Origin: an uncultured Clostridia bacterium
GTDB taxonomy: Bacteria; Bacillota; Clostridia; Christensenellales; Borkfalkiaceae
Length of the DNA stretch: 47,035 nucleotides
Assembly: GCA_947629535.1 (NCBI GenBank)
Contig: CANREC010000005.1
Location: forward strand, 1 to 47,035
Direction of reading: 5' to 3'
Shown: positions 1 through 47,035 of the stretch, one piece after another
Layout of the letters: the number at the start of each line of letters is the position of its first letter
Numbering within the stretch: position 1 is the first letter of the stretch
Program-made: the position numbers and the translations under genes
Notes under the pieces: model-generated
What the model saw: the letters and a program-made list of their open reading frames with translations, nothing else
Told to the model about the DNA's origin: nothing
Database searches by the model: none

Positions 1-669
1 GAGAACCTGCGCATCGTGGGCGAGACGATCCACGCGGGCGACGATGATGTCGGGGAAGATGCCCATGCCCTGCAATTCCTTGACAGAGTGCTGGGTGGGC
101 TTGCTCTTGAATTCCTCCGAACCCGAGATGAAGGGCACGAGCGTGACGTGGATATAGCAGCAGTTCTCCCTTCCCACCTCGCGGGCGACCTGTCGGATGG
201 CCTCGAGGAAGGGCTGCGATTCGATATCGCCCGTCGTGCCGCCGATCTCCGTGATGACGATGTCTGCCCCCGCCGTCTTGCCGACCTGATAGATGAAGGA
301 CTTGATCTCGTTGGTGATGTGGGGAATGATCTGGACGGTCTGGCCAAGATATTCTCCCGCCCGCTCCTTATTGAGGACGTTCCAGTATACCTTACCCGTC
401 GTGAGATTTGAGTATTTATTGAGGTCCTCGTCGATGAATCTTTCGTAGTGGCCGAGGTCGAGATCGGTCTCTGCGCCGTCCTCGGTGACAAATACTTCCC
501 CGTGTTGGTAGGGGCTCATCGTGCCGGGATCGATATTGATGTACGGATCGAGCTTTTGGGAGGCGACTTTGTAGCCGCGCATCTTCAAAAGCCTTCCGAG
601 CGATGCGGCAGTGATCCCCTTTCCGAGGCCCGAAACGACCCCGCCCGTCACAAAGATGTATTTCGTCAT
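1..669 (-). CDS. pyrG: CTP synthase, N-terminal part (runs off the left edge)
   Basis: CTP synthase makes CTP from UTP, ATP and glutamine-derived ammonia in the cytoplasm. The 223 codons present are the amino-terminal synthetase (amidoligase) domain. It opens with [18 protein letters not shown], the family nucleotide-binding loop, followed by [20 protein letters not shown] and the [11 protein letters not shown] segment, both diagnostic of PyrG. The reading frame is open to base 1, so the rest of the synthetase domain and the glutaminase domain lie outside the window. The start ATG (667-669) is preceded by AGAGGTG. It follows dapF by 34 nt in the purA-dapF-pyrG run and probably shares the purA promoter. 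The identification is secure; only the truncation by the window limits it. Confidence 0.95.
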
Positions 670-703
670 GGAGCACCTCTTATCGATAGTTTTCAGCTAA
701 AAA

Positions 704-1546
704 TCAGACTTCTGTTTCGCCCTTGAAGGCAAAGGCGGCGGGCCCCGTCATAAAGACGGTCTCACCCGTATATACGACCGAGAGCTCTCCCCCTTTCAGG
801 GATACCCGTATCTCCCGATCCTTTTCGAAATACCCGTTGAGGACGGAGGCGACGGCGGCCGCACAGGCGCCCGTGCCGCAGGCGAGCGTCTCTCCGCTCC
901 CCCGCTCCCAAACGCGCATCCTCAGCCCGTCCTGCGTGACGTGCACGAACTCGGTGTTCACGCGCTCGGGAAAAGCGGGATGCGTCTCGAACTGTCTGCC
1001 GAGGACGCCGAGGTCCAAGGCGTTGGGATCGTCGCAGAATACCACGCAATGGGGATTGCCCATGGAAAGACAGGTCACAAGGTACCTCTTTTCTCCCACG
1101 ATGAGCGGATGGGACAAAATGGGCTCCGCCGCAAAGAGCGCAGGGATATTATCGGGGGAAAACACGGGTGCGCCCATGTCGACGCGCAGGGAAAGAGCCT
1201 CGCCCGACGCCCCTTTTTGCGTCACTTGGATGCGTTTGATCCCCGATTTCGTCTGAATGGTAAATTCGTCCTTGGAGATCCCCTTTACGTCGTGAAGATA
1301 TTTGCACACGCAACGGATGGCGTTGCCGCACATCTTCCCCTCGCTGCCGTCCGCATTGAACATGCGCATCTGCGCATCGGTCTCCCCGTCGGGCAGGATG
1401 AGCACGACGCCGTCGCCGCCGACAGAGAAATGTCTGTCCGACAGACGGACCGCGAGCGCGGAGGGATCTTCGGGCATCCAGTCGAAACAATCGAAGTAAA
1501 TATAATCGTTCCCGATGCCGTGCATCTTGTAGAAGGTCTTTTTCAT
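704..1546 (-). CDS. dapF: Diaminopimelate epimerase
   Basis: Converts LL-diaminopimelate to the meso form for lysine and peptidoglycan synthesis, by a cofactor-independent two-cysteine mechanism. The 280-residue protein has the usual family length. Both catalytic cysteines are visible: C73 in MCGNAIRCV and C223 in ERGSGETLACGTGAC. The N-terminal KMHGIGNDYIYFD strand is also typical. Its ATG overlaps the purA stop by four bases (ATGA), so the two are translationally coupled. Its presence implies meso-DAP in the wall or in lysine synthesis; a homoserine dehydrogenase of the same aspartate family lies at 14385-15662. Confidence 0.96.
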   Translation of the reverse strand: MKKTFYKMHGIGNDYIYFDCFDWMPEDPSALAVRLSDRHFSVGGDGVVLILPDGETDAQMRMFNADGSEGKMCGNAIRCVCKYLHDVKGISKDEFTIQTKSGIKRIQVTQKGASGEALSLRVDMGAPVFSPDNIPALFAAEPILSHPLIVGEKRYLVTCLSMGNPHCVVFCDDPNALDLGVLGRQFETHPAFPERVNTEFVHVTQDGLRMRVWERGSGETLACGTGACAAAVASVLNGYFEKDREIRVSLKGGELSVVYTGETVFMTGPAAFAFKGETEV

Positions 1547-2817
1547 TTCATTTTAACGTATTCATCGCGCTCCGCCCCGACCGAGACGTAGGTGATGTTG
1601 CATTCGCAAAGTTCTTCAATGAGATGGATATACTCAAGCGCCTCTTTGGGCAGATCGGAGGGCTTTCTGCAACCTGAAATGTCGCAATTCCACCCCTTGA
1701 CCTTTTCGAAAACGGGCCTGCAGAGCGGAAGAAGGTCGGGATAGGGAAATTCATGCAACAGCTTTCCGTTCAGCTCGTAAGCGGTGCATATCTCCAGTTC
1801 CTCATGGCCCGAGAGGATGTCGAGTTTGGTGAGCGCGATCTCGTCTGCGCCCTGACAGCGGATGCCGTACTTGGACGCAACGGCGTCAAAGGGGCCGACC
1901 CTTCTCGGTCTCCCCGTCGCGGCGCCGTATTCCCCGCCCGCCTCGCGGAGCTTTTCCGCCTTCTCGCCGAAATACTCTGCGGTGAAGGGCCCCTCTCCCA
2001 CACAGGTGGAATAGGCCTTCATGATGCCGATGCTCTTATCGAGTTTCAGATTGGGCACGCCCGCCCCGATGGGCGCGTAGGCGGCGATCGTCGAGGAGCT
2101 CGACGTATAGGGCAAAATGCCGAAGTCGATATCGCGGAGCGCCCCGAGCTGAGCCTCGAACATGATGTTCTTGCCCGCTTTATTCGCCTCATTAAGATAG
2201 AGCCCCGTATCGGTGATATAGTCCTTTAAGGGGCTACCGTACGTCCTGAAATATTCCTCGGTCTCGGAAACGGAAACGGACGCATGGTGATATCCCCCCG
2301 CGACGGTGAGATTCTTCCATTCCACGATGTCCGCGATCTTCTCCTTCAGAAGTTCGGGATGAAGAAGTTCCCCCATGCGGAAACACTTCTTCATGTATCT
2401 GTCCGCATAGGCGGGCGCGATGCCGCGCCGCGTGGAACCGAACTTTTTCCCCGCGAGACGGTCCTCCTCAAGGCAGTCCAGAAGGACATGATAGGGCATG
2501 GTGATGACGGCCCTGTCGCTGATCTTGAGATTTTCGGGCGTGATGGAGATGCCCTTCTCGCGCAGGCGGCCCATCTCTTCGTTCAGGTGCTTGATGTCGA
2601 TGACCATGCCGGGGCCGAGGACGTTGACGACGTTCGCGCGGAGGATCCCCGAGGGCAAGAGATTGAGAATAAATTTGCCCCGCTCGTTGATGACGGTGTG
2701 CCCCGCGTTGTTGCCGCCCTGATAGCGGCAAACGATATCGTAATCGGCGGAGAGCAGGTCGACCATGCGGCCCTTCCCCTCGTCGCCCCAGTTGATCCCG
2801 CAGATGGAAGTAAGCAT
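1543..2817 (-). CDS. purA: Adenylosuccinate synthetase
   Basis: Catalyses GTP-dependent condensation of IMP with aspartate, the first committed step from IMP to AMP. The 424-residue protein matches the normal length of about 430. The N-terminus has GINWGDEGKGR (residues 7-17), the phosphate-binding glycine loop with the catalytic aspartate, in place of the commoner QWGDEGKGK. NNAGHT and the GSTRRGIAPAYADR segment follow. The start ATG (2815-2817) has AAGGAG upstream. It is the first gene of a leftward purA-dapF-pyrG unit with its own promoter at 2886-2915. The leader of about 60 nt shows no riboswitch-like structure. Confidence 0.97.
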   Translation of the reverse strand: MLTSICGINWGDEGKGRMVDLLSADYDIVCRYQGGNNAGHTVINERGKFILNLLPSGILRANVVNVLGPGMVIDIKHLNEEMGRLREKGISITPENLKISDRAVITMPYHVLLDCLEEDRLAGKKFGSTRRGIAPAYADRYMKKCFRMGELLHPELLKEKIADIVEWKNLTVAGGYHHASVSVSETEEYFRTYGSPLKDYITDTGLYLNEANKAGKNIMFEAQLGALRDIDFGILPYTSSSSTIAAYAPIGAGVPNLKLDKSIGIMKAYSTCVGEGPFTAEYFGEKAEKLREAGGEYGAATGRPRRVGPFDAVASKYGIRCQGADEIALTKLDILSGHEELEICTAYELNGKLLHEFPYPDLLPLCRPVFEKVKGWNCDISGCRKPSDLPKEALEYIHLIEELCECNITYVSVGAERDEYVKMK

Positions 2818-2885
2818 TTTTCAAACTCCTTAAAAGCGCGAAACGGCTCTGCATGACAAAAAAAGCCCTGCGCACAGTACGTTTT

Positions 2886-2915
2886 ATTATACAATAATAT
2901 TGTTTCCCTTGTCAA
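2886..2915 (-). promoter_or_regulatory. SigA-type promoter of purA-dapF-pyrG
   Basis: On the minus strand, TTGACA (2910-2915), an 18-nt spacer and TATAAT (2886-2891). Transcription should start near 2879, about 60 nt before the purA start codon. Confidence 0.85.
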
Positions 2916-3034
2916 GCGTCCCGCAGTGATTTTCGCAGGGAAAGTTGAAACACGGATTCGGCACAATTCTGTAAATTTTTACAAAAAAATGACAATTATT
3001 TTCATAAATTCATCGACTTTTTCTCGGAAAGAGG

Positions 3035-3063
3035 TTGACAAAACTTATAAACCGTCGTAAAAT
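3035..3063 (+). promoter_or_regulatory. SigA-type promoter of the NUDIX-rtcB pair
   Basis: TTGACA (3035-3040), a 17-nt spacer and TAAAAT (3058-3063), followed by the ribosome site GAGGGAGGTG (3075-3084) before the ATG at 3090. The region between this and the purA promoter shows no other feature. Confidence 0.85.
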
Positions 3064-3089
3064 AATGAAAATACGAGGGAGGTGAATGT

Positions 3090-3581
3090 ATGTATTGCAG
3101 AGACTGCGGCGAAAAATTGACTCTTCGCTTTCTCGAAAATGAAGGCCTTGTCCCCTATTGCGACAAGTGCCGCAAATTCAAATTCCCCTTCTTCCCCGTA
3201 GCCGTTTCGATGGCGGTGACCAACCGTCAGGAAAAGAAGATTCTGCTTGCAAAGCACACGGGCGACAATGACTTTAAGCTGTTTGCGGGGTACGTCAAGA
3301 AGGGCGAAAGCGCGGAAAAGTCCATTCCGCGCGAACTCAAGGAAGAGACGAACCTTGCGGCCGTCAAGTGGAAGTATCTCTCCTCGCGCTATCACGAAGC
3401 AAAGAACATTCTGATGCTCGGCTTTCTGGTGACGGCGGAAGAGGGCGAGATCGTCTTGAACGAGGAGATCGAAGAGGTCCGCTGGTGCACGCCCGAAGAG
3501 GCAAAAGAGCTCATCCGCAAGAATTCGACGGCGGAATATTTTTTGAACCTTGCTCTGAACGAGCTCGCAAGAAAGAAATAA
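3090..3581 (+). CDS. Zinc-ribbon NUDIX hydrolase, NudC-like architecture
   Basis: A 163-residue protein with two Cys pairs at the N-terminus (C3/C6 and C24/C27, a zinc ribbon) followed by a NUDIX fold. The NUDIX box runs from G67: E73, then R81-E82-L-K-E85-E86, the metal-binding core; the usual final Gly is Asn88. NUDIX enzymes cleave nucleoside diphosphates linked to another moiety. Zinc ribbon plus NUDIX is the layout of NudC, the NADH pyrophosphatase and NAD-RNA decapping enzyme. However, the SQPWPFPxS signature for NADH after the NUDIX box is replaced by SSRYHEAKNILM, so NADH activity should not be assumed. It has its own promoter and lies 36 nt upstream of rtcB in the same direction, suggesting an RNA-processing pair (inference). 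The substrate is unknown. Confidence 0.85.
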   Translation: MYCRDCGEKLTLRFLENEGLVPYCDKCRKFKFPFFPVAVSMAVTNRQEKKILLAKHTGDNDFKLFAGYVKKGESAEKSIPRELKEETNLAAVKWKYLSSRYHEAKNILMLGFLVTAEEGEIVLNEEIEEVRWCTPEEAKELIRKNSTAEYFLNLALNELARKK

Positions 3582-3587
3582 TGAGGG

Positions 3588-3609
3588 TCTCCCGCGGGTC
3601 TGCGGGAGA
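3588..3609 (+). promoter_or_regulatory. Hairpin over the rtcB ribosome site
   Basis: An 8-bp perfect stem (TCTCCCGC 3588-3595 with GCGGGAGA 3602-3609) is followed by five T residues and, 8 nt after the stem, the rtcB ATG. The only Shine-Dalgarno-like sequence for rtcB, GGGAGA (3604-3609), is the 3' arm. It could be a weak terminator, a translational switch, or both. Confidence 0.6.
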
Positions 3610-3617
3610 TTTTTACT

Positions 3618-4835
3618 ATGGCAAACGATCTCAAAATTTTTACTGAAAACGTTGATCCCGAGGCGGTCGACCAAATCTACACCTATGTCCGCTCCCCCGC
3701 CTTCGCGGGAAAGCGGGTCCGCATCATGCCCGACGTCCACTATGGAAACGGCTGCGTCGTGGGCTTTACGGGCGCACTCGGCGACGAGATCATTCCAAAC
3801 GCCCTCGGCGTGGACCTCGAATGCGGCATGCTCACGACCGCGCTCGGCGATATTGAGATCGATTTCAAGGCCCTCGACGCCTTCATCCGCGCCAAGATCC
3901 CCTACGGCAGCGCCGTACGCAGAGACAGCGAAGCGGAAGGTCTCGTAAAGCGTCTGCGGTGTTTTGCGAATTTGAAGGAGTTGGGCCGCCTCTACGGTTC
4001 TCTCGGAACGCTCGGCGGGGGCAACCACTTCATCGAGATCGACGCCGACGCGGAGGGCAAAAAATACCTTGTTATCCACAGCGGATCGAGGAATTTGGGG
4101 CTGCAAGTCGCAAAATACTATCAGCGGCTCGCCGTTTCTGACTGCAAAAATTGCGCCGAGGAGGCGCGGGACAGGGTCATCCGCGAAAATAAGGAACACC
4201 CCAAAAGGATCCCCGAACTCATCGCCGCGGTGAATGCGGCGTATGCGCCCCGCACCAAGATCCCCGCGGAGATGTGCTATTTGGACGGACAGCACATGGA
4301 GGACTATCTCTTCGATCTGGACCTCTGCACCGAATTTGCAAGTCTCAACCGCAGGCGCATGGCCGAGGAGATCGTTCGGTTTCTCAAAGTTTTTCGTTCA
4401 ACCTCCTTCGAGACGATCCACAATTATCTCGGGAAGGACAACATTCTGCGCAAGGGGGCGATCTCTGCCCATGAGGGCGAACGGGTCATCATTCCCATGA
4501 ACATGCGGGACGGGTGTCTCATCGCCGTCGGCAAGGGAAACGCGGATTGGAACTTTTCCGCGCCGCACGGCGCAGGCCGCATCTGCAAACGGAGCGAGGC
4601 GATGGAACTCTTTACGGTGGAGGAATTCAGGGAGACCATGCAGGGCGTCTACTCCTCCACGGTCAATGCCTCCACGCTCGACGAATCCCCCATGGCGTAC
4701 AAGCCGATGGAGGAGATCGTCCGCCTCATCTCCCCCGCCGTGACCGTCGAGAGCGTTGTCAAGCCCGTCTACAACTTCAAAGCGGGAAACGCCGACGCCC
4801 CGTCGGATCGATCTTTGATAATAAAAAGGAGATGA
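3618..4835 (+). CDS. rtcB: RtcB-family RNA ligase (short form)
   Basis: RtcB joins 2',3'-cyclic-phosphate or 3'-phosphate RNA ends to 5'-hydroxyl ends using GTP and manganese. At 405 residues this is shorter than the roughly 480-residue classical form. The active-site pieces are present in order: GVDLECGM with the metal ligands D66 and C69, GGGNHFIE, HSGSRNLG, and SAPHGAGR, whose H317 matches the histidine that carries GMP. An archease partner and rtcA are absent from the window. The gene follows the NUDIX gene by 36 nt, and its ribosome site is buried in a hairpin (3588-3609). Short-form RtcB paralogues can be stress-associated; which RNA it repairs here cannot be read from the sequence. Confidence 0.92.
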   Translation: MANDLKIFTENVDPEAVDQIYTYVRSPAFAGKRVRIMPDVHYGNGCVVGFTGALGDEIIPNALGVDLECGMLTTALGDIEIDFKALDAFIRAKIPYGSAVRRDSEAEGLVKRLRCFANLKELGRLYGSLGTLGGGNHFIEIDADAEGKKYLVIHSGSRNLGLQVAKYYQRLAVSDCKNCAEEARDRVIRENKEHPKRIPELIAAVNAAYAPRTKIPAEMCYLDGQHMEDYLFDLDLCTEFASLNRRRMAEEIVRFLKVFRSTSFETIHNYLGKDNILRKGAISAHEGERVIIPMNMRDGCLIAVGKGNADWNFSAPHGAGRICKRSEAMELFTVEEFRETMQGVYSSTVNASTLDESPMAYKPMEEIVRLISPAVTVESVVKPVYNFKAGNADAPSDRSLIIKRR

Positions 4836-4865
4836 GCTTTGCCCGTCTCCTTCGGTACTTTATTT

Positions 4866-4899
4866 GGAAAAAAGCGAGGAAATATCTTCGCTTAAAAAA
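4866..4899 (-). terminator. Terminator of the infC-yebC operon
   Basis: On the minus strand a stem AAGCGA/TCGCTT (arms 4872-4877 and 4888-4893) is followed by six U residues (complement of 4868-4873). It sits 33-60 nt after the yebC stop, in the convergent gap with rtcB. Confidence 0.7.
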
Positions 4900-4925
4900 T
4901 TCTCCAGTGACACGCCGTCTGTTTT

Positions 4926-5660
4926 TTATTCCTCTTCCTCTTCTTCGGGAAGTTCGACGTTGTGATAGACATCCTGCACGTCGTCGTTCTCCTCAAGTTT
5001 GTCGAGCATCTTTTTGAAGAGTTCGAGTTTCTCGCCGTCGAGCGTGATCTTGTTCTGCGGGATCATCGTGATCTCGGCCTGCAGGAACTCCAGTCCCTTC
5101 TCTTCGAGGAAGGTGCGGACCCCCGAGAAGGACGCGGGATCGGTATAGATCTCATACACATCTTCCTGCGTGACGACGTCATCTGCCCCCGCCTCAAGCG
5201 CCAAATCCATGATCTCGTCCTCGGAAAGCGTCTTTTCGACGACGATGAGGCCGCGGTTATCGAACATGTAGGAGACGCTTCCCGTGGTCCCGAGAGAGCC
5301 GCCGCATTTCGACATGATGGAGCGGACGTCGCTCGCCGTGCGGTTGTTGTTGTCGGTAAGCGTCGTGACGATGACGGCCGCGCCGCCTGCGCCGTAACCC
5401 TCATAGGTGAGTTCTTTGTACTCCTTGTCGCCGAGTTCGCCCGCCGCCTTCTTGATGGAACGCTCGATGTTGTCGTTTGGCATGTTCGCCGCCTTTGCCT
5501 TGGCGATGATGTCGGCGAGCTTGGAATTGGTGGCGGGATTGGGATTCCCCTTCGCTGCGACGGCAAGCTCCCTGCCGATCTTGGTGAAGAGTTTCCCCCT
5601 TGCGGCGTCCGCCTTCCCCTTCTTTGCCTGTATGTTGTGCCATTTGCTGTGACCGCTCAT
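4926..5660 (-). CDS. yebC: YebC/PmpR-family protein
   Basis: A 244-residue member of the TACO1/YebC family. Members act as DNA-binding regulators in some bacteria, and the family is linked to translation of difficult, proline-rich stretches on the ribosome. It begins MSGHSKWHNIQAKKGKADA, the family hallmark, and includes KAKAANMPNDNIERSI and the YEGYGAGGAAV segment. It ends in six glutamates, a common acidic tail. The start at 5658-5660 is chosen because it has AAGGAGAAAGG upstream and overlaps the methyltransferase stop by ATGA; a longer reading of this frame upstream only reads trmH out of frame. It is the last gene of the infC-rpmI-rplT cluster, which suits a ribosome-related role. Confidence 0.93.
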   Translation of the reverse strand: MSGHSKWHNIQAKKGKADAARGKLFTKIGRELAVAAKGNPNPATNSKLADIIAKAKAANMPNDNIERSIKKAAGELGDKEYKELTYEGYGAGGAAVIVTTLTDNNNRTASDVRSIMSKCGGSLGTTGSVSYMFDNRGLIVVEKTLSEDEIMDLALEAGADDVVTQEDVYEIYTDPASFSGVRTFLEEKGLEFLQAEITMIPQNKITLDGEKLELFKKMLDKLEENDDVQDVYHNVELPEEEEEE

Positions 5661-6433
5661 ATTCCTTTCTCCTTGTTCTTTTTCAATTGATACATGATGA
5701 TACCTGCCGAAACGGCGGCGTTCAGACTCTCCATCCGTCCTTCCATCGGGATCGCGACCGTGAAGGTGGCTCTGCCGCGCACGGCGTCCGAAAGCCCGTT
5801 GCCCTCGTTCCCGATGCACAGACAGTATTTTTCGGGGGGCGTGAAGGAGAAGATGTCCTCTCCGTCCATATCCGCCGCGATCGCGGGGACGCTCCCGAGC
5901 AGGGGCAAGATCTCTTCCCGCGTGCCGCGCATGAGTTTCGTATAGAATACGCCGCTCATCGAGGCGCGCACTGCCTTGGGTGAGTACGGGTCGGCGCAGC
6001 CGGCGAGATAGATCTCGCGGTATCCCGCGGCGGCAGCCGTACGGATGATCGCCCCGACGTTTGCGGGGTCGGACACGCCGTCGAGGAGCAGGCAGCTCTC
6101 TTCGGGCGGCTCCAAACCGCAAACGGGGATCCTGACCTCGGCAACGACGCCCTGCGGGCTCTTTTCGTCGCAGACTGCCCGAAAAGCGTCCTCTCCCAAG
6201 AGAAGGGTCTCCGCGCCCGTTCTGTCCCGATAGTTCTGCGTTTCGGCAAGCGCGGGGCGCTCCTCCGTTTCAAGAAGAGCGATCCGCACGATCTCCATAC
6301 CGCTTTCCATACATTCGAGGAACATTTTGTCGCCCTCGACGAGGAAAGTGCCCCTCTCCCGTCTCCCCTTCTTTTCCTTGAGGGACGCGAGCTCTTTCAC
6401 GGCGGGATTTTGTTTCGATTTGATGACGACCAT
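5657..6433 (-). CDS. TrmH/SpoU-family RNA 2'-O-methyltransferase
   Basis: A 258-residue SPOUT-class methyltransferase that uses S-adenosylmethionine to methylate ribose 2'-OH in rRNA or tRNA. The N-terminal substrate-binding domain shows IKSKQNPAVKELASLKEKKGR and GTFLVEGDKM. The catalytic knot domain has LDGVSDPANVGAIIRTA, LCIGNEGNGLS and IPMEGRMESLNAAVSAGI, the three SpoU motifs. The target site is not predictable from sequence. The start at 6433 gives the usual N-terminus; a longer frame to 6496 would translate the rplT terminator. Its ribosome site is part of that terminator hairpin, so expression depends on readthrough or on an opened hairpin. A methyltransferase downstream of rplT is a familiar Bacillota arrangement. 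Confidence 0.92.
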   Translation of the reverse strand: MVVIKSKQNPAVKELASLKEKKGRRERGTFLVEGDKMFLECMESGMEIVRIALLETEERPALAETQNYRDRTGAETLLLGEDAFRAVCDEKSPQGVVAEVRIPVCGLEPPEESCLLLDGVSDPANVGAIIRTAAAAGYREIYLAGCADPYSPKAVRASMSGVFYTKLMRGTREEILPLLGSVPAIAADMDGEDIFSFTPPEKYCLCIGNEGNGLSDAVRGRATFTVAIPMEGRMESLNAAVSAGIIMYQLKKNKEKGI

Positions 6434-6436
6434 GAC

Positions 6437-6463
6437 AAAAAAGCCTTTCACGGAAAGGCTTTC
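6437..6463 (-). terminator. Intrinsic terminator after rplT
   Basis: On the minus strand, AAAGCCTTT and AAAGGCTTT arms around a CCGTG loop, followed by a run of U. It ends 4 nt before the start codon of the TrmH-family gene, so it also carries that gene's ribosome site. Confidence 0.8.
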
Positions 6464-6468
6464 ATTTG

Positions 6469-6819
6469 TTAAAGGGCGGCTTTGGCCTTGCCGCAAATGT
6501 CGGCAAAGGCAGCCGCGTCGTTGACGGCGAGGTCGGCAAGGATCTTACGGTTGAGATCGATGCCTGCGACCTTGAGGCCGTGCATGAGCTTGGAATAGCT
6601 CAGCCCGTTGATCCTCGCCCCTGCGTTGATACGGGCGATCCAGAGCTTGCGCATGTCGCGCTTTCTCAGTTTTCTACCGACGTACGCATACTGGAGGGAC
6701 TTCATCACCGCCTGACGGGCGATACGGTAATTCTTGCTCTTATATCCATAGTAGCCCTTTGCGAGCTTAAAGATCTTTCTGCGTTTTTTTACGGCGTTCA
6801 CGCCTCTTTTAATTCTCAT
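6469..6819 (-). CDS. rplT: Ribosomal protein bL20
   Basis: Large-subunit protein L20, needed early in 50S assembly; in Bacillota it also represses its own operon by binding the infC leader. The 116-residue product has the basic N-terminal tail and core typical of the family: [36 protein letters not shown] and [16 protein letters not shown]. It lies 12 nt after rpmI. A terminator follows immediately. The leader upstream of infC has the layout expected for L20 feedback. Confidence 0.98.
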
Positions 6820-6831
6820 TGACGGCCTCCC

Positions 6832-7032
6832 TTAATCCTTATAGGGGATCATGCGCTTGACGGTATTTTCCTGTGTCTCGGAAACGAGGGTGGATTGGCG
6901 CAGATTTCTCTTTCTCTTTCTGTTCTTTGTCTCTGCCTTGTGGTTCTTGCCGCCGTGAGCTCTGTTCACCTTGCCGGATCCCGTGAGCCAGAAGCGCTTC
7001 TTCGAACCGCTGTGCGATTTCTGTTTGGGCAT
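6832..7032 (-). CDS. rpmI: Ribosomal protein bL35
   Basis: A 66-residue, strongly basic large-subunit protein: MPKQKSHSGSKKRFWLTGSG at the start, then NRAHGGKNHKAETKNRKRKR. The start at 7032 is set by the family N-terminus MPKQK and by GGAGGATACAGAA just upstream. It lies between infC (61 nt away) and rplT in the conserved infC-rpmI-rplT order. Confidence 0.97.
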   Translation of the reverse strand: MPKQKSHSGSKKRFWLTGSGKVNRAHGGKNHKAETKNRKRKRNLRQSTLVSETQENTVKRMIPYKD

Positions 7033-7093
7033 TTCTGTATCCTCCAAATTGGTTTATGATGTATTGAGCCCTCATCGGGCGGTATACCGAAAG

Positions 7094-7615
7094 TTATTTC
7101 TTGGCGGGCGCAAGGATCAGGATCATGTTTCTGCCCTCCATGTTGAGCGGCTTTTCTATGACGGCGGTCTCCTTCAGCCCCTCATAGAAGTTCATGATGA
7201 CGTCTTTGCCCAGATTGGCATGCGCCATCTGTCTGCCGCGCAGACGGATCGTCACTTTGACCTTGTTGCCCTGTTCCAAAAATTTCTGCGCCTGACGCGC
7301 TTTGACGTTGAGATCCCCGACGTCGATAGTCATGGAGAGCTGCACTTCCTTGAGCTCTACGATCTTTTGGTTCCTCTTGTTCTCCTTCTCCTTTTTGGCC
7401 TGTTCGAACTTGAACTTGCCGTAGTCCATGATCTTACAGACGGGAGGGATCGCCGTGGGAGAGATCTTGACGAGGTCGAGCCCTGCCTCGTCGGCAAGGC
7501 GCAAAGCCTCGCGGGAGGGCATGACCCCGAGCATTTCCCCCGTCTCGGAGATGAGGCGTACCTCTCTGTCGCGGATCTCGCCGTTCAATTGGATCTGATT
7601 CTGTTTACCTGCCAT
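7094..7615 (-). CDS. infC: Translation initiation factor IF-3
   Basis: IF-3 binds the 30S subunit, prevents premature 50S joining and checks start-codon fidelity. The 173-residue protein has the normal length and both domains: the N-domain with NGEIRDREVRLISETGE and the linker PPVCKIMDYGKFKFEQ; the C-domain with KEVQLSMTIDVGDLNVKARQ and RGRQMAHANLG. It starts with an ordinary ATG (7613-7615) behind AGAGGACT, not the AUU used by some infC genes. It heads an operon with a promoter at 7768-7796 and a terminator-bearing leader. Confidence 0.97.
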   Translation of the reverse strand: MAGKQNQIQLNGEIRDREVRLISETGEMLGVMPSREALRLADEAGLDLVKISPTAIPPVCKIMDYGKFKFEQAKKEKENKRNQKIVELKEVQLSMTIDVGDLNVKARQAQKFLEQGNKVKVTIRLRGRQMAHANLGKDVIMNFYEGLKETAVIEKPLNMEGRNMILILAPAKK

Positions 7616-7762
7616 AGTCCTCTCAAAAATATAAAAACGGGTTTCGCAAGAGCAAAACCCGCCGAACTTTTATGCACGGTAAAAACCGTGACGTTTCCGA
7701 TGATCCATTGGCCCGCATCGCTTGAGCGGTCGCGGGGAGAAGGGTTTGCCTCTGCTTGACGT
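7616..7762 (-). promoter_or_regulatory. Attenuating leader of infC-rpmI-rplT (probable L20 leader)
   Basis: About 146 nt of 5' UTR. A terminator lies directly before infC: arms CGGGTTT (7638-7644) and AAACCCG (7655-7661), then U residues (complement of 7632-7637). An upstream minus-strand segment GCAAACCC (complement of 7742-7749) can pair with the terminator's 5' arm region (complement of 7652-7660, one bulge), giving an alternative antiterminator. A small hairpin (7675-7690) and a longer stem region (about 7710-7737) lie between. In Bacillus, L20 binding to such a leader causes termination; that role is inferred here from gene order and layout. Confidence 0.7.
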
Positions 7763-7767
7763 TCATT

Positions 7768-7796
7768 ACTATATCACAGATACACCCTTCTGTCAA
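7768..7796 (-). promoter_or_regulatory. SigA-type promoter of infC-rpmI-rplT
   Basis: Minus strand TTGACA (7791-7796), 17-nt spacer, TATAGT (7768-7773). Start expected near 7761. Confidence 0.85.
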
Positions 7797-7881
7797 CTGT
7801 TTTTCGGTTAATTTTTATGATTTTTCGCGCGAATGCTTTCGGAAGATATACAAGATCCGACAGTTTTGCCCGCTTATCTGC

Positions 7882-9789
7882 TCAGAAAATCACCTTGTTT
7901 TCATCCTCTTCGACAACGAGGGCGATGAAATCATCCTTTGTCATGGAGCCGATGTCGCCCGCGCCGCGCTTACGGACGGAAACGCTGCCGCTCTCCATCT
8001 CCTTGTCGCCGATGATGAGTTTATAGGGCACTTTTTCGTTTTCGGCGTCGAGGATCTTTCTGCCGATCTTCTCCTTGCGGAGATCTGCCTCGGCGCGGAG
8101 ACCCACCTTCTCCATCTCCTCGACGAGCGAGACGGCATAGTCGGCGGCGCGGTCGGTAATGGGAAGCACTTTGACCTGCACGGGAGAGAGCCAGACGGGG
8201 AATTTGCCCGCGTAATGCTCGATGAGAATGCCGATGAAACGCTCGATAGAGCCGAAAATAACGCGGTGGATCATGATGGGACGATGTTTTTCGCCATCCT
8301 CGCCCGTATATTCGAGGTCAAACCGCTGCGGCATCTGGAAATCGAGCTGAATGGTGCCGCACTGCCAAGTTCTGCCGATGCAATCTTCGAGGTGGAAGTC
8401 GATCTTGGGGCCGTAGAAGGCGCCGTCGCCCTCGTTGACGATGTAGGGAAGTTTGAGCTCTTCGAGGGCCTTTTTGAGGGCGTTTGTGGCGTTTTCCCAA
8501 TCCTCGTCGCTGCCCATGCTGTCCTCGGGGCGGGTAGAGAGTTCCACATAATATTTGAAACCGAAGAGAGAATATACCTCGTCGATAAGGCGGACGACGC
8601 CCTTGATCTCGGCGGTGATCTGCTCAGGCAGCATGAAGATGTGGGCATCATCCTGCGTAAAACAGCGGACACGCATGAGACCATGCAACTGGCCGCTCTT
8701 CTCGTGGCGGTGCACGAGGCCGAGTTCACCCATGCGGATGGGAAGATCCTTATAGCTGTGCGGGGCAAGTTTGTAGACGAGCATGCCGCCGGGGCAGTTC
8801 ATGGGTTTTACGGCATAGTCCTCACCGTCGATCTTGGTCGTGTACATGTTGTCCTTGTAGTGATCCCAATGCCCCGAATTCTCCCAGAGCGAACGGGTCA
8901 TGATCATGGGCGTCTGCACTTCCACATACCCCTCGCGGCGATGGAGCTGTCTCCAATAATCAATGAGTTTGTTCTTCAGGATCATGCCATTGGGCAGGAA
9001 AAACGGGAAACCCTTCCCTTCGGGAAGGAGAGCGAAAAGCTTAAGCTCGCGGCCGAGCTTGATGTGGTCGCGCTTTTTGGCCTCCTCGAGCCGTCTGAAA
9101 TACTCCTCCATCTCCTCCTTCTTGGCAAAGGCGGTGCCGTAGATGCGCGTGAGCATCTTCTTCTTTTCATCCCCTCTCCAATAGGCGCCGGCGATGGAGA
9201 CGAGCTTGAAGGCCTTGATCTTCCCCGTAGAGGGAAGGTGCGGCCCGCGGCAGAGGTCGACAAACGTGCCCTGTTTATAGAAGGAGATCTCGGCGTCCGC
9301 AGGAAGATCCTTGATGAGTTCCACTTTGTACGTCTCGTGATAGCGTTTCATGAAAGCGATCGCCTCGTCACGGGGCAGGGTGAAACGTTCGATGGGAAGA
9401 TTGCTCTTGATGATGGCCTTCATCTCGGCCTCGATCTTCTCAAAATCCTCCATCGAGATGGGCGTCTTAAAATCGACGTCATAGTAGAATCCGTTCTCAA
9501 TGGTGGGCCCGATGGCGAGTTTGCAGGTGGGATAAATGGTCTTGAGCGCCTGTGCGAGGACGTGCGAGCAGGTATGGCGGTAGACATCGAGCCCTTCTGC
9601 ATCCTTCAGCGTGACGAGCTCGAGCGCGTCCCCCTCGCACAGCTTGCAGGAAAGGTCCTTCAGCGCCCCGTTCACTTTAGCGGCGACAGCGTTCCTTGCG
9701 AGCCCCTCGGAAATTTTCAGGGCGGCGTCATAGGCTGTGGCGCCGTCATCCACTTGGAGAAGATCTCCGTTTTTGAGCGAAATATTCAT
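7882..9789 (-). CDS. thrS: Threonyl-tRNA synthetase
   Basis: Charges tRNA-Thr. The 635-residue protein has the full bacterial layout: an N-terminal TGS domain (about residues 1-60), the editing domain with HTCSHVLAQAL, a class II catalytic core and a C-terminal anticodon-binding domain (from LSPVQVKVLPITDRA). Core landmarks are MNCPGGM with a zinc-ligand cysteine, the motif-2 region RMGELGLVHRHEKSGQLHG, and MIHRVIFGSIERFIGILIEHY near motif 3. The start ATG (9787-9789) follows GGAGAAAAACC. It has its own promoter at the end of the upstream YtxC-like gene, and a T-box leader with a terminator, so it should be induced when tRNA-Thr is uncharged. The ytxC-thrS-infC order recalls Bacillus. Confidence 0.97.
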   Translation of the reverse strand: MNISLKNGDLLQVDDGATAYDAALKISEGLARNAVAAKVNGALKDLSCKLCEGDALELVTLKDAEGLDVYRHTCSHVLAQALKTIYPTCKLAIGPTIENGFYYDVDFKTPISMEDFEKIEAEMKAIIKSNLPIERFTLPRDEAIAFMKRYHETYKVELIKDLPADAEISFYKQGTFVDLCRGPHLPSTGKIKAFKLVSIAGAYWRGDEKKKMLTRIYGTAFAKKEEMEEYFRRLEEAKKRDHIKLGRELKLFALLPEGKGFPFFLPNGMILKNKLIDYWRQLHRREGYVEVQTPMIMTRSLWENSGHWDHYKDNMYTTKIDGEDYAVKPMNCPGGMLVYKLAPHSYKDLPIRMGELGLVHRHEKSGQLHGLMRVRCFTQDDAHIFMLPEQITAEIKGVVRLIDEVYSLFGFKYYVELSTRPEDSMGSDEDWENATNALKKALEELKLPYIVNEGDGAFYGPKIDFHLEDCIGRTWQCGTIQLDFQMPQRFDLEYTGEDGEKHRPIMIHRVIFGSIERFIGILIEHYAGKFPVWLSPVQVKVLPITDRAADYAVSLVEEMEKVGLRAEADLRKEKIGRKILDAENEKVPYKLIIGDKEMESGSVSVRKRGAGDIGSMTKDDFIALVVEEDENKVIF

Positions 9790-9802
9790 GGTTTTTCTCC
9801 TT

Positions 9803-9821
9803 TTATGTCTGACATAGTACT
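9803..9821. repeat. Palindromic element, copy A
   Basis: Contains TATGTC-T-GACATA and is identical over 19 nt to copy C at 33456-33474; copy B is at 13448-13476. It lies between the T-box terminator and thrS. Confidence 0.6.
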
Positions 9822-9840
9822 TCGCATATCGCGAAAAAAT

Positions 9841-10053
9841 AAAAATTCGTCCTTAAAATCCCCCTTCTCGGGTTCATTTAAGGACGCAAATTCCCATTTG
9901 CGCGGTTCCACCTTAATTGCTCTTGTCGAGAGCCGCTTTCATGTTGTCTGTTTGTAAAATAAAGCGGTTTCGCCTTCCGAAAACCTTTGCGGGCCTTTCA
10001 GCCGTGTGCCCGCTCTCTGAAAAAGACCTTCGGCGCTACTTGTCTTTAAGTGT
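9841..10053 (-). promoter_or_regulatory. T-box riboswitch of thrS
   Basis: The conserved T-box sequence GGTGGAACCGCG is present on the minus strand (complement of 9901-9912). The terminator stem has 10-nt arms at 9848-9857 and 9877-9886, followed by U residues (complement of 9841-9845). In the Stem I region, AGTA (complement of 10037-10040) and GAA (complement of 9969-9971) fit the specifier-loop E-motif. The triplet right after GAA is ACC (complement of 9966-9968), a threonine codon, flanked by a helix AAAG/CTTT. Uncharged tRNA-Thr should pair with it and favour antitermination. Confidence 0.92.
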
Positions 10054-10058
10054 TTCCT

Positions 10059-10087
10059 ATTGTATAAGGATTTTCCGTATTTGTCAA
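10059..10087 (-). promoter_or_regulatory. SigA-type promoter of thrS
   Basis: Minus strand TTGACA (10082-10087), 17-nt spacer, TACAAT (10059-10064). The -35 box overlaps the stop codon of the YtxC-like gene. Confidence 0.85.
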
Positions 10088-10824
10088 GAAAATATCGCCC
10101 TCTCGGCATAAAATTTTTGCAAAAAATCACTTACTTCGTCTCCCACGTCTCCGAGGCAGTATACGAACCCTGCGTCGGAGAGCATGATCTCCGTTTCCGT
10201 GTCCTCGCGGCCGAACAGGCAGCTGCGCTTCAGCGGCTTGAAATTCTCGCCGAACACCGTCTTTCCCTGCAGATAGATCTTGTTCTTGCTCTCCCCCACG
10301 AGGAAGTCGCAGAACTGCTTGAGGTCGCCCTCGGAAAAACCCGCGGGAACGTACTCGGCGATGTGCTGCCATTTCTCCTTCAGGGGGCCGAGGCGAAAGG
10401 CGTACAGGCCGTCGATGTTGTATTCGGGCCCTTCGCCCACTTTTCTGAGGATGTATCCCTTATCGCCCTCATAGTCGGCGGCGATCAGCGCGGCGCAGAG
10501 CAGATTTTTGTCGTGCGACGAGAGCGCGACGTTGAGCTTTCCCAAGAGATAGCGGTATTTATATCCGATACCGAGGATCTCGGTAAGGGTTTCCCTAACG
10601 GCATCGCCGAGTTCCCCGTCCGTGTCCTCGGCGCGGATGCGGACGGCGGAGCGTTCCCCCAAGATGAGTTCCTCGCTCCCCCCGATGCGGGCAAGGATCC
10701 CCGACAGGGCGTTGTATAGATAGGTGATGTAGAGGCTGTTTGCGCCCGTATCGGAAACCGTGATCTCTTCCACGTCATTATTGTATGCGTCTTTTCGTGA
10801 TTTATTTATGTTTCTTGTGCCCAT
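10084..10824 (-). CDS. YtxC-like protein
   Basis: A 246-residue protein of uncertain role. The middle segment NIDGLYAFRLGPLKEKW and the following helix up to FCDFLVGES resemble the sporulation-associated YtxC family, and ytxC is the neighbour of thrS in Bacillus, the same position as here. No signal peptide, membrane span or catalytic motif is visible. The start is unclear. The ATG at 10824 has only a weak GAGG upstream, whereas a strong AAGGAAGGAG (10859-10868) lies further upstream, ideally spaced for an in-frame ATT codon at 10849-10851. A TTG at 10897-10899 would give 271 residues. The family call rests on a short similarity plus gene order. Confidence 0.55.
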   Translation of the reverse strand: MGTRNINKSRKDAYNNDVEEITVSDTGANSLYITYLYNALSGILARIGGSEELILGERSAVRIRAEDTDGELGDAVRETLTEILGIGYKYRYLLGKLNVALSSHDKNLLCAALIAADYEGDKGYILRKVGEGPEYNIDGLYAFRLGPLKEKWQHIAEYVPAGFSEGDLKQFCDFLVGESKNKIYLQGKTVFGENFKPLKRSCLFGREDTETEIMLSDAGFVYCLGDVGDEVSDFLQKFYAERAIFS

Positions 10825-10903
10825 TCTTTGCCTCGGAACAGGCGGAAAAATGTGGGATCTCCTTCCTTTTCGGCCAAAAAAGTCCCAAAAAGGCCTCAAG
10901 AAC

Positions 10904-10932
10904 TTGACTTTTTCCCCGCTACAATATAAAAT
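10904..10932 (+). promoter_or_regulatory. SigA-type promoter of leuS
   Basis: TTGACT (10904-10909), 17-nt spacer, TAAAAT (10927-10932). The -35 box lies in one arm of an inverted repeat (AAAAAGTC 10877-10884, GACTTTTT 10906-10913). No T-box is present in the short leader. Confidence 0.8.
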
Positions 10933-10959
10933 GTTATAGATCGTAAGGAGTATCTATCA

Positions 10960-13395
10960 ATGGACATCAAAAAAATCGAAAAGAAATGGCAGGAGAAATG
11001 GGAAAAGGACAAGCTCAACCGATTCGATCCGTCGGACACGGAGCGCAAGAAGTTATACGTCCTTGAAATGTTCTCCTATCCCTCGGGCGCCAAGCTTCAC
11101 ATCGGGCACTGGTACAATTATGGGCCCACGGATTCCTATGCACGTTTCAAGCGCATGCAGGGCTACAATGTGTTCCAGCCGATGGGATTTGACGCATTTG
11201 GGCTTCCCGCCGAAAATTATGCTATCAAGACGGGCATCCACCCCATGGATTCCACCCTCAAGAACATCGAGACGATGGAGGGCCAGCTCAGGGCTATGGG
11301 CGCCATGTTTGACTGGTCGGCAGAAGTCAAGACATGTACCGAAGAATACTATCAATGGACGCAGTGGATGTTCCTTCAGCTCTATAAAAAGGGTCTTGCA
11401 TACAGGAAAGAGGCGCCCGTCAACTGGTGCCCTTCCTGCAATACCGTCCTCGCGAACGAACAGGTCGTCGACGGCAAGTGCGAACGCTGCGATACCCCCG
11501 TCGTCCGCAGAAATCTCACCCAATGGTTCTTCAAGATCACCGATTATGCCGAAGAGCTCCTCTCCGGGCTCGATACGCTCGATTGGCCAGAAAAGACAAA
11601 GAGCATGCAACGGAACTGGATCGGAAAGTCCACGGGCTGCGAGATCGAGTTCGAATGCGACGGCGGCGAGAAATTCAAGGTCTACACGACCCGCTGTGAC
11701 ACCGTCTATGGCGTGACGTATGTCGTCCTCGCGCCCGAACATCCCCTTGCCCGCAAGCTCACGACGCCCGAACAGCGGGACGCCGTCGAGGCATACATTG
11801 ACTACGCCTCACGCTCCAACGAGATCGAACGGCTCTCTTCCACACGCGAAAAGACGGGCGTCTTTACGGGCTCCTACTGCACCAACCCCGTCACAGGGAA
11901 GAAAGTGCCCATATATCTCGCCGATTACGTCCTCTATTCCTACGGTACGGGCGCTGTCATGGCCGTCCCCGCCCACGATGAACGGGACTTTGCCTTTGCG
12001 ACGAAATACGGCCTTCCCATCGTCAAAGTCATCGAAAACAGGAACGGAGAGACCGTTCTGCCCTTCACCGAGGACGGGATCGTCTCCTGCGGTTCCCCCT
12101 TCGACGGGCTCGCTGGCGAGGAGGCGCGCGGGAAGATCGCCGATCACATCGCCGCGCTCGGCAAGGGCGGGAAAAAGGTCAACTACCGTCTGCGCGACTG
12201 GCTCGTCTCACGCCAGCGCTACTGGGGAGCGCCCATCCCCGTCATCCATTGCGAAAAGTGCGGTGCGGTGCCCGTTCCCGAAAAGGATCTGCCCGTAAAG
12301 CTGCCCTATGACGTAGAATTCCGTCCCGACGGCAAATCCCCGCTCGCCAAGTGCGATAAATTCATGAATACGGTCTGTCCGAAGTGCGGCAGTCCTGCCA
12401 AGCGCGATCCCGACACATTGGACACGTTCGTCTGCTCGAGCTGGTACTATCTCCGCTATGCGGACGCCCACAACGGCAATGCCCCCTTCGACCGCGAAAA
12501 GGTGGATAAGCTCCTGCCCGTGGACGTATATGTCGGAGGCGCGGAGCACTCCTGCATGCACCTTCTGTATGCGCGTTTCTTCACAAAGGCGCTCCGAGAT
12601 ATGGGATATCTCGACTTTGACGAACCCTTCAAGCGGCTCGTGCATCAGGGCGTCATCTTGGGCCCCGACGGGAACAGGATGTCGAAATCGCACGGCAACG
12701 TCGTCTCTCCCGACGAATATGTCAAGGAATACGGCTCGGACGCCTTCCGCCTCTACCTCATGTTCGGTTTTTCGTATACAGAGGGCGGTCCGTGGAGCGA
12801 TGACGGCATCAAGGCGATCGCGAGATTCATGGACCGCGTCGAAAAACTCGTCAACAAGGCCGCTGCGCTCGGGGATCTGACAAAGAAAACTCCCTCGGAG
12901 GAGGAAAAGGCGCTCAATTATGCCCGCAACTTCGGCATTTTGCACGTCTCCGAGGACATGGAGGCCTTCTCCTTCAACACCGCTGTCGCGCGGCTCATGG
13001 AATTCACAAACGCCCTCTACAAATACGACGGCCTATCGGGCGAAAAAGATCTGAAACTCTTCCACGACTGTGTGAAGGACCTCGTCCTTCTCCTCGCCCC
13101 CTCTGCGCCCCACTTCTGCGAGGAATGCTGGGAACGCCTCGGCGGCAAGGGCTCCGTCTTTGAACAGCCCTTCCCCAAGGCCGATCACGCAGCGCTTGTT
13201 CTTGACGAGAAGGAATATGCCGTTCAGGTCAACAGCAAGATCGTTTGCCGCGTGAAGATCCCCACTTCCTATTCCGAAAAGGAGATCGAAGAATATGTCG
13301 GGAAACTCCCCGAGATCGCCGAAAGGATCGCAGGAAAGACGGTGAGAAAGTGTATCGTCGTCCTCGGACGGCTCGTCAACCTCATCGTCGGCTGA
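10960..13395 (+). CDS. leuS: Leucyl-tRNA synthetase
   Basis: Charges tRNA-Leu and edits misacylated products. At 811 residues it is the normal bacterial length. The class I signatures are HIGH at 47-50 ([12 protein letters not shown]) and MSKS at 574-577 ([10 protein letters not shown]). Between them lie a zinc-binding stretch (CPSC...CERC), the CP1 editing domain with [16 protein letters not shown], and [18 protein letters not shown] second Cys cluster (CEKC...CPKC) sits in the leucine-specific region before [12 protein letters not shown]. The ribosome site TAAGGAG is 11-12 nt before the ATG. It is a single-gene unit ending in a good terminator. Confidence 0.98.
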
Positions 13396-13409
13396 AACGC
13401 ACAAATATC

Positions 13410-13440
13410 AAAAATCCGCCGTTATCTCGGCGGATTTTTG
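13410..13440. terminator. Bidirectional terminator between leuS and the ATP-grasp gene
   Basis: AAAATCCGCC (13411-13420) pairs with GGCGGATTTT (13429-13438) around an 8-nt loop, with T residues at the right and A residues at the left, so it works for both converging genes. Confidence 0.88.
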
Positions 13441-13447
13441 ATGTTAT

Positions 13448-13476
13448 CATAGTATTATGTCACGCATAGTATCATG
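13448..13476. repeat. Palindromic element, copy B
   Basis: Two 12-nt units, CATAGTATTATG and CATAGTATCATG, 5 nt apart, followed by six T. They can fold into an imperfect hairpin and may act as a second leuS terminator. Related to copies A (9803) and C (33449). Confidence 0.6.
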
Positions 13477-13481
13477 TTTTT

Positions 13482-14345
13482 TCAGTTTTTTGTGATTTCT
13501 GACAACATATATTGGGCATATTCGCCTGCGATATTGACACCCGTGACGCGCTCGGCCTCCCCGAAAAAGGCATTGGAATTGACCTCGCAGACAAGGAATC
13601 CCTTCTCCCCGAAGAGGAGATCGATGCCGCAGTAGTCAAGGCGCAAGGCGGCACAGACCTTTTCGCAGAGCTTTCTTCCCGCCTCGTCCAATTCATACGG
13701 TTCCCCTTTCCCGCCGAGGCCGATGTTGGAGCGGAAGTCCGTCTCGGACGTTCTGAGCATGGAGACAATGGCCTTGCCGCCGATGCAGATGACGCGGACG
13801 TCCCTTCCCGCGCTCTTTGCGATAAATTCCTGATAAAGATGCGGACGGAGTTTGAGCTTTTCTGAGATTGCTTCAAGCTCCCCCTCATCCTTGATGAGAT
13901 AGACCTGCTGCCCGAAGGAGCCGAAACATTCCTTGACGACGAGCGGAAATCCAAAATCAAGCGGGATCTTTCCGACCGTCGCCCCCTCTTTGTAGCAGAG
14001 CGGCGCGGCGGCCGTTCTCGGCATCGGGATCCCGCGTTCGCTGAGGGCGATGTGCGTGAGCATCTTGTCGTCGCACAGTTCAACGGCCTCGGCGCGGTTG
14101 AAGAGGCGCATGCCGTGTTTTTCGAGCATGCGGGGCGTATACTTGTCCTTGTCGAGGTAGACGCAAAAATCGTACGTCTTGGAAAGCGTCTCGGCGATAT
14201 TTTCCCCGCCTATTTCCGCCTTCCGAACGTTCACGGCCACATCGCAGGCAACGCCGAGCTCCGCAAGTTCCTCGCGAAGCCTCTCCGACTGATAAAATTC
14301 CGACTTTTTCTCAAGGTACGGATTGATGAGAATGACAGCTTTCAT
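13482..14345 (-). CDS. ATP-grasp ligase, RimK-like
   Basis: A 287-residue ATP-grasp protein. The family joins a carboxylate to an amine or thiol through an acyl-phosphate. Visible pieces are a Rossmann-like start MKAVILINPY, the ATP-binding strand FPLVVKECFGSFGQQVYLI with its lysine and glycine loop, LYQEFI, GRDVRVICIGGKAIVSMLR, and the metal-binding end FLVCEVNSNAFFG (the E-x-N pair). It most resembles RimK-type alpha-L-amino-acid ligases; the substrate cannot be assigned. A second start at 14363 adds six residues and has AAGGAA upstream; 14345 is preferred because it begins directly at the first beta strand. It lies 39 nt after hom, behind a hairpin. Confidence 0.85.
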   Translation of the reverse strand: MKAVILINPYLEKKSEFYQSERLREELAELGVACDVAVNVRKAEIGGENIAETLSKTYDFCVYLDKDKYTPRMLEKHGMRLFNRAEAVELCDDKMLTHIALSERGIPMPRTAAAPLCYKEGATVGKIPLDFGFPLVVKECFGSFGQQVYLIKDEGELEAISEKLKLRPHLYQEFIAKSAGRDVRVICIGGKAIVSMLRTSETDFRSNIGLGGKGEPYELDEAGRKLCEKVCAALRLDYCGIDLLFGEKGFLVCEVNSNAFFGEAERVTGVNIAGEYAQYMLSEITKN

Positions 14346-14349
14346 ACAA

Positions 14350-14373
14350 AACAAGGGGCGCATCTGCGCCCCG
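14350..14373 (-). terminator. Hairpin after hom
   Basis: GGGGCGC (14355-14361) and GCGCCCC (14366-14372) around a 4-nt loop. On the minus strand it is followed by TTGTTTTG, a weak U-tract. It overlaps the start region of the ATP-grasp gene, so part of the hom transcript may stop here. Confidence 0.55.
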
Positions 14374-14384
14374 TTCCTTTTTCT

Positions 14385-15662
14385 TTAAGACATGACCCTT
14401 ATGACGGATCCGACCTTTGCGATGCCCGAGGCATTGATGCGGGCGACCGCATTCTTCACGGCTGCCTCATGGGTCGTATGGGTGACGAGCACGACCGTCG
14501 CACTTTCGGCGTCACACGATTTTTGCAGAAGTTCCACGATGGAGATATTGTTCTTTGCGAACAGGGCCGTGAGTTTCGCGAGTGCGCCCGCGCGGTCGGT
14601 GACGGTGAGGCGGAGATAGTAAGCGCTCTCGAAATCGGTGACGAACTTGACGTCTTTGTCTGCCGTCGCATTGTTTTTGAAGGTCGAATATCTGTTCCCT
14701 TCATGGGTCGCCGCATAGATGATGTCCGAAACAACGGCGCTGCCCGTGGGGAGTTCCCCCGCGCCCTTGCCGTAGAGCATGACGTCGCCCACGGAATCAC
14801 CCGTGAGGAATACGGCATTGTAACTGCCGTCGACAGAGGCGAGCGGATGAGAATTTTTGACAAAGGCGGGATGGACGCGGACCTCGATACCGTGCGGGCT
14901 CTCCTTGCCGACGGCGAGAAGTTTCATGGTATAGCCGAGGTCTTTTCCGTTTTCGATATCCTCGCGGGAGAGGTTAGAGATGCCCTCGCGGAACACCTTG
15001 GAGAACGGGATCTTCGTGTGGAAAGCGAGCGAGGCGAGGATGGAGAGCTTATACGACGCATCGAAACCGTCCACGTCGGCGGAAGGGTCGGCCTCGGCAT
15101 AGCCGAGCTTTTTGGCCTCTGCAAGCGCGTCGCCATAGCTCATGCCCTCCTTTGACATCTTGGTGAGGATATAATTCGTCGTTCCGTTGATGATGCCCTG
15201 TATCGAGGCGATCTTATTGGCCTGTACGCCGTCCAACAGCGTTCTGACGATGGGAACGCCGCCGACGCAGCTTGCCTCGAAATACAGCCCCGCATTCATC
15301 CGCTTTGCGACGCGTTCGAGCTCGTGAGAGTATTTGCAGAAGAGTTCCTTGTTGGAAGTGACGACGCTCTTCCCTGCATTGAGAGCGTCCAGAACGTACC
15401 CTTTGGCCTCCGCAATGCCGCCGAGGCATTCCACGACGATGTTGACATCGGGGTTGGAGACGACTTCAAACACGTTTGAGGCGACGTTCTCCCTTTTGAT
15501 GCCGAGCGCTTCGATGCGGGCGGCATCCCTTTCGAGGACCGTGATGACTTCAATGTCGACGTTCTGCGTGTTTTGGTAGAACTGTCTGTGCTCCGTCAGG
15601 ATCTTATAGGCACCTCCTCCTACAACGCCCAAACCGAGGATCGCTACTCCGACCTTTTTCAT
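14385..15662 (-). CDS. hom: Homoserine dehydrogenase with ACT domain
   Basis: Reduces aspartate semialdehyde to homoserine, the branch towards threonine and methionine. The 425-residue protein has three parts: an N-terminal NAD(P)-binding domain starting VGVAILGLGVVGGGAY; the catalytic domain with GIINGTTNYILTKM and PSADVDGFDASYKLSILASLAF; and a C-terminal ACT domain (about residues 350-425, RLTVTDRAGALAKLTALF) that usually binds the feedback effector threonine. It overlaps coaX by four bases and has a strong ribosome site (GGAGGAAGGGAA). Association with a pantothenate kinase and a transporter is probably a transcription-unit convenience. Confidence 0.96.
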   Translation of the reverse strand: MKKVGVAILGLGVVGGGAYKILTEHRQFYQNTQNVDIEVITVLERDAARIEALGIKRENVASNVFEVVSNPDVNIVVECLGGIAEAKGYVLDALNAGKSVVTSNKELFCKYSHELERVAKRMNAGLYFEASCVGGVPIVRTLLDGVQANKIASIQGIINGTTNYILTKMSKEGMSYGDALAEAKKLGYAEADPSADVDGFDASYKLSILASLAFHTKIPFSKVFREGISNLSREDIENGKDLGYTMKLLAVGKESPHGIEVRVHPAFVKNSHPLASVDGSYNAVFLTGDSVGDVMLYGKGAGELPTGSAVVSDIIYAATHEGNRYSTFKNNATADKDVKFVTDFESAYYLRLTVTDRAGALAKLTALFAKNNISIVELLQKSCDAESATVVLVTHTTHEAAVKNAVARINASGIAKVGSVIRVMS

Positions 15663-16438
15663 TTCCCTTCCTCCGAATTCATATCGTATAAATATTTTAA
15701 TCCGTTGAGTGTGAGCATCTTGTCGATGACATCGATGCTCTTTGTCTCCTTGGCGATCACTTCGGAAAATCCCCCCGTTGCGACCGTCAAAGGCTTTTCG
15801 CCGAGCTCCCGCCCGATCTTTTTGATGATAAATTCCACGAGGCCCGCAAAGCCGAACACGATGCCCGCCTGCATGTTGGTGACGGTATTCGTCGCGATGA
15901 CGCTCCTGGGCGCCTCGATCTCCACGCGGGGCAGCTTTGCCGTGCCCGAGACGAGGCTGTCGAGAGACCCTTTGATCCCGGGGGCGATGACGCCGCCGAT
16001 GAATTCCCCATCCTTTAAGACGTTGAACGTAGTCGCCGTGCCGAAGTCCACGATGACGATCGGCCGCTCCGCCCCATACTTTTTGAGTGCGGAGACGTTG
16101 TTGACGATACGGTCGGCCCCGACTTCCCGCGCATTGTCCGCCCGCATTTTGAGGCCCGTCTTGAGGCCCGGGGCGATCTGCTTTGGCGTGATCCCGAAGT
16201 ACATGCCGAGCATGTGCGCGATCGTATAGTCGAGCGACGGCACGACGGAAGAGAAGATCCCGCCCGTGATGGCTTCCTTCTCCACATTGTTGATATGGAG
16301 CATGGTGATGAGCTGAACGCCATACTCGTCGGACGTCTTTTTGAGGTCAGTCGCGACGCGGAAGGTAAAGCGAGGCTCGTCCCCGTCAAATACGGCATAT
16401 TTTATGTTGGAATTGCCGATGTCTATGCAGATGATCAA
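15659..16438 (-). CDS. coaX: Type III pantothenate kinase
   Basis: Phosphorylates pantothenate, the first step of coenzyme A synthesis. The 259-residue protein has the acetate-kinase fold signatures of CoaX: DIGNSNIKYAVFDG (catalytic D6), RADNAREVGADRIVNN and VIVDFGTATTFNVL. Type III enzymes are not inhibited by CoA and need a monovalent cation. The start is a TTG (16436-16438) overlapping the stop of the upstream ECF gene (TTGA), with GGAG 8 nt before it; no better-placed ATG exists. Overlap with a vitamin-type transporter component suggests uptake and phosphorylation of the same substrate. Confidence 0.95.
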   Translation of the reverse strand: MIICIDIGNSNIKYAVFDGDEPRFTFRVATDLKKTSDEYGVQLITMLHINNVEKEAITGGIFSSVVPSLDYTIAHMLGMYFGITPKQIAPGLKTGLKMRADNAREVGADRIVNNVSALKKYGAERPIVIVDFGTATTFNVLKDGEFIGGVIAPGIKGSLDSLVSGTAKLPRVEIEAPRSVIATNTVTNMQAGIVFGFAGLVEFIIKKIGRELGEKPLTVATGGFSEVIAKETKSIDVIDKMLTLNGLKYLYDMNSEEGK

Positions 16439-17109
16439 GATATTTTCTCCGTTTGGGGTGAAGTCTGTGCCGCTGTGTCGGGTCCTTCATAAACAGCATC
16501 ACTTAAATGTCTGCCTTTCTTTTTGAGCACGACTTCTGTAACACGATAAATGGAAGGTGCAGCGACTGCGGTAGAAACAAATTCTATCGAGAAATTGATA
16601 GCGGCACAAGTTACAATGATAAAATACATCACAGATTGGCCGTTTCCTGCAGCAAGTCCGGAAAAGAAACCCCACATTGTCATGGCCCCAAGGATAAAAA
16701 TCCCTGTATTCATGATTGGCGCAGAAAGAGAAGCAACGACCAACGCAACATAACGGTTCTTTTTTGCAATCAATTTGTAGAGCAATCCGGGAATGACGCC
16801 CGCCGCAATCCCCTTCAATAAACAGGTCAGAACTGTAAGCCAAGGCTCATTGGTGAGTAGGAGTGATGTAAAGCTGTCCAAGCCCGTAACGCCAAAAATG
16901 ATAACGATGATCCCAAACAAAAATCCAAGAACACCGCCGGCAAGCGGACCGATAATCACGGCGCCGAGCACGATCGGAATGAGCACAAAGCTCAAACTTG
17001 TCGGCAAAAACATGCCTGTCACCAAAGCAACTGATTGCAAGATGACAACGAGAGCCATCAGAACACCCATAAGAGCGATGTTCCGCGCGGAAAATAACCG
17101 CTTTTTCAT
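16435..17109 (-). CDS. ECF transporter substrate-binding (S) component, probably for pantothenate
   Basis: A 224-residue integral membrane protein with about six hydrophobic helices. It starts MKKRLFSARNIALMGVLMAL, the arginine/alanine-rich first helix that contacts the ECF coupling protein, and later has GPLAGGVLGFLFGI. S components bind a vitamin and work with a shared EcfA-EcfA'-EcfT module, not found here. The four-base overlap with pantothenate kinase points to pantothenate (a PanT-like role); this is inference from context. The gene and its leader are clearly more AT-rich than their neighbours, a possible sign of recent acquisition or relaxed constraint. The C-terminal tail (about residues 198-224) is polar. 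Confidence 0.85.
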   Translation of the reverse strand: MKKRLFSARNIALMGVLMALVVILQSVALVTGMFLPTSLSFVLIPIVLGAVIIGPLAGGVLGFLFGIIVIIFGVTGLDSFTSLLLTNEPWLTVLTCLLKGIAAGVIPGLLYKLIAKKNRYVALVVASLSAPIMNTGIFILGAMTMWGFFSGLAAGNGQSVMYFIIVTCAAINFSIEFVSTAVAAPSIYRVTEVVLKKKGRHLSDAVYEGPDTAAQTSPQTEKIS

Positions 17110-17216
17110 AAATTACCTCCATCGGATTTCTTTCAAGAATATCCGTAGAAAAAAATGTATTTGCGTTTCCTGAGACGATACGGCCCGAACGGTGACGTTC
17201 GCCAAAGAGCACGCAT
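17110..17216 (-). other. Structured leader of the ECF-coaX-hom operon
   Basis: About 107 nt of 5' UTR. On the minus strand TGCGT...ACGCA can close an outer stem around an inner hairpin CGAACG-TCAC-CGTTCG. I do not recognise a riboswitch class and see no terminator before the ribosome site GGAGGTAATTT. Confidence 0.4.
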
Positions 17217-17222
17217 AATTTT

Positions 17223-17251
17223 ATTATATCAAAACCTTTTCTATTTTGCAA
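17223..17251 (-). promoter_or_regulatory. SigA-type promoter of the ECF-coaX-hom operon
   Basis: Minus strand TTGCAA (17246-17251), 17-nt spacer, TATAAT (17223-17228). Start expected near 17216. Confidence 0.82.
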
Positions 17252-17361
17252 CCAAATGAATGAGCTTTCGGGGAACAAATTTCCGCCGCACATCATATCA
17301 TTTAGTATACGGACGCGGAAAGAACAAATACATACGACGCGCCCGACAAGGAGGAAAAACT

Positions 17362-17571
17362 ATGAATTGCTGTCAAAGCGGCAACAGCTGCCTTTGGGTC
17401 CTTATCATCGCGCTTATTCTCGGAAATTGCGGGACGAACATTCTCAACTCGAGAGCGCTCTCTGGTTGCGGCTGGCCGATCCTCGCCGCCCTTCTCTACT
17501 GCATGTGCAAGAACGGCACCCTTTCCGAAATCGCTCAGAAATTCGGCATCGGCTGCGGCTGTAACGGTTAA
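17362..17571 (+). CDS. Small cysteine-rich membrane protein
   Basis: A 69-residue product with nine cysteines (3, 4, 10, 23, 36, 47, 49, 65, 67) and two hydrophobic stretches (about 11-20 and 37-48). The end is GIGCGCNG. The start is well supported: AAGGAGGAAAAAC lies directly before the ATG. A perfect 10-bp terminator hairpin follows, so this is a free-standing expressed unit. I do not recognise a family. Possible roles are metal binding, a spore or envelope structural peptide, or a small toxin-like membrane peptide; none is supported beyond composition. It faces an XRE regulator gene convergently. No clear promoter was found upstream. Confidence 0.7.
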   Translation: MNCCQSGNSCLWVLIIALILGNCGTNILNSRALSGCGWPILAALLYCMCKNGTLSEIAQKFGIGCGCNG

Positions 17572-17595
17572 ATTTCCCTCCTGTTCCGTGGAAAA

Positions 17596-17625
17596 GGGGC
17601 GGCGCAAATGCGCCGCCCCGCTTCT
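17596..17625 (+). terminator. Terminator after the Cys-rich gene
   Basis: Perfect 10-bp stem GGGGCGGCGC/GCGCCGCCCC (17596-17605, 17610-17619), loop AAAT, then a T-rich stretch. Confidence 0.8.
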
Positions 17626-17683
17626 TTCGTTGAGAAAATGAAAGTTACGTCCAAACAATGTTCCCTATACGGGCGAAAAATGT

Positions 17684-17893
17684 TCAGTCGCTCTCAAGGC
17701 CCGCAAGATAGTCGATGGAGACATGGAAATACTGCGAGATCGCGATGAGTTTTGAAAGCGTCGGCTCACAGCGCCCTATCTCCCATAGACTGATAATGGA
17801 TTTCCCCACGTCAAGTTCCTTCGCAAGCTGTATCTGCCCGATCCCCCTCTCCTGCCGCAGCGCACGCAGCCGCTCCCCGAATACATTTTCCAT
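17684..17893 (-). CDS. XRE-family repressor, single HTH domain
   Basis: A 69-residue Cro/C1-type helix-turn-helix protein: FGERLRALRQERGIGQIQLA, then ELDVGKSIISLWEIGRCEPT (recognition helix) and YFHVSIDYLAGL, the usual end of the fold. It is almost nothing but the DNA-binding domain. There is no ribosome site before the ATG, which lies 7 nt from a perfect 22-bp palindrome (17901-17922). A related 16-bp palindrome (17933-17948) fills the spacer of the divergent promoter, so it probably represses both itself and the zinc-ribbon gene (inference). Confidence 0.88.
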   Translation of the reverse strand: MENVFGERLRALRQERGIGQIQLAKELDVGKSIISLWEIGRCEPTLSKLIAISQYFHVSIDYLAGLESD

Positions 17894-17900
17894 ACAAACA

Positions 17901-17922
17901 TTTTCCCATAATTATGGGAAAA
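17901..17922. promoter_or_regulatory. Operator 1: perfect 22-bp palindrome
   Basis: Symmetrical about TCCCATAATTATGGGA (inner 16 bp). It lies 7 bp upstream of the XRE start codon and is the likely autoregulatory site. Confidence 0.75.
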
Positions 17923-17926
17923 ATAC

Positions 17927-17955
17927 TTGACTTCCCAGTATTATGGGAGTATAAT
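17927..17955 (+). promoter_or_regulatory. Promoter with operator 2 in its spacer
   Basis: TTGACT (17927-17932), a 17-nt spacer and TATAAT (17950-17955). The spacer holds TCCCAGTATTATGGGA (17933-17948), a near-copy of operator 1. A repressor bound there would block RNA polymerase. Confidence 0.85.
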
Positions 17956-17983
17956 GAGGATATTCAACATACGGAGGTCAAAA

Positions 17984-18295
17984 ATGTACTGTAAAAGTTG
18001 CGGCAAGGAAATCAGCGATAACGCCTACATCTGTCCCAACTGCGGAGCGAAAGCCGGCGGCATGCAGCAAGCCGACAAAAAGACAAACACGCTCTCTATC
18101 GTCGGATTCATTCTCGCTTTCCTTCTCCCCATTGCAGGACTTATCTGTAGCATCATTGCGCGGAAACAGATCCAAGAACGCGACGAGGGCGGGGCGGGGC
18201 TTGCGCTCGCGGGACTTATCATCAGCATTGTAGAGCTTGTCATTCTTCTCATCTACATCATCATCGTCATCGCGGCTATCGCCATGGTACTTTGA
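17984..18295 (+). CDS. Zinc-ribbon membrane protein, DUF4190-like
   Basis: A 103-residue protein with an N-terminal zinc ribbon (C3-x2-C6 in MYCKSCGKEI, then CPNC at about 17-20), a short linker, and a hydrophobic pair of helices resembling DUF4190: LSIVGFILAFLLPIAGLICS, the basic turn RKQIQERDEGG, then a long second helix to the C-terminus. The start at 17984 has GGAGGT upstream and gives the usual zinc-ribbon N-terminus. It is controlled by a promoter whose spacer is an XRE-type operator. Such proteins are common in Clostridia; the role is unknown. Confidence 0.82.
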   Translation: MYCKSCGKEISDNAYICPNCGAKAGGMQQADKKTNTLSIVGFILAFLLPIAGLICSIIARKQIQERDEGGAGLALAGLIISIVELVILLIYIIIVIAAIAMVL

Positions 18296-18306
18296 AAAAC
18301 GGCATG

Positions 18307-18332
18307 AAAAAAGCGCTCACGGCGCTTTTTTT
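18307..18332. terminator. Terminator between the zinc-ribbon and NUDIX-fusion genes
   Basis: AAAAAAGCGC and GCGCTTTTTTT arms around a 5-nt loop. A and T tracts on both sides suit both converging genes. Confidence 0.85.
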
Positions 18333-18340
18333 GTTTTCTT

Positions 18341-19351
18341 TTATTGCATTTTGGCCCTGTAGTAGAGGAGTGCGGCGACGGTCTTGGCGTCCTTGATCTC
18401 CCCGCGGGCGACCATGTTGCATGCCTCGGCAAAGGGAATGTATTCCACTTTCAAAAACTCGTCGGTGTCGGGATGAGCATCCCCTGCACGCACGCCTTCG
18501 GCCTCATAGATGTAGATCTTCTCGTTGGAATAGCCCGGGCTCGGATAGAGAACGGTCATGAGGGAGAGCGAACCCGCGATGAGCCCCGCCTCTTCCTCAA
18601 GTTCCCGCTTTGCCGCGGCCATGGGGTCCTCCCCCTTCTCGAGCTTGCCCGCAGGGATCTCATAGAGTTCCTCGCCGTAGGCATAGCGGAACTGCTTGAC
18701 GAGCACGGCCCTTCCGTCGACGACGCAAAGGACGGACGCGCCGCCCGGGTGCTCGACGACCTCGCGCTTACAGGGTCTGCCATCGGGCAGGACGGCGTCG
18801 TCACAGCGGACGGTGATGATCTTGCCCTCGAACACGACGTTCTTCTGCGACATCTCCTCTCTGAGGTCGCCGCCCACGGGTCTCGGGGCGGGCTGTGCCG
18901 CGGCGCGTTTGTAGGAATAGCCCGCGCAGGCGGCGGGATAGGCGTCGCGGATGATGTCGCGGAAGGGACGGACGATGCGTTCGGAGAAGAGCGCATAGCT
19001 CGCTGTAAAGCTCCCGTCTCCGTAAAAATAGTGCAGAAGGAAGTCCTTGAATTTCACGACGCCAGAATCGATCTCGGCAAAGAGGCAAAAGACGAAGGCG
19101 AGCGCGTCGACGCGGCTCGACGGAAGGTAGGCCTCCCCTCTCCCGTTCGGATAGTCCCTCAGATAAAAACTGCGGGTGCCCGCATAGTCGAATTCCTCTG
19201 TCACTGCGGCAAAGAGCCCCTTGAGGTCCTCGCTTTCGGCAAGACAACGAAGAACTTGCGAGATGCCGATCTCGGCCTCGCGATATGTACATGAGAGCAG
19301 ACTGTCACAGGCGTCGAGAAAGCGGCGGATCTTTTCGAGATTATCTTCCAT
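18341..19351 (-). CDS. Unknown N-terminal domain fused to an ADP-ribose pyrophosphatase-type NUDIX domain
   Basis: A 336-residue protein in two parts. Residues 1 to about 140 form a mostly helical, Phe/Tyr-rich domain (for example FVFCLFAEIDSGVVKFKDFL) that I do not recognise. An Ala/Pro-rich linker (about 141-165) leads to a NUDIX domain starting near MSQKNVVFEGK (167). This half is like ADP-ribose pyrophosphatase: GGASVLCV, LVKQFRYAYGEELYEIPAGK, and the NUDIX box G235, E241, R249-E250-L-E-E-E-A-G256. Ordinary family members are the C-terminal half alone, about 170-180 residues. The reading frame is uninterrupted and has one ribosome site (GGAGGTAGTT) at the long start, so the fusion looks real. 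Confidence 0.85.
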   Translation of the reverse strand: MEDNLEKIRRFLDACDSLLSCTYREAEIGISQVLRCLAESEDLKGLFAAVTEEFDYAGTRSFYLRDYPNGRGEAYLPSSRVDALAFVFCLFAEIDSGVVKFKDFLLHYFYGDGSFTASYALFSERIVRPFRDIIRDAYPAACAGYSYKRAAAQPAPRPVGGDLREEMSQKNVVFEGKIITVRCDDAVLPDGRPCKREVVEHPGGASVLCVVDGRAVLVKQFRYAYGEELYEIPAGKLEKGEDPMAAAKRELEEEAGLIAGSLSLMTVLYPSPGYSNEKIYIYEAEGVRAGDAHPDTDEFLKVEYIPFAEACNMVARGEIKDAKTVAALLYYRAKMQ

Positions 19352-19390
19352 AACTACCTCCGCGGCACAAAATTGGCCGCCTTTTTCTCC

Positions 19391-19419
19391 ATTATATCAC
19401 ATCGGAAAAAAATATTAAA
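19391..19419 (-). promoter_or_regulatory. Possible promoter of the NUDIX-fusion gene
   Basis: Minus strand TATAAT (19391-19396) with a poor -35 TTTAAT (19414-19419) at 17 nt. It is back-to-back with the HPr-like gene's promoter. Confidence 0.5.
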
Positions 19420-19437
19420 GTTTTTTTCGGAAATATC

Positions 19438-19466
19438 TTGATTTTATCCCCGATTTTATGTATAAT
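19438..19466 (+). promoter_or_regulatory. SigA-type promoter of the HPr-like gene
   Basis: TTGATT (19438-19443), 17-nt spacer, TATAAT (19461-19466); ribosome site GGAGG before the ATG at 19503. Confidence 0.82.
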
Positions 19467-19502
19467 GAAGAAAATTATAATTCTTCATGGAGGAATGAGA
19501 TT

Positions 19503-19730
19503 ATGAAGTCCGTACAGGTCTCGCTTGAAAAGTCCTCAAGCGTAAAAGAGTTCGTCAACATCACGCAGAGCTACGATTTTGAGATCGTCATCAAGAGCGG
19601 CTACTATGTCGTCGACGCCAAGTCCATCCTCGGCCTCTTCAGCCTCGACACCACAAAGCCCCTCACCGTCGAGATCCACAGCGACAATTGCGACGATTTG
19701 CTCGAGAAGCTCAAGAAATTTGCAGTATAA
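19503..19730 (+). CDS. HPr-like protein lacking the phosphocarrier histidine
   Basis: A 75-residue protein of the HPr fold. The second half matches HPr well: YYVVDAKSILGLFSLDTTKP, with S41 at the position of HPr Ser46, the regulatory serine phosphorylated by HPr kinase. The active-site segment that should read GLHARPA is SSSVKEFV, so no histidine is available for PTS phosphotransfer; the only His lies far downstream in EIHSDN. This is the situation of Bacillus Crh, a corepressor in catabolite repression. A regulatory rather than carrier role is therefore likely (inference). It has its own promoter and is followed by DUF4364 and TSCPD genes in the same direction. Confidence 0.85.
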   Translation: MKSVQVSLEKSSSVKEFVNITQSYDFEIVIKSGYYVVDAKSILGLFSLDTTKPLTVEIHSDNCDDLLEKLKKFAV

Positions 19731-19751
19731 ACTCTCTCAAACCGCAATGAC

Positions 19752-19780
19752 AAGCCGCTTGATTTTTAAGCGGCTTATTT
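19752..19780 (+). terminator. Weak terminator after the HPr-like gene
   Basis: AAGCCGCTT (19752-19760) and AAGCGGCTT (19768-19776), 7-nt loop, then ATTTGTG. The poor T-tract should allow readthrough into the DUF4364 gene. Confidence 0.55.
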
Positions 19781-19808
19781 GTGTCTCATAAAAATACAGA
19801 GGAAGATC

Positions 19809-20333
19809 ATGCAAGTCAAAGGCGAAACCCCGATCAACAAGTTAATACTCCTCTTCGTCTTTGACAAGATGGAGAGCCCCCTGTCGGAGCGCACCCTCTT
19901 GGATATGTGCACTTCGTCCAATGACTGGCTCAACTACATGGACTGCATGGTACTTCTCGAACGGCTGTTATCCGACGGATTCCTCTGCCAGATCCCGGGC
20001 GTGGACGAACCGCTCTACATGATCACCCCCGAGGGCAGGGAGACGCTTGCGAATTTCTATATCAACATCCCGAGAAGCTCCCGCGAGGAGATCTCCAAGT
20101 TCATCAAGAACAACAGCGCCCGTTTCCGTACAAAACAGGATTGCCGTGCGGATTATTTCCAGAACAAGGACGGCACTTACACGGTCTTTCTGAAGATCCT
20201 CGCCCCCATCCAACCCATGCTTGAGCTCAAGTTCGTCGTTCCCGACAAAAAGACGGCGAATAACATCTACAAAAAATGGGAAGATAAGGCACAGGACCTG
20301 TACACAGCCGTCTATGAGACGCTCGTGGATTGA
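19809..20333 (+). CDS. DUF4364-family protein (winged-helix-like)
   Basis: A 174-residue cytoplasmic protein found mainly in Bacillota. The N-terminal half looks like a winged helix: INKLILLFVFDKMESPLSER, then a second helix with LNYMDCMVLLERLLSDGFLC, then a beta hairpin MITPEGRETL. The C-terminal half is a strand-rich domain of unknown role. I recognise the family by this beginning. The start at 19809 has GAGGAAGATC upstream. Together with the HPr-like protein upstream and the TSCPD protein 27 nt downstream it forms a three-gene run. A transcription-factor role is likely from the fold but not shown. Confidence 0.78.
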   Translation: MQVKGETPINKLILLFVFDKMESPLSERTLLDMCTSSNDWLNYMDCMVLLERLLSDGFLCQIPGVDEPLYMITPEGRETLANFYINIPRSSREEISKFIKNNSARFRTKQDCRADYFQNKDGTYTVFLKILAPIQPMLELKFVVPDKKTANNIYKKWEDKAQDLYTAVYETLVD

Positions 20334-20360
20334 ATCTATTTCTATTCATAGGAGGAACAT

Positions 20361-20618
20361 ATGGTTACTTATTCGACCAAAGGGACATGCGCAAAACAGA
20401 TCATATTCGACCTCGACGCAGAACATAAGATCCATAACGTAAAATTCATCGGCGGATGCAGCGGCAATCTGCAAGGGATCGCCCGTCTCGTCGAGGGCAA
20501 AACGCCTGACGAGATCTATCCCCTTCTCAAGGGGATCCGTTGCAAGCAGAACACCTCCTGTCCCGATCAGCTTGCGCAAGCGCTCGAGCCCTATCTGACG
20601 CAAAATACGCAGTCTTGA
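20361..20618 (+). CDS. TSCPD-domain protein (TIGR03905 type)
   Basis: An 85-residue protein with the family signature NTSCPDQLAQAL near the C-terminus, preceded by KFIGGCSGNLQGIARLVEGK. The same TSCPD module occurs at the C-terminus of some vitamin B12-dependent ribonucleotide reductases, but as a free small protein its role is unknown. The conserved cysteines (C10, the GGCSG cysteine, and the TSCPD cysteine) suggest metal binding or redox. The ribosome site is AGGAGGAAC. It ends the HPr-DUF4364-TSCPD run and is followed by a strong terminator. Confidence 0.85.
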   Translation: MVTYSTKGTCAKQIIFDLDAEHKIHNVKFIGGCSGNLQGIARLVEGKTPDEIYPLLKGIRCKQNTSCPDQLAQALEPYLTQNTQS

Positions 20619-20668
20619 CGCTTTGCCGTGCTCTTTTCATCTTCCGCATAGAAAATTCAACAGCAAAA

Positions 20669-20699
20669 GGCCCGCTCTCGTGAGCGGGCCGAATTTTTT
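20669..20699 (+). terminator. Terminator after the TSCPD gene
   Basis: Perfect 9-bp stem GGCCCGCTC/GAGCGGGCC (20669-20677, 20682-20690), loop TCGT, then GA and six T. It may also serve the converging membrane-protein gene. Confidence 0.88.
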
Positions 20700-20709
20700 G
20701 ATGCGGAAC

Positions 20710-21282
20710 TTAGAAGGGAAGGAACGGCGTGAAGAGGTGCACCAAGGCGAGCAGGAAGGCAATGAAACAGAAAACAAAACTGAACACGAATCCGAGCGTG
20801 TAGTACAGTTTGCCTCCCTCATGCGTCTCCTCGTTCTTCATGCCGAAGAGGGACAAGATCAGACCCGCAACGGGCAAAAAGATGGAGAACACGAACCCGA
20901 GCAGTGCGACGCTGTTGAATGGCTTTTCCGACTTCTTTGAAAAGATCTTCACGAGTATCATGATGAAGATGCTCGCGACGATCGCCATGATCCAGAATAA
21001 GAATGAGAACCAGAGAGCCGTCTCCCACCCCTGCGAGGCGTGGATGCCGATGAGCGTTGCGGCCGTGGCGCCGTCCATGAGGAAATAGAGAACGGAATAA
21101 TACGTCCCCCATCCGTCTTCCGATGTATCACTTGCGATCTGCTCTTCCGCAGGCGCCGCCGAGGCGGTCTCCTCTTCGAGTGCGCTTGCCCTCTCCGCAG
21201 ACGACGCGGCAAAGAATGCGCCGAACACAAAGACGAGCGCAAGCAGAAGGATGAGCAGATTGGCTCTTTTCGTTTTTTGCAT
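20710..21282 (-). CDS. Membrane protein with signal peptide, unknown function
   Basis: A 190-residue protein. Residues 1-30 form a signal-peptide-like segment (KTKRANLLILLLALVFVFGA, then a small-residue stretch). A Glu/Ala-rich outside segment (about 34-58) follows, then three or four membrane helices, including ETALWFSFLFWIMAIVASIF, NSVALLGFVFSIFLPVAGLI and a final FVFSFVFCFIAFLLALVHLF. No catalytic motif is seen, and I do not recognise a family. It is a single gene with its own strong promoter and the ribosome site GGAGGGG. Confidence 0.7.
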   Translation of the reverse strand: MQKTKRANLLILLLALVFVFGAFFAASSAERASALEEETASAAPAEEQIASDTSEDGWGTYYSVLYFLMDGATAATLIGIHASQGWETALWFSFLFWIMAIVASIFIMILVKIFSKKSEKPFNSVALLGFVFSIFLPVAGLILSLFGMKNEETHEGGKLYYTLGFVFSFVFCFIAFLLALVHLFTPFLPF

Positions 21283-21314
21283 ATACCCCTCCGTATATCT
21301 TCCGATACAGGTTT

Positions 21315-21343
21315 ATTTTATCATATTCAATAAATAATGTCAA
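21315..21343 (-). promoter_or_regulatory. SigA-type promoter of the 20.7-kb membrane protein gene
   Basis: Minus strand TTGACA (21338-21343), 17-nt spacer, TAAAAT (21315-21320). Confidence 0.82.
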
Positions 21344-21384
21344 CAGGTGAATGCATTTCTTTTGCCCGATTCTGGAGAAAAAAG

Positions 21385-21412
21385 ACAAAAAATCCGCCGC
21401 ATCGGGCGGAAT
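21385..21412 (-). terminator. Terminator of the V-ATPase operon
   Basis: Minus strand stem TCCGCC/GGCGGA (arms 21405-21410 and 21393-21398), followed by a U-run (complement of 21387-21392). It lies 2 nt after the ntpD stop. Confidence 0.8.
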
Positions 21413-21414
21413 TT

Positions 21415-22038
21415 TCACATTTTGACCGATTTCACCTTCATGAGACGGACGATCGCGGCGCGCTCGTTCTCGTCGAGCTTGTCGCGGATGTACTTGATGG
21501 TCTCCTCGAGCTGCGGGATCATGACGTATTCGAGGGCATTGACGCGGCGCTTGTTGCGTTCGATTTCATCGGCAAGGAGCCGCACGGCCTTCTCGACCTC
21601 GGCAAGACGGATGAGCTTGGGAAGGAGCGCGGAGACCATCTCAACGGAGCCGTCCGCCTCGCTCGTGATCTCCGAATAGGCATAGGGCAGACGGGACTGC
21701 GCCTGTTGCATTGAGAGGCGAATCTTCGGGACGTCCACGCCCATGATGCTCTCCGTCTCGCATTCCGTCCCGAGAGCGACGGTCGGCATGGAGAACGCCG
21801 TCTCCTGCACATAGGAAGGCGTGAGCGCCCCCGCAACGGCAAACTGTCGCAGGGCGGAGGAAAGTCCTTCCTCCACTTCGCCGCGGAGACGTTTGTCCTC
21901 TTTGAGGAGCACGGTGAAACGGCGTACCATCTCATCCGACTTGTCCTTGAGCAGTTTATGCCCGCGGGTGGCCGTCGAGAGACGCGCTTTGAGTTTCTTG
22001 AGCTCCATTCTTGTGGGATTTACATTCAGTCTTGCCAT
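21415..22038 (-). CDS. ntpD: V-type ATP synthase subunit D
   Basis: Subunit D is the central rotor shaft that couples the A3B3 head to the membrane ring. The 207-residue, highly charged helical protein starts MARLNVNPTRMELKKLKARL, the family signature, and has TRGHKLLKDKSDEMVRRF and, near the end, IERNKRRVNALEYVMIPQLE, the C-terminal long helix. It is separated from ntpB by 240 bp of repeat sequence, unlike the tight packing of the other subunits, and has no good ribosome site. A terminator follows at once. Confidence 0.95.
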   Translation of the reverse strand: MARLNVNPTRMELKKLKARLSTATRGHKLLKDKSDEMVRRFTVLLKEDKRLRGEVEEGLSSALRQFAVAGALTPSYVQETAFSMPTVALGTECETESIMGVDVPKIRLSMQQAQSRLPYAYSEITSEADGSVEMVSALLPKLIRLAEVEKAVRLLADEIERNKRRVNALEYVMIPQLEETIKYIRDKLDENERAAIVRLMKVKSVKM

Positions 22039-22051
22039 GGTCTTGTCGTTG

Positions 22052-22258
22052 AATTAAAAATTATACATTGCGGCGAGGAGAGAATTAGGACGGCGGCGTT
22101 CCAAATATGTCATGGTGAGCTTGCCGAACCATCACCGCAACAAGAAAGAATAAGGCGATCCTTCGACACGCCGCATGGGCGCGGCGGCTCAGGATGACGT
22201 TATCGGAACGACACCCCTTCCCTCACTGCGTGCCCCCCTCAAGGGGGCAAGGGTCGCC
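22052..22258. repeat. Intergenic repeat mosaic between ntpB and ntpD
   Basis: Contains three blocks that recur elsewhere in the window: GAATTAAAAATTAT (also at 45655-45668); an inverted block GATCCTTCGAC...CTCAGGATGAC (22157-22198; related at 27883-27914 and 44036-44064); and AACGACACCCCTTCC...CCCCTCAAGGGGGCAAGGG (22207-22254; related at 44088-44154 and 45682-45710). No gene is seen here. Confidence 0.7.
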
Positions 22259-22278
22259 GAGCAAAGAAATGGTCGAAA

Positions 22279-23649
22279 TTATTCTTTCATATACTTTTCG
22301 ATATATTCTTCGCGGATGCGCTTGAGTTCGCTCTTGGGAAGGATCTTGAGAAGTTTCCAGCCGAGGTCGAGGGTCTCTTCGATGGACCTGTCTGTCTCGA
22401 ACCCTTGGTTGACGTACTCCTTCTCGAAGGCCTCGGCGAATTTCGCATATAGCTTGTCGACGTCCGAAAGGGCCGCCTCGCCCAGTATGGCGGAGAGTTC
22501 CTTGCTCTCCTTCCCTCTCGCATACGCCGCGAAGAGTTGGTTCATCGTGTCGGCGTGGTCCTCTCTCGTCTTTTCCTTGCCGATGCCTTTATCCTTGAGA
22601 CGGGACAGCGACGGCAAAACGTCGATGGGCGGATTGAGCCCTTTCTTATAGAGGTCGCGGGAGAGAATGATCTGCCCCTCGGTGATATACCCCGTAAGGT
22701 CGGGAATGGGGTGCGTCTTGTCGTCCTCGGGCATGGTCAGAATGGGGATCTGGGTGATGGAGCCCTTCGATCCTCTGATCCTGCCCGCCCTCTCATAGAG
22801 CGTCGCGAGGTCGGTATAGAGATAGCCGGGATAGCCGCGGCGGCCGGGGATCTCTCTGCGGGCGGCCGAGACTTCACGCAGGGCCTCCGCATAATTGGTG
22901 ATATCCGTCATGATGACGAGCACATGCATCTCGCAGGTGAAGGCGAGGTATTCGGCACAGGTCAGGGCGATACGGGGCGTTGCGATACGTTCGACGGCGG
23001 GATCGTTCGCGAGATTGGTGAAGAGCACCGTCCTCTCGATGGCGCCCGTGCGCTTGAAGTCCTCAACGAAGTACTGCGCCTCTTCGAACGTGATGCCGAT
23101 GGCGGCGAACACGACGGCGAACTTGCTGTCCGATCCCCGCACCTTGGCCTGCCTTGCGATCTGCGCGGCGAGCTCGGCGTGCGGAAGGCCGCTCATCGAG
23201 AATACGGGCAATTTCTGGCCGCGGACGAGGGTATTGAGGCCGTCGATGGCCGAGACGCCCGTCTCTATGAACTCATTGGGATAATCGCGGGCGGCGGGAT
23301 TGATGGGTTCGCCGTTGATGTCGAGCATCTTTTCGGGAATGACGGGAGCGCCGCCGTCACGGGGGTTTCCCATGCCGTCGAACACGCGCCCGAGCATGTC
23401 TTTGGAGACGGCGAGCTGCTGTGCGTGGCCCAAGAATCTTGCCTTGCTCTCGGAGATCTGCAGGCCCTGCGAATTTTCGAAGAGCTGCACGACGGCCTTG
23501 TCACGGTTGATCTCGAGCACCTTGCCTTGACGGACTTCCCCGTTTCCGCAGAGGATATCGACAAGTTCGTTGTACTTGACCCCTTCGACGCCCTCGACGA
23601 GCATCAAGGGCCCGACGACTTCTTTGATCGTCTTGTATTCCTTAAGCAT
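22279..23649 (-). CDS. ntpB: V-type ATP synthase subunit B
   Basis: The non-catalytic nucleotide-site subunit of the head. At 456 residues it has the normal length. It starts [19 protein letters not shown]. As expected for B, the P-loop is absent: the equivalent stretch is [19 protein letters not shown]. Other B landmarks are [39 protein letters not shown] and [20 protein letters not shown]. Its start overlaps the end of ntpA by 8 bp and has a strong ribosome site (GGGAGGGG). Confidence 0.97.
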
Positions 23650-25405
23650 CTTCCCCTCCCTGTGCGAGCGCTTTGATCTGCGAGCTCATCTCGCCGACGA
23701 TGGCGTCGAACTCGCCGAGGCTGTCCTCTTTGATATACTTTGCGCGGCCGATCTTTTCCATAAAGGGCAGGGCCAAAATATCGTCCAAGGAGACGTAATT
23801 TTTAACAGCCTCTTCGGAGAGCGTGTAAAATTCATAGATGAGGAGCAGCATCAGGAGCTGTTTGTGCAGCGATGTGTAAGTGTCGACCTCATGGAAGGCG
23901 TTCTGGTGCAGATAGTCCTCGCGGATCATCTTTGCCGTCTCCATGACGAGACGGTCGCGCGAGGAGAGCGCATCCATGCCGACGAGACGGACGATCTCAT
24001 CGAGCGCAGCCTCTTCCTGCAGCGTCGTCATGACGAACTGACGGTATTTGAAAAAGCCCTTGCCGACGTTGCCGTCGTACCACGGTTTCATCTTGTCCGC
24101 ATACAGCGAATAGCTGACGAGCCAGTCGATCGCGGGGAAGTGCCGCTTGTACGCAAGGGAGGCCGAGAGCCCCCAGAACACTTTGACGATGCGGAGCGTC
24201 GCCTGCGAGACGGGCTCAGAGAGGTCTCCCCCGGGAGGAGAGACTGCCCCGATGGCCGTGACGGAGCCGACGCGCTCCCCCGTTCCCAAGAGTTCGACGA
24301 TGCCCGCGCGCTCGTAAAATTCGGCGAGACGGCTCGCAAGATAGGCGGGATAGCCCTCGTCGCCCGGCATCTCCTCAAGGCGGCCGCTCATCTCGCGGAG
24401 AGCCTCTGCCCAACGAGAGGTCGAATCGGCCATGATGGCGACGTTGTATCCCATGTCGCGGAAGTATTCGGCGATCGTGATGCCCGTATAGATGGACGCC
24501 TCGCGGGCGGCTACGGGCATATCCGACGTGTTAGCGATGAGTACCGTTCGTTTCATCAAGGGTTCACCCGTCTTGGGGTCCTTGAGGGCGGGGAACTCGT
24601 TGAGAACATCCGTCATCTCGTTGCCGCGTTCGCCGCAACCGATGTAGACGATGATATCCGCATCCGCCCACTTGGCGAGCTGATGCTGGACGACGGTCTT
24701 GCCGCTGCCGAAGGGCCCGGGGACCGCCGCCACGCCGCCGCGGGCGATGGGAAAGAGCGTATCGATGACCCTCTGCCCCGTGACCATGGGCTGATCGGGC
24801 GAGCGCTTTTCCTTATAGGGCCTCCCCTTTCTTACGGGCCACTTTTGGAGCATGCAGACGGGGACTGTTTCCCTTTCCGTCTTGATATGGGCGATCGTCT
24901 CCTCAATGGTGAAGTCGCCTTCCGAAATGTCGGTAAGGACGCCTTCGACCCCGTAAGGGACCATGATGCGGTGCTCGACGATCTCCGTCTCCTGCACGAC
25001 GCCGAGGATATCGCCCGCAGTCACCTTCTCCCCCGCTTTGGCCGTGGGAGTAAAGCGCCACTTCTTTTCCCTGTCGAGCTTATTGACGGAGACGCCGCGC
25101 GAGATGCGGCTGCCGTACTTGAAATACAGCGTCGTGAGCGGGCGCTGGATGCCGTCGAAAATGCCCGTGATGAGCCCCGGGGCGAGCTCCGCGGAGAGCG
25201 GTTCCCCCGTCGAGACGACGTCCTCCCCCGGGCCGAGACCCGAGGTCTCCTCATAGACCTGAATAGAGGCCTTGTCGCCCCGCAGTTCGATGATCTCGCC
25301 GATAAGTTTCAAGTCAGAGACCTGCACGACGTCGTACATCTTGCAGTCTGCCATGTTTTCGGCGACGATCAGCGGTCCCGATATTTTTACTGTCTTTCCT
25401 ACCAT
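23642..25405 (-). CDS. ntpA: V-type ATP synthase subunit A (catalytic)
   Basis: The catalytic subunit of the head. The 587-residue protein shows the P-loop GPFGSGKT at 230-237, the bulge domain typical of A subunits (about residues 110-200, before [20 protein letters not shown]), and [20 protein letters not shown]-like and [20 protein letters not shown] motifs. The ribosome site is GGAGGCAAT. It lies 43 nt after the F-subunit gene and overlaps ntpB by 8 bp. Direction of working (ATP synthesis or ion pumping) cannot be read from the sequence. Confidence 0.98.
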
Positions 25406-25448
25406 ATTGCCTCCGATGTGAGGTGGATTCGTGTTTTCGCTTTTTGGT

Positions 25449-25763
25449 TCAATCGTTGAAGAGGATGTCTACGCCCAAGGCGCGTTCCATGGCGCTCTTC
25501 AGGAAGGATTCCCCGTACCCCGTATCCTTGCCCGAAGGGACGGGAAGAACGACGGGATAGGCCTCCTCGTCAAAACGTTTGAGAAATTCCTTCAACATGA
25601 GCGCGTAGTCCTCCGTCAGAAAGATGACGGAATAGTCGCGGGCTACCTTGCGCAAGGTCTCCCGTGCGCTCTTTTCGTCGCTGACGGGGAATGCGTCCAC
25701 CCCCGCCGCTTTGAATACCGTGATCGTCTCCGCATTTCCGACGATCGCCATTTTCCCCTGCAT
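25449..25763 (-). CDS. V-type ATP synthase subunit F
   Basis: A 104-residue small central-stalk subunit (NtpG in the Enterococcus naming, AtpF in others). It has the CheY-like start [20 protein letters not shown], then [12 protein letters not shown] and [10 protein letters not shown] before a C-terminal helix. The start is one of two adjacent ATGs (25764-25766 overlaps the upstream stop as ATGA; 25761-25763 is better spaced from GGGGTG). A longer upstream frame reads the C-subunit gene out of frame and is rejected. It sits between the C and A genes, as in other V/A operons. Confidence 0.9.
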
Positions 25764-26674
25764 CATTTCACCCCGAAGAGCCGTTTTCCGATCTCCCGTG
25801 CGCTCACGCCCGCATTCAGACAGATGAGGACCGTACGCACGTTGCTTATCTCCGCCTTGCGGCGGAACACATAATATAAAAACGGTTCTTTCCCCGAAAG
25901 GGCAAAGCGTTTTTCGAAGAAAAACCGCGTTTCGAACTCCTCTTTCATGCGCTCGGCGTCCGTCAAAGGCAGGCCTTTCTCCTTTGCTGCGGCACATGCC
26001 CCGTAAAATTCCGCATAGGGAAACTTCGCGGGCGCGTGAGCCCTGCGCTCAGGGTCCTCCGAGAAAACGCGCATGAGATCTTCCTTCTTCAGTTTTCCGC
26101 CCTGCAAGAAGAGACTTTCCGCCTCCTCCATGGAACTTGCGCGGAAGGCGGTCAGAAGGTTCGTCATGTCCGCGCGGGCCCTCAACAGTTTCTTTAAGAT
26201 GGGCCGCAGGGCACAGGCGCGGAAGAGATATTGGAATTCCGCCCGATCGAACGCGGCGCCGATCTCGGCTCCCGTTGCATCGTCGCCGATCTCGGGCAAG
26301 CCCTTCTTTTCCGCAAGCATGGTCTTGAGCTCGTCAATGGAGCGCATCCCTGCGGGGGCGAGCATGCCGTCCGCGCTCCGCCCGAGCCTCTCCGCCTTAT
26401 AGAGCGCCTTCAGATTATGAAAGTCGCGCGGGGCGAGAAAGAAGTTCTTTTCCGCCTCGCCCGGGGCGTAGGTACGAATGAAATCGTCCAGAACGCCCTG
26501 TTCATAGGCATAGATCGCGTCGGGCGAACTCTCGCCGCCGCCGAAACCGCTCTCCGAGAGGGCGCGGACCACCTCCCCGACCGTAAGTTCGGGGAAACGG
26601 AACACTTTCTCGCCGAGGAGCTGCTTTTCTTTGACGGCGATGACGCCGTTTGTAAAGGTGGTGTCGAATGTCAT
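25763..26674 (-). CDS. ntpC: V-type ATP synthase subunit C
   Basis: A 303-residue helical, funnel-shaped subunit (AC39/d-like) that joins the D-F shaft to the membrane ring. The sequence diverges quickly in this family; recognisable here are TNGVIAVKEKQLL near the start, the APRDFHNLKALYKAERLG helix, EFQYLFRACA in the middle and KAEISNVRTVLICLNAGVS near the end. It starts one base after the ntpE stop and ends overlapping the F gene. Position in the operon confirms the call. Confidence 0.92.
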   Translation of the reverse strand: MTFDTTFTNGVIAVKEKQLLGEKVFRFPELTVGEVVRALSESGFGGGESSPDAIYAYEQGVLDDFIRTYAPGEAEKNFFLAPRDFHNLKALYKAERLGRSADGMLAPAGMRSIDELKTMLAEKKGLPEIGDDATGAEIGAAFDRAEFQYLFRACALRPILKKLLRARADMTNLLTAFRASSMEEAESLFLQGGKLKKEDLMRVFSEDPERRAHAPAKFPYAEFYGACAAAKEKGLPLTDAERMKEEFETRFFFEKRFALSGKEPFLYYVFRRKAEISNVRTVLICLNAGVSAREIGKRLFGVK

Positions 26675-26675
26675 T

Positions 26676-27251
26676 TTAAGCGTTCCCGAATACCGCGCGG
26701 GCGATGTCCGCCTGGTGTTCTTCCCTGTCGGCCGCAAGGAGCGCACCGTAGGTGAGATCCTTGTCCGAATGCTTTCCGCGGAGAAGGATGCCGCCCGAAA
26801 GCTTGGCCCTCTCCCCGCACGCCTTGAGGTTCTTTTCCGAGACGACAGAGAGCCGCATGACTTCTTCCGCGTAAGCGAAATCCTCGGAGAAAACGATCTC
26901 GTCCCCCTCTTCGGCATTCTCTTTGAGCAATTTTTCGGCGAGCGCAACAGCGTCGTGTTTTCCGAGGCATTTGAGCCCGGCAAGCGCATGGAGATAGATG
27001 CCGTCGATGACGCGGTGCTTTTCGGCCAAAAGGACTTTCTGCCCGTCGAGGCGGGCCGTGGCGGCCTTGCCGTCCGTGATGAGCGCGGCACGGGCATACG
27101 CCTCCTTTTCGGCCTCGGCGATCTCCTTCTCGGCCTCGGCCTGCGCGTCCGCTACGATCTGCTCCGCGCGTCTTTCTGCATCGGCAACGATCTTCGCGGC
27201 CTCCTGTTCGGCATCGGAGACGACACGCGCTACGATCTCTTCCCTTCCCAT
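26676..27251 (-). CDS. ntpE: V-type ATP synthase subunit E
   Basis: A 191-residue peripheral-stalk subunit. The first half is a long charged helix with Ala-rich heptads (VVSDAEQEAAKIVADAERRA and onward) that pairs with the other stalk helix protein at 29884-30198. The second half is the globular domain that binds the head, with GGILLRGKHSDKDLTYGALL. It begins 1 nt after ntpK and its ribosome site is weak, suggesting translational coupling. Confidence 0.92.
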   Translation of the reverse strand: MGREEIVARVVSDAEQEAAKIVADAERRAEQIVADAQAEAEKEIAEAEKEAYARAALITDGKAATARLDGQKVLLAEKHRVIDGIYLHALAGLKCLGKHDAVALAEKLLKENAEEGDEIVFSEDFAYAEEVMRLSVVSEKNLKACGERAKLSGGILLRGKHSDKDLTYGALLAADREEHQADIARAVFGNA

Positions 27252-27252
27252 A

Positions 27253-27816
27253 TCAAAGAAGTCCTACAGAGGACATGAGGGCCGTGGCGGGTTCGGTCAC
27301 GACGGGAAGATAGTTGAGCGGAGGGACTGCATTCACCAAGATGATGGAGATGAGCAGGCCGAGGATCGCATAGAACTCGATCATCGCGGGATAGAGAATG
27401 AGTTTCCCGCCGAGGGATTCCTGCTTGCCGACCGCATAGATGCAGTTGACGGCCGAACGTCCCTGAAAATAGCCCGTGATGAGGCCCGAGACGGTCATGG
27501 GAAGGACGGCGCCGAAAATGGACCAGCCCTCCGCCGTCATGCCGCCCGCGCCTGCGATGGCCTCGCTGAGCTTGAGGGCGTCCTGAATGCTCCCGAGTTG
27601 GTTGGAAGCGATAAGCGCCACGATGAAACCGTAGATCCCCTGCGTTGCGGGCAGGAGCACGAGCACCATGACTTTACCGAAGAGCTTGGGGTTCTCCGAG
27701 AGAACGCCCGCCGCGGCCGTACCCGTCTTGTACAGACCGATCGCCGACCCTACGCCGCAGAGGAGCACGCAGAGCGCGATGCCGATCATTCCAATGACGT
27801 AACCTGTTGTAAACAT
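27253..27816 (-). CDS. ntpK: V-type ATP synthase subunit K (proteolipid), sodium-type ligands
   Basis: The membrane rotor-ring subunit. The 187-residue protein is the duplicated, four-helix form. Only the second hairpin carries the ion carboxylate: E147 in AMIEFYAILGLL. The residues that bind sodium in Enterococcus NtpK have counterparts: L55, T58 and Q59 in LPATQG, and Q118 in GYFQGR. This argues for sodium rather than proton coupling (inference from remembered NtpK residues). The ribosome site CGGAGGTCACAT is strong, as expected for a subunit needed in about ten copies. Confidence 0.95.
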   Translation of the reverse strand: MFTTGYVIGMIGIALCVLLCGVGSAIGLYKTGTAAAGVLSENPKLFGKVMVLVLLPATQGIYGFIVALIASNQLGSIQDALKLSEAIAGAGGMTAEGWSIFGAVLPMTVSGLITGYFQGRSAVNCIYAVGKQESLGGKLILYPAMIEFYAILGLLISIILVNAVPPLNYLPVVTEPATALMSSVGLL

Positions 27817-27882
27817 ATGTGACCTCCGAATAAAATTCGTTTTTTTACTTTGGGTTGAAAGCGTTTCCCCATAGGGTCACCC

Positions 27883-27914
27883 GCTCATCCTGAGAGCGTA
27901 GCGACCGAAGGATC
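27883..27914. repeat. Intergenic repeat block between ntpI and ntpK
   Basis: GCTCATCCTGAGAGCGTAGC followed by GACCGAAGGATCC, an imperfect inverted block related to 22157-22198 and 44036-44064. Confidence 0.65.
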
Positions 27915-27931
27915 CACCTTGAACGAAGTCA

Positions 27932-29887
27932 TCACGCCACGCGGACGTGCTTTTTACGGGAACCGAGCGGGGCGAAGAGCTCCCCCTCCCCCTCAAAGAA
28001 TCTGCCGTAAAACTCCACATATTGGAGCCGCGCATCGTGGATATAGGCGCCGAGAAGGCTCATCGCAAGATTGAACACATGCCCGACGACCATCAAAATC
28101 ACGCCGAGGACCGCAAGGGCGATGTTCCCGCCCGTGATGAACCCGATGCTGTAGCTCGAGATGATCTGCGCGATGACGGCGCCCGAGAGCATGAGGCCGT
28201 ACAGCCTTGCATAGCTGAGGACGTCGGACGCGTAGTTGATGATGCCGTAGAGGGAGCCGAATCCCTTCGTGAACTTGCCGAGGAGCCTTTCGTGCCGCCC
28301 TGCTGTCAGAACGGCCACGGCGAGGCCGCAGACGGCAACGATCGCGCCGATCTTTTTGAACGTGGGAACGCCGAACTCTTCCACAAAGCCGCAGACGGCA
28401 AGGAGCGCCCCGACGGAGAAAACGGCCCATGTGACGCCCTCAAAGATGCCGTCGAAGAAACGGCCCTTCCTAAAGTGCTGCCACGCCTTGCAGAGATACC
28501 CCGCAAAGATCTGGATGATGCCGATGATCATACTGATCACGAGCATCGCCGGAATGGTGATGCCGACAAAGGTATATTGCCCCGATTGTGCGTCAGGCAT
28601 GACGGTGTAGGGCAGGATCTGCACGCCGAAGAGGGAATTGAATAAAAATCCCCAGATGACGGCAAAGACGCCGCCGATGGCAAAGACGCCCGAGAGGCTC
28701 TTGAGCCCGCCCGACGTCCTGCGGTTTTTCCAATAAAGAAATCCGCCGCCGAGCATCATGAGCAGCCCATAGCCGATATCCCCCATGATGAACCCCAAAA
28801 AGACGGAGTAGAAAAAGGACATGACGGTGTTCGGGTCGAACTCTCTCGCGTTCGGCGCGGAGTACATGTTTGTGATGGTCTCGAAGTTTTCGACGACCTT
28901 ATTGTTTCTCGCGAGCGTCGGGACGAACTCATCCTCCTTCGGGTCGCTGAATTCGTAAAAGAGCGGAGACTGCCGTCCGTCGAGCGCCGCTTTGACGTTC
29001 TCTTCCTCGTCTGCGGGCACAAATGCCTCCAAGAGGAAGGTGTGGGCGGTCAACAGCATCTTCTCGGACGCCTCGGCCTTCTCGAGTTCGAATCCCACAT
29101 AATCGCAGTAGATCTTGAGGCTCTTGATCTCTTCGGAGAGCGCAAAGAGCATGTTCTGCGCCCCCTCCTCCTTGTCCGCCACGTCCGAAAGCTCCCGTTC
29201 GAGCGCGGAAAGATGCTCTGCCCCCGTCTCGTTGCCCGTATAGGGACAGGCGGTGAAACCGCAGGAAGAGAGTACGTTTTCGAGCTCCGTGAGGATGCTC
29301 TTGTGGCAGACGGCGCAAAGCAATACGCCTTCCTCCCCTGCCGTTGCCTCATAGGCGGCTTGGGGGAGCCCTTCGAGCTTGTTCTTTGCGTCGTCCCATG
29401 CCGAAACAGGGACGAGACCGAACCGCACGGCAATATTTTTGCTGTCCCGATAGGCGGAGAAGGGCTTTTCCGCCGCATAATAGGGCCTTGCGGCAGCGAT
29501 CGCGCGGGAAAGACGCGTCTTTTCGGCAGCACAGGCGGAGATCTCCTCGAGCGCGGCGGACGTCTGTTTCGCGATGCTGTCCGCGCGGGACTTGTAGTCC
29601 TTTGCCGCCATAAAGTCGGAATAGCTGACCTCGAATCCGTCCTTGGCGGACGGCACATTCTTCTCCTTCACGCGCTGTTCGGAATAGACTGTCAACGTCT
29701 CGAGGGCGTTTTCAAGCTTGGAAAGATAGCCTGCGAGTTCTTCTTTGCTCTCGGAAAGCGCCTTCAACGGCTCAGCTCGCCCATGTTCCGCGATCTCGAC
29801 GGCATGGGTGCGTTCCAGTGCGTTGAGGATGTCGTCCCGATCGTAGGAGAGCGCGGCAAGATGCAGTTTTCGCATCTTTGCGATCAT
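27932..29887 (-). CDS. ntpI: V-type ATP synthase subunit I (membrane stator)
   Basis: A 651-residue two-part protein. The cytosolic N-terminal half (about 1-320) is a charged alpha/beta and coiled-coil arm beginning MIAKMRKLHLAALSYDRDDI. The C-terminal half has seven or eight membrane helices, with DPNTVMSFFYSVFLGFIMGDIGYGLLMML as entry and SYARLYGLMLSGAVIAQI containing the arginine that faces the ring. It forms the ion half-channels. Its ATG overlaps the stop of the preceding stalk gene (ATGA). Confidence 0.96.
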   Translation of the reverse strand: MIAKMRKLHLAALSYDRDDILNALERTHAVEIAEHGRAEPLKALSESKEELAGYLSKLENALETLTVYSEQRVKEKNVPSAKDGFEVSYSDFMAAKDYKSRADSIAKQTSAALEEISACAAEKTRLSRAIAAARPYYAAEKPFSAYRDSKNIAVRFGLVPVSAWDDAKNKLEGLPQAAYEATAGEEGVLLCAVCHKSILTELENVLSSCGFTACPYTGNETGAEHLSALERELSDVADKEEGAQNMLFALSEEIKSLKIYCDYVGFELEKAEASEKMLLTAHTFLLEAFVPADEEENVKAALDGRQSPLFYEFSDPKEDEFVPTLARNNKVVENFETITNMYSAPNAREFDPNTVMSFFYSVFLGFIMGDIGYGLLMMLGGGFLYWKNRRTSGGLKSLSGVFAIGGVFAVIWGFLFNSLFGVQILPYTVMPDAQSGQYTFVGITIPAMLVISMIIGIIQIFAGYLCKAWQHFRKGRFFDGIFEGVTWAVFSVGALLAVCGFVEEFGVPTFKKIGAIVAVCGLAVAVLTAGRHERLLGKFTKGFGSLYGIINYASDVLSYARLYGLMLSGAVIAQIISSYSIGFITGGNIALAVLGVILMVVGHVFNLAMSLLGAYIHDARLQYVEFYGRFFEGEGELFAPLGSRKKHVRVA

Positions 29888-30198
29888 CTCGCGATCCTCC
29901 CAACGATCTCTTCGACCTGCGTTTCGATATGTTCCAAAATGCCGTCAGCATAGGCTTTTGCATCAGCTTTGCACTGTTCGATTGTCTTTTGATAGGAAAC
30001 TTCCGCCTCCTCTTTGACCCTTTGCAGGATCTCCGCGGTGCGCTTTGCGCCGGTTTCTTCCGTGGACTTCGTGATCTCCAATGCCTTCTTCTCGGCCTCG
30101 GTGACGATATCGGCGGCCTTTCTCTGCGCTTCTTCCACAATGGCGAGCGCTTCCTGTTCCGCTTCCGCGATCATATCGATGATGTTTTTCTCTTCCAT
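29884..30198 (-). CDS. V-type ATP synthase peripheral-stalk coiled-coil subunit (G/H)
   Basis: A 104-residue, almost wholly helical protein: MEEKNIIDMIAEAEQEALAI, then Ala-rich heptads with repeated EA.RKA and EAEKKA units. This is the AhaH/NtpF-type stalk helix that pairs with subunit E. The ATG at 30198 has GGTGG five bases upstream; a TTG at 30210 would add four residues. It is the first gene of the operon, and the order H-I-K-E-C-F-A-B-D matches the Enterococcus ntp operon. Confidence 0.88.
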   Translation of the reverse strand: MEEKNIIDMIAEAEQEALAIVEEAQRKAADIVTEAEKKALEITKSTEETGAKRTAEILQRVKEEAEVSYQKTIEQCKADAKAYADGILEHIETQVEEIVGRIAR

Positions 30199-30234
30199 AC
30201 CGTCCACCAATCTGACAGAAATTTACCTTTCCTT

Positions 30235-30263
30235 ATTGTAAACTCATTTCTTTGGAATGTCAA
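30235..30263 (-). promoter_or_regulatory. SigA-type promoter of the V-ATPase operon
   Basis: Minus strand TTGACA (30258-30263), 17-nt spacer, TACAAT (30235-30240), about 30 nt before the first start codon. Confidence 0.85.
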
Positions 30264-30274
30264 GCAGTAAACGG

Positions 30275-31705
30275 TTATATTTGGGAATTTTTAAGGGGAA
30301 CCGACCCCTGTGGGAGCTTGGCCGTCTCACGCGCCATCGGGCAAAGCTTTTTTCGGATCGCCGCACGGAGAAAGAACAGCGAGACAGCGGCTGTGAGAAC
30401 TTCCGCAAGGGGAAACGCCCACCAGACGGTCCCTTCGGCGCCCGCGGAGAGCGTAAGGAGCCACACAGCCGGAAAGACGAACACGGCAAGCCTCAGACAG
30501 GATATGACGAGCGGGGCGAGCGCGTATCCGAGCGCCTGCAAGACGCCCTGCACGGCGATGCTGAACCCCATGAAGAGGTAGCCGATGCTTGCGATGCGCA
30601 CGGCGAGGGAGACGACGCCGACGATCTCCTCTCCGCCCGTTCCGCTCGCCATGCCGAATATGCCCGCAAGGGGATCCGCAAGCGCCTCAAAGAGAACAGT
30701 GATACATGCGGAGACGATCAGAGTGTTGGCGATCCCCCACCTGACACAGGCGCGGGAATGTTCCGCATCCCCCATGCCATAGTTGTAGGAGAGCACGGAA
30801 ATGATGGTATTAGAGAGCCCGAAACAGGCAAAGAGCGCAAACTGCATGATCTTGTAGTAGATGCCGAAACTCCCCTGTATGAGGTCGGCATTCTCCGCCG
30901 TGCCGAGGATGAGATCGACGCCGAGCATCATCACGGACAAGAGCCCCTGCATGAGCGCCGCAGAGAGACCGATGTGGTAGATCTCGCCGATAATTTTTGC
31001 GCTCGGAAGGATATTTTTGAGGCCGTTGCCGAGTTCCCGATTGAAAAAATAGTGGAAAAACATCGCGACAAGCAGCGACAGCACCTGACCGATGACCGTC
31101 GCCCAAGCGGCTCCCGCGACGCCCCACCCGAGAGGATAGATGAAGATATAATCGAGGACGATGTTCGCCGCGGCGCCCGAGATCTGGGCGATCGTGGAAA
31201 AGAGCGTTTTCCCTGTGCTCTGCAGGAAACGTTCGTAGATCGTGAATCCGATCGCGCCGAAGGAACAGGTCGTACAGATCGTGAGATATTCCGTCCCGAT
31301 CTCCGTCACAAAGGCGTCGCCGTTAGATTGCATGGCGATGAACGGCCTCGCACCGAACAGGCCGAAGAGAAGAAAAACGGCGTAGATGCAAAGACCTAAA
31401 AAGATACCGTTCCCGACTGTTCTGTCCGCCTTTTGACGATTCCCCTCGCCGAGGGATTTGGAGAGGAGCGCATTGATCCCCACACCCGTCCCGACGCCGA
31501 CGGCGATGATGAGAAGCTGCACGGGGAAAGCAAAGGTGAGCGCGAGATTCCCCGCAACGCCCTCTTCCCCCATGTTGATGACGAAGGCCGTATCGACGAT
31601 GTTGTAGACGGCCTGCAGGATCATGGAAACGATCATGGGAAGACCCATCTTCCAAATGAGACCGCATACGGACCCGCCCGACATCTTGTTTGCCTTTTCT
31701 TCCAT
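30275..31705 (-). CDS. MATE-family multidrug exporter (leftward copy)
   Basis: A 476-residue membrane protein with twelve predicted helices, the MATE length and pattern. Landmarks are GLIWKMGLPMIVSMILQAVY, NIVDTAFVINMGEEGVAGN in helix 1-2, GVGTGVGINALLSKSLGEGN, and in the second half LIQGSFGIYYKIMQF and LSYNYGMGDAEHSRACVR. MATE proteins export cationic drugs or metabolites in exchange for sodium or protons. The start at 31705 has AAGGAG upstream. It is transcribed from its own promoter through a short leader containing a terminator (31726-31760). It is divergent from a second, distinct MATE gene. Confidence 0.93.
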   Translation of the reverse strand: MEEKANKMSGGSVCGLIWKMGLPMIVSMILQAVYNIVDTAFVINMGEEGVAGNLALTFAFPVQLLIIAVGVGTGVGINALLSKSLGEGNRQKADRTVGNGIFLGLCIYAVFLLFGLFGARPFIAMQSNGDAFVTEIGTEYLTICTTCSFGAIGFTIYERFLQSTGKTLFSTIAQISGAAANIVLDYIFIYPLGWGVAGAAWATVIGQVLSLLVAMFFHYFFNRELGNGLKNILPSAKIIGEIYHIGLSAALMQGLLSVMMLGVDLILGTAENADLIQGSFGIYYKIMQFALFACFGLSNTIISVLSYNYGMGDAEHSRACVRWGIANTLIVSACITVLFEALADPLAGIFGMASGTGGEEIVGVVSLAVRIASIGYLFMGFSIAVQGVLQALGYALAPLVISCLRLAVFVFPAVWLLTLSAGAEGTVWWAFPLAEVLTAAVSLFFLRAAIRKKLCPMARETAKLPQGSVPLKNSQI

Positions 31706-31725
31706 AAAAACTCCTTTTTGCACAG

Positions 31726-31760
31726 AAAAAGGGGCGTAGATCCAATTGGATTTACGCCCC
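31726..31760 (-). terminator. Terminator inside the leftward MATE leader
   Basis: A long stem-loop, arms from GGGGCGTA (31731-31738) to TACGCCCC (31753-31760) around a CCAATTGG core with one mismatch. On the minus strand five U follow (complement of 31726-31730). It lies between the promoter and the ribosome site, so it is an attenuator rather than an end terminator. Confidence 0.8.
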
Positions 31761-31785
31761 CTTGCAAGCAACACATTGTAGCCAT

Positions 31786-31814
31786 ATTATATGCTTTGAG
31801 AGAAATTTTGTCAA
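31786..31814 (-). promoter_or_regulatory. SigA-type promoter of the leftward MATE gene
   Basis: Minus strand TTGACA (31809-31814), 17-nt spacer, TATAAT (31786-31791). Leader about 74 nt. Confidence 0.85.
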
Positions 31815-31878
31815 CCGAATTTCCGCCCCACCGCGACAAAAAAATAAAATTTTCCTTCTCCAAACGATAAAAATCGGT

Positions 31879-31907
31879 TTGACTTTCCAAAAAAATTCTG
31901 TTACAAT
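31879..31907 (+). promoter_or_regulatory. SigA-type promoter of the rightward MATE gene
   Basis: TTGACT (31879-31884), 17-nt spacer, TACAAT (31902-31907). Transcription should begin near 31914. Confidence 0.85.
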
Positions 31908-31913
31908 ATGTGA

Positions 31914-32030
31914 AAATTTCATAGAGCTGAACGACACATGTGGCGCTTTGCGCGTAAATCTGATTACGGTACGAAGCCAGTGCAGGTGTCGTTTTTTGAA
32001 CGGCACGGACGAACCTGTGCCGTTTTTGCT
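31914..32030 (+). promoter_or_regulatory. Structured terminator-containing leader of the rightward MATE gene; candidate riboswitch
   Basis: The leader starts with a stem AACGACAC (31930-31937)/GTGTCGTT (31986-31993) enclosing TGGC (31941-31944)/GCCA (31976-31979) and small inner hairpins (GCGCTTTGCGC; GTAA...TTAC), then TTTTTT. A second, separate terminator follows: arms AACGGCAC (31999-32006) and GTGCCGTT (32017-32024), then T residues, ending before GGAGG. A structured domain plus terminator upstream of a MATE gene is the context of the guanidine-IV (mepA) riboswitch. I could not check its consensus, so the class is a suggestion only. The 342-bp region between the two MATE start codons holds nothing else. 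Confidence 0.6.
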
Positions 32031-32047
32031 CTTTCTTGGAGGTTTCT

Positions 32048-33436
32048 ATGGAAAACAGCGACTATTTGGGCAAAGAAAAGGTCGGAAAACTCCTATTGAG
32101 GTTTGCCGTCCCCTGCATTCTCTCGCTCGTCATCTCCTGCCTGTACAACATCGTGGACCAGATCTTTGTCGGAAACAGCAAAGCGGGCTACCTCGGCAAT
32201 GCGGCGACGGGCGTCGTCTTTCCCATCACCGTCATCGGATGGGGCCTGTCCCTCTTCTTTGGCGACGGCGCAGCGGCATGGCTCTCCGTCTCGCTCGGCA
32301 AAGGAGAACGTGAAAATATCCACCGCGGCGTGGGGAATGCCATGCTTGCATCTTTCCTTTCGGGTTGCGCGGTCATTCTCGTCGCTTACCTCTGGGGAGA
32401 CGGTCTCCTCATGCTCCTCGGCGGAACAGAAGCAAATCTCGGGCTCGCCCATGACTATGGCATCATCATTTACGCCATGATGCCCCTCGCTCTTGTTCAG
32501 AATTGCCTTGCGGCCATCATCCGCGCAGACGGTGCGCCCGGATACGCCATGATCGCGATGATCGTCGGCGCGGTTCTCAATATCATCGGCGACCCCGTTG
32601 CGATCTATACCCTCGATCTCGGCATACAGGGGGCCGCTTATGCCACCATTCTTGGCCAATTTGTGAGCTTTATCCTCTGCGCCGCCTATCTTTTTCGCAG
32701 TAAAACATTCAAAATTCGCCTTGGTAGCTTTATTCCTGACTTCAAAGTCCTGCCCAAGATCATGGCGCTCGGCATGTCGAGCTTTCTGACACAGCTGTGC
32801 ATCGTTGCCACGACGATCATCAACAATCTCCTCTTCGTACACTACGGCACAGAGAGCAGATTCGGCGCGGACATCCCTCTCGCTGCCTTTGTCGTCATCA
32901 TGAAACTCTTCCAGATCGTCCTTAATATCGCGATCGGCATCGCGGCGGGCGCACAGCCCATCATCGGCTACAATTACGGCGCAAAGCAGTACGGAAGAGT
33001 GAGAAAGCTCCTGCAGCTCATCCTGCTATGGACGGCGGGGATCTGCCTATTCTTTACCGTCCTTTTCGAGGCGATCCCCCGCACTTTCATCGCGATGTTC
33101 GGCGCAGGCGGGTCCTCGCAGAAGCTCGACAGCGGTCTCTACATGGAGTTCGCTGTCCCCTGTCTCAGGATATACCTGATGTTTATCGCCTTTACTTGCC
33201 TGCAAAAGGTCTCGGCGATCTTCATGCAGTCGATCGGATATGCGAAAATCGCCGCCCCGCTTTCCTTCCTCAGGGACATTCTGCTCATCGTCTGCGCCTT
33301 CCTCGTCCCCCTCGGACTTGGGCTCATGGGCGTCGCTTGGGCAGCGCCGATCGCCGACGCTGTCGCCATTGTCGGAACGGCGCCCGTCATGGTATGGATA
33401 TGGAAAAAGCTAAAAAAATTGGAGATAACAACATAA
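32048..33436 (+). CDS. MATE-family multidrug exporter (rightward copy)
   Basis: A 462-residue, twelve-helix MATE protein, closer to the MepA-like branch: LLLRFAVPCILSLVISCLYN, IVDQIFVGNSKAGYLGNAAT, FFGDGAAAWLSVSLGKGERE, and IAAGAQPIIGYNYGAKQYGR in the second half. MepA-type MATE proteins pump cationic compounds. It has GGAGG seven bases before the ATG and a leader that contains two terminator-like hairpins, so expression is probably switched on by a ligand or by translation. It differs clearly from the leftward neighbour, so this is not a recent duplication. Confidence 0.93.
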   Translation: MENSDYLGKEKVGKLLLRFAVPCILSLVISCLYNIVDQIFVGNSKAGYLGNAATGVVFPITVIGWGLSLFFGDGAAAWLSVSLGKGERENIHRGVGNAMLASFLSGCAVILVAYLWGDGLLMLLGGTEANLGLAHDYGIIIYAMMPLALVQNCLAAIIRADGAPGYAMIAMIVGAVLNIIGDPVAIYTLDLGIQGAAYATILGQFVSFILCAAYLFRSKTFKIRLGSFIPDFKVLPKIMALGMSSFLTQLCIVATTIINNLLFVHYGTESRFGADIPLAAFVVIMKLFQIVLNIAIGIAAGAQPIIGYNYGAKQYGRVRKLLQLILLWTAGICLFFTVLFEAIPRTFIAMFGAGGSSQKLDSGLYMEFAVPCLRIYLMFIAFTCLQKVSAIFMQSIGYAKIAAPLSFLRDILLIVCAFLVPLGLGLMGVAWAAPIADAVAIVGTAPVMVWIWKKLKKLEITT

Positions 33437-33441
33437 AAAGA

Positions 33442-33486
33442 ACGTATTCACAGTATTATGTCTGACATAGTACTATGAATACGGTG
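33442..33486. terminator. Bidirectional terminator between MATE and clpB (palindromic element, copy C)
   Basis: Two 20-nt arms (33444-33463 and 33465-33484) are complementary apart from two positions, with TTTTT to the right and, on the minus strand, TTCTTTTT beyond. The core 33456-33474 is identical to 19 nt at 9803-9821. Confidence 0.75.
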
Positions 33487-33493
33487 TTTTTGA

Positions 33494-33560
33494 AGGGGTA
33501 AAGCCTTCGTTTGAGGGGACCCTTCCCCTTCGACTACGCTCAAGGTCAGAATGAGCGGAG
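33494..33560. repeat. Intergenic repeat block downstream of clpB
   Basis: Contains CTTCGACTACGCTCAAGGTC and AGAATGAGCGG, a degenerate member of the CTTCGAC...CTCAGGATGAC type. CAGAATGAGCGG recurs at 37760-37771. Confidence 0.55.
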
Positions 33561-33586
33561 AACAGCTCGCGATGAGCGGGGAGCTA

Positions 33587-36151
33587 TTATTTCAGATACA
33601 ATCCTTCTTCGTTGACGTCGACGGTGAGATGCGAGGCGGGCGCGGGGTCCTTCTCTATGATATACTTTGCGATAAGCGTCTCCACCTTTGTCTGGATGTA
33701 CCGTTTCAGGGGACGGGCGCCGTAGACGCTGTCAAAGCCGTTGTCCGAAATGAATGCCTTTGCACGCGGCGTCACTTCGAGCTCCAAGGGCTTGACGCGC
33801 TCGATGAGCTTTGCGAGGCGGATCTCCACGATGCTGTCGATGTCCTCTCTCGTCAGCGGCTTGAAGGTGATGATCTCGTCGAGACGGTTCAGAAATTCGG
33901 GACGGAAGGCATGCTTGAGCACTTCCTTGATCCCCGCTTTCGCCGTTTCGGTGAGTTCGCCGTCCTCGATGCCGTCGGCGATGATGTCACTGCCTAAATT
34001 GGAAGTCAGAATGACGACGGTGTTCTTGAAATCCACTGTTCTGCCCTGCGAATCGGTGATCCTGCCGTCGTCGAGGAGCTGCAGAAGGATGTTGAACACG
34101 TCGGGATGTGCTTTTTCGACCTCATCAAAGAGGATGATGGAGTACGGACGGCGGCGGACGGCCTCGGTGAGCGCCCCGCCCTCGTCATAGCCGACGTATC
34201 CGGGAGGCGCCCCGATGAGACGGGAGACGGAGAATTTCTCCATGTACTCGCTCATGTCGATGCGGATGATGTTCTTTTCGTCGTCGAAAAGCGCCTCGGC
34301 GAGCGATTTTGCGAGCTCTGTCTTGCCGACGCCCGTGGGGCCCAAAAACAGGAAGGAGCCGATGGGCCTTCCCTCGTCGGAAATGCCCGCTCTCGCCCTC
34401 AGAATGGCCTCAGAGACCTTTTTGACGGCCTCATCCTGCCCGACGACGCGCCTGTGAAGGGTGTCCTCGAGGTGGAGAAGTTTCTCCCGCTCGCCCTCCT
34501 TGAGGCGGGATACGGGGATCCCCGTCCAACGTGCGACGATCTTTTCGATCTGTTCCTCGGTGACTTCATCCTGCAAAATGGCCTTTTCGTCCTTTTCCTT
34601 GAGCGCGGCAAGCTCCTTCTCGATGGCGGGGATCTCCCCGTACTCGAGGCGGCCCGCCGTGTTGTAATCGCCGCTGTTTTTGGCCGATTCAAGCTGTCCG
34701 CGGAGCAAATCGAGCCTTTCCTTGAGCTCTTTTTCGTGGGAAATGGCCTTTTTCTCGTCCTGCCACCGAACATTCATCGCGTCGAACTGCTCCTTGTGTT
34801 CGGCGAGATCCTTCTTGATCGTCTCGAGGCGGGACTGGGAGAGATTGTCGCTCTCCTTTTCGAGAGCGTTCTCTTCCACTTCGAGCTGAACGATCTTGCG
34901 GTGCAAAGCGTCCATCTCGGCGGGCATGGAGTCGATCTCGGTGCGGATCATCGCCGCGGCCTCGTCGACAAGATCAATGGCCTTGTCGGGAAGGAAACGG
35001 TCGGTAATGTAGCGGTTGGAAAGGGTCGCGGCGGCCACGAGCGCGTCGTCGTGGATGCGCACGCCGTGATAGATCTCAAACCGTTCCTTGAGGCCCCTCA
35101 AAATGGAGACTGTGTCCTCGACCGTCGGTTCGCCGACCATGACGGGCTGAAACCTTCTCGCAAGCGCGGCGTCCTTTTCGATATATTTCCTGTATTCGTC
35201 GAGCGTCGTCGCGCCGATGCAGTGGAGCTCCCCGCGCGCGAGCATGGGCTTTAAGAGATTGCCTGCGTCCATCGCGCCGTCCGTCTTGCCCGCTCCGACG
35301 ACGGTGTGGAGCTCGTCGATGAAGAGCAGGACGCGCCCCTCGGACTTGGTGATCTCGGCAAGGACCGCCTTGAGCCTTTCCTCAAACTCGCCGCGGTACT
35401 TTGCCCCCGCAATGAGCGCACCCATGTCGAGGGAGAAGAGCGTCTTGTTCTTGAGCCCCTCGGGCACGTCGCCCGAAACGATACGGCGGGCAAGGCCCTC
35501 GGCGATGGCCGTCTTGCCGACGCCCGGTTCGCCGATGAGCACGGGATTATTCTTGGTCTTGCGGGAGAGAATGCGGATGACGTTGCGGATCTCCTCGTCT
35601 CTGCCGATGACGGGCTCCAATTTGTGTTCTCTCGCCCGTTTGGTCAGGTCGGTGCCGTACTTTTCGAGGGCCTCGTAGGTGTCCTCGGGGTTGTCGCTCG
35701 TCACGTTTTGGTTTCCGCGGACTTCCTTCATGCCCTTCAGAAAATCTTCCTTTGTGAGGCCGAACCGCTTGAAAAGTTCCGCAAGACGGGGCTCGGCGTT
35801 GTCAAACAGGCACAAGAAGAGATGTTCGACGGAAATATAGTCGTCCTTCATGCCTGCGGCGAGCTTTTCCGCCTCGTTCAGGACACGGACGAGCGATGAG
35901 GTGGGATAGACCTGCCCCGCACCCGACCCGCTGACGCGCGGGAGACGTTCGATCTCCTCTCCGACAGCTCTGAAAAGACCGTCGGCGTCCTTTCCCGCAT
36001 GGGTCAGAATGCGGAATACGAGGCCGTCTTTTTCCAAGAGCGCGGCGGCAAGATGCAGGGTCGTGAGCTCGCTGCTGCCGTGTTCCTCGGCGAGACGTTG
36101 CGCGTTCTGGATCGCCTGCGCCGATTTTTGCGTTAATTTATTTGCATCCAT
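33587..36151 (-). CDS. clpB: ATP-dependent disaggregase ClpB
   Basis: Hexameric AAA+ chaperone that pulls polypeptides out of aggregates together with DnaK. The 854-residue protein has the full layout: N-domain (1-145), first AAA+ domain with Walker A GEPGVGKT (207-214), the long M-domain coiled coil (about 395-520) that separates ClpB from ClpA/ClpC, and a second AAA+ domain with [20 protein letters not shown]. There is no ClpP-binding loop requirement in this family. The start at 36151 has AAGGAGG upstream; the longer frame to 36184 is unlikely. No CIRCE or CtsR box is visible upstream; the probable -35 lies inside a 23-bp hairpin arm. Confidence 0.97.
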
Positions 36152-36188
36152 AGTGTTTCCTCCTTGATAGCTTTCTGTGTTCATCTTT

Positions 36189-36216
36189 ATTATAACGCTT
36201 TTTGAAATTTATCAAA
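36189..36216 (-). promoter_or_regulatory. Possible promoter of clpB
   Basis: Minus strand TATAAT (36189-36194) with TTTGAT (36211-36216) 16 nt upstream. The -35 box overlaps the arm of the hairpin at 36212-36260. Confidence 0.5.
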
Positions 36217-36260
36217 CAGAATGCGCCCGCCGACGGTGTCGGCGGGCGCATTCTGTTTGA
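36212..36260. terminator. Perfect 23-bp hairpin between clpB and the small gene
   Basis: Arms 36212-36234 and 36238-36260 are exact reverse complements with a 3-nt loop. It lies 6 nt after the stop of the leftward 62-residue gene and has only TTTGAT beyond it, not a proper U-tract. It probably terminates that gene and insulates clpB. Confidence 0.7.
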
Positions 36261-36266
36261 AAGTTG

Positions 36267-36455
36267 TTACCCGTTCAGCGGACGCACCGTTCCGCCGACC
36301 GCTTGCACGGTGACGAGGAACTGCTGGCCGTTCGTGAACGAGATAAGGAGCGCATTGCGCTCTCTTGCGGTTTCGGCCTCGAACATGCCTTCGGCGAGCG
36401 TCTCCAGATCGAGTGCGATCTGTTCGGCAGTGACATTGTACTTCATTGGTTCCAT
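36267..36455 (-). CDS. Small hypothetical protein
   Basis: A 62-residue soluble protein with an amphipathic helix (EQIALDLETLAEGMFEAETA) followed by a strand pair (NALLISFTNGQQFLVTVQAV). AAGGAG lies 7 nt before the ATG. It has its own promoter with half-sites shared with the divergent tandem-HTH regulator, so it is probably that regulator's target. I do not recognise a family. The gene pair resembles a small regulated cassette, possibly plasmid- or phage-derived; this is inference. Confidence 0.6.
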   Translation of the reverse strand: MEPMKYNVTAEQIALDLETLAEGMFEAETARERNALLISFTNGQQFLVTVQAVGGTVRPLNG

Positions 36456-36477
36456 AACATTTCTCCTTACAGTATTC

Positions 36478-36533
36478 TTGTCCTGTTAGCTTTAGGACGA
36501 TTTAATTATATCCCAAACAGGACATAATGGCAA
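36478..36533. promoter_or_regulatory. Divergent promoters with GTCCT/AGGAC boxes
   Basis: Leftward: TTGCCA (36528-36533), 17-nt spacer, TATAAT (36505-36510). Rightward: TTGTCC (36478-36483), 17-nt spacer, TTTAAT (36501-36506), weaker. GTCCT (36480-36484) and AGGAC (36494-36498) form an inverted repeat in the rightward spacer, and AACAGGAC (36516-36523), the reverse complement of GTCCTGTT (36480-36487), lies in the leftward spacer. Probable operators for the tandem-HTH protein. Confidence 0.65.
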
Positions 36534-36991
36534 TAGGAGAATGTGTCGAATCCATGGAACCTTTGTCTAATTTTGTCGAAAACCTCAAAGATTTATTGTT
36601 TGATTATCATTTTACAGTCCCAATGCTTGCCAAAGAACTCAATATCAGTGAAGTTGCCGCTTATTCCTATCTGCGCGGACAACTGCCCGACATTGCTGTT
36701 CTCATAAAAATGGCCGATCTCTTCCACTGTTCTTTAGATTTTCTTCTTGGTCGGTCACCCGAACTGCAACAAACAGAATTTCGCGCAATTCCCCCCTTTC
36801 CCCAACAGCTCGCCTTTCTGCTGGAATACTACCATACCAACAAATACCGTCTCTGCAAGGAGATCCCCATCACGCATTCGGTCATCTACAATTGGCAGTG
36901 CGGAAAATTCACGCCAAGCCTCGATTATATCGTAAAACTTGCCGATCATTTCGGCTGTTCCGTCGATTTCGTGATCGGAAGAGAAAAATAA
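36527..36991 (+). CDS. Regulator with two XRE-type HTH domains in tandem
   Basis: A 154-residue protein made of two Cro/C1-type domains. The first ends in LFHCSLDFLLGRS (about residues 64-76), the second in HFGCSVDFVIGRE; each is preceded by the helix-turn-helix (VPMLAKELNISEVAAYSYLR; YRLCKEIPITHSVIYNWQCG). This looks like an internal duplication with divergence. The ATG at 36527 is close behind CAGGAC; a second ATG at 36554 is possible, with AGGAG 13 nt upstream. A pseudo-dimeric regulator could bind an asymmetric or palindromic site as a monomer. It is divergent from the 62-residue gene and shares operator-like boxes with it. Confidence 0.75.
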   Translation: MAIGECVESMEPLSNFVENLKDLLFDYHFTVPMLAKELNISEVAAYSYLRGQLPDIAVLIKMADLFHCSLDFLLGRSPELQQTEFRAIPPFPQQLAFLLEYYHTNKYRLCKEIPITHSVIYNWQCGKFTPSLDYIVKLADHFGCSVDFVIGREK

Positions 36992-37022
36992 GCTCCGCCC
37001 TTTCCCTAAAAAGATCATCATT

Positions 37023-37078
37023 ATCCGAAACGCCCGACAAAGCCGTTGGCTTTGTCGGGCGTTTCGGATCTTTCTCCT
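37023..37078. terminator. Perfect 22-bp bidirectional terminator
   Basis: Arms 37023-37044 and 37048-37069 are exact reverse complements around GTT, followed by a T-rich tract (CTTTCTCCTC...). It separates the converging tandem-HTH gene and yigZ. Confidence 0.85.
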
Positions 37079-37083
37079 CTTTT

Positions 37084-37698
37084 TCAGAAGGGATAGAAAT
37101 ATTTGCTGCCCACCTGAAATTTCACCCTTCCGTTGAGAAAATCTTCGGCGCGGGCACGGAAGTTATCAACTTCCCCTTCCCGCACCATAACCGTGAATCG
37201 GGCAAGAGAGGAAAAATCGCGCGCGAGAACGGTCTCTCCCTCCAAAAATCGCATCGCGGCGTTGACTTCGGAGTAGTCGACCAAAAGCTCGACTTCCACG
37301 CCCGTCTCGTAGTTCTTGATCTCGCTCATCTCGAGCCCCTCGGCCGCACAGCCCGCATAGGCACGGACGAGGCCGCCCGCGCCGAGCTTGACGCCGCCGA
37401 AATAGCGGACAACGGCGATAAGGGTCTCCCTGAGCTCCTGTGCCTTCAGAACGCCTAAAATCGGCATGCCCGCCGTGCCCTGCGGCTCGCCGTCATCCGA
37501 AAAGCGCTGCAGATTCCCGAGTTTGTCGGCAATGTAGCCATAGCAAACGTGCGTCGCCATGGGATGAAAGGAGCGCACCTTGGAAAGATACGCCCTTGCA
37601 TCTTCCTCGCTCCCGACGTGTGCGGCATAGGCGAGGAATCTCGATTTTTCGATGATCCGTTCGGCGACCGTTTCGCCGACGACGCTGCGGTATTGCAT
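37084..37698 (-). CDS. yigZ: YigZ/IMPACT-family protein
   Basis: A 204-residue protein of the UPF0029/IMPACT family. The N-terminal domain carries the signatures THVCYGYIADKLG, FSDDGEPQGTAGMPIL and AVVRYFGGVKLGAGGLVRAY; the C-terminal domain is ferredoxin-like, ending GSKYFYPF. Eukaryotic IMPACT modulates Gcn2; the bacterial role, possibly nucleic-acid or ribosome-related, is unsettled. It lies 59 nt after tyrS with repeat sequence between and no good ribosome site. It is probably cotranscribed with tyrS. Confidence 0.93.
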   Translation of the reverse strand: MQYRSVVGETVAERIIEKSRFLAYAAHVGSEEDARAYLSKVRSFHPMATHVCYGYIADKLGNLQRFSDDGEPQGTAGMPILGVLKAQELRETLIAVVRYFGGVKLGAGGLVRAYAGCAAEGLEMSEIKNYETGVEVELLVDYSEVNAAMRFLEGETVLARDFSSLARFTVMVREGEVDNFRARAEDFLNGRVKFQVGSKYFYPF

Positions 37699-37699
37699 A

Positions 37700-37771
37700 G
37701 ACTTCGTTTGGGGACGGCCCTACCCCTCCCCTGACGCAGAGGGATGGCAAGATGCGCTCAGAATGAGCGGA
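37700..37771. repeat. Repeat-like spacer between yigZ and tyrS
   Basis: GC-rich, with CAGAATGAGCGG (37760-37771) as at 33546-33557 and CCCTACCCCTCCCCTGACGC. The right end runs into the 3' end of tyrS, so part of the repeat may be coding there. Confidence 0.4.
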
Positions 37772-38951
37772 TGACTTTGATGTGGACTTTTTTGCCCTTG
37801 TGAAGGATAAAATCTCCCGCGGGAAGGGGCGTTTCCATGGTCGCCTTGCTCTCGCCGACGGTGACGCCGCCCTGCTCGAGGAGCCTTCTCGCCTCGCCGT
37901 TGGACTTGCAGAGCCCCGTCGCGACGAGCACGCCGATCAGATCCTTGACGTCGGCGGAGATGACTTTTTCGGGCATCTCCCCCTCTCCCGTGAAGGCGGC
38001 GCGGGCCTGTGCGCGGACGAGATCGGCCGTCTCTTGGCCGTGGACGGTCTTGGTGAGTTCGTACGCAAGGCGCTCTTTTGCCGCATTCATGCGCTCGTCG
38101 AGGTGGGCGCAGAGCTCCTTGACCTCGGGAACGGGGACAAACGTCAGGAGCATGAAACACCTCTCCACGTCCGCGTCGGCAGTGTTGCGCCAATACTGGT
38201 AGAAATCATAGGGCGTCGTCTTTTCGGGATCGAGCCAGACGGCACCCTTCTGCGTCTTGCCCATCTTCTTCCCTTCGCTCGTCGTGAGAAGGCGGAAGGT
38301 CATGGCGAAAGCGGGCTTTCTCTCCTTTCTGCGGATGAGGTCTGCGCCCGCGAGGATGTTGCTCCACTGATCGTCGCCGCCGAGTTCCAGTGAGCACCCG
38401 TATTTTCTGTGCAGAACGAGGAAGTCGTACGCCTGCATGAGCATGTAGTTGAATTCAAGGAAGGAAAGGCCGCGCTCCATGCGGGTCTTGAAACATTCGG
38501 CAGTGAGCATCTTGTTGACGGAAAAATGCACGCCGATGTCACGCAGGAAATCGATGTAGTTCAGATCCATGAGCCAATCGGCGTTGTTGACGATGATCGC
38601 GGCGTTTTCCCCCTCGAAACGGACGAATTTCGCCATCTGCTTTTTGAAACATTCGACGTGATGGGCGATGGTCTCCTTCGTCATCATGGCGCGCATGTCC
38701 GTCCTGCCCGACGGGTCGCCGACCATGGCAGTGCCGCCGCCGATGAGGATGATGGGCCTGTGGCCCGCGTCCTGCATGTGTTTCATCGCGACGAGCTGCA
38801 TGAAGTGCCCGACGTGCAGAGAGTCGGCCGTGGGGTCGAACCCGATATAGAAAGGAACGCTCTCTCTCCCCAAAAGGTCGTAGAGCTCGTCCTCATAGAC
38901 AGTCTGCTTGATAAAATCCCTCTCTCTGAGGGTGTCCATTACGTTTGCCAT
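37758..38951 (-). CDS. tyrS: Tyrosyl-tRNA synthetase
   Basis: Charges tRNA-Tyr. The 397-residue protein has class I signatures HVGH at 46-49 ([10 protein letters not shown]) and KMGKT at 229-233 in place of KMSKS, the normal TyrS variant. An S4 RNA-binding domain forms the C-terminus ([17 protein letters not shown]). It belongs to the shorter TyrZ-like branch ([18 protein letters not shown]). The start at 38951 follows AAGGAGAAAGCT. No T-box is present, unusual for Bacillota tyrS genes, which often have one. Confidence 0.97.
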
Positions 38952-38969
38952 AGCTTTCTCCTTGGTTGC

Positions 38970-38999
38970 ATTATACAATAGTTTACGGCGGGATGTCAA
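38970..38999 (-). promoter_or_regulatory. SigA-type promoter of tyrS
   Basis: Minus strand TTGACA (38994-38999), 18-nt spacer, TATAAT (38970-38975). The start site leaves almost no leader, which rules out a T-box. Confidence 0.85.
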
Positions 39000-39002
39000 A
39001 CG

Positions 39003-39203
39003 TTACGCGAGCGTTTGCAAAATTTCGCCTCTCCGCGCAGCCTCGCGTTCCTTGGTGTTGATGCCCTCGAGAGCATGGAGTGCGGACAGAAACTGCTCCG
39101 CCGTCAGAAGGCTCCGCATGCCGAGAGCGAGGTCGAGATTTCTCGCCTCACGCCGCTTTTTCTGATAGGTTTTGATCGCGTTTTCCGCCTGTAACTCCGT
39201 CAT
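39003..39203 (-). CDS. Small hypothetical protein, probable WYL-regulator target
   Basis: A 66-residue basic helical protein: MTELQAENAIKTYQKKRREA, then LGMRSLLTAEQFLSALHALE. The ATG at 39203 has AGGAACC upstream and a -10 box TACAAT (complement of 39211-39216). One of the two TGACA-N5-TGTCA palindromes (39228-39242) covers its -35 region. It is divergent from the WYL regulator. I do not recognise a family; a small helical, Lys/Arg-rich protein could bind nucleic acid or another protein. Confidence 0.55.
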   Translation of the reverse strand: MTELQAENAIKTYQKKRREARNLDLALGMRSLLTAEQFLSALHALEGINTKEREAARRGEILQTLA

Positions 39204-39227
39204 GGTTCCTATTGTATGCAAAAATCT

Positions 39228-39326
39228 TGACAGTATTTGTCATATTCAAAAAAAATTTTTGCAGAACAGAAACAAAATCGTGAGGCTTGGAAAGCGTTTT
39301 TACAAGAAACTTGACAGGACTTGTCA
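39228..39326. promoter_or_regulatory. Two TGACA-N5-TGTCA operators
   Basis: Perfect half-site palindromes at 39228-39242 and 39312-39326, identical in the arms. The right one overlaps the -35 box of the WYL gene's promoter, the left one the upstream region of the small gene. Likely operators of the WYL regulator (inference). Confidence 0.7.
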
Positions 39327-39339
39327 TATATGATATACT
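39311..39339 (+). promoter_or_regulatory. Promoter of the WYL regulator
   Basis: TTGACA (39311-39316), 17-nt spacer, TATACT (39334-39339). The start codon is at 39346, where transcription should begin, so the message may be leaderless. Confidence 0.8.
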
Positions 39340-39345
39340 GTTCCC

Positions 39346-40269
39346 ATGAAATACGAGATCATGTTCGGTATCCTTTTTACCCTGCTCTCCAAGCGGAAGA
39401 TCAGCGCGGGAGAGCTTGCGCGGAAGTATGAAGTTTCCGTGCGTTCCATCTATCGCTATGTGGACGAAATGACCGTCTCGGGCATTCCCATCGACGTTGC
39501 GCGGGGCGCCGCGGGCGGACTGAGCATTCCCGATAACTTCAAACTTCCCAAGGGGCTCTTCACGCGCGAGGAATACGCCCGCACGGCGGAGGCCATGCTC
39601 ACCATGCTCTCCCAAACGCACGACAGCGTGCTCGAGAGCGCGTACGGGAAGCTCACGGCGCAGGTAAAGACGGAAAAATTCGACACCGCCCTTTCGGGGC
39701 ACATCCTCGTCGACAGCGGCACATGGGGCGACGAGAGGAAATTCTCCGAAAAACTCACCATCATCGACAAAGCGATCGGGGAACAGAACGCCCTCGAGAT
39801 CGAATATTTCGACCGCGCGGGCGAGGCGACGCGGCGGGTCATTCACCCCCATCTGCTCATCTACAAACAGAATATCTGGTACGTTTGGGCGTTCTGCACG
39901 CTGAGAGGAGAGTTCCGCACCTTCCGCGTCGGAAGAATGCGGGCGATCAATATCACGGGCGAGACTTTCGAACGGAGAGACTTCAAGCGGGAGGACATTC
40001 CCCTCAATTTCTGGAGAAACGAGAAGGTCGCCGAGGTCAAACTCAAAATCGCCTTTGAAAAACTCCCCTATGCCGAGGACTGGTTGGGTGTGGACAACAT
40101 CTATAAACGGGACGGCGAATATTTTGCCGAACTTGTCCTGCCCGACGACGAGGCACTTGTGGGCAACCTCATGTCTGCGGGCGCAGGCATCACGGTCATC
40201 TCCCCCGCCGCGCTCGCCGAACGCATCAAAAAAGAGGCGGAGAAGATCTCAGCCTCGTATGTGGAGTAA
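39346..40269 (+). CDS. WYL-domain transcriptional regulator (YafY type)
   Basis: A 307-residue regulator with an N-terminal winged HTH (KISAGELARKYEVSVRSIYRYVDEM, then a wing GGLSIPDNF) and a C-terminal WYL domain (NALEIEYFDRAGE, RVIHPHLLIYKQNIWYVWAFCTLRGEFRTF). WYL domains bind nucleic acids or nucleotides and often govern DNA-damage or phage-defence genes. The start ATG follows TTCCC without a ribosome site, consistent with a leaderless message. Two palindromes in the intergenic region suggest autoregulation and control of the divergent small gene. Confidence 0.92.
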   Translation: MKYEIMFGILFTLLSKRKISAGELARKYEVSVRSIYRYVDEMTVSGIPIDVARGAAGGLSIPDNFKLPKGLFTREEYARTAEAMLTMLSQTHDSVLESAYGKLTAQVKTEKFDTALSGHILVDSGTWGDERKFSEKLTIIDKAIGEQNALEIEYFDRAGEATRRVIHPHLLIYKQNIWYVWAFCTLRGEFRTFRVGRMRAINITGETFERRDFKREDIPLNFWRNEKVAEVKLKIAFEKLPYAEDWLGVDNIYKRDGEYFAELVLPDDEALVGNLMSAGAGITVISPAALAERIKKEAEKISASYVE

Positions 40270-40279
40270 GAATTGAACG

Positions 40280-40395
40280 CGCAACGTTCATTCTGAGGGA
40301 GCAAAACGAGCAGTGATTTCAAAACCCCTCAGTCTCGGCCTTCGGCCTCGCAGCTCCCCCGGAAGGGGCGCCAAGAGAATTGCTCATTCTGCCCC
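40280..40395. repeat. Repeat-like intergenic block downstream of the WYL gene
   Basis: Contains TTCATTCTGAGG, CTCGGCCTTCGGCCTCG (a local palindrome) and ACCCCTCAG...GGAAGGGGCGCC. It belongs to the same GC-rich intergenic type seen at 44088-44154, at low identity. Confidence 0.4.
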
Positions 40396-40416
40396 GCGTA
40401 TTCTTGTTGCACCAAA

Positions 40417-42198
40417 CTATAGCGCCTTGACAAGTTTCGCGTATTCGCCGTTCAGGGCAAGGAGCTCTTCGTGGGTGCCCTGCTCCACGATCTTGCCGTG
40501 GCTCAAAAAGACGATCTTGTCGGCGTCGCGGATCGTGGAAAGCCTGTGAGCGATGACAAAACTCGTGCGGCCAGAAAGAAGGGTCTTGAGGCTGGCCTGC
40601 ACTTCGAGCTCCGTCTGCGTGTCGACATGGCTCGTCGCCTCGTCGAGGACGATGACTTTGGGGTCTGCAAGGATGAGGCGGGCAAAGGACAGGAGCTGTC
40701 TCTCCCCGCCCGAGAGCGGATAATCTTCGGAGATCATCGTCGCATACCCGTCGGGAAGGCGGGAGATAAAGTTCTCGCAGCAAGCCGCCCTCGCCGCATC
40801 TTTGCATTCTTCATCCGTCGCATCGGGACGGGAAAAGCGGATGTTGTCGAGGACCGTCCCGCTGAAAATATAGGTATCCTGCATCATCGCACCCACACCC
40901 TCGCGAAGAGAGTGAAGGGTGTATTTTTTGATGTTCTTCCCATCGAGGAGCACTTCGCCGCCCTGCACGTCATAGAAACGGGACAAAAGATTTACGACCG
41001 TCGTCTTGCCCGAACCCGTTGCACCGACGAGCGCGACCGTCTCCCCCGCCGCCGCGTCGAGAGAGAAATGTTCCAAAACAGGCACGCCCTCGATATAGGA
41101 GAAGGTGACGTCGTCGAATCTGACGTTGCCCTCGCAAGAGGTGAGCTCTTCTGCCCCCTCTTCGTCGTAGATCTCGATGGGCGTATCGATGGTGTCATAG
41201 ATCCGCTCCAGATCGGACGTGAGGGTGAATACCGTCGTGAGATTGGTACAGATGTTGCCGATGGAAGAAGTCACTTCGGACAGGACAGTGCCGATCGCGA
41301 CGACGGTGCCGAGGACGATCGTTCCGCCCGAGAGACCGACGGCGAGCGCGACGCCATAGACGATGAGCACGACGAGCGCGTTCGTGAACCCGTGGGCGAG
41401 CGGGAAAAAGGCCTCCCGAACGTTAGTCGTGCGCATGAAGGCATGCTTGTATTCCCGGAAGAGCTGTGCCCCGATCTCGCAGTTGAGGGCGCCGCGGTTG
41501 TAGGCTCTGACGACTTCCGCACCGCCGATGTTTTCGGCAACAAAAGCCGTATAGTTGGCGTTCTTGTTGTGGTCCATGCCCGAGCGCCTGTGGATGAGCA
41601 CGCTTAAAATGTACATGAGGATCCCGAGCGGGATGAGCGCGAGGACGACGGCGCCGCCGATGCGCCAGTCGAGACAGAGGATCCAGACGATGCCGATGAC
41701 GAGCACCCCCGCCGCATAGACGATCGAATAGAAGAGATTGCCGAAGAGCTCGGCGATGTCATCGACATAGTTGGTGACGCGGACGAGGATCTTGCCCGTG
41801 GAATGCGTATCGAAGTAGCGGAAGGAGAGTTCCATGACGTGGTCCATGATCTCCTTTCTGAGTTCCGTCGCGAAGAGCGTTCCGTACTTGACGGGGACAA
41901 GATTTTCGAGATGTCCGAAGAGCAGAAAAGCCATCCACGACAGCGCAAGTCCCCCGCACGCAAGAAGGGAAATGAGAAGGTAGTTGTCCTTCAGCACTCC
42001 GTCTGTGGGGAAGAGCGCGGAGATGATAACGGAATACAGGATCCCCGGGAGCAAGGCAACAAGCCCCAGTGCGACTTCGATGAGGATACTGCCGACAAAG
42101 GACGCCCTGTGTCTTAAGGCGCTCTTCATGAGTTTCCCCATCATGCGCACGGAGAAATGTTCGCGTATGTATTCGTCCTTGTAATACAGGTCGTTCAT
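40417..42198 (-). CDS. ABC exporter half-transporter with consensus ATPase site
   Basis: A 593-residue half-transporter: six membrane helices (about 1-330) and an ATPase domain (from 345). Walker A GATGSGKTT near residue 390, signature LSGGERQ near 492, Walker B VIVLDEATSHVD near 517, with the catalytic glutamate, and the H-loop in FVIAHRLSTI. It overlaps its partner by 4 bp (ATGA), so the two form a heterodimeric exporter like BmrCD or TM287/288, which move drugs or lipids. The stop is TAG (40417-40419), the only TAG stop among the 46 genes whose 3' ends lie in the window. Confidence 0.92.
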   Translation of the reverse strand: MNDLYYKDEYIREHFSVRMMGKLMKSALRHRASFVGSILIEVALGLVALLPGILYSVIISALFPTDGVLKDNYLLISLLACGGLALSWMAFLLFGHLENLVPVKYGTLFATELRKEIMDHVMELSFRYFDTHSTGKILVRVTNYVDDIAELFGNLFYSIVYAAGVLVIGIVWILCLDWRIGGAVVLALIPLGILMYILSVLIHRRSGMDHNKNANYTAFVAENIGGAEVVRAYNRGALNCEIGAQLFREYKHAFMRTTNVREAFFPLAHGFTNALVVLIVYGVALAVGLSGGTIVLGTVVAIGTVLSEVTSSIGNICTNLTTVFTLTSDLERIYDTIDTPIEIYDEEGAEELTSCEGNVRFDDVTFSYIEGVPVLEHFSLDAAAGETVALVGATGSGKTTVVNLLSRFYDVQGGEVLLDGKNIKKYTLHSLREGVGAMMQDTYIFSGTVLDNIRFSRPDATDEECKDAARAACCENFISRLPDGYATMISEDYPLSGGERQLLSFARLILADPKVIVLDEATSHVDTQTELEVQASLKTLLSGRTSFVIAHRLSTIRDADKIVFLSHGKIVEQGTHEELLALNGEYAKLVKAL

Positions 42199-44003
42199 GC
42201 TTGCTCCGTAAAATTCATTTCCTTCGATTGTCGGTTGTAGATCTGTGCGAAGTTGCCGCCGAGCGCCATGAGCTCTTCAAAGGTCCCCCGCTCGGTGATC
42301 CTGCCGTCCTCAAGGAAGAGGATCTCGTCACAGTCCTTGAGCGCCGTCGCACGGTGTGTCACTGTGATCATCGTCTTTTCGGCGCATTCCCGCGCGAGAT
42401 TGCGAAAGACGGCGTGTTCGGTCTCGAGGTCGAGGGCGCTCGTCACGTCATCGAACACAAAGACGGAGGCGTTCTTGAAGAGGGCGCGGGCGATGGAGAT
42501 GCGCTGTTTCTGCCCGCCCGAGAGGCCGAATCCCTTTTCGCCGATGGTCGTGCCGTAGCCGTCGGGGAAACGGCTCGCAAATTCGTCCACCTCGGCGAGC
42601 GAGCCCGCGCGTTCGATCTTCCCCTCATCCGCAAGAGGATCGTAGAGGGCGATGTTGCTCGCGATCGTGTTTGAGAACAGAAAGACGTTCTGCATGGCAT
42701 AGGAATAAGTGCGCAGGAGCGCATCTCTCGAATACTCATGGATGGGAACGCCGTCGAGAAGGATCTCCCCTTCGTCCGCCTCGGCAAGGCCCTGCATGAG
42801 CTTACAGAGCAGTGTCTTTCCGCTGCCCGTCTTGCCCATGACGCCGAGCTTCTTGCCGTATGGAATGGAGACAGAGACGTCCTCGAGGGCATAGCTGTCG
42901 CCGCTCTTGACGGAGAGATGTTCGATTTCGATATTCGGCTGCGCGGACGGGACCCGCGTTCCGTACCTGATCGCGATCTCGTCCTCGGCGTTGAGAAATT
43001 CAAAGAGCCGCCTGCCGCTGACGAGGTCCCTCTGCGAGGCGTTCACGTTAAAGACAAAACTGTTGAACTGCCACATCAAGCTTCCAAGATACCCCATCGT
43101 GGCCGTAAATTCACCCGCGGTGATACGTCCTCTTATGCCCAAGGGAATGATGAGGGCGAGCGTTCCCAAAAACACGCAGACCCGCGCGATGCGGATCAAC
43201 AGGTCCCTGTAGGCGAACACCTCGATGCCGCCGTACTGCGTGCGTTTCAGCCGCTCGTTGTCGGCGTCGAAGAGCCCCTCCCGCTCTTGCTCCCGCGCAA
43301 AGGCGGCGACCGTCCTCACGCCATAGATATTTTCCTGTACCGTCGTGCTCAGCGTGGCGGAATCGCGCCAGACGCTCTCGTAGTAGCGGCTGATGCGACC
43401 CTTATAGAGAAGGATGACAAAGATGCAGAAGATCCCCCCCGCGAGCGGCAAAAAGAGCAGAGACCAATGGATCTGCCCGAGAAGGACGGCCGCGACGACG
43501 ATATAGAAGATACAGTCTGCGAACCCCTGCGAGCGTTGGATGTAGAGGTCACGCACGTTGAAGGGGTCCTTCGTCGTGATCAGAATAAGGTCGCCCGCCG
43601 TGTAGCGGGAAAGGAGTTGCCCGCTCGCGTTGCCGAGTTTTTTCAGGGCGTCCGCACGCATTCTCCCCTCGCTCTTGAGGGAAAAGAAATGTGCGAGATG
43701 CCATTTCAGATAGAAAAAGGCAAAAAATAGGACGGCAAAGACGATGAGCGTGGCGGCAAGGACCCAGAAGATCCTTGTATACTCCCCTGCGGGGATGTCC
43801 TTGATGAGGAAATAAAAGATACTGCTTGCGTTCTTGGGTTCCCCGCCGAGAAGAGGCGTGATGACCCTGTCGACAAGCAGCGAGACGACTTGCGGCGTGA
43901 CAAGCAGAATGACAACACGAAATAGCCCGAACAGTGTGGCAAGCACCTGCACGGGCATCGTTTTCTTGAAATACGGATAAGAATTTCTGAAAAACTCTCG
44001 CAT
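42195..44003 (-). CDS. ABC exporter half-transporter with degenerate ATPase site
   Basis: A 602-residue half-transporter. Membrane region about 1-325, then the ATPase domain with Walker A GKTGSGKTL near 388, signature LSGGQKQR near 489, and Walker B VFVFDDVTSALD near 513. The glutamate after the Walker B aspartate is replaced by Asp, the known mark of the non-hydrolysing site in heterodimeric exporters. The start at 44003 begins MREFFRNSYPYFKKTM; a longer frame to 44189 would only translate intergenic repeat and is rejected. There is no clear ribosome site, since the repeat ends just upstream. Confidence 0.9.
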   Translation of the reverse strand: MREFFRNSYPYFKKTMPVQVLATLFGLFRVVILLVTPQVVSLLVDRVITPLLGGEPKNASSIFYFLIKDIPAGEYTRIFWVLAATLIVFAVLFFAFFYLKWHLAHFFSLKSEGRMRADALKKLGNASGQLLSRYTAGDLILITTKDPFNVRDLYIQRSQGFADCIFYIVVAAVLLGQIHWSLLFLPLAGGIFCIFVILLYKGRISRYYESVWRDSATLSTTVQENIYGVRTVAAFAREQEREGLFDADNERLKRTQYGGIEVFAYRDLLIRIARVCVFLGTLALIIPLGIRGRITAGEFTATMGYLGSLMWQFNSFVFNVNASQRDLVSGRRLFEFLNAEDEIAIRYGTRVPSAQPNIEIEHLSVKSGDSYALEDVSVSIPYGKKLGVMGKTGSGKTLLCKLMQGLAEADEGEILLDGVPIHEYSRDALLRTYSYAMQNVFLFSNTIASNIALYDPLADEGKIERAGSLAEVDEFASRFPDGYGTTIGEKGFGLSGGQKQRISIARALFKNASVFVFDDVTSALDLETEHAVFRNLARECAEKTMITVTHRATALKDCDEILFLEDGRITERGTFEELMALGGNFAQIYNRQSKEMNFTEQA

Positions 44004-44035
44004 AGTCAGTATCGGAAATGAAAATGAGTGCGGCC

Positions 44036-44154
44036 GCTCATCCTGAGCGTAGCTGAAAGATCCTATTAAACAGTCGGAGCATACCAAAACGACACCCCTT
44101 CCGTCTCGCCGCTCTGCGGCGATCCACCCACCCCTCAAGGGGTGGGCAAGGGGA
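44036..44154. repeat. Intergenic repeat mosaic between asnS and the ABC pair
   Basis: An inverted block GCTCATCCTGAGCGTAGCTG (44036-44055) with AAGATCCT following, and an ACGACACCCCTTCCGTC block with CACCCCTCAAGGGGTGGGCA (44088-44154). Both recur at 22157-22254, in inverted or similar form, and at 27883 and 45682. Confidence 0.7.
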
Positions 44155-44201
44155 AACGGGGACGGCAGCGGAGCACAAGGGAATGACACAACCTAACCCC
44201 T

Positions 44202-44236
44202 CGTACATTTTGTTTTCGCAGAAAACAAAATGTACG
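44202..44236 (-). terminator. Perfect 16-bp hairpin after asnS
   Basis: Arms 44202-44217 and 44221-44236 are exact reverse complements around a 3-nt loop, 8 nt after the asnS stop. There is no U-tract on the minus strand (GAGGGGTT follows). It may terminate poorly or protect the 3' end. Confidence 0.6.
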
Positions 44237-44244
44237 AAACTATC

Positions 44245-45618
44245 TCAATAAATGCTCTTTACGCTTCTCGGGAAGAGCGTGACGTCGCGGATGTTCTCCA
44301 TGCCCGTCACATACATCACGAACCGCTCAAATCCGAGGCCGAATCCGCCGTGCGGCACGCTTCCGAAGAGACGCAGATCGAGATATTGCTTGTAGGCGTC
44401 CATGTCCATGTGTCTTTCCTCCATGGCGGAGACGAGCTTTTGATAGTCGGCCTCTCTCTCGCTCCCGCCGATGATCTCCCCGATCCCGGGGACGAGGCAG
44501 TCCGTCGCGGCGACCGTTTTGCCGTCCGCGTTCTGTTTCATGTAGAAGGACTTGATCTCCTTCGGATAGTCCGTCACAAAGACGGGACGCTTGAACACCT
44601 GCTCGGTGAGATACTTTTCGTGCTCGGACTGGAGATCGCTTCCCCAATGGACGGGGAACTGGAACTTGTCGTTCTCCTTCTCAAGGATCTTGATGGCGTC
44701 CGTATAGGTGCATACGCCGAAATCGCTCGTCGCGACATGCGTGAGCTTGTCGATGAGGCCCTTTTCCACAAAGGAATCAAAGAACTTGATCTCCTCGGGG
44801 CACTCTTCGAGGACGGCGTTGATGAGATATTTGAGAAGGCTTTCGGCGACCTCGATGACGTCGGGAAGTTCGGCAAAGGCGATCTCGGGCTCGACGTGCC
44901 AGAATTCGGCGAGATGCCGCTTTGTGTTGGAATTTTCGGCACGGAAGGAAGGTCCGAAGGTGTAGATCTTGCCGAGCGCCGTCGCCGCGACCTCGCCCTC
45001 GAGCTGTCCCGAGACGGAGAGCCCCGCTTTCACACCGAAGAAGTCATTCTTGAAGTACTCCTCTTCGGTCTTGGCCTGTGCGTTCCACGGCCGTGTGGTG
45101 ACGCGGAACATCTCCCCCGCTCCCTCGCAGTCCGAGGCGGTGATGAGCGGCGTGTTGATGTAGTAGAATCCGTTTTGGTGGAAATATCTGTGGATGGCCT
45201 GCGCGGCGACCGAGCGGACGCGGAACACGGCCTGAAAGGTGTTCGTGCGGAGACGGAGATGCGGGATCGTGCGGAGAAAGTCGAGCGTCGTCCTCTTCTT
45301 TTGGATGGGATACTCCGCGGGGCACTTGCCGAGAAGAGCGATCTCCTTTGCATTGAGCTCGTTCCCCTCTCCCTTGTACGCCTTGACGACTTCGCCCTTG
45401 ACGCAGACGCTCGCGCCGAGTTTCTGGCAGTCGGGGCTGAGCCCGAGGGCGGCCTTGTCGATCACGACCTGCAGTTTGCGGAAAGCCGTGCCGTCGGTGA
45501 GTTCCAAAAAGGAGACGGCGGCGCTGTCGCGGAAGGTCCTTACCCATCCGCAGACGACGACCGTCTCGCCGACGAGGCTTTCATCCTGTAACACTTTGGA
45601 AATATCGAGATGTTTCAT
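44245..45618 (-). CDS. asnS: Asparaginyl-tRNA synthetase
   Basis: Charges tRNA-Asn. The 457-residue protein has an N-terminal OB-fold anticodon domain (GETVVVCGWVRTFRDSAAVS) and the class II core: GAGEMFRVT, the motif 2 stretch YTFGPSFRAENSNTKRHLAEFW, and motif 3 GGFGLGFERFVMYVTG. The RAENSNTKRH segment and PEIAF that follows separate AsnRS from AspRS. AAGGAG lies just before the ATG. It is 119 nt downstream of proS, across a repeat segment, with no promoter seen. Confidence 0.97.
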   Translation of the reverse strand: MKHLDISKVLQDESLVGETVVVCGWVRTFRDSAAVSFLELTDGTAFRKLQVVIDKAALGLSPDCQKLGASVCVKGEVVKAYKGEGNELNAKEIALLGKCPAEYPIQKKRTTLDFLRTIPHLRLRTNTFQAVFRVRSVAAQAIHRYFHQNGFYYINTPLITASDCEGAGEMFRVTTRPWNAQAKTEEEYFKNDFFGVKAGLSVSGQLEGEVAATALGKIYTFGPSFRAENSNTKRHLAEFWHVEPEIAFAELPDVIEVAESLLKYLINAVLEECPEEIKFFDSFVEKGLIDKLTHVATSDFGVCTYTDAIKILEKENDKFQFPVHWGSDLQSEHEKYLTEQVFKRPVFVTDYPKEIKSFYMKQNADGKTVAATDCLVPGIGEIIGGSEREADYQKLVSAMEERHMDMDAYKQYLDLRLFGSVPHGGFGLGFERFVMYVTGMENIRDVTLFPRSVKSIY

Positions 45619-45640
45619 AGTTTACTCCTTACATGGAAGG

Positions 45641-45712
45641 GAATTGAGAATTGAGAATTAAAAATTATGGCGGGGGCGATTGGAACGACACCTCAATGGG
45701 TGGGCAAGGCAG
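45641..45712. repeat. Repeat block between asnS and proS
   Basis: Tandem GAATTGAGAATTGAGAATTA (45641-45660) and GAATTAAAAATTAT (45655-45668, as at 22051-22064), then a reduced AACGACACCTCAATGGGTGG block (45684-45703) like those at 22207 and 44088. Confidence 0.7.
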
Positions 45713-45737
45713 AGGAGAAAGAAATCGTTCGAAATGT

Positions 45738-47035
45738 TTAATACGCTCTTGCAAAAAAGACGGTATGGACGGACGGGGCGCCGCAGGCGACGCAAGTCTC
45801 GGCCGTGTTCTCCTTTGCCATGACGCGGGCCGTTGCCTGTGAGAACTCCTTCACCTTGTCCTCGCATGCACGGCAGCCGCACCACCCCGCCTTGACGAAA
45901 TTTCCCCCGTTCACGGCCTCGAGCAGGCCATCGAGAGTCTCGGCAGGGACGATCCGCTCCTGCATGCGCTTTTCGGCCTTTTGGTAGAGGGCCTCGCTCA
46001 GATCGGACAGGATGCCCTTGACCGTCTCGGCTGCATTTTGAAGAGAGACTTCCTCTTTCCCGAACCCGTCGCGGCGGGACACGGTCATGACGTCCTTTTC
46101 GATGTCGCGCGGGCCGAGCTCGATGCGGACGGGAACGCCCTTCATCTCCCATTCGTTGAACTTCCAACCGGGAGAATTGTCGCTGTCGTCCACCTTCACG
46201 CGGATCCCCGCCTCTTTGAGCGATGCGGCCAAGCGTTCGCACGCCGCAAGCACGCCTTCCTTCTTCTGTGCGATGGGCACGATGATGACCTGCACGGGTG
46301 CGACGGGGGGCGGAAGGACGAGCCCTCTCTGGTCACCGTGGGTCATGATGATGGCGCCGATGAGGCGGGTGGAGACGCCGTAGCTCATCGTATAACCGTA
46401 TTTGAGCGTGCCGTCCTTGTCGGTGAACTGCACGCCGAACGCCTTGGAGAAGTTCTGCCCCAAGTAGTGGGATGTCCCCGATTGCAGGCTCTTTCCGTCG
46501 TGCATCATGGCCTCCATGCCATAGGTGGCGACGGCGCCCGCGAATTTTTCCTTCTCCGTCTTTCTCCCCGTGAGGACGGGCATGCAGAGAACGTTCTTCG
46601 CAAACTCCTCATAGAGACGGAGCATGTTCAGCGTCTCCTCTTCGGCCTCTTCGGCCGCCGCATAGACGGAATGCCCCTCCTGCCACAAAAATTCACTGGT
46701 ACGGAGGAAAGGACGGGTCGTCTTTTCCCACCGCATGACGTTACACCACTGGTTGAGACGGAGCGGAAGGTCCCGCCAGCTCTCCACCCACTTGCCCATC
46801 ATGTGGCCGATGATGGTCTCGGACGTGGGACGGACGGCGAGCGGCTCCTGCAATTTCTCCCCGCCCGCATGGGTGACGACGGCGACTTCGGGCGCAAATC
46901 CCTCGACGTGCTCGGCCTCCTTCGTCATGAAGGACATCGGGATGAGGAGCGGGAAGTAGGCGTTTTCCACCCCGGCCGCCTAAAATCTCGCATCCATTTC
47001 GCGCTGGATATTTTCCCAGATCGCATAGCCGTAGG
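45738..47035 (-). CDS. proS: Prolyl-tRNA synthetase (interrupted by an in-frame TAG; runs off the right edge)
   Basis: Charges tRNA-Pro. The protein is the short ProRS type found in Clostridia, mycoplasmas, archaea and eukaryotes, with no editing insert. Landmarks read from the frame are YGYAIWENIQREMDARF, then a TAG codon (46980-46982), then AAGVENAYFPLLIPMSFMTK, EGFAPEVAVVTHAGGEK and AVRPTSETIIGHMMGKWVES. Near the C-terminus a zinc-site region CGCRACEDK and ACGAPS closes the protein (FFARAY). The TAG replaces a codon that is Lys or a similar residue in the family. Translation restarting at the GTG (46968-46970) would lose the start of the catalytic core. The gene end towards the right edge is missing. 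Confidence 0.85.
46980..46982 (-). other. In-frame TAG codon in proS
   Basis: The frame reads ...E-M-D-A-R-F-(TAG)-A-A-G-V-E-N-A-Y-F.... Residues on both sides are conserved in ProRS, so there is no frameshift. It may be a sequencing error near a contig end, a nonsense mutation, or a genuine recoding event. Confidence 0.85.

Follow-up and report, generated by a model that had tools for sequence, protein, structure and literature searches.

The intergenic region at 31706–32047 of the window (the whole 47,035-nucleotide stretch analysed here) separates two divergent MATE genes, one on the minus strand at 30275–31705 and one on the plus strand at 32048–33436. It raises the question of what controls the rightward gene. 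The initial annotation had proposed that the leader of this gene is a riboswitch or attenuator, and offered guanidine-IV as the preferred class, with a divergent relative or a new class as the other options. The genes and expression signals of the locus are as follows.

30275–31705, minus strand: MATE transporter of 476 amino acids, the leftward gene, with a family profile match
31786–31814, minus strand: perfect promoter TTGACA-N17-TATAAT, 5' of the leftward MATE gene
31879–31907, plus strand: sigma-70 type promoter TTGACT-N17-TACAAT, with TG preceding the second hexamer
about 32038–32042, plus strand: ribosome site GGAGG, read from the sequence, with ATG at 32048
32048–33436, plus strand: MATE efflux transporter of 462 amino acids, reaching the TIGR00797 and PF01554 cut-offs

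The promoter previously read ahead of the rightward gene is present at the position assigned to it, including the TG before the -10 element, and we infer that the rightward transcript begins near 31914, about 17 nt 5' of ACGAC. The gene itself had been called MepA-like. Its placement among MATE transporters stands (170.3 bits with TIGR00797, cut-off 147.4), whereas MepA does not, as NF000131 gave 104.4 bits against a cut-off of 850. On the 3' side of the gene, at 33437–33500, an inverted repeat read by eye (CGTATTCA...TGAATACG, then T's) is likely its end terminator.

The leader contains, at 31926–31977, the window copy of a conserved RNA that we call motif A. Across 160 distinct copies, gathered with an expression that fixed most of both conserved strands, the order of its parts is the P1 5' strand, AACGACACAnGUn, the hairpin P2, GUAAAUCUGAUYACGGnAC and P1'. 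In the window, motif A and the structures that overlap or follow it occupy the following positions.

31926–31928, plus strand: 5' side of P1 (GCU), the helix that would close the proposed aptamer, pairing with 31975–31977
31930–31942, plus strand: conserved 5' strand AACGACACAUGUG (A[C/U]GACACAnGUn), which doubles as the 5' arm of terminator 1
31943–31953, plus strand: P2 hairpin GCGC-UUU-GCGC, stem 31943–31946/31950–31953, with covariation
31954–31972, plus strand: 3' strand GUAAAUCUGAUUACGGUAC, conserved among copies
31975–31977, plus strand: P1 3' strand AGC, partner of 31926–31928
31930–31997, plus strand: terminator 1, the proposed OFF state, with arms 31930–31937/31986–31993 (8 bp) running into U6 at 31992–31997
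31986–32006, plus strand: possible antiterminator hairpin GUGUCGUUU/GAACGGCAC, 31986–31994 with 31998–32006, exclusive with terminators 1 and 2
31998–32027, plus strand: terminator 2, an 11-bp stem with a loop of 6 (hairpin 31998–32025) and a U-run

Motif A recurs upstream of related genes. In same-genus genomes, the core lies upstream of all ten orthologs of the rightward MATE gene (71–83% identity) and of one of three more distant homologues (43–44%), being present at L013 and absent at L012 and L014. At the latter two loci the final 150 bases before position 1501 hold other terminator-like hairpins in place of motif A (GCGUAGAAUUUCGACAG; tandem GCGUAUAAUUCGAUGG). A 20-base pattern allowing one mismatch was matched in 16 of 297 genomes of the order, at least three of which (L038, L041 and L047) resemble chance, while a covariance model built from 21 copies (R1) found 38 of 396 order genomes, with a single match in each. 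R2, a broader model made from 35 copies, matched 10 of 398 genomes of the phylum, two of them weakly and probably falsely; L100 and L101 (27.5 and 23.2 bits in the phylum search) were judged false and kept out of the 160. Divergent copies in L091, L092 and L176 were missed by the expression behind that set.

The exact 19-base pattern of the 3' strand was found in at least 117 stretches of species genomes. Every one of the 117 matches listed scored at least 39 bits with R2, and 116 of them have A[C/U]GACACAnGU, the 5' strand, no more than 50 bases away, a sequence absent from the search pattern, so that this test is free of the by-construction bias affecting the conservation figures of the 160 copies. 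Chance matches to a slightly shorter pattern in viruses had the 5' strand in 0 of 58 contigs and none scored above 23.1 bits; a search of plasmids gave one match, also chance. Among the matches listed, the 80 with titles are mostly from Clostridia (Lachnospiraceae, Oscillospiraceae, Ruminococcus, Pseudobutyrivibrio, Clostridium and MAGs), the others being two Eggerthellaceae MAGs, an Adlercreutzia and a Treponema MAG. The leader is a member of an apparently uncatalogued family of folded RNAs that precede membrane-transporter genes in many gut bacteria.

Covariation across homologous leaders, which the initial annotation had named as a check, was found, and it is clearest in P2. Two-sided changes occur at all four P2 pairs (35 sequences), 93.6% of cells pair, and neither the share paired nor the covariation score was reached in any of 500 shuffles, while weaker measures that count pairs or types were reached in 39 and 45 of 500. 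A P2 stem of at least 3 bp is possible in 160/160 copies, with the first pair open in some; the second pair, among 120 copies, is UA in 58, CG in 50, AU in 10 and UG in 2, and the loop varies in length from copy to copy. By mutual information (118 sequences) the four P2 pairs rank at the top, followed at rank 5 by the P1 pair -4:+7; the P1 pair -3:+6 ranks tenth, with four same-strand pairs above it. P1, which in the window is only 3 bp long, covaries at these two pairs, modestly in a fixed register and better when the register is left free, and at least 4 weighted P1 pairs can form in 42% of 120 copies versus 20% when shuffled (best of 500 shuffles, 32%). The inner helix supported by the data is therefore P2, at 31943–31946/31950–31953. 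A different one, CGUAA/UUACG, had been taken from the minimum-energy fold; it lacks covariation, and 11 of the 32 sequences that have letters there fail to form one of its pairs.

The full leader folds to -49.4 kcal/mol versus -35.2 for shuffled sequences (z -3.96, with 0/200 shuffles as good), and the first domain alone gives z -1.96 with 6/200 shuffles its equal; it is conservation upstream of transporter genes, rather than folding energy, that raises the leader above chance. A plain terminator or DNA operator kept by descent alone might be expected where terminators are common, as they are between divergent genes, and where close orthologs share much sequence. Such a relic would not account for P2 pairing that is kept as its letters change, nor for the strands outside the helices being the most conserved part of motif A across distant taxa, and we give this explanation next to no credence. 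Upstream of the motif, a -10-like hexamer lies within 60 nt in 136/160 copies, its end most commonly falling 24–26 nt before ACGAC (42/136).

The leader had also been described as a compact folded domain followed by an independent intrinsic terminator near 31999–32030. The second element was borne out as an 11-bp hairpin followed by U's. As to the first, its outer arms AACGACAC (31930–31937) and GTGTCGTT (31986–31993) do pair, but the arms are themselves terminator-like, so that the supposed compact domain is the OFF-state terminator 1 and the leader has two terminators in series. At the variable base of the terminator 1 5' arm, the partner pairs in 127 of the 149 copies with a recognisable arm, compared with at most 99 in 1000 shuffles, and all four Watson-Crick types are present; the position is unpaired in the other 22, and 11/160 copies have no arm by this test. 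The 3' arm of the terminator is, in addition, complementary to the P2 5' strand within the same copy, with 2.74 pairs versus 2.06 when arms are swapped between copies (2.30 at most in 200 swaps; 152 copies) and at least 4 pairs in 40/152 copies versus 23.0 swapped (at most 33), which means that in part of the copies P2 is also taken apart by the terminator. These shuffles and swaps treat the sequences as independent, with kinship uncorrected. A coarser test of terminator pairing separates own from swapped arms only in part because ACACA/UGUGU is invariant: out of 160, own arms versus the swapped maximum gave 138 versus 112 at score 8, 144 versus 138 at score 7 and 152 versus 147 at score 6.

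Since the terminator arm covaries with both the 5' strand and the P2 5' strand, aptamer and terminator are mutually exclusive. One conserved strand thus serves either the conserved fold or the intrinsic terminator, as expected of a terminator-embedded aptamer. A second, separate terminator is found in 53/160 copies by our own criteria, which include a few one-terminator copies, and its loop differs among orthologs. In these 53 copies the complementarity of the antiterminator strands averages 8.02 versus 6.80 when swapped (maximum 7.17), and at least 8 pairs are possible in 32/53 versus 19.6 swapped (at most 26).

Taken together, these data suggest that the leader is a cis-acting transcription-attenuation RNA, and most likely an ON riboswitch of a kind without an Rfam match. 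We infer a small-molecule ligand, the ON direction and the timing of the switch; the direction follows from the mutual exclusion of aptamer and terminator, and the mode of action is proposed by analogy with the HMP-PP-like arrangement of an aptamer embedded in a terminator. The ligand is probably a compound that the pumps export. With ligand absent, the conserved AACGACACAUGU would pair with the downstream GUGUCGUU to form terminator 1, terminator 2 would form after it, and transcription would end before the MATE gene. With ligand present, the 5' strand, P2, GUAAAUCUGAUUACGGUAC and the short closing helix P1 would assemble into the aptamer, withholding the 5' strand from terminator 1, and the freed GUGUCGUU could then engage the 5' arm of terminator 2, allowing read-through. 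On this ON model, altering GUAAAUCUGAU would lock the leader OFF.

The energies place demands on such a switch. The OFF fold is far more stable, at -49.4 versus -34.5 kcal/mol with the core held open (the energies of the aptamer core and of the ligand being left out of the count), so that switching would have to be co-transcriptional. When the aptamer is held open, a transcript that ends at 32010 still folds with the antiterminator, and those ending at 32020 and 32031 no longer do. In the window the antiterminator is worth -10.8 kcal/mol versus -17.0 for terminator 2; because terminator 2 wins at equilibrium, read-through of the window copy is not explained by energies alone and would have to be kinetic, and for this copy the model is genuinely weak on that point.

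The same elements could be wired in the opposite sense, with hairpin 1 (31930–31993) forming part of the ligand-bound fold and ligand causing termination. In favour of such an OFF switch, hairpin 1 is thermodynamically preferred and includes the conserved strands. The terminator arm, however, complements the P2 5' strand (40/152 copies) while P2 itself covaries, and one state cannot use both pairings; induction by the exported compound, the usual rule for exporters, also speaks against termination by ligand, and we regard an OFF switch as improbable. Attenuation by a stalled ribosome on a leader peptide might be suspected from an ATG in the window core, which opens a frame through the leader, and from the ATG present in 119/160 cores. 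Yet the corresponding frame of L005 stops within the core, P2 loop lengths vary, and an RBS-like sequence precedes the ATG in only 2/119, on which ground we rejected a leader peptide; its probability is close to nil. The ON riboswitch remains our preferred reading of the leader.

Whether such a riboswitch would belong to the guanidine-IV class could be addressed by comparison with published descriptions. Rfam 15 (4227 models) gave 0 matches over the whole window at the gathering threshold; with E up to 10, the lowest E in 31700–32200 was 0.068, for mgtC_leader on the minus strand (21.6 bits versus 48), and the best plus-strand score in that interval was 15.9 for purD (versus 41). Motif A in ten relatives and eight distant loci likewise had no Rfam match. 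The model search suggested in the initial annotation therefore returned nothing on motif A, in a release that may lack a guanidine-IV model. True guanidine-IV sequence was also sought by Rfam in 30 SMR loci (19 + 11) and none was found, with Guanidine-I, as a positive control, found in 3 of the 19; the highest R2 score on the 30 loci was 10.7 bits (E 0.72). The guanidine-IV base-spacing pattern, applied to 22 of these loci, yielded two matches, about 900–950 bases upstream of the gene, which we judged to be chance.

The layout described for RNAs of the guanidine-IV type is a 5' hairpin plus a terminator hairpin with a conserved loop (PMC7736828, PMC9788692, PMC12186494), and the text of PMC7736828 gives the conserved bases of this second loop in the L. 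lactis RNA as G62, U63, G66, U67, A71 and G72. A 4-bp hairpin in the 18 nt before the motif A core is possible in 28/160 copies, which is rarer than the mean of 48.7 for shuffled letters, and conservation over the 160 copies stays at or below 0.52 bits at every position between -45 and -2. The G-U-N3-A-G of the second loop, a spacing derived from the base numbers in the text of PMC7736828 and not from an alignment, is found at no single place in more than 2/160 copies of motif A, or in more than 2/34 of motif B, a related RNA considered below. No SMR or transaminase gene is found among the 152/160 copies whose gene matched a query family.

Motif A accordingly does not look like guanidine-IV, being set apart from its published description by the absence of a conserved 5' hairpin, of a conserved terminator loop and of SMR genes among those classified. 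The orphan variant Gd4v, compared by description only, is disfavoured because motif A has no conserved upstream hairpin and its downstream genes in 152/160 copies belong to other families. In favour of guanidine-IV or Gd4v, MATE genes follow some of these RNAs, their 3' hairpin is a terminator, and Gd4v is described as gut-enriched in PMC9788692; against this stand the features missing from 160 copies, the gene context and, with the caveat on Rfam 15 already given, the lack of any match, and we consider membership in either very improbable. The broader proposal of a riboswitch or attenuator, by comparison, gains strong support from conservation, covariation and gene context, and the last of the three options, a new class, fits best. 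Text searches of the literature, including literal motif strings, returned no report of the motif, within a scope that excluded supplements and subscription journals, and the passages on MATE, multidrug or efflux in the main text of PMC8632094, PMC11109978, PMC2864571, PMC8040213 and PMC6429828 describe no such motif.

The genes that follow motif A were classified with tblastn on the first 1200 bases, counting only the first gene of each of the 160 copies. This gene is DUF2798-like in 88, MATE in 55, MFS in 8 and other or none in 9, the last comprising one gene without a Pfam or NCBIfam match (L205) and eight unrecognised cases, three of which lie within 120 bases of a contig end. The DUF2798-like product is a membrane protein of roughly 190 amino acids with a predicted structure at pLDDT 92.6. 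Its assignment rests on the 47 of 54 small-protein members that match Pfam DUF2798 at E ≤1 (best 2.8e-6); one member tested scores above the curated cut-off, the first two scanned had no Pfam match at E 0.001, and for two members a search up to E 10 still gave no hit to DUF2798. The four MFS proteins tested hit MFS_1 and show a resemblance to the EmrB/LmrB group, scoring below the cut-offs of the latter.

Some loci exhibit variations in this arrangement. In Adlercreutzia agrestimuris (L179, 1747–3645), the MFS protein encoded downstream of motif A has two C-terminal CBS-domain matches. In the Treponema MAG (L170, 4906–4959), a motif A copy precedes a citramalate synthase gene, and this copy could reflect a contaminating contig or a real transfer. 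At L143 (Clostridium bovifaecis), L174 (C. zeae) and L114, motif A is present, but the gene expected behind it seems disrupted or absent.

The conserved strands could also be bound by a protein, acting as antiterminator or repressor, in place of a small molecule, and protein binding has been considered for another terminator motif, PBC-10 (PMC6429828). Arguing against a protein are the 27 positions that are at least 94% conserved (a figure owed in part to the collecting expression) over 160 copies from Clostridia, Eggerthellaceae and one Treponema MAG, the single match per genome, and a first downstream gene, the only one classified, that is nearly always a membrane protein. We hold protein binding to be unlikely, though the least so of the alternatives weighed here, and retain the ON riboswitch as the most likely reading of motif A.

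The leader of the leftward MATE gene carries a second motif. The region 31728–31790 on the minus strand is conserved in orthologs, and within it we identified the following features of what we call motif B.

31742–31779, minus strand: motif B core (UGUGUUGC-P2-GCGUAAAUCC...), 41.1 bits with model R3, the window copy being among the 19 source copies of R3
31728–31763, minus strand: motif B hairpin resembling a terminator, with the conserved GGCGUAAAUCC in its 5' arm, z -4.78 with 0/200 shuffles as good

Motif B is smaller than motif A. Its core is AnnGYGnGUnGC-P2-GCGUAArUCCAr, of which nGUnGC-P2-GCGUAArUC is common to motif A; motif A has an extra ACGACA...UGAUnACGGnAC module, and motif B has CCAr in its place. 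On the strength of this shared sequence we propose that motif B is a relative of motif A. It has no Rfam match, and the window copy was not detected by R2. At E 0.01 its own model, R3 (19 copies), found matches in 23 of 200 genomes of the order, four of them above E 0.002; three of the 23 (G000, G054 and G058) had supplied copies to the model. Two-sided changes occur at 2/3 of its P2 pairs (19 sequences), which is weaker than for motif A. Among 34 rows of motif B, one of which (L342) repeats a copy from L015, tblastn places a MATE homologue within the next 1300 bases in 29, the other 5 having no query match.

In the window, motifs A and B stand back to back between the divergent MATE genes. 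Of the 117 loci collected for motif A, 98 were searched for motif B, and 8 of these contain it, L198 only at E 0.0055, and six of the eight are members of the model. The two motifs are divergent, as in the window, at L134 (4528–4724). The order is A-DUF2798-B-MATE at L182 (3297–4059), B-MATE-A-DUF2798 on the minus strand of L146 (3156–4857) and B-B-MATE-A-MATE at L133 (213–362 and 1972–2021); tandem copies of motif B occur in G058, G071, L133 and L178. Tentatively, with our doubts slightly outweighing our confidence, motifs A and B may represent two designs within a single new riboswitch superfamily that share the core [nGUnGC]-P2-[GCGUAArUC], and they may sense two related compounds or a single compound at two sensitivities, with terminators invading different sides of the core; the DUF2798 proteins would in that case export this compound or assist in its export.

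A widespread class of orphan RNAs that precedes MATE, MFS and DUF2798-like genes in anaerobes of gut and rumen offers a handle on the substrates of these pumps, and the context of motif A is a first clue to DUF2798. The adjoining sister motifs A and B permit a test of how aptamers diverge, and motif A provides another example of a terminator-embedded aptamer, in a leader that has two successive terminators.

Among known systems, the closest in layout is the HMP-PP riboswitch (thiS motif), which as described in PMC6478431 is likewise a small aptamer inside an intrinsic terminator, acts as an ON switch, and has conserved bases that a plain terminator does not need as well as a competing P1/P2 fold. 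The comparison is one of layout; HMP-PP controls thiamin genes, and the window leader differs in having two terminators. Guanidine-IV (mepA motif), according to PMC7736828, PMC12186494 and PMC11611296, resembles motif A in preceding MATE genes, acting on transcription, involving a terminator and occurring in several phyla, but it requires a pseudoknot between a loop of the terminator hairpin and a second, distant loop, and most often stands ahead of sugE (SMR) genes. Gd4v, as portrayed in PMC9788692, is also an orphan, gut-enriched and terminator-based, with MATE among its genes, whereas it comprises two hairpins plus a pseudoknot and is associated with a transaminase (main gene PRK07324) in over half of cases. 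Finally, HRC-8-4, which we liken to motif A by its description in PMC8632094 only, has the gene context hvrB, unlike motif A, and shares with it a terminator stem, there with conserved bases at the tip, and a proposed role as an ON switch.
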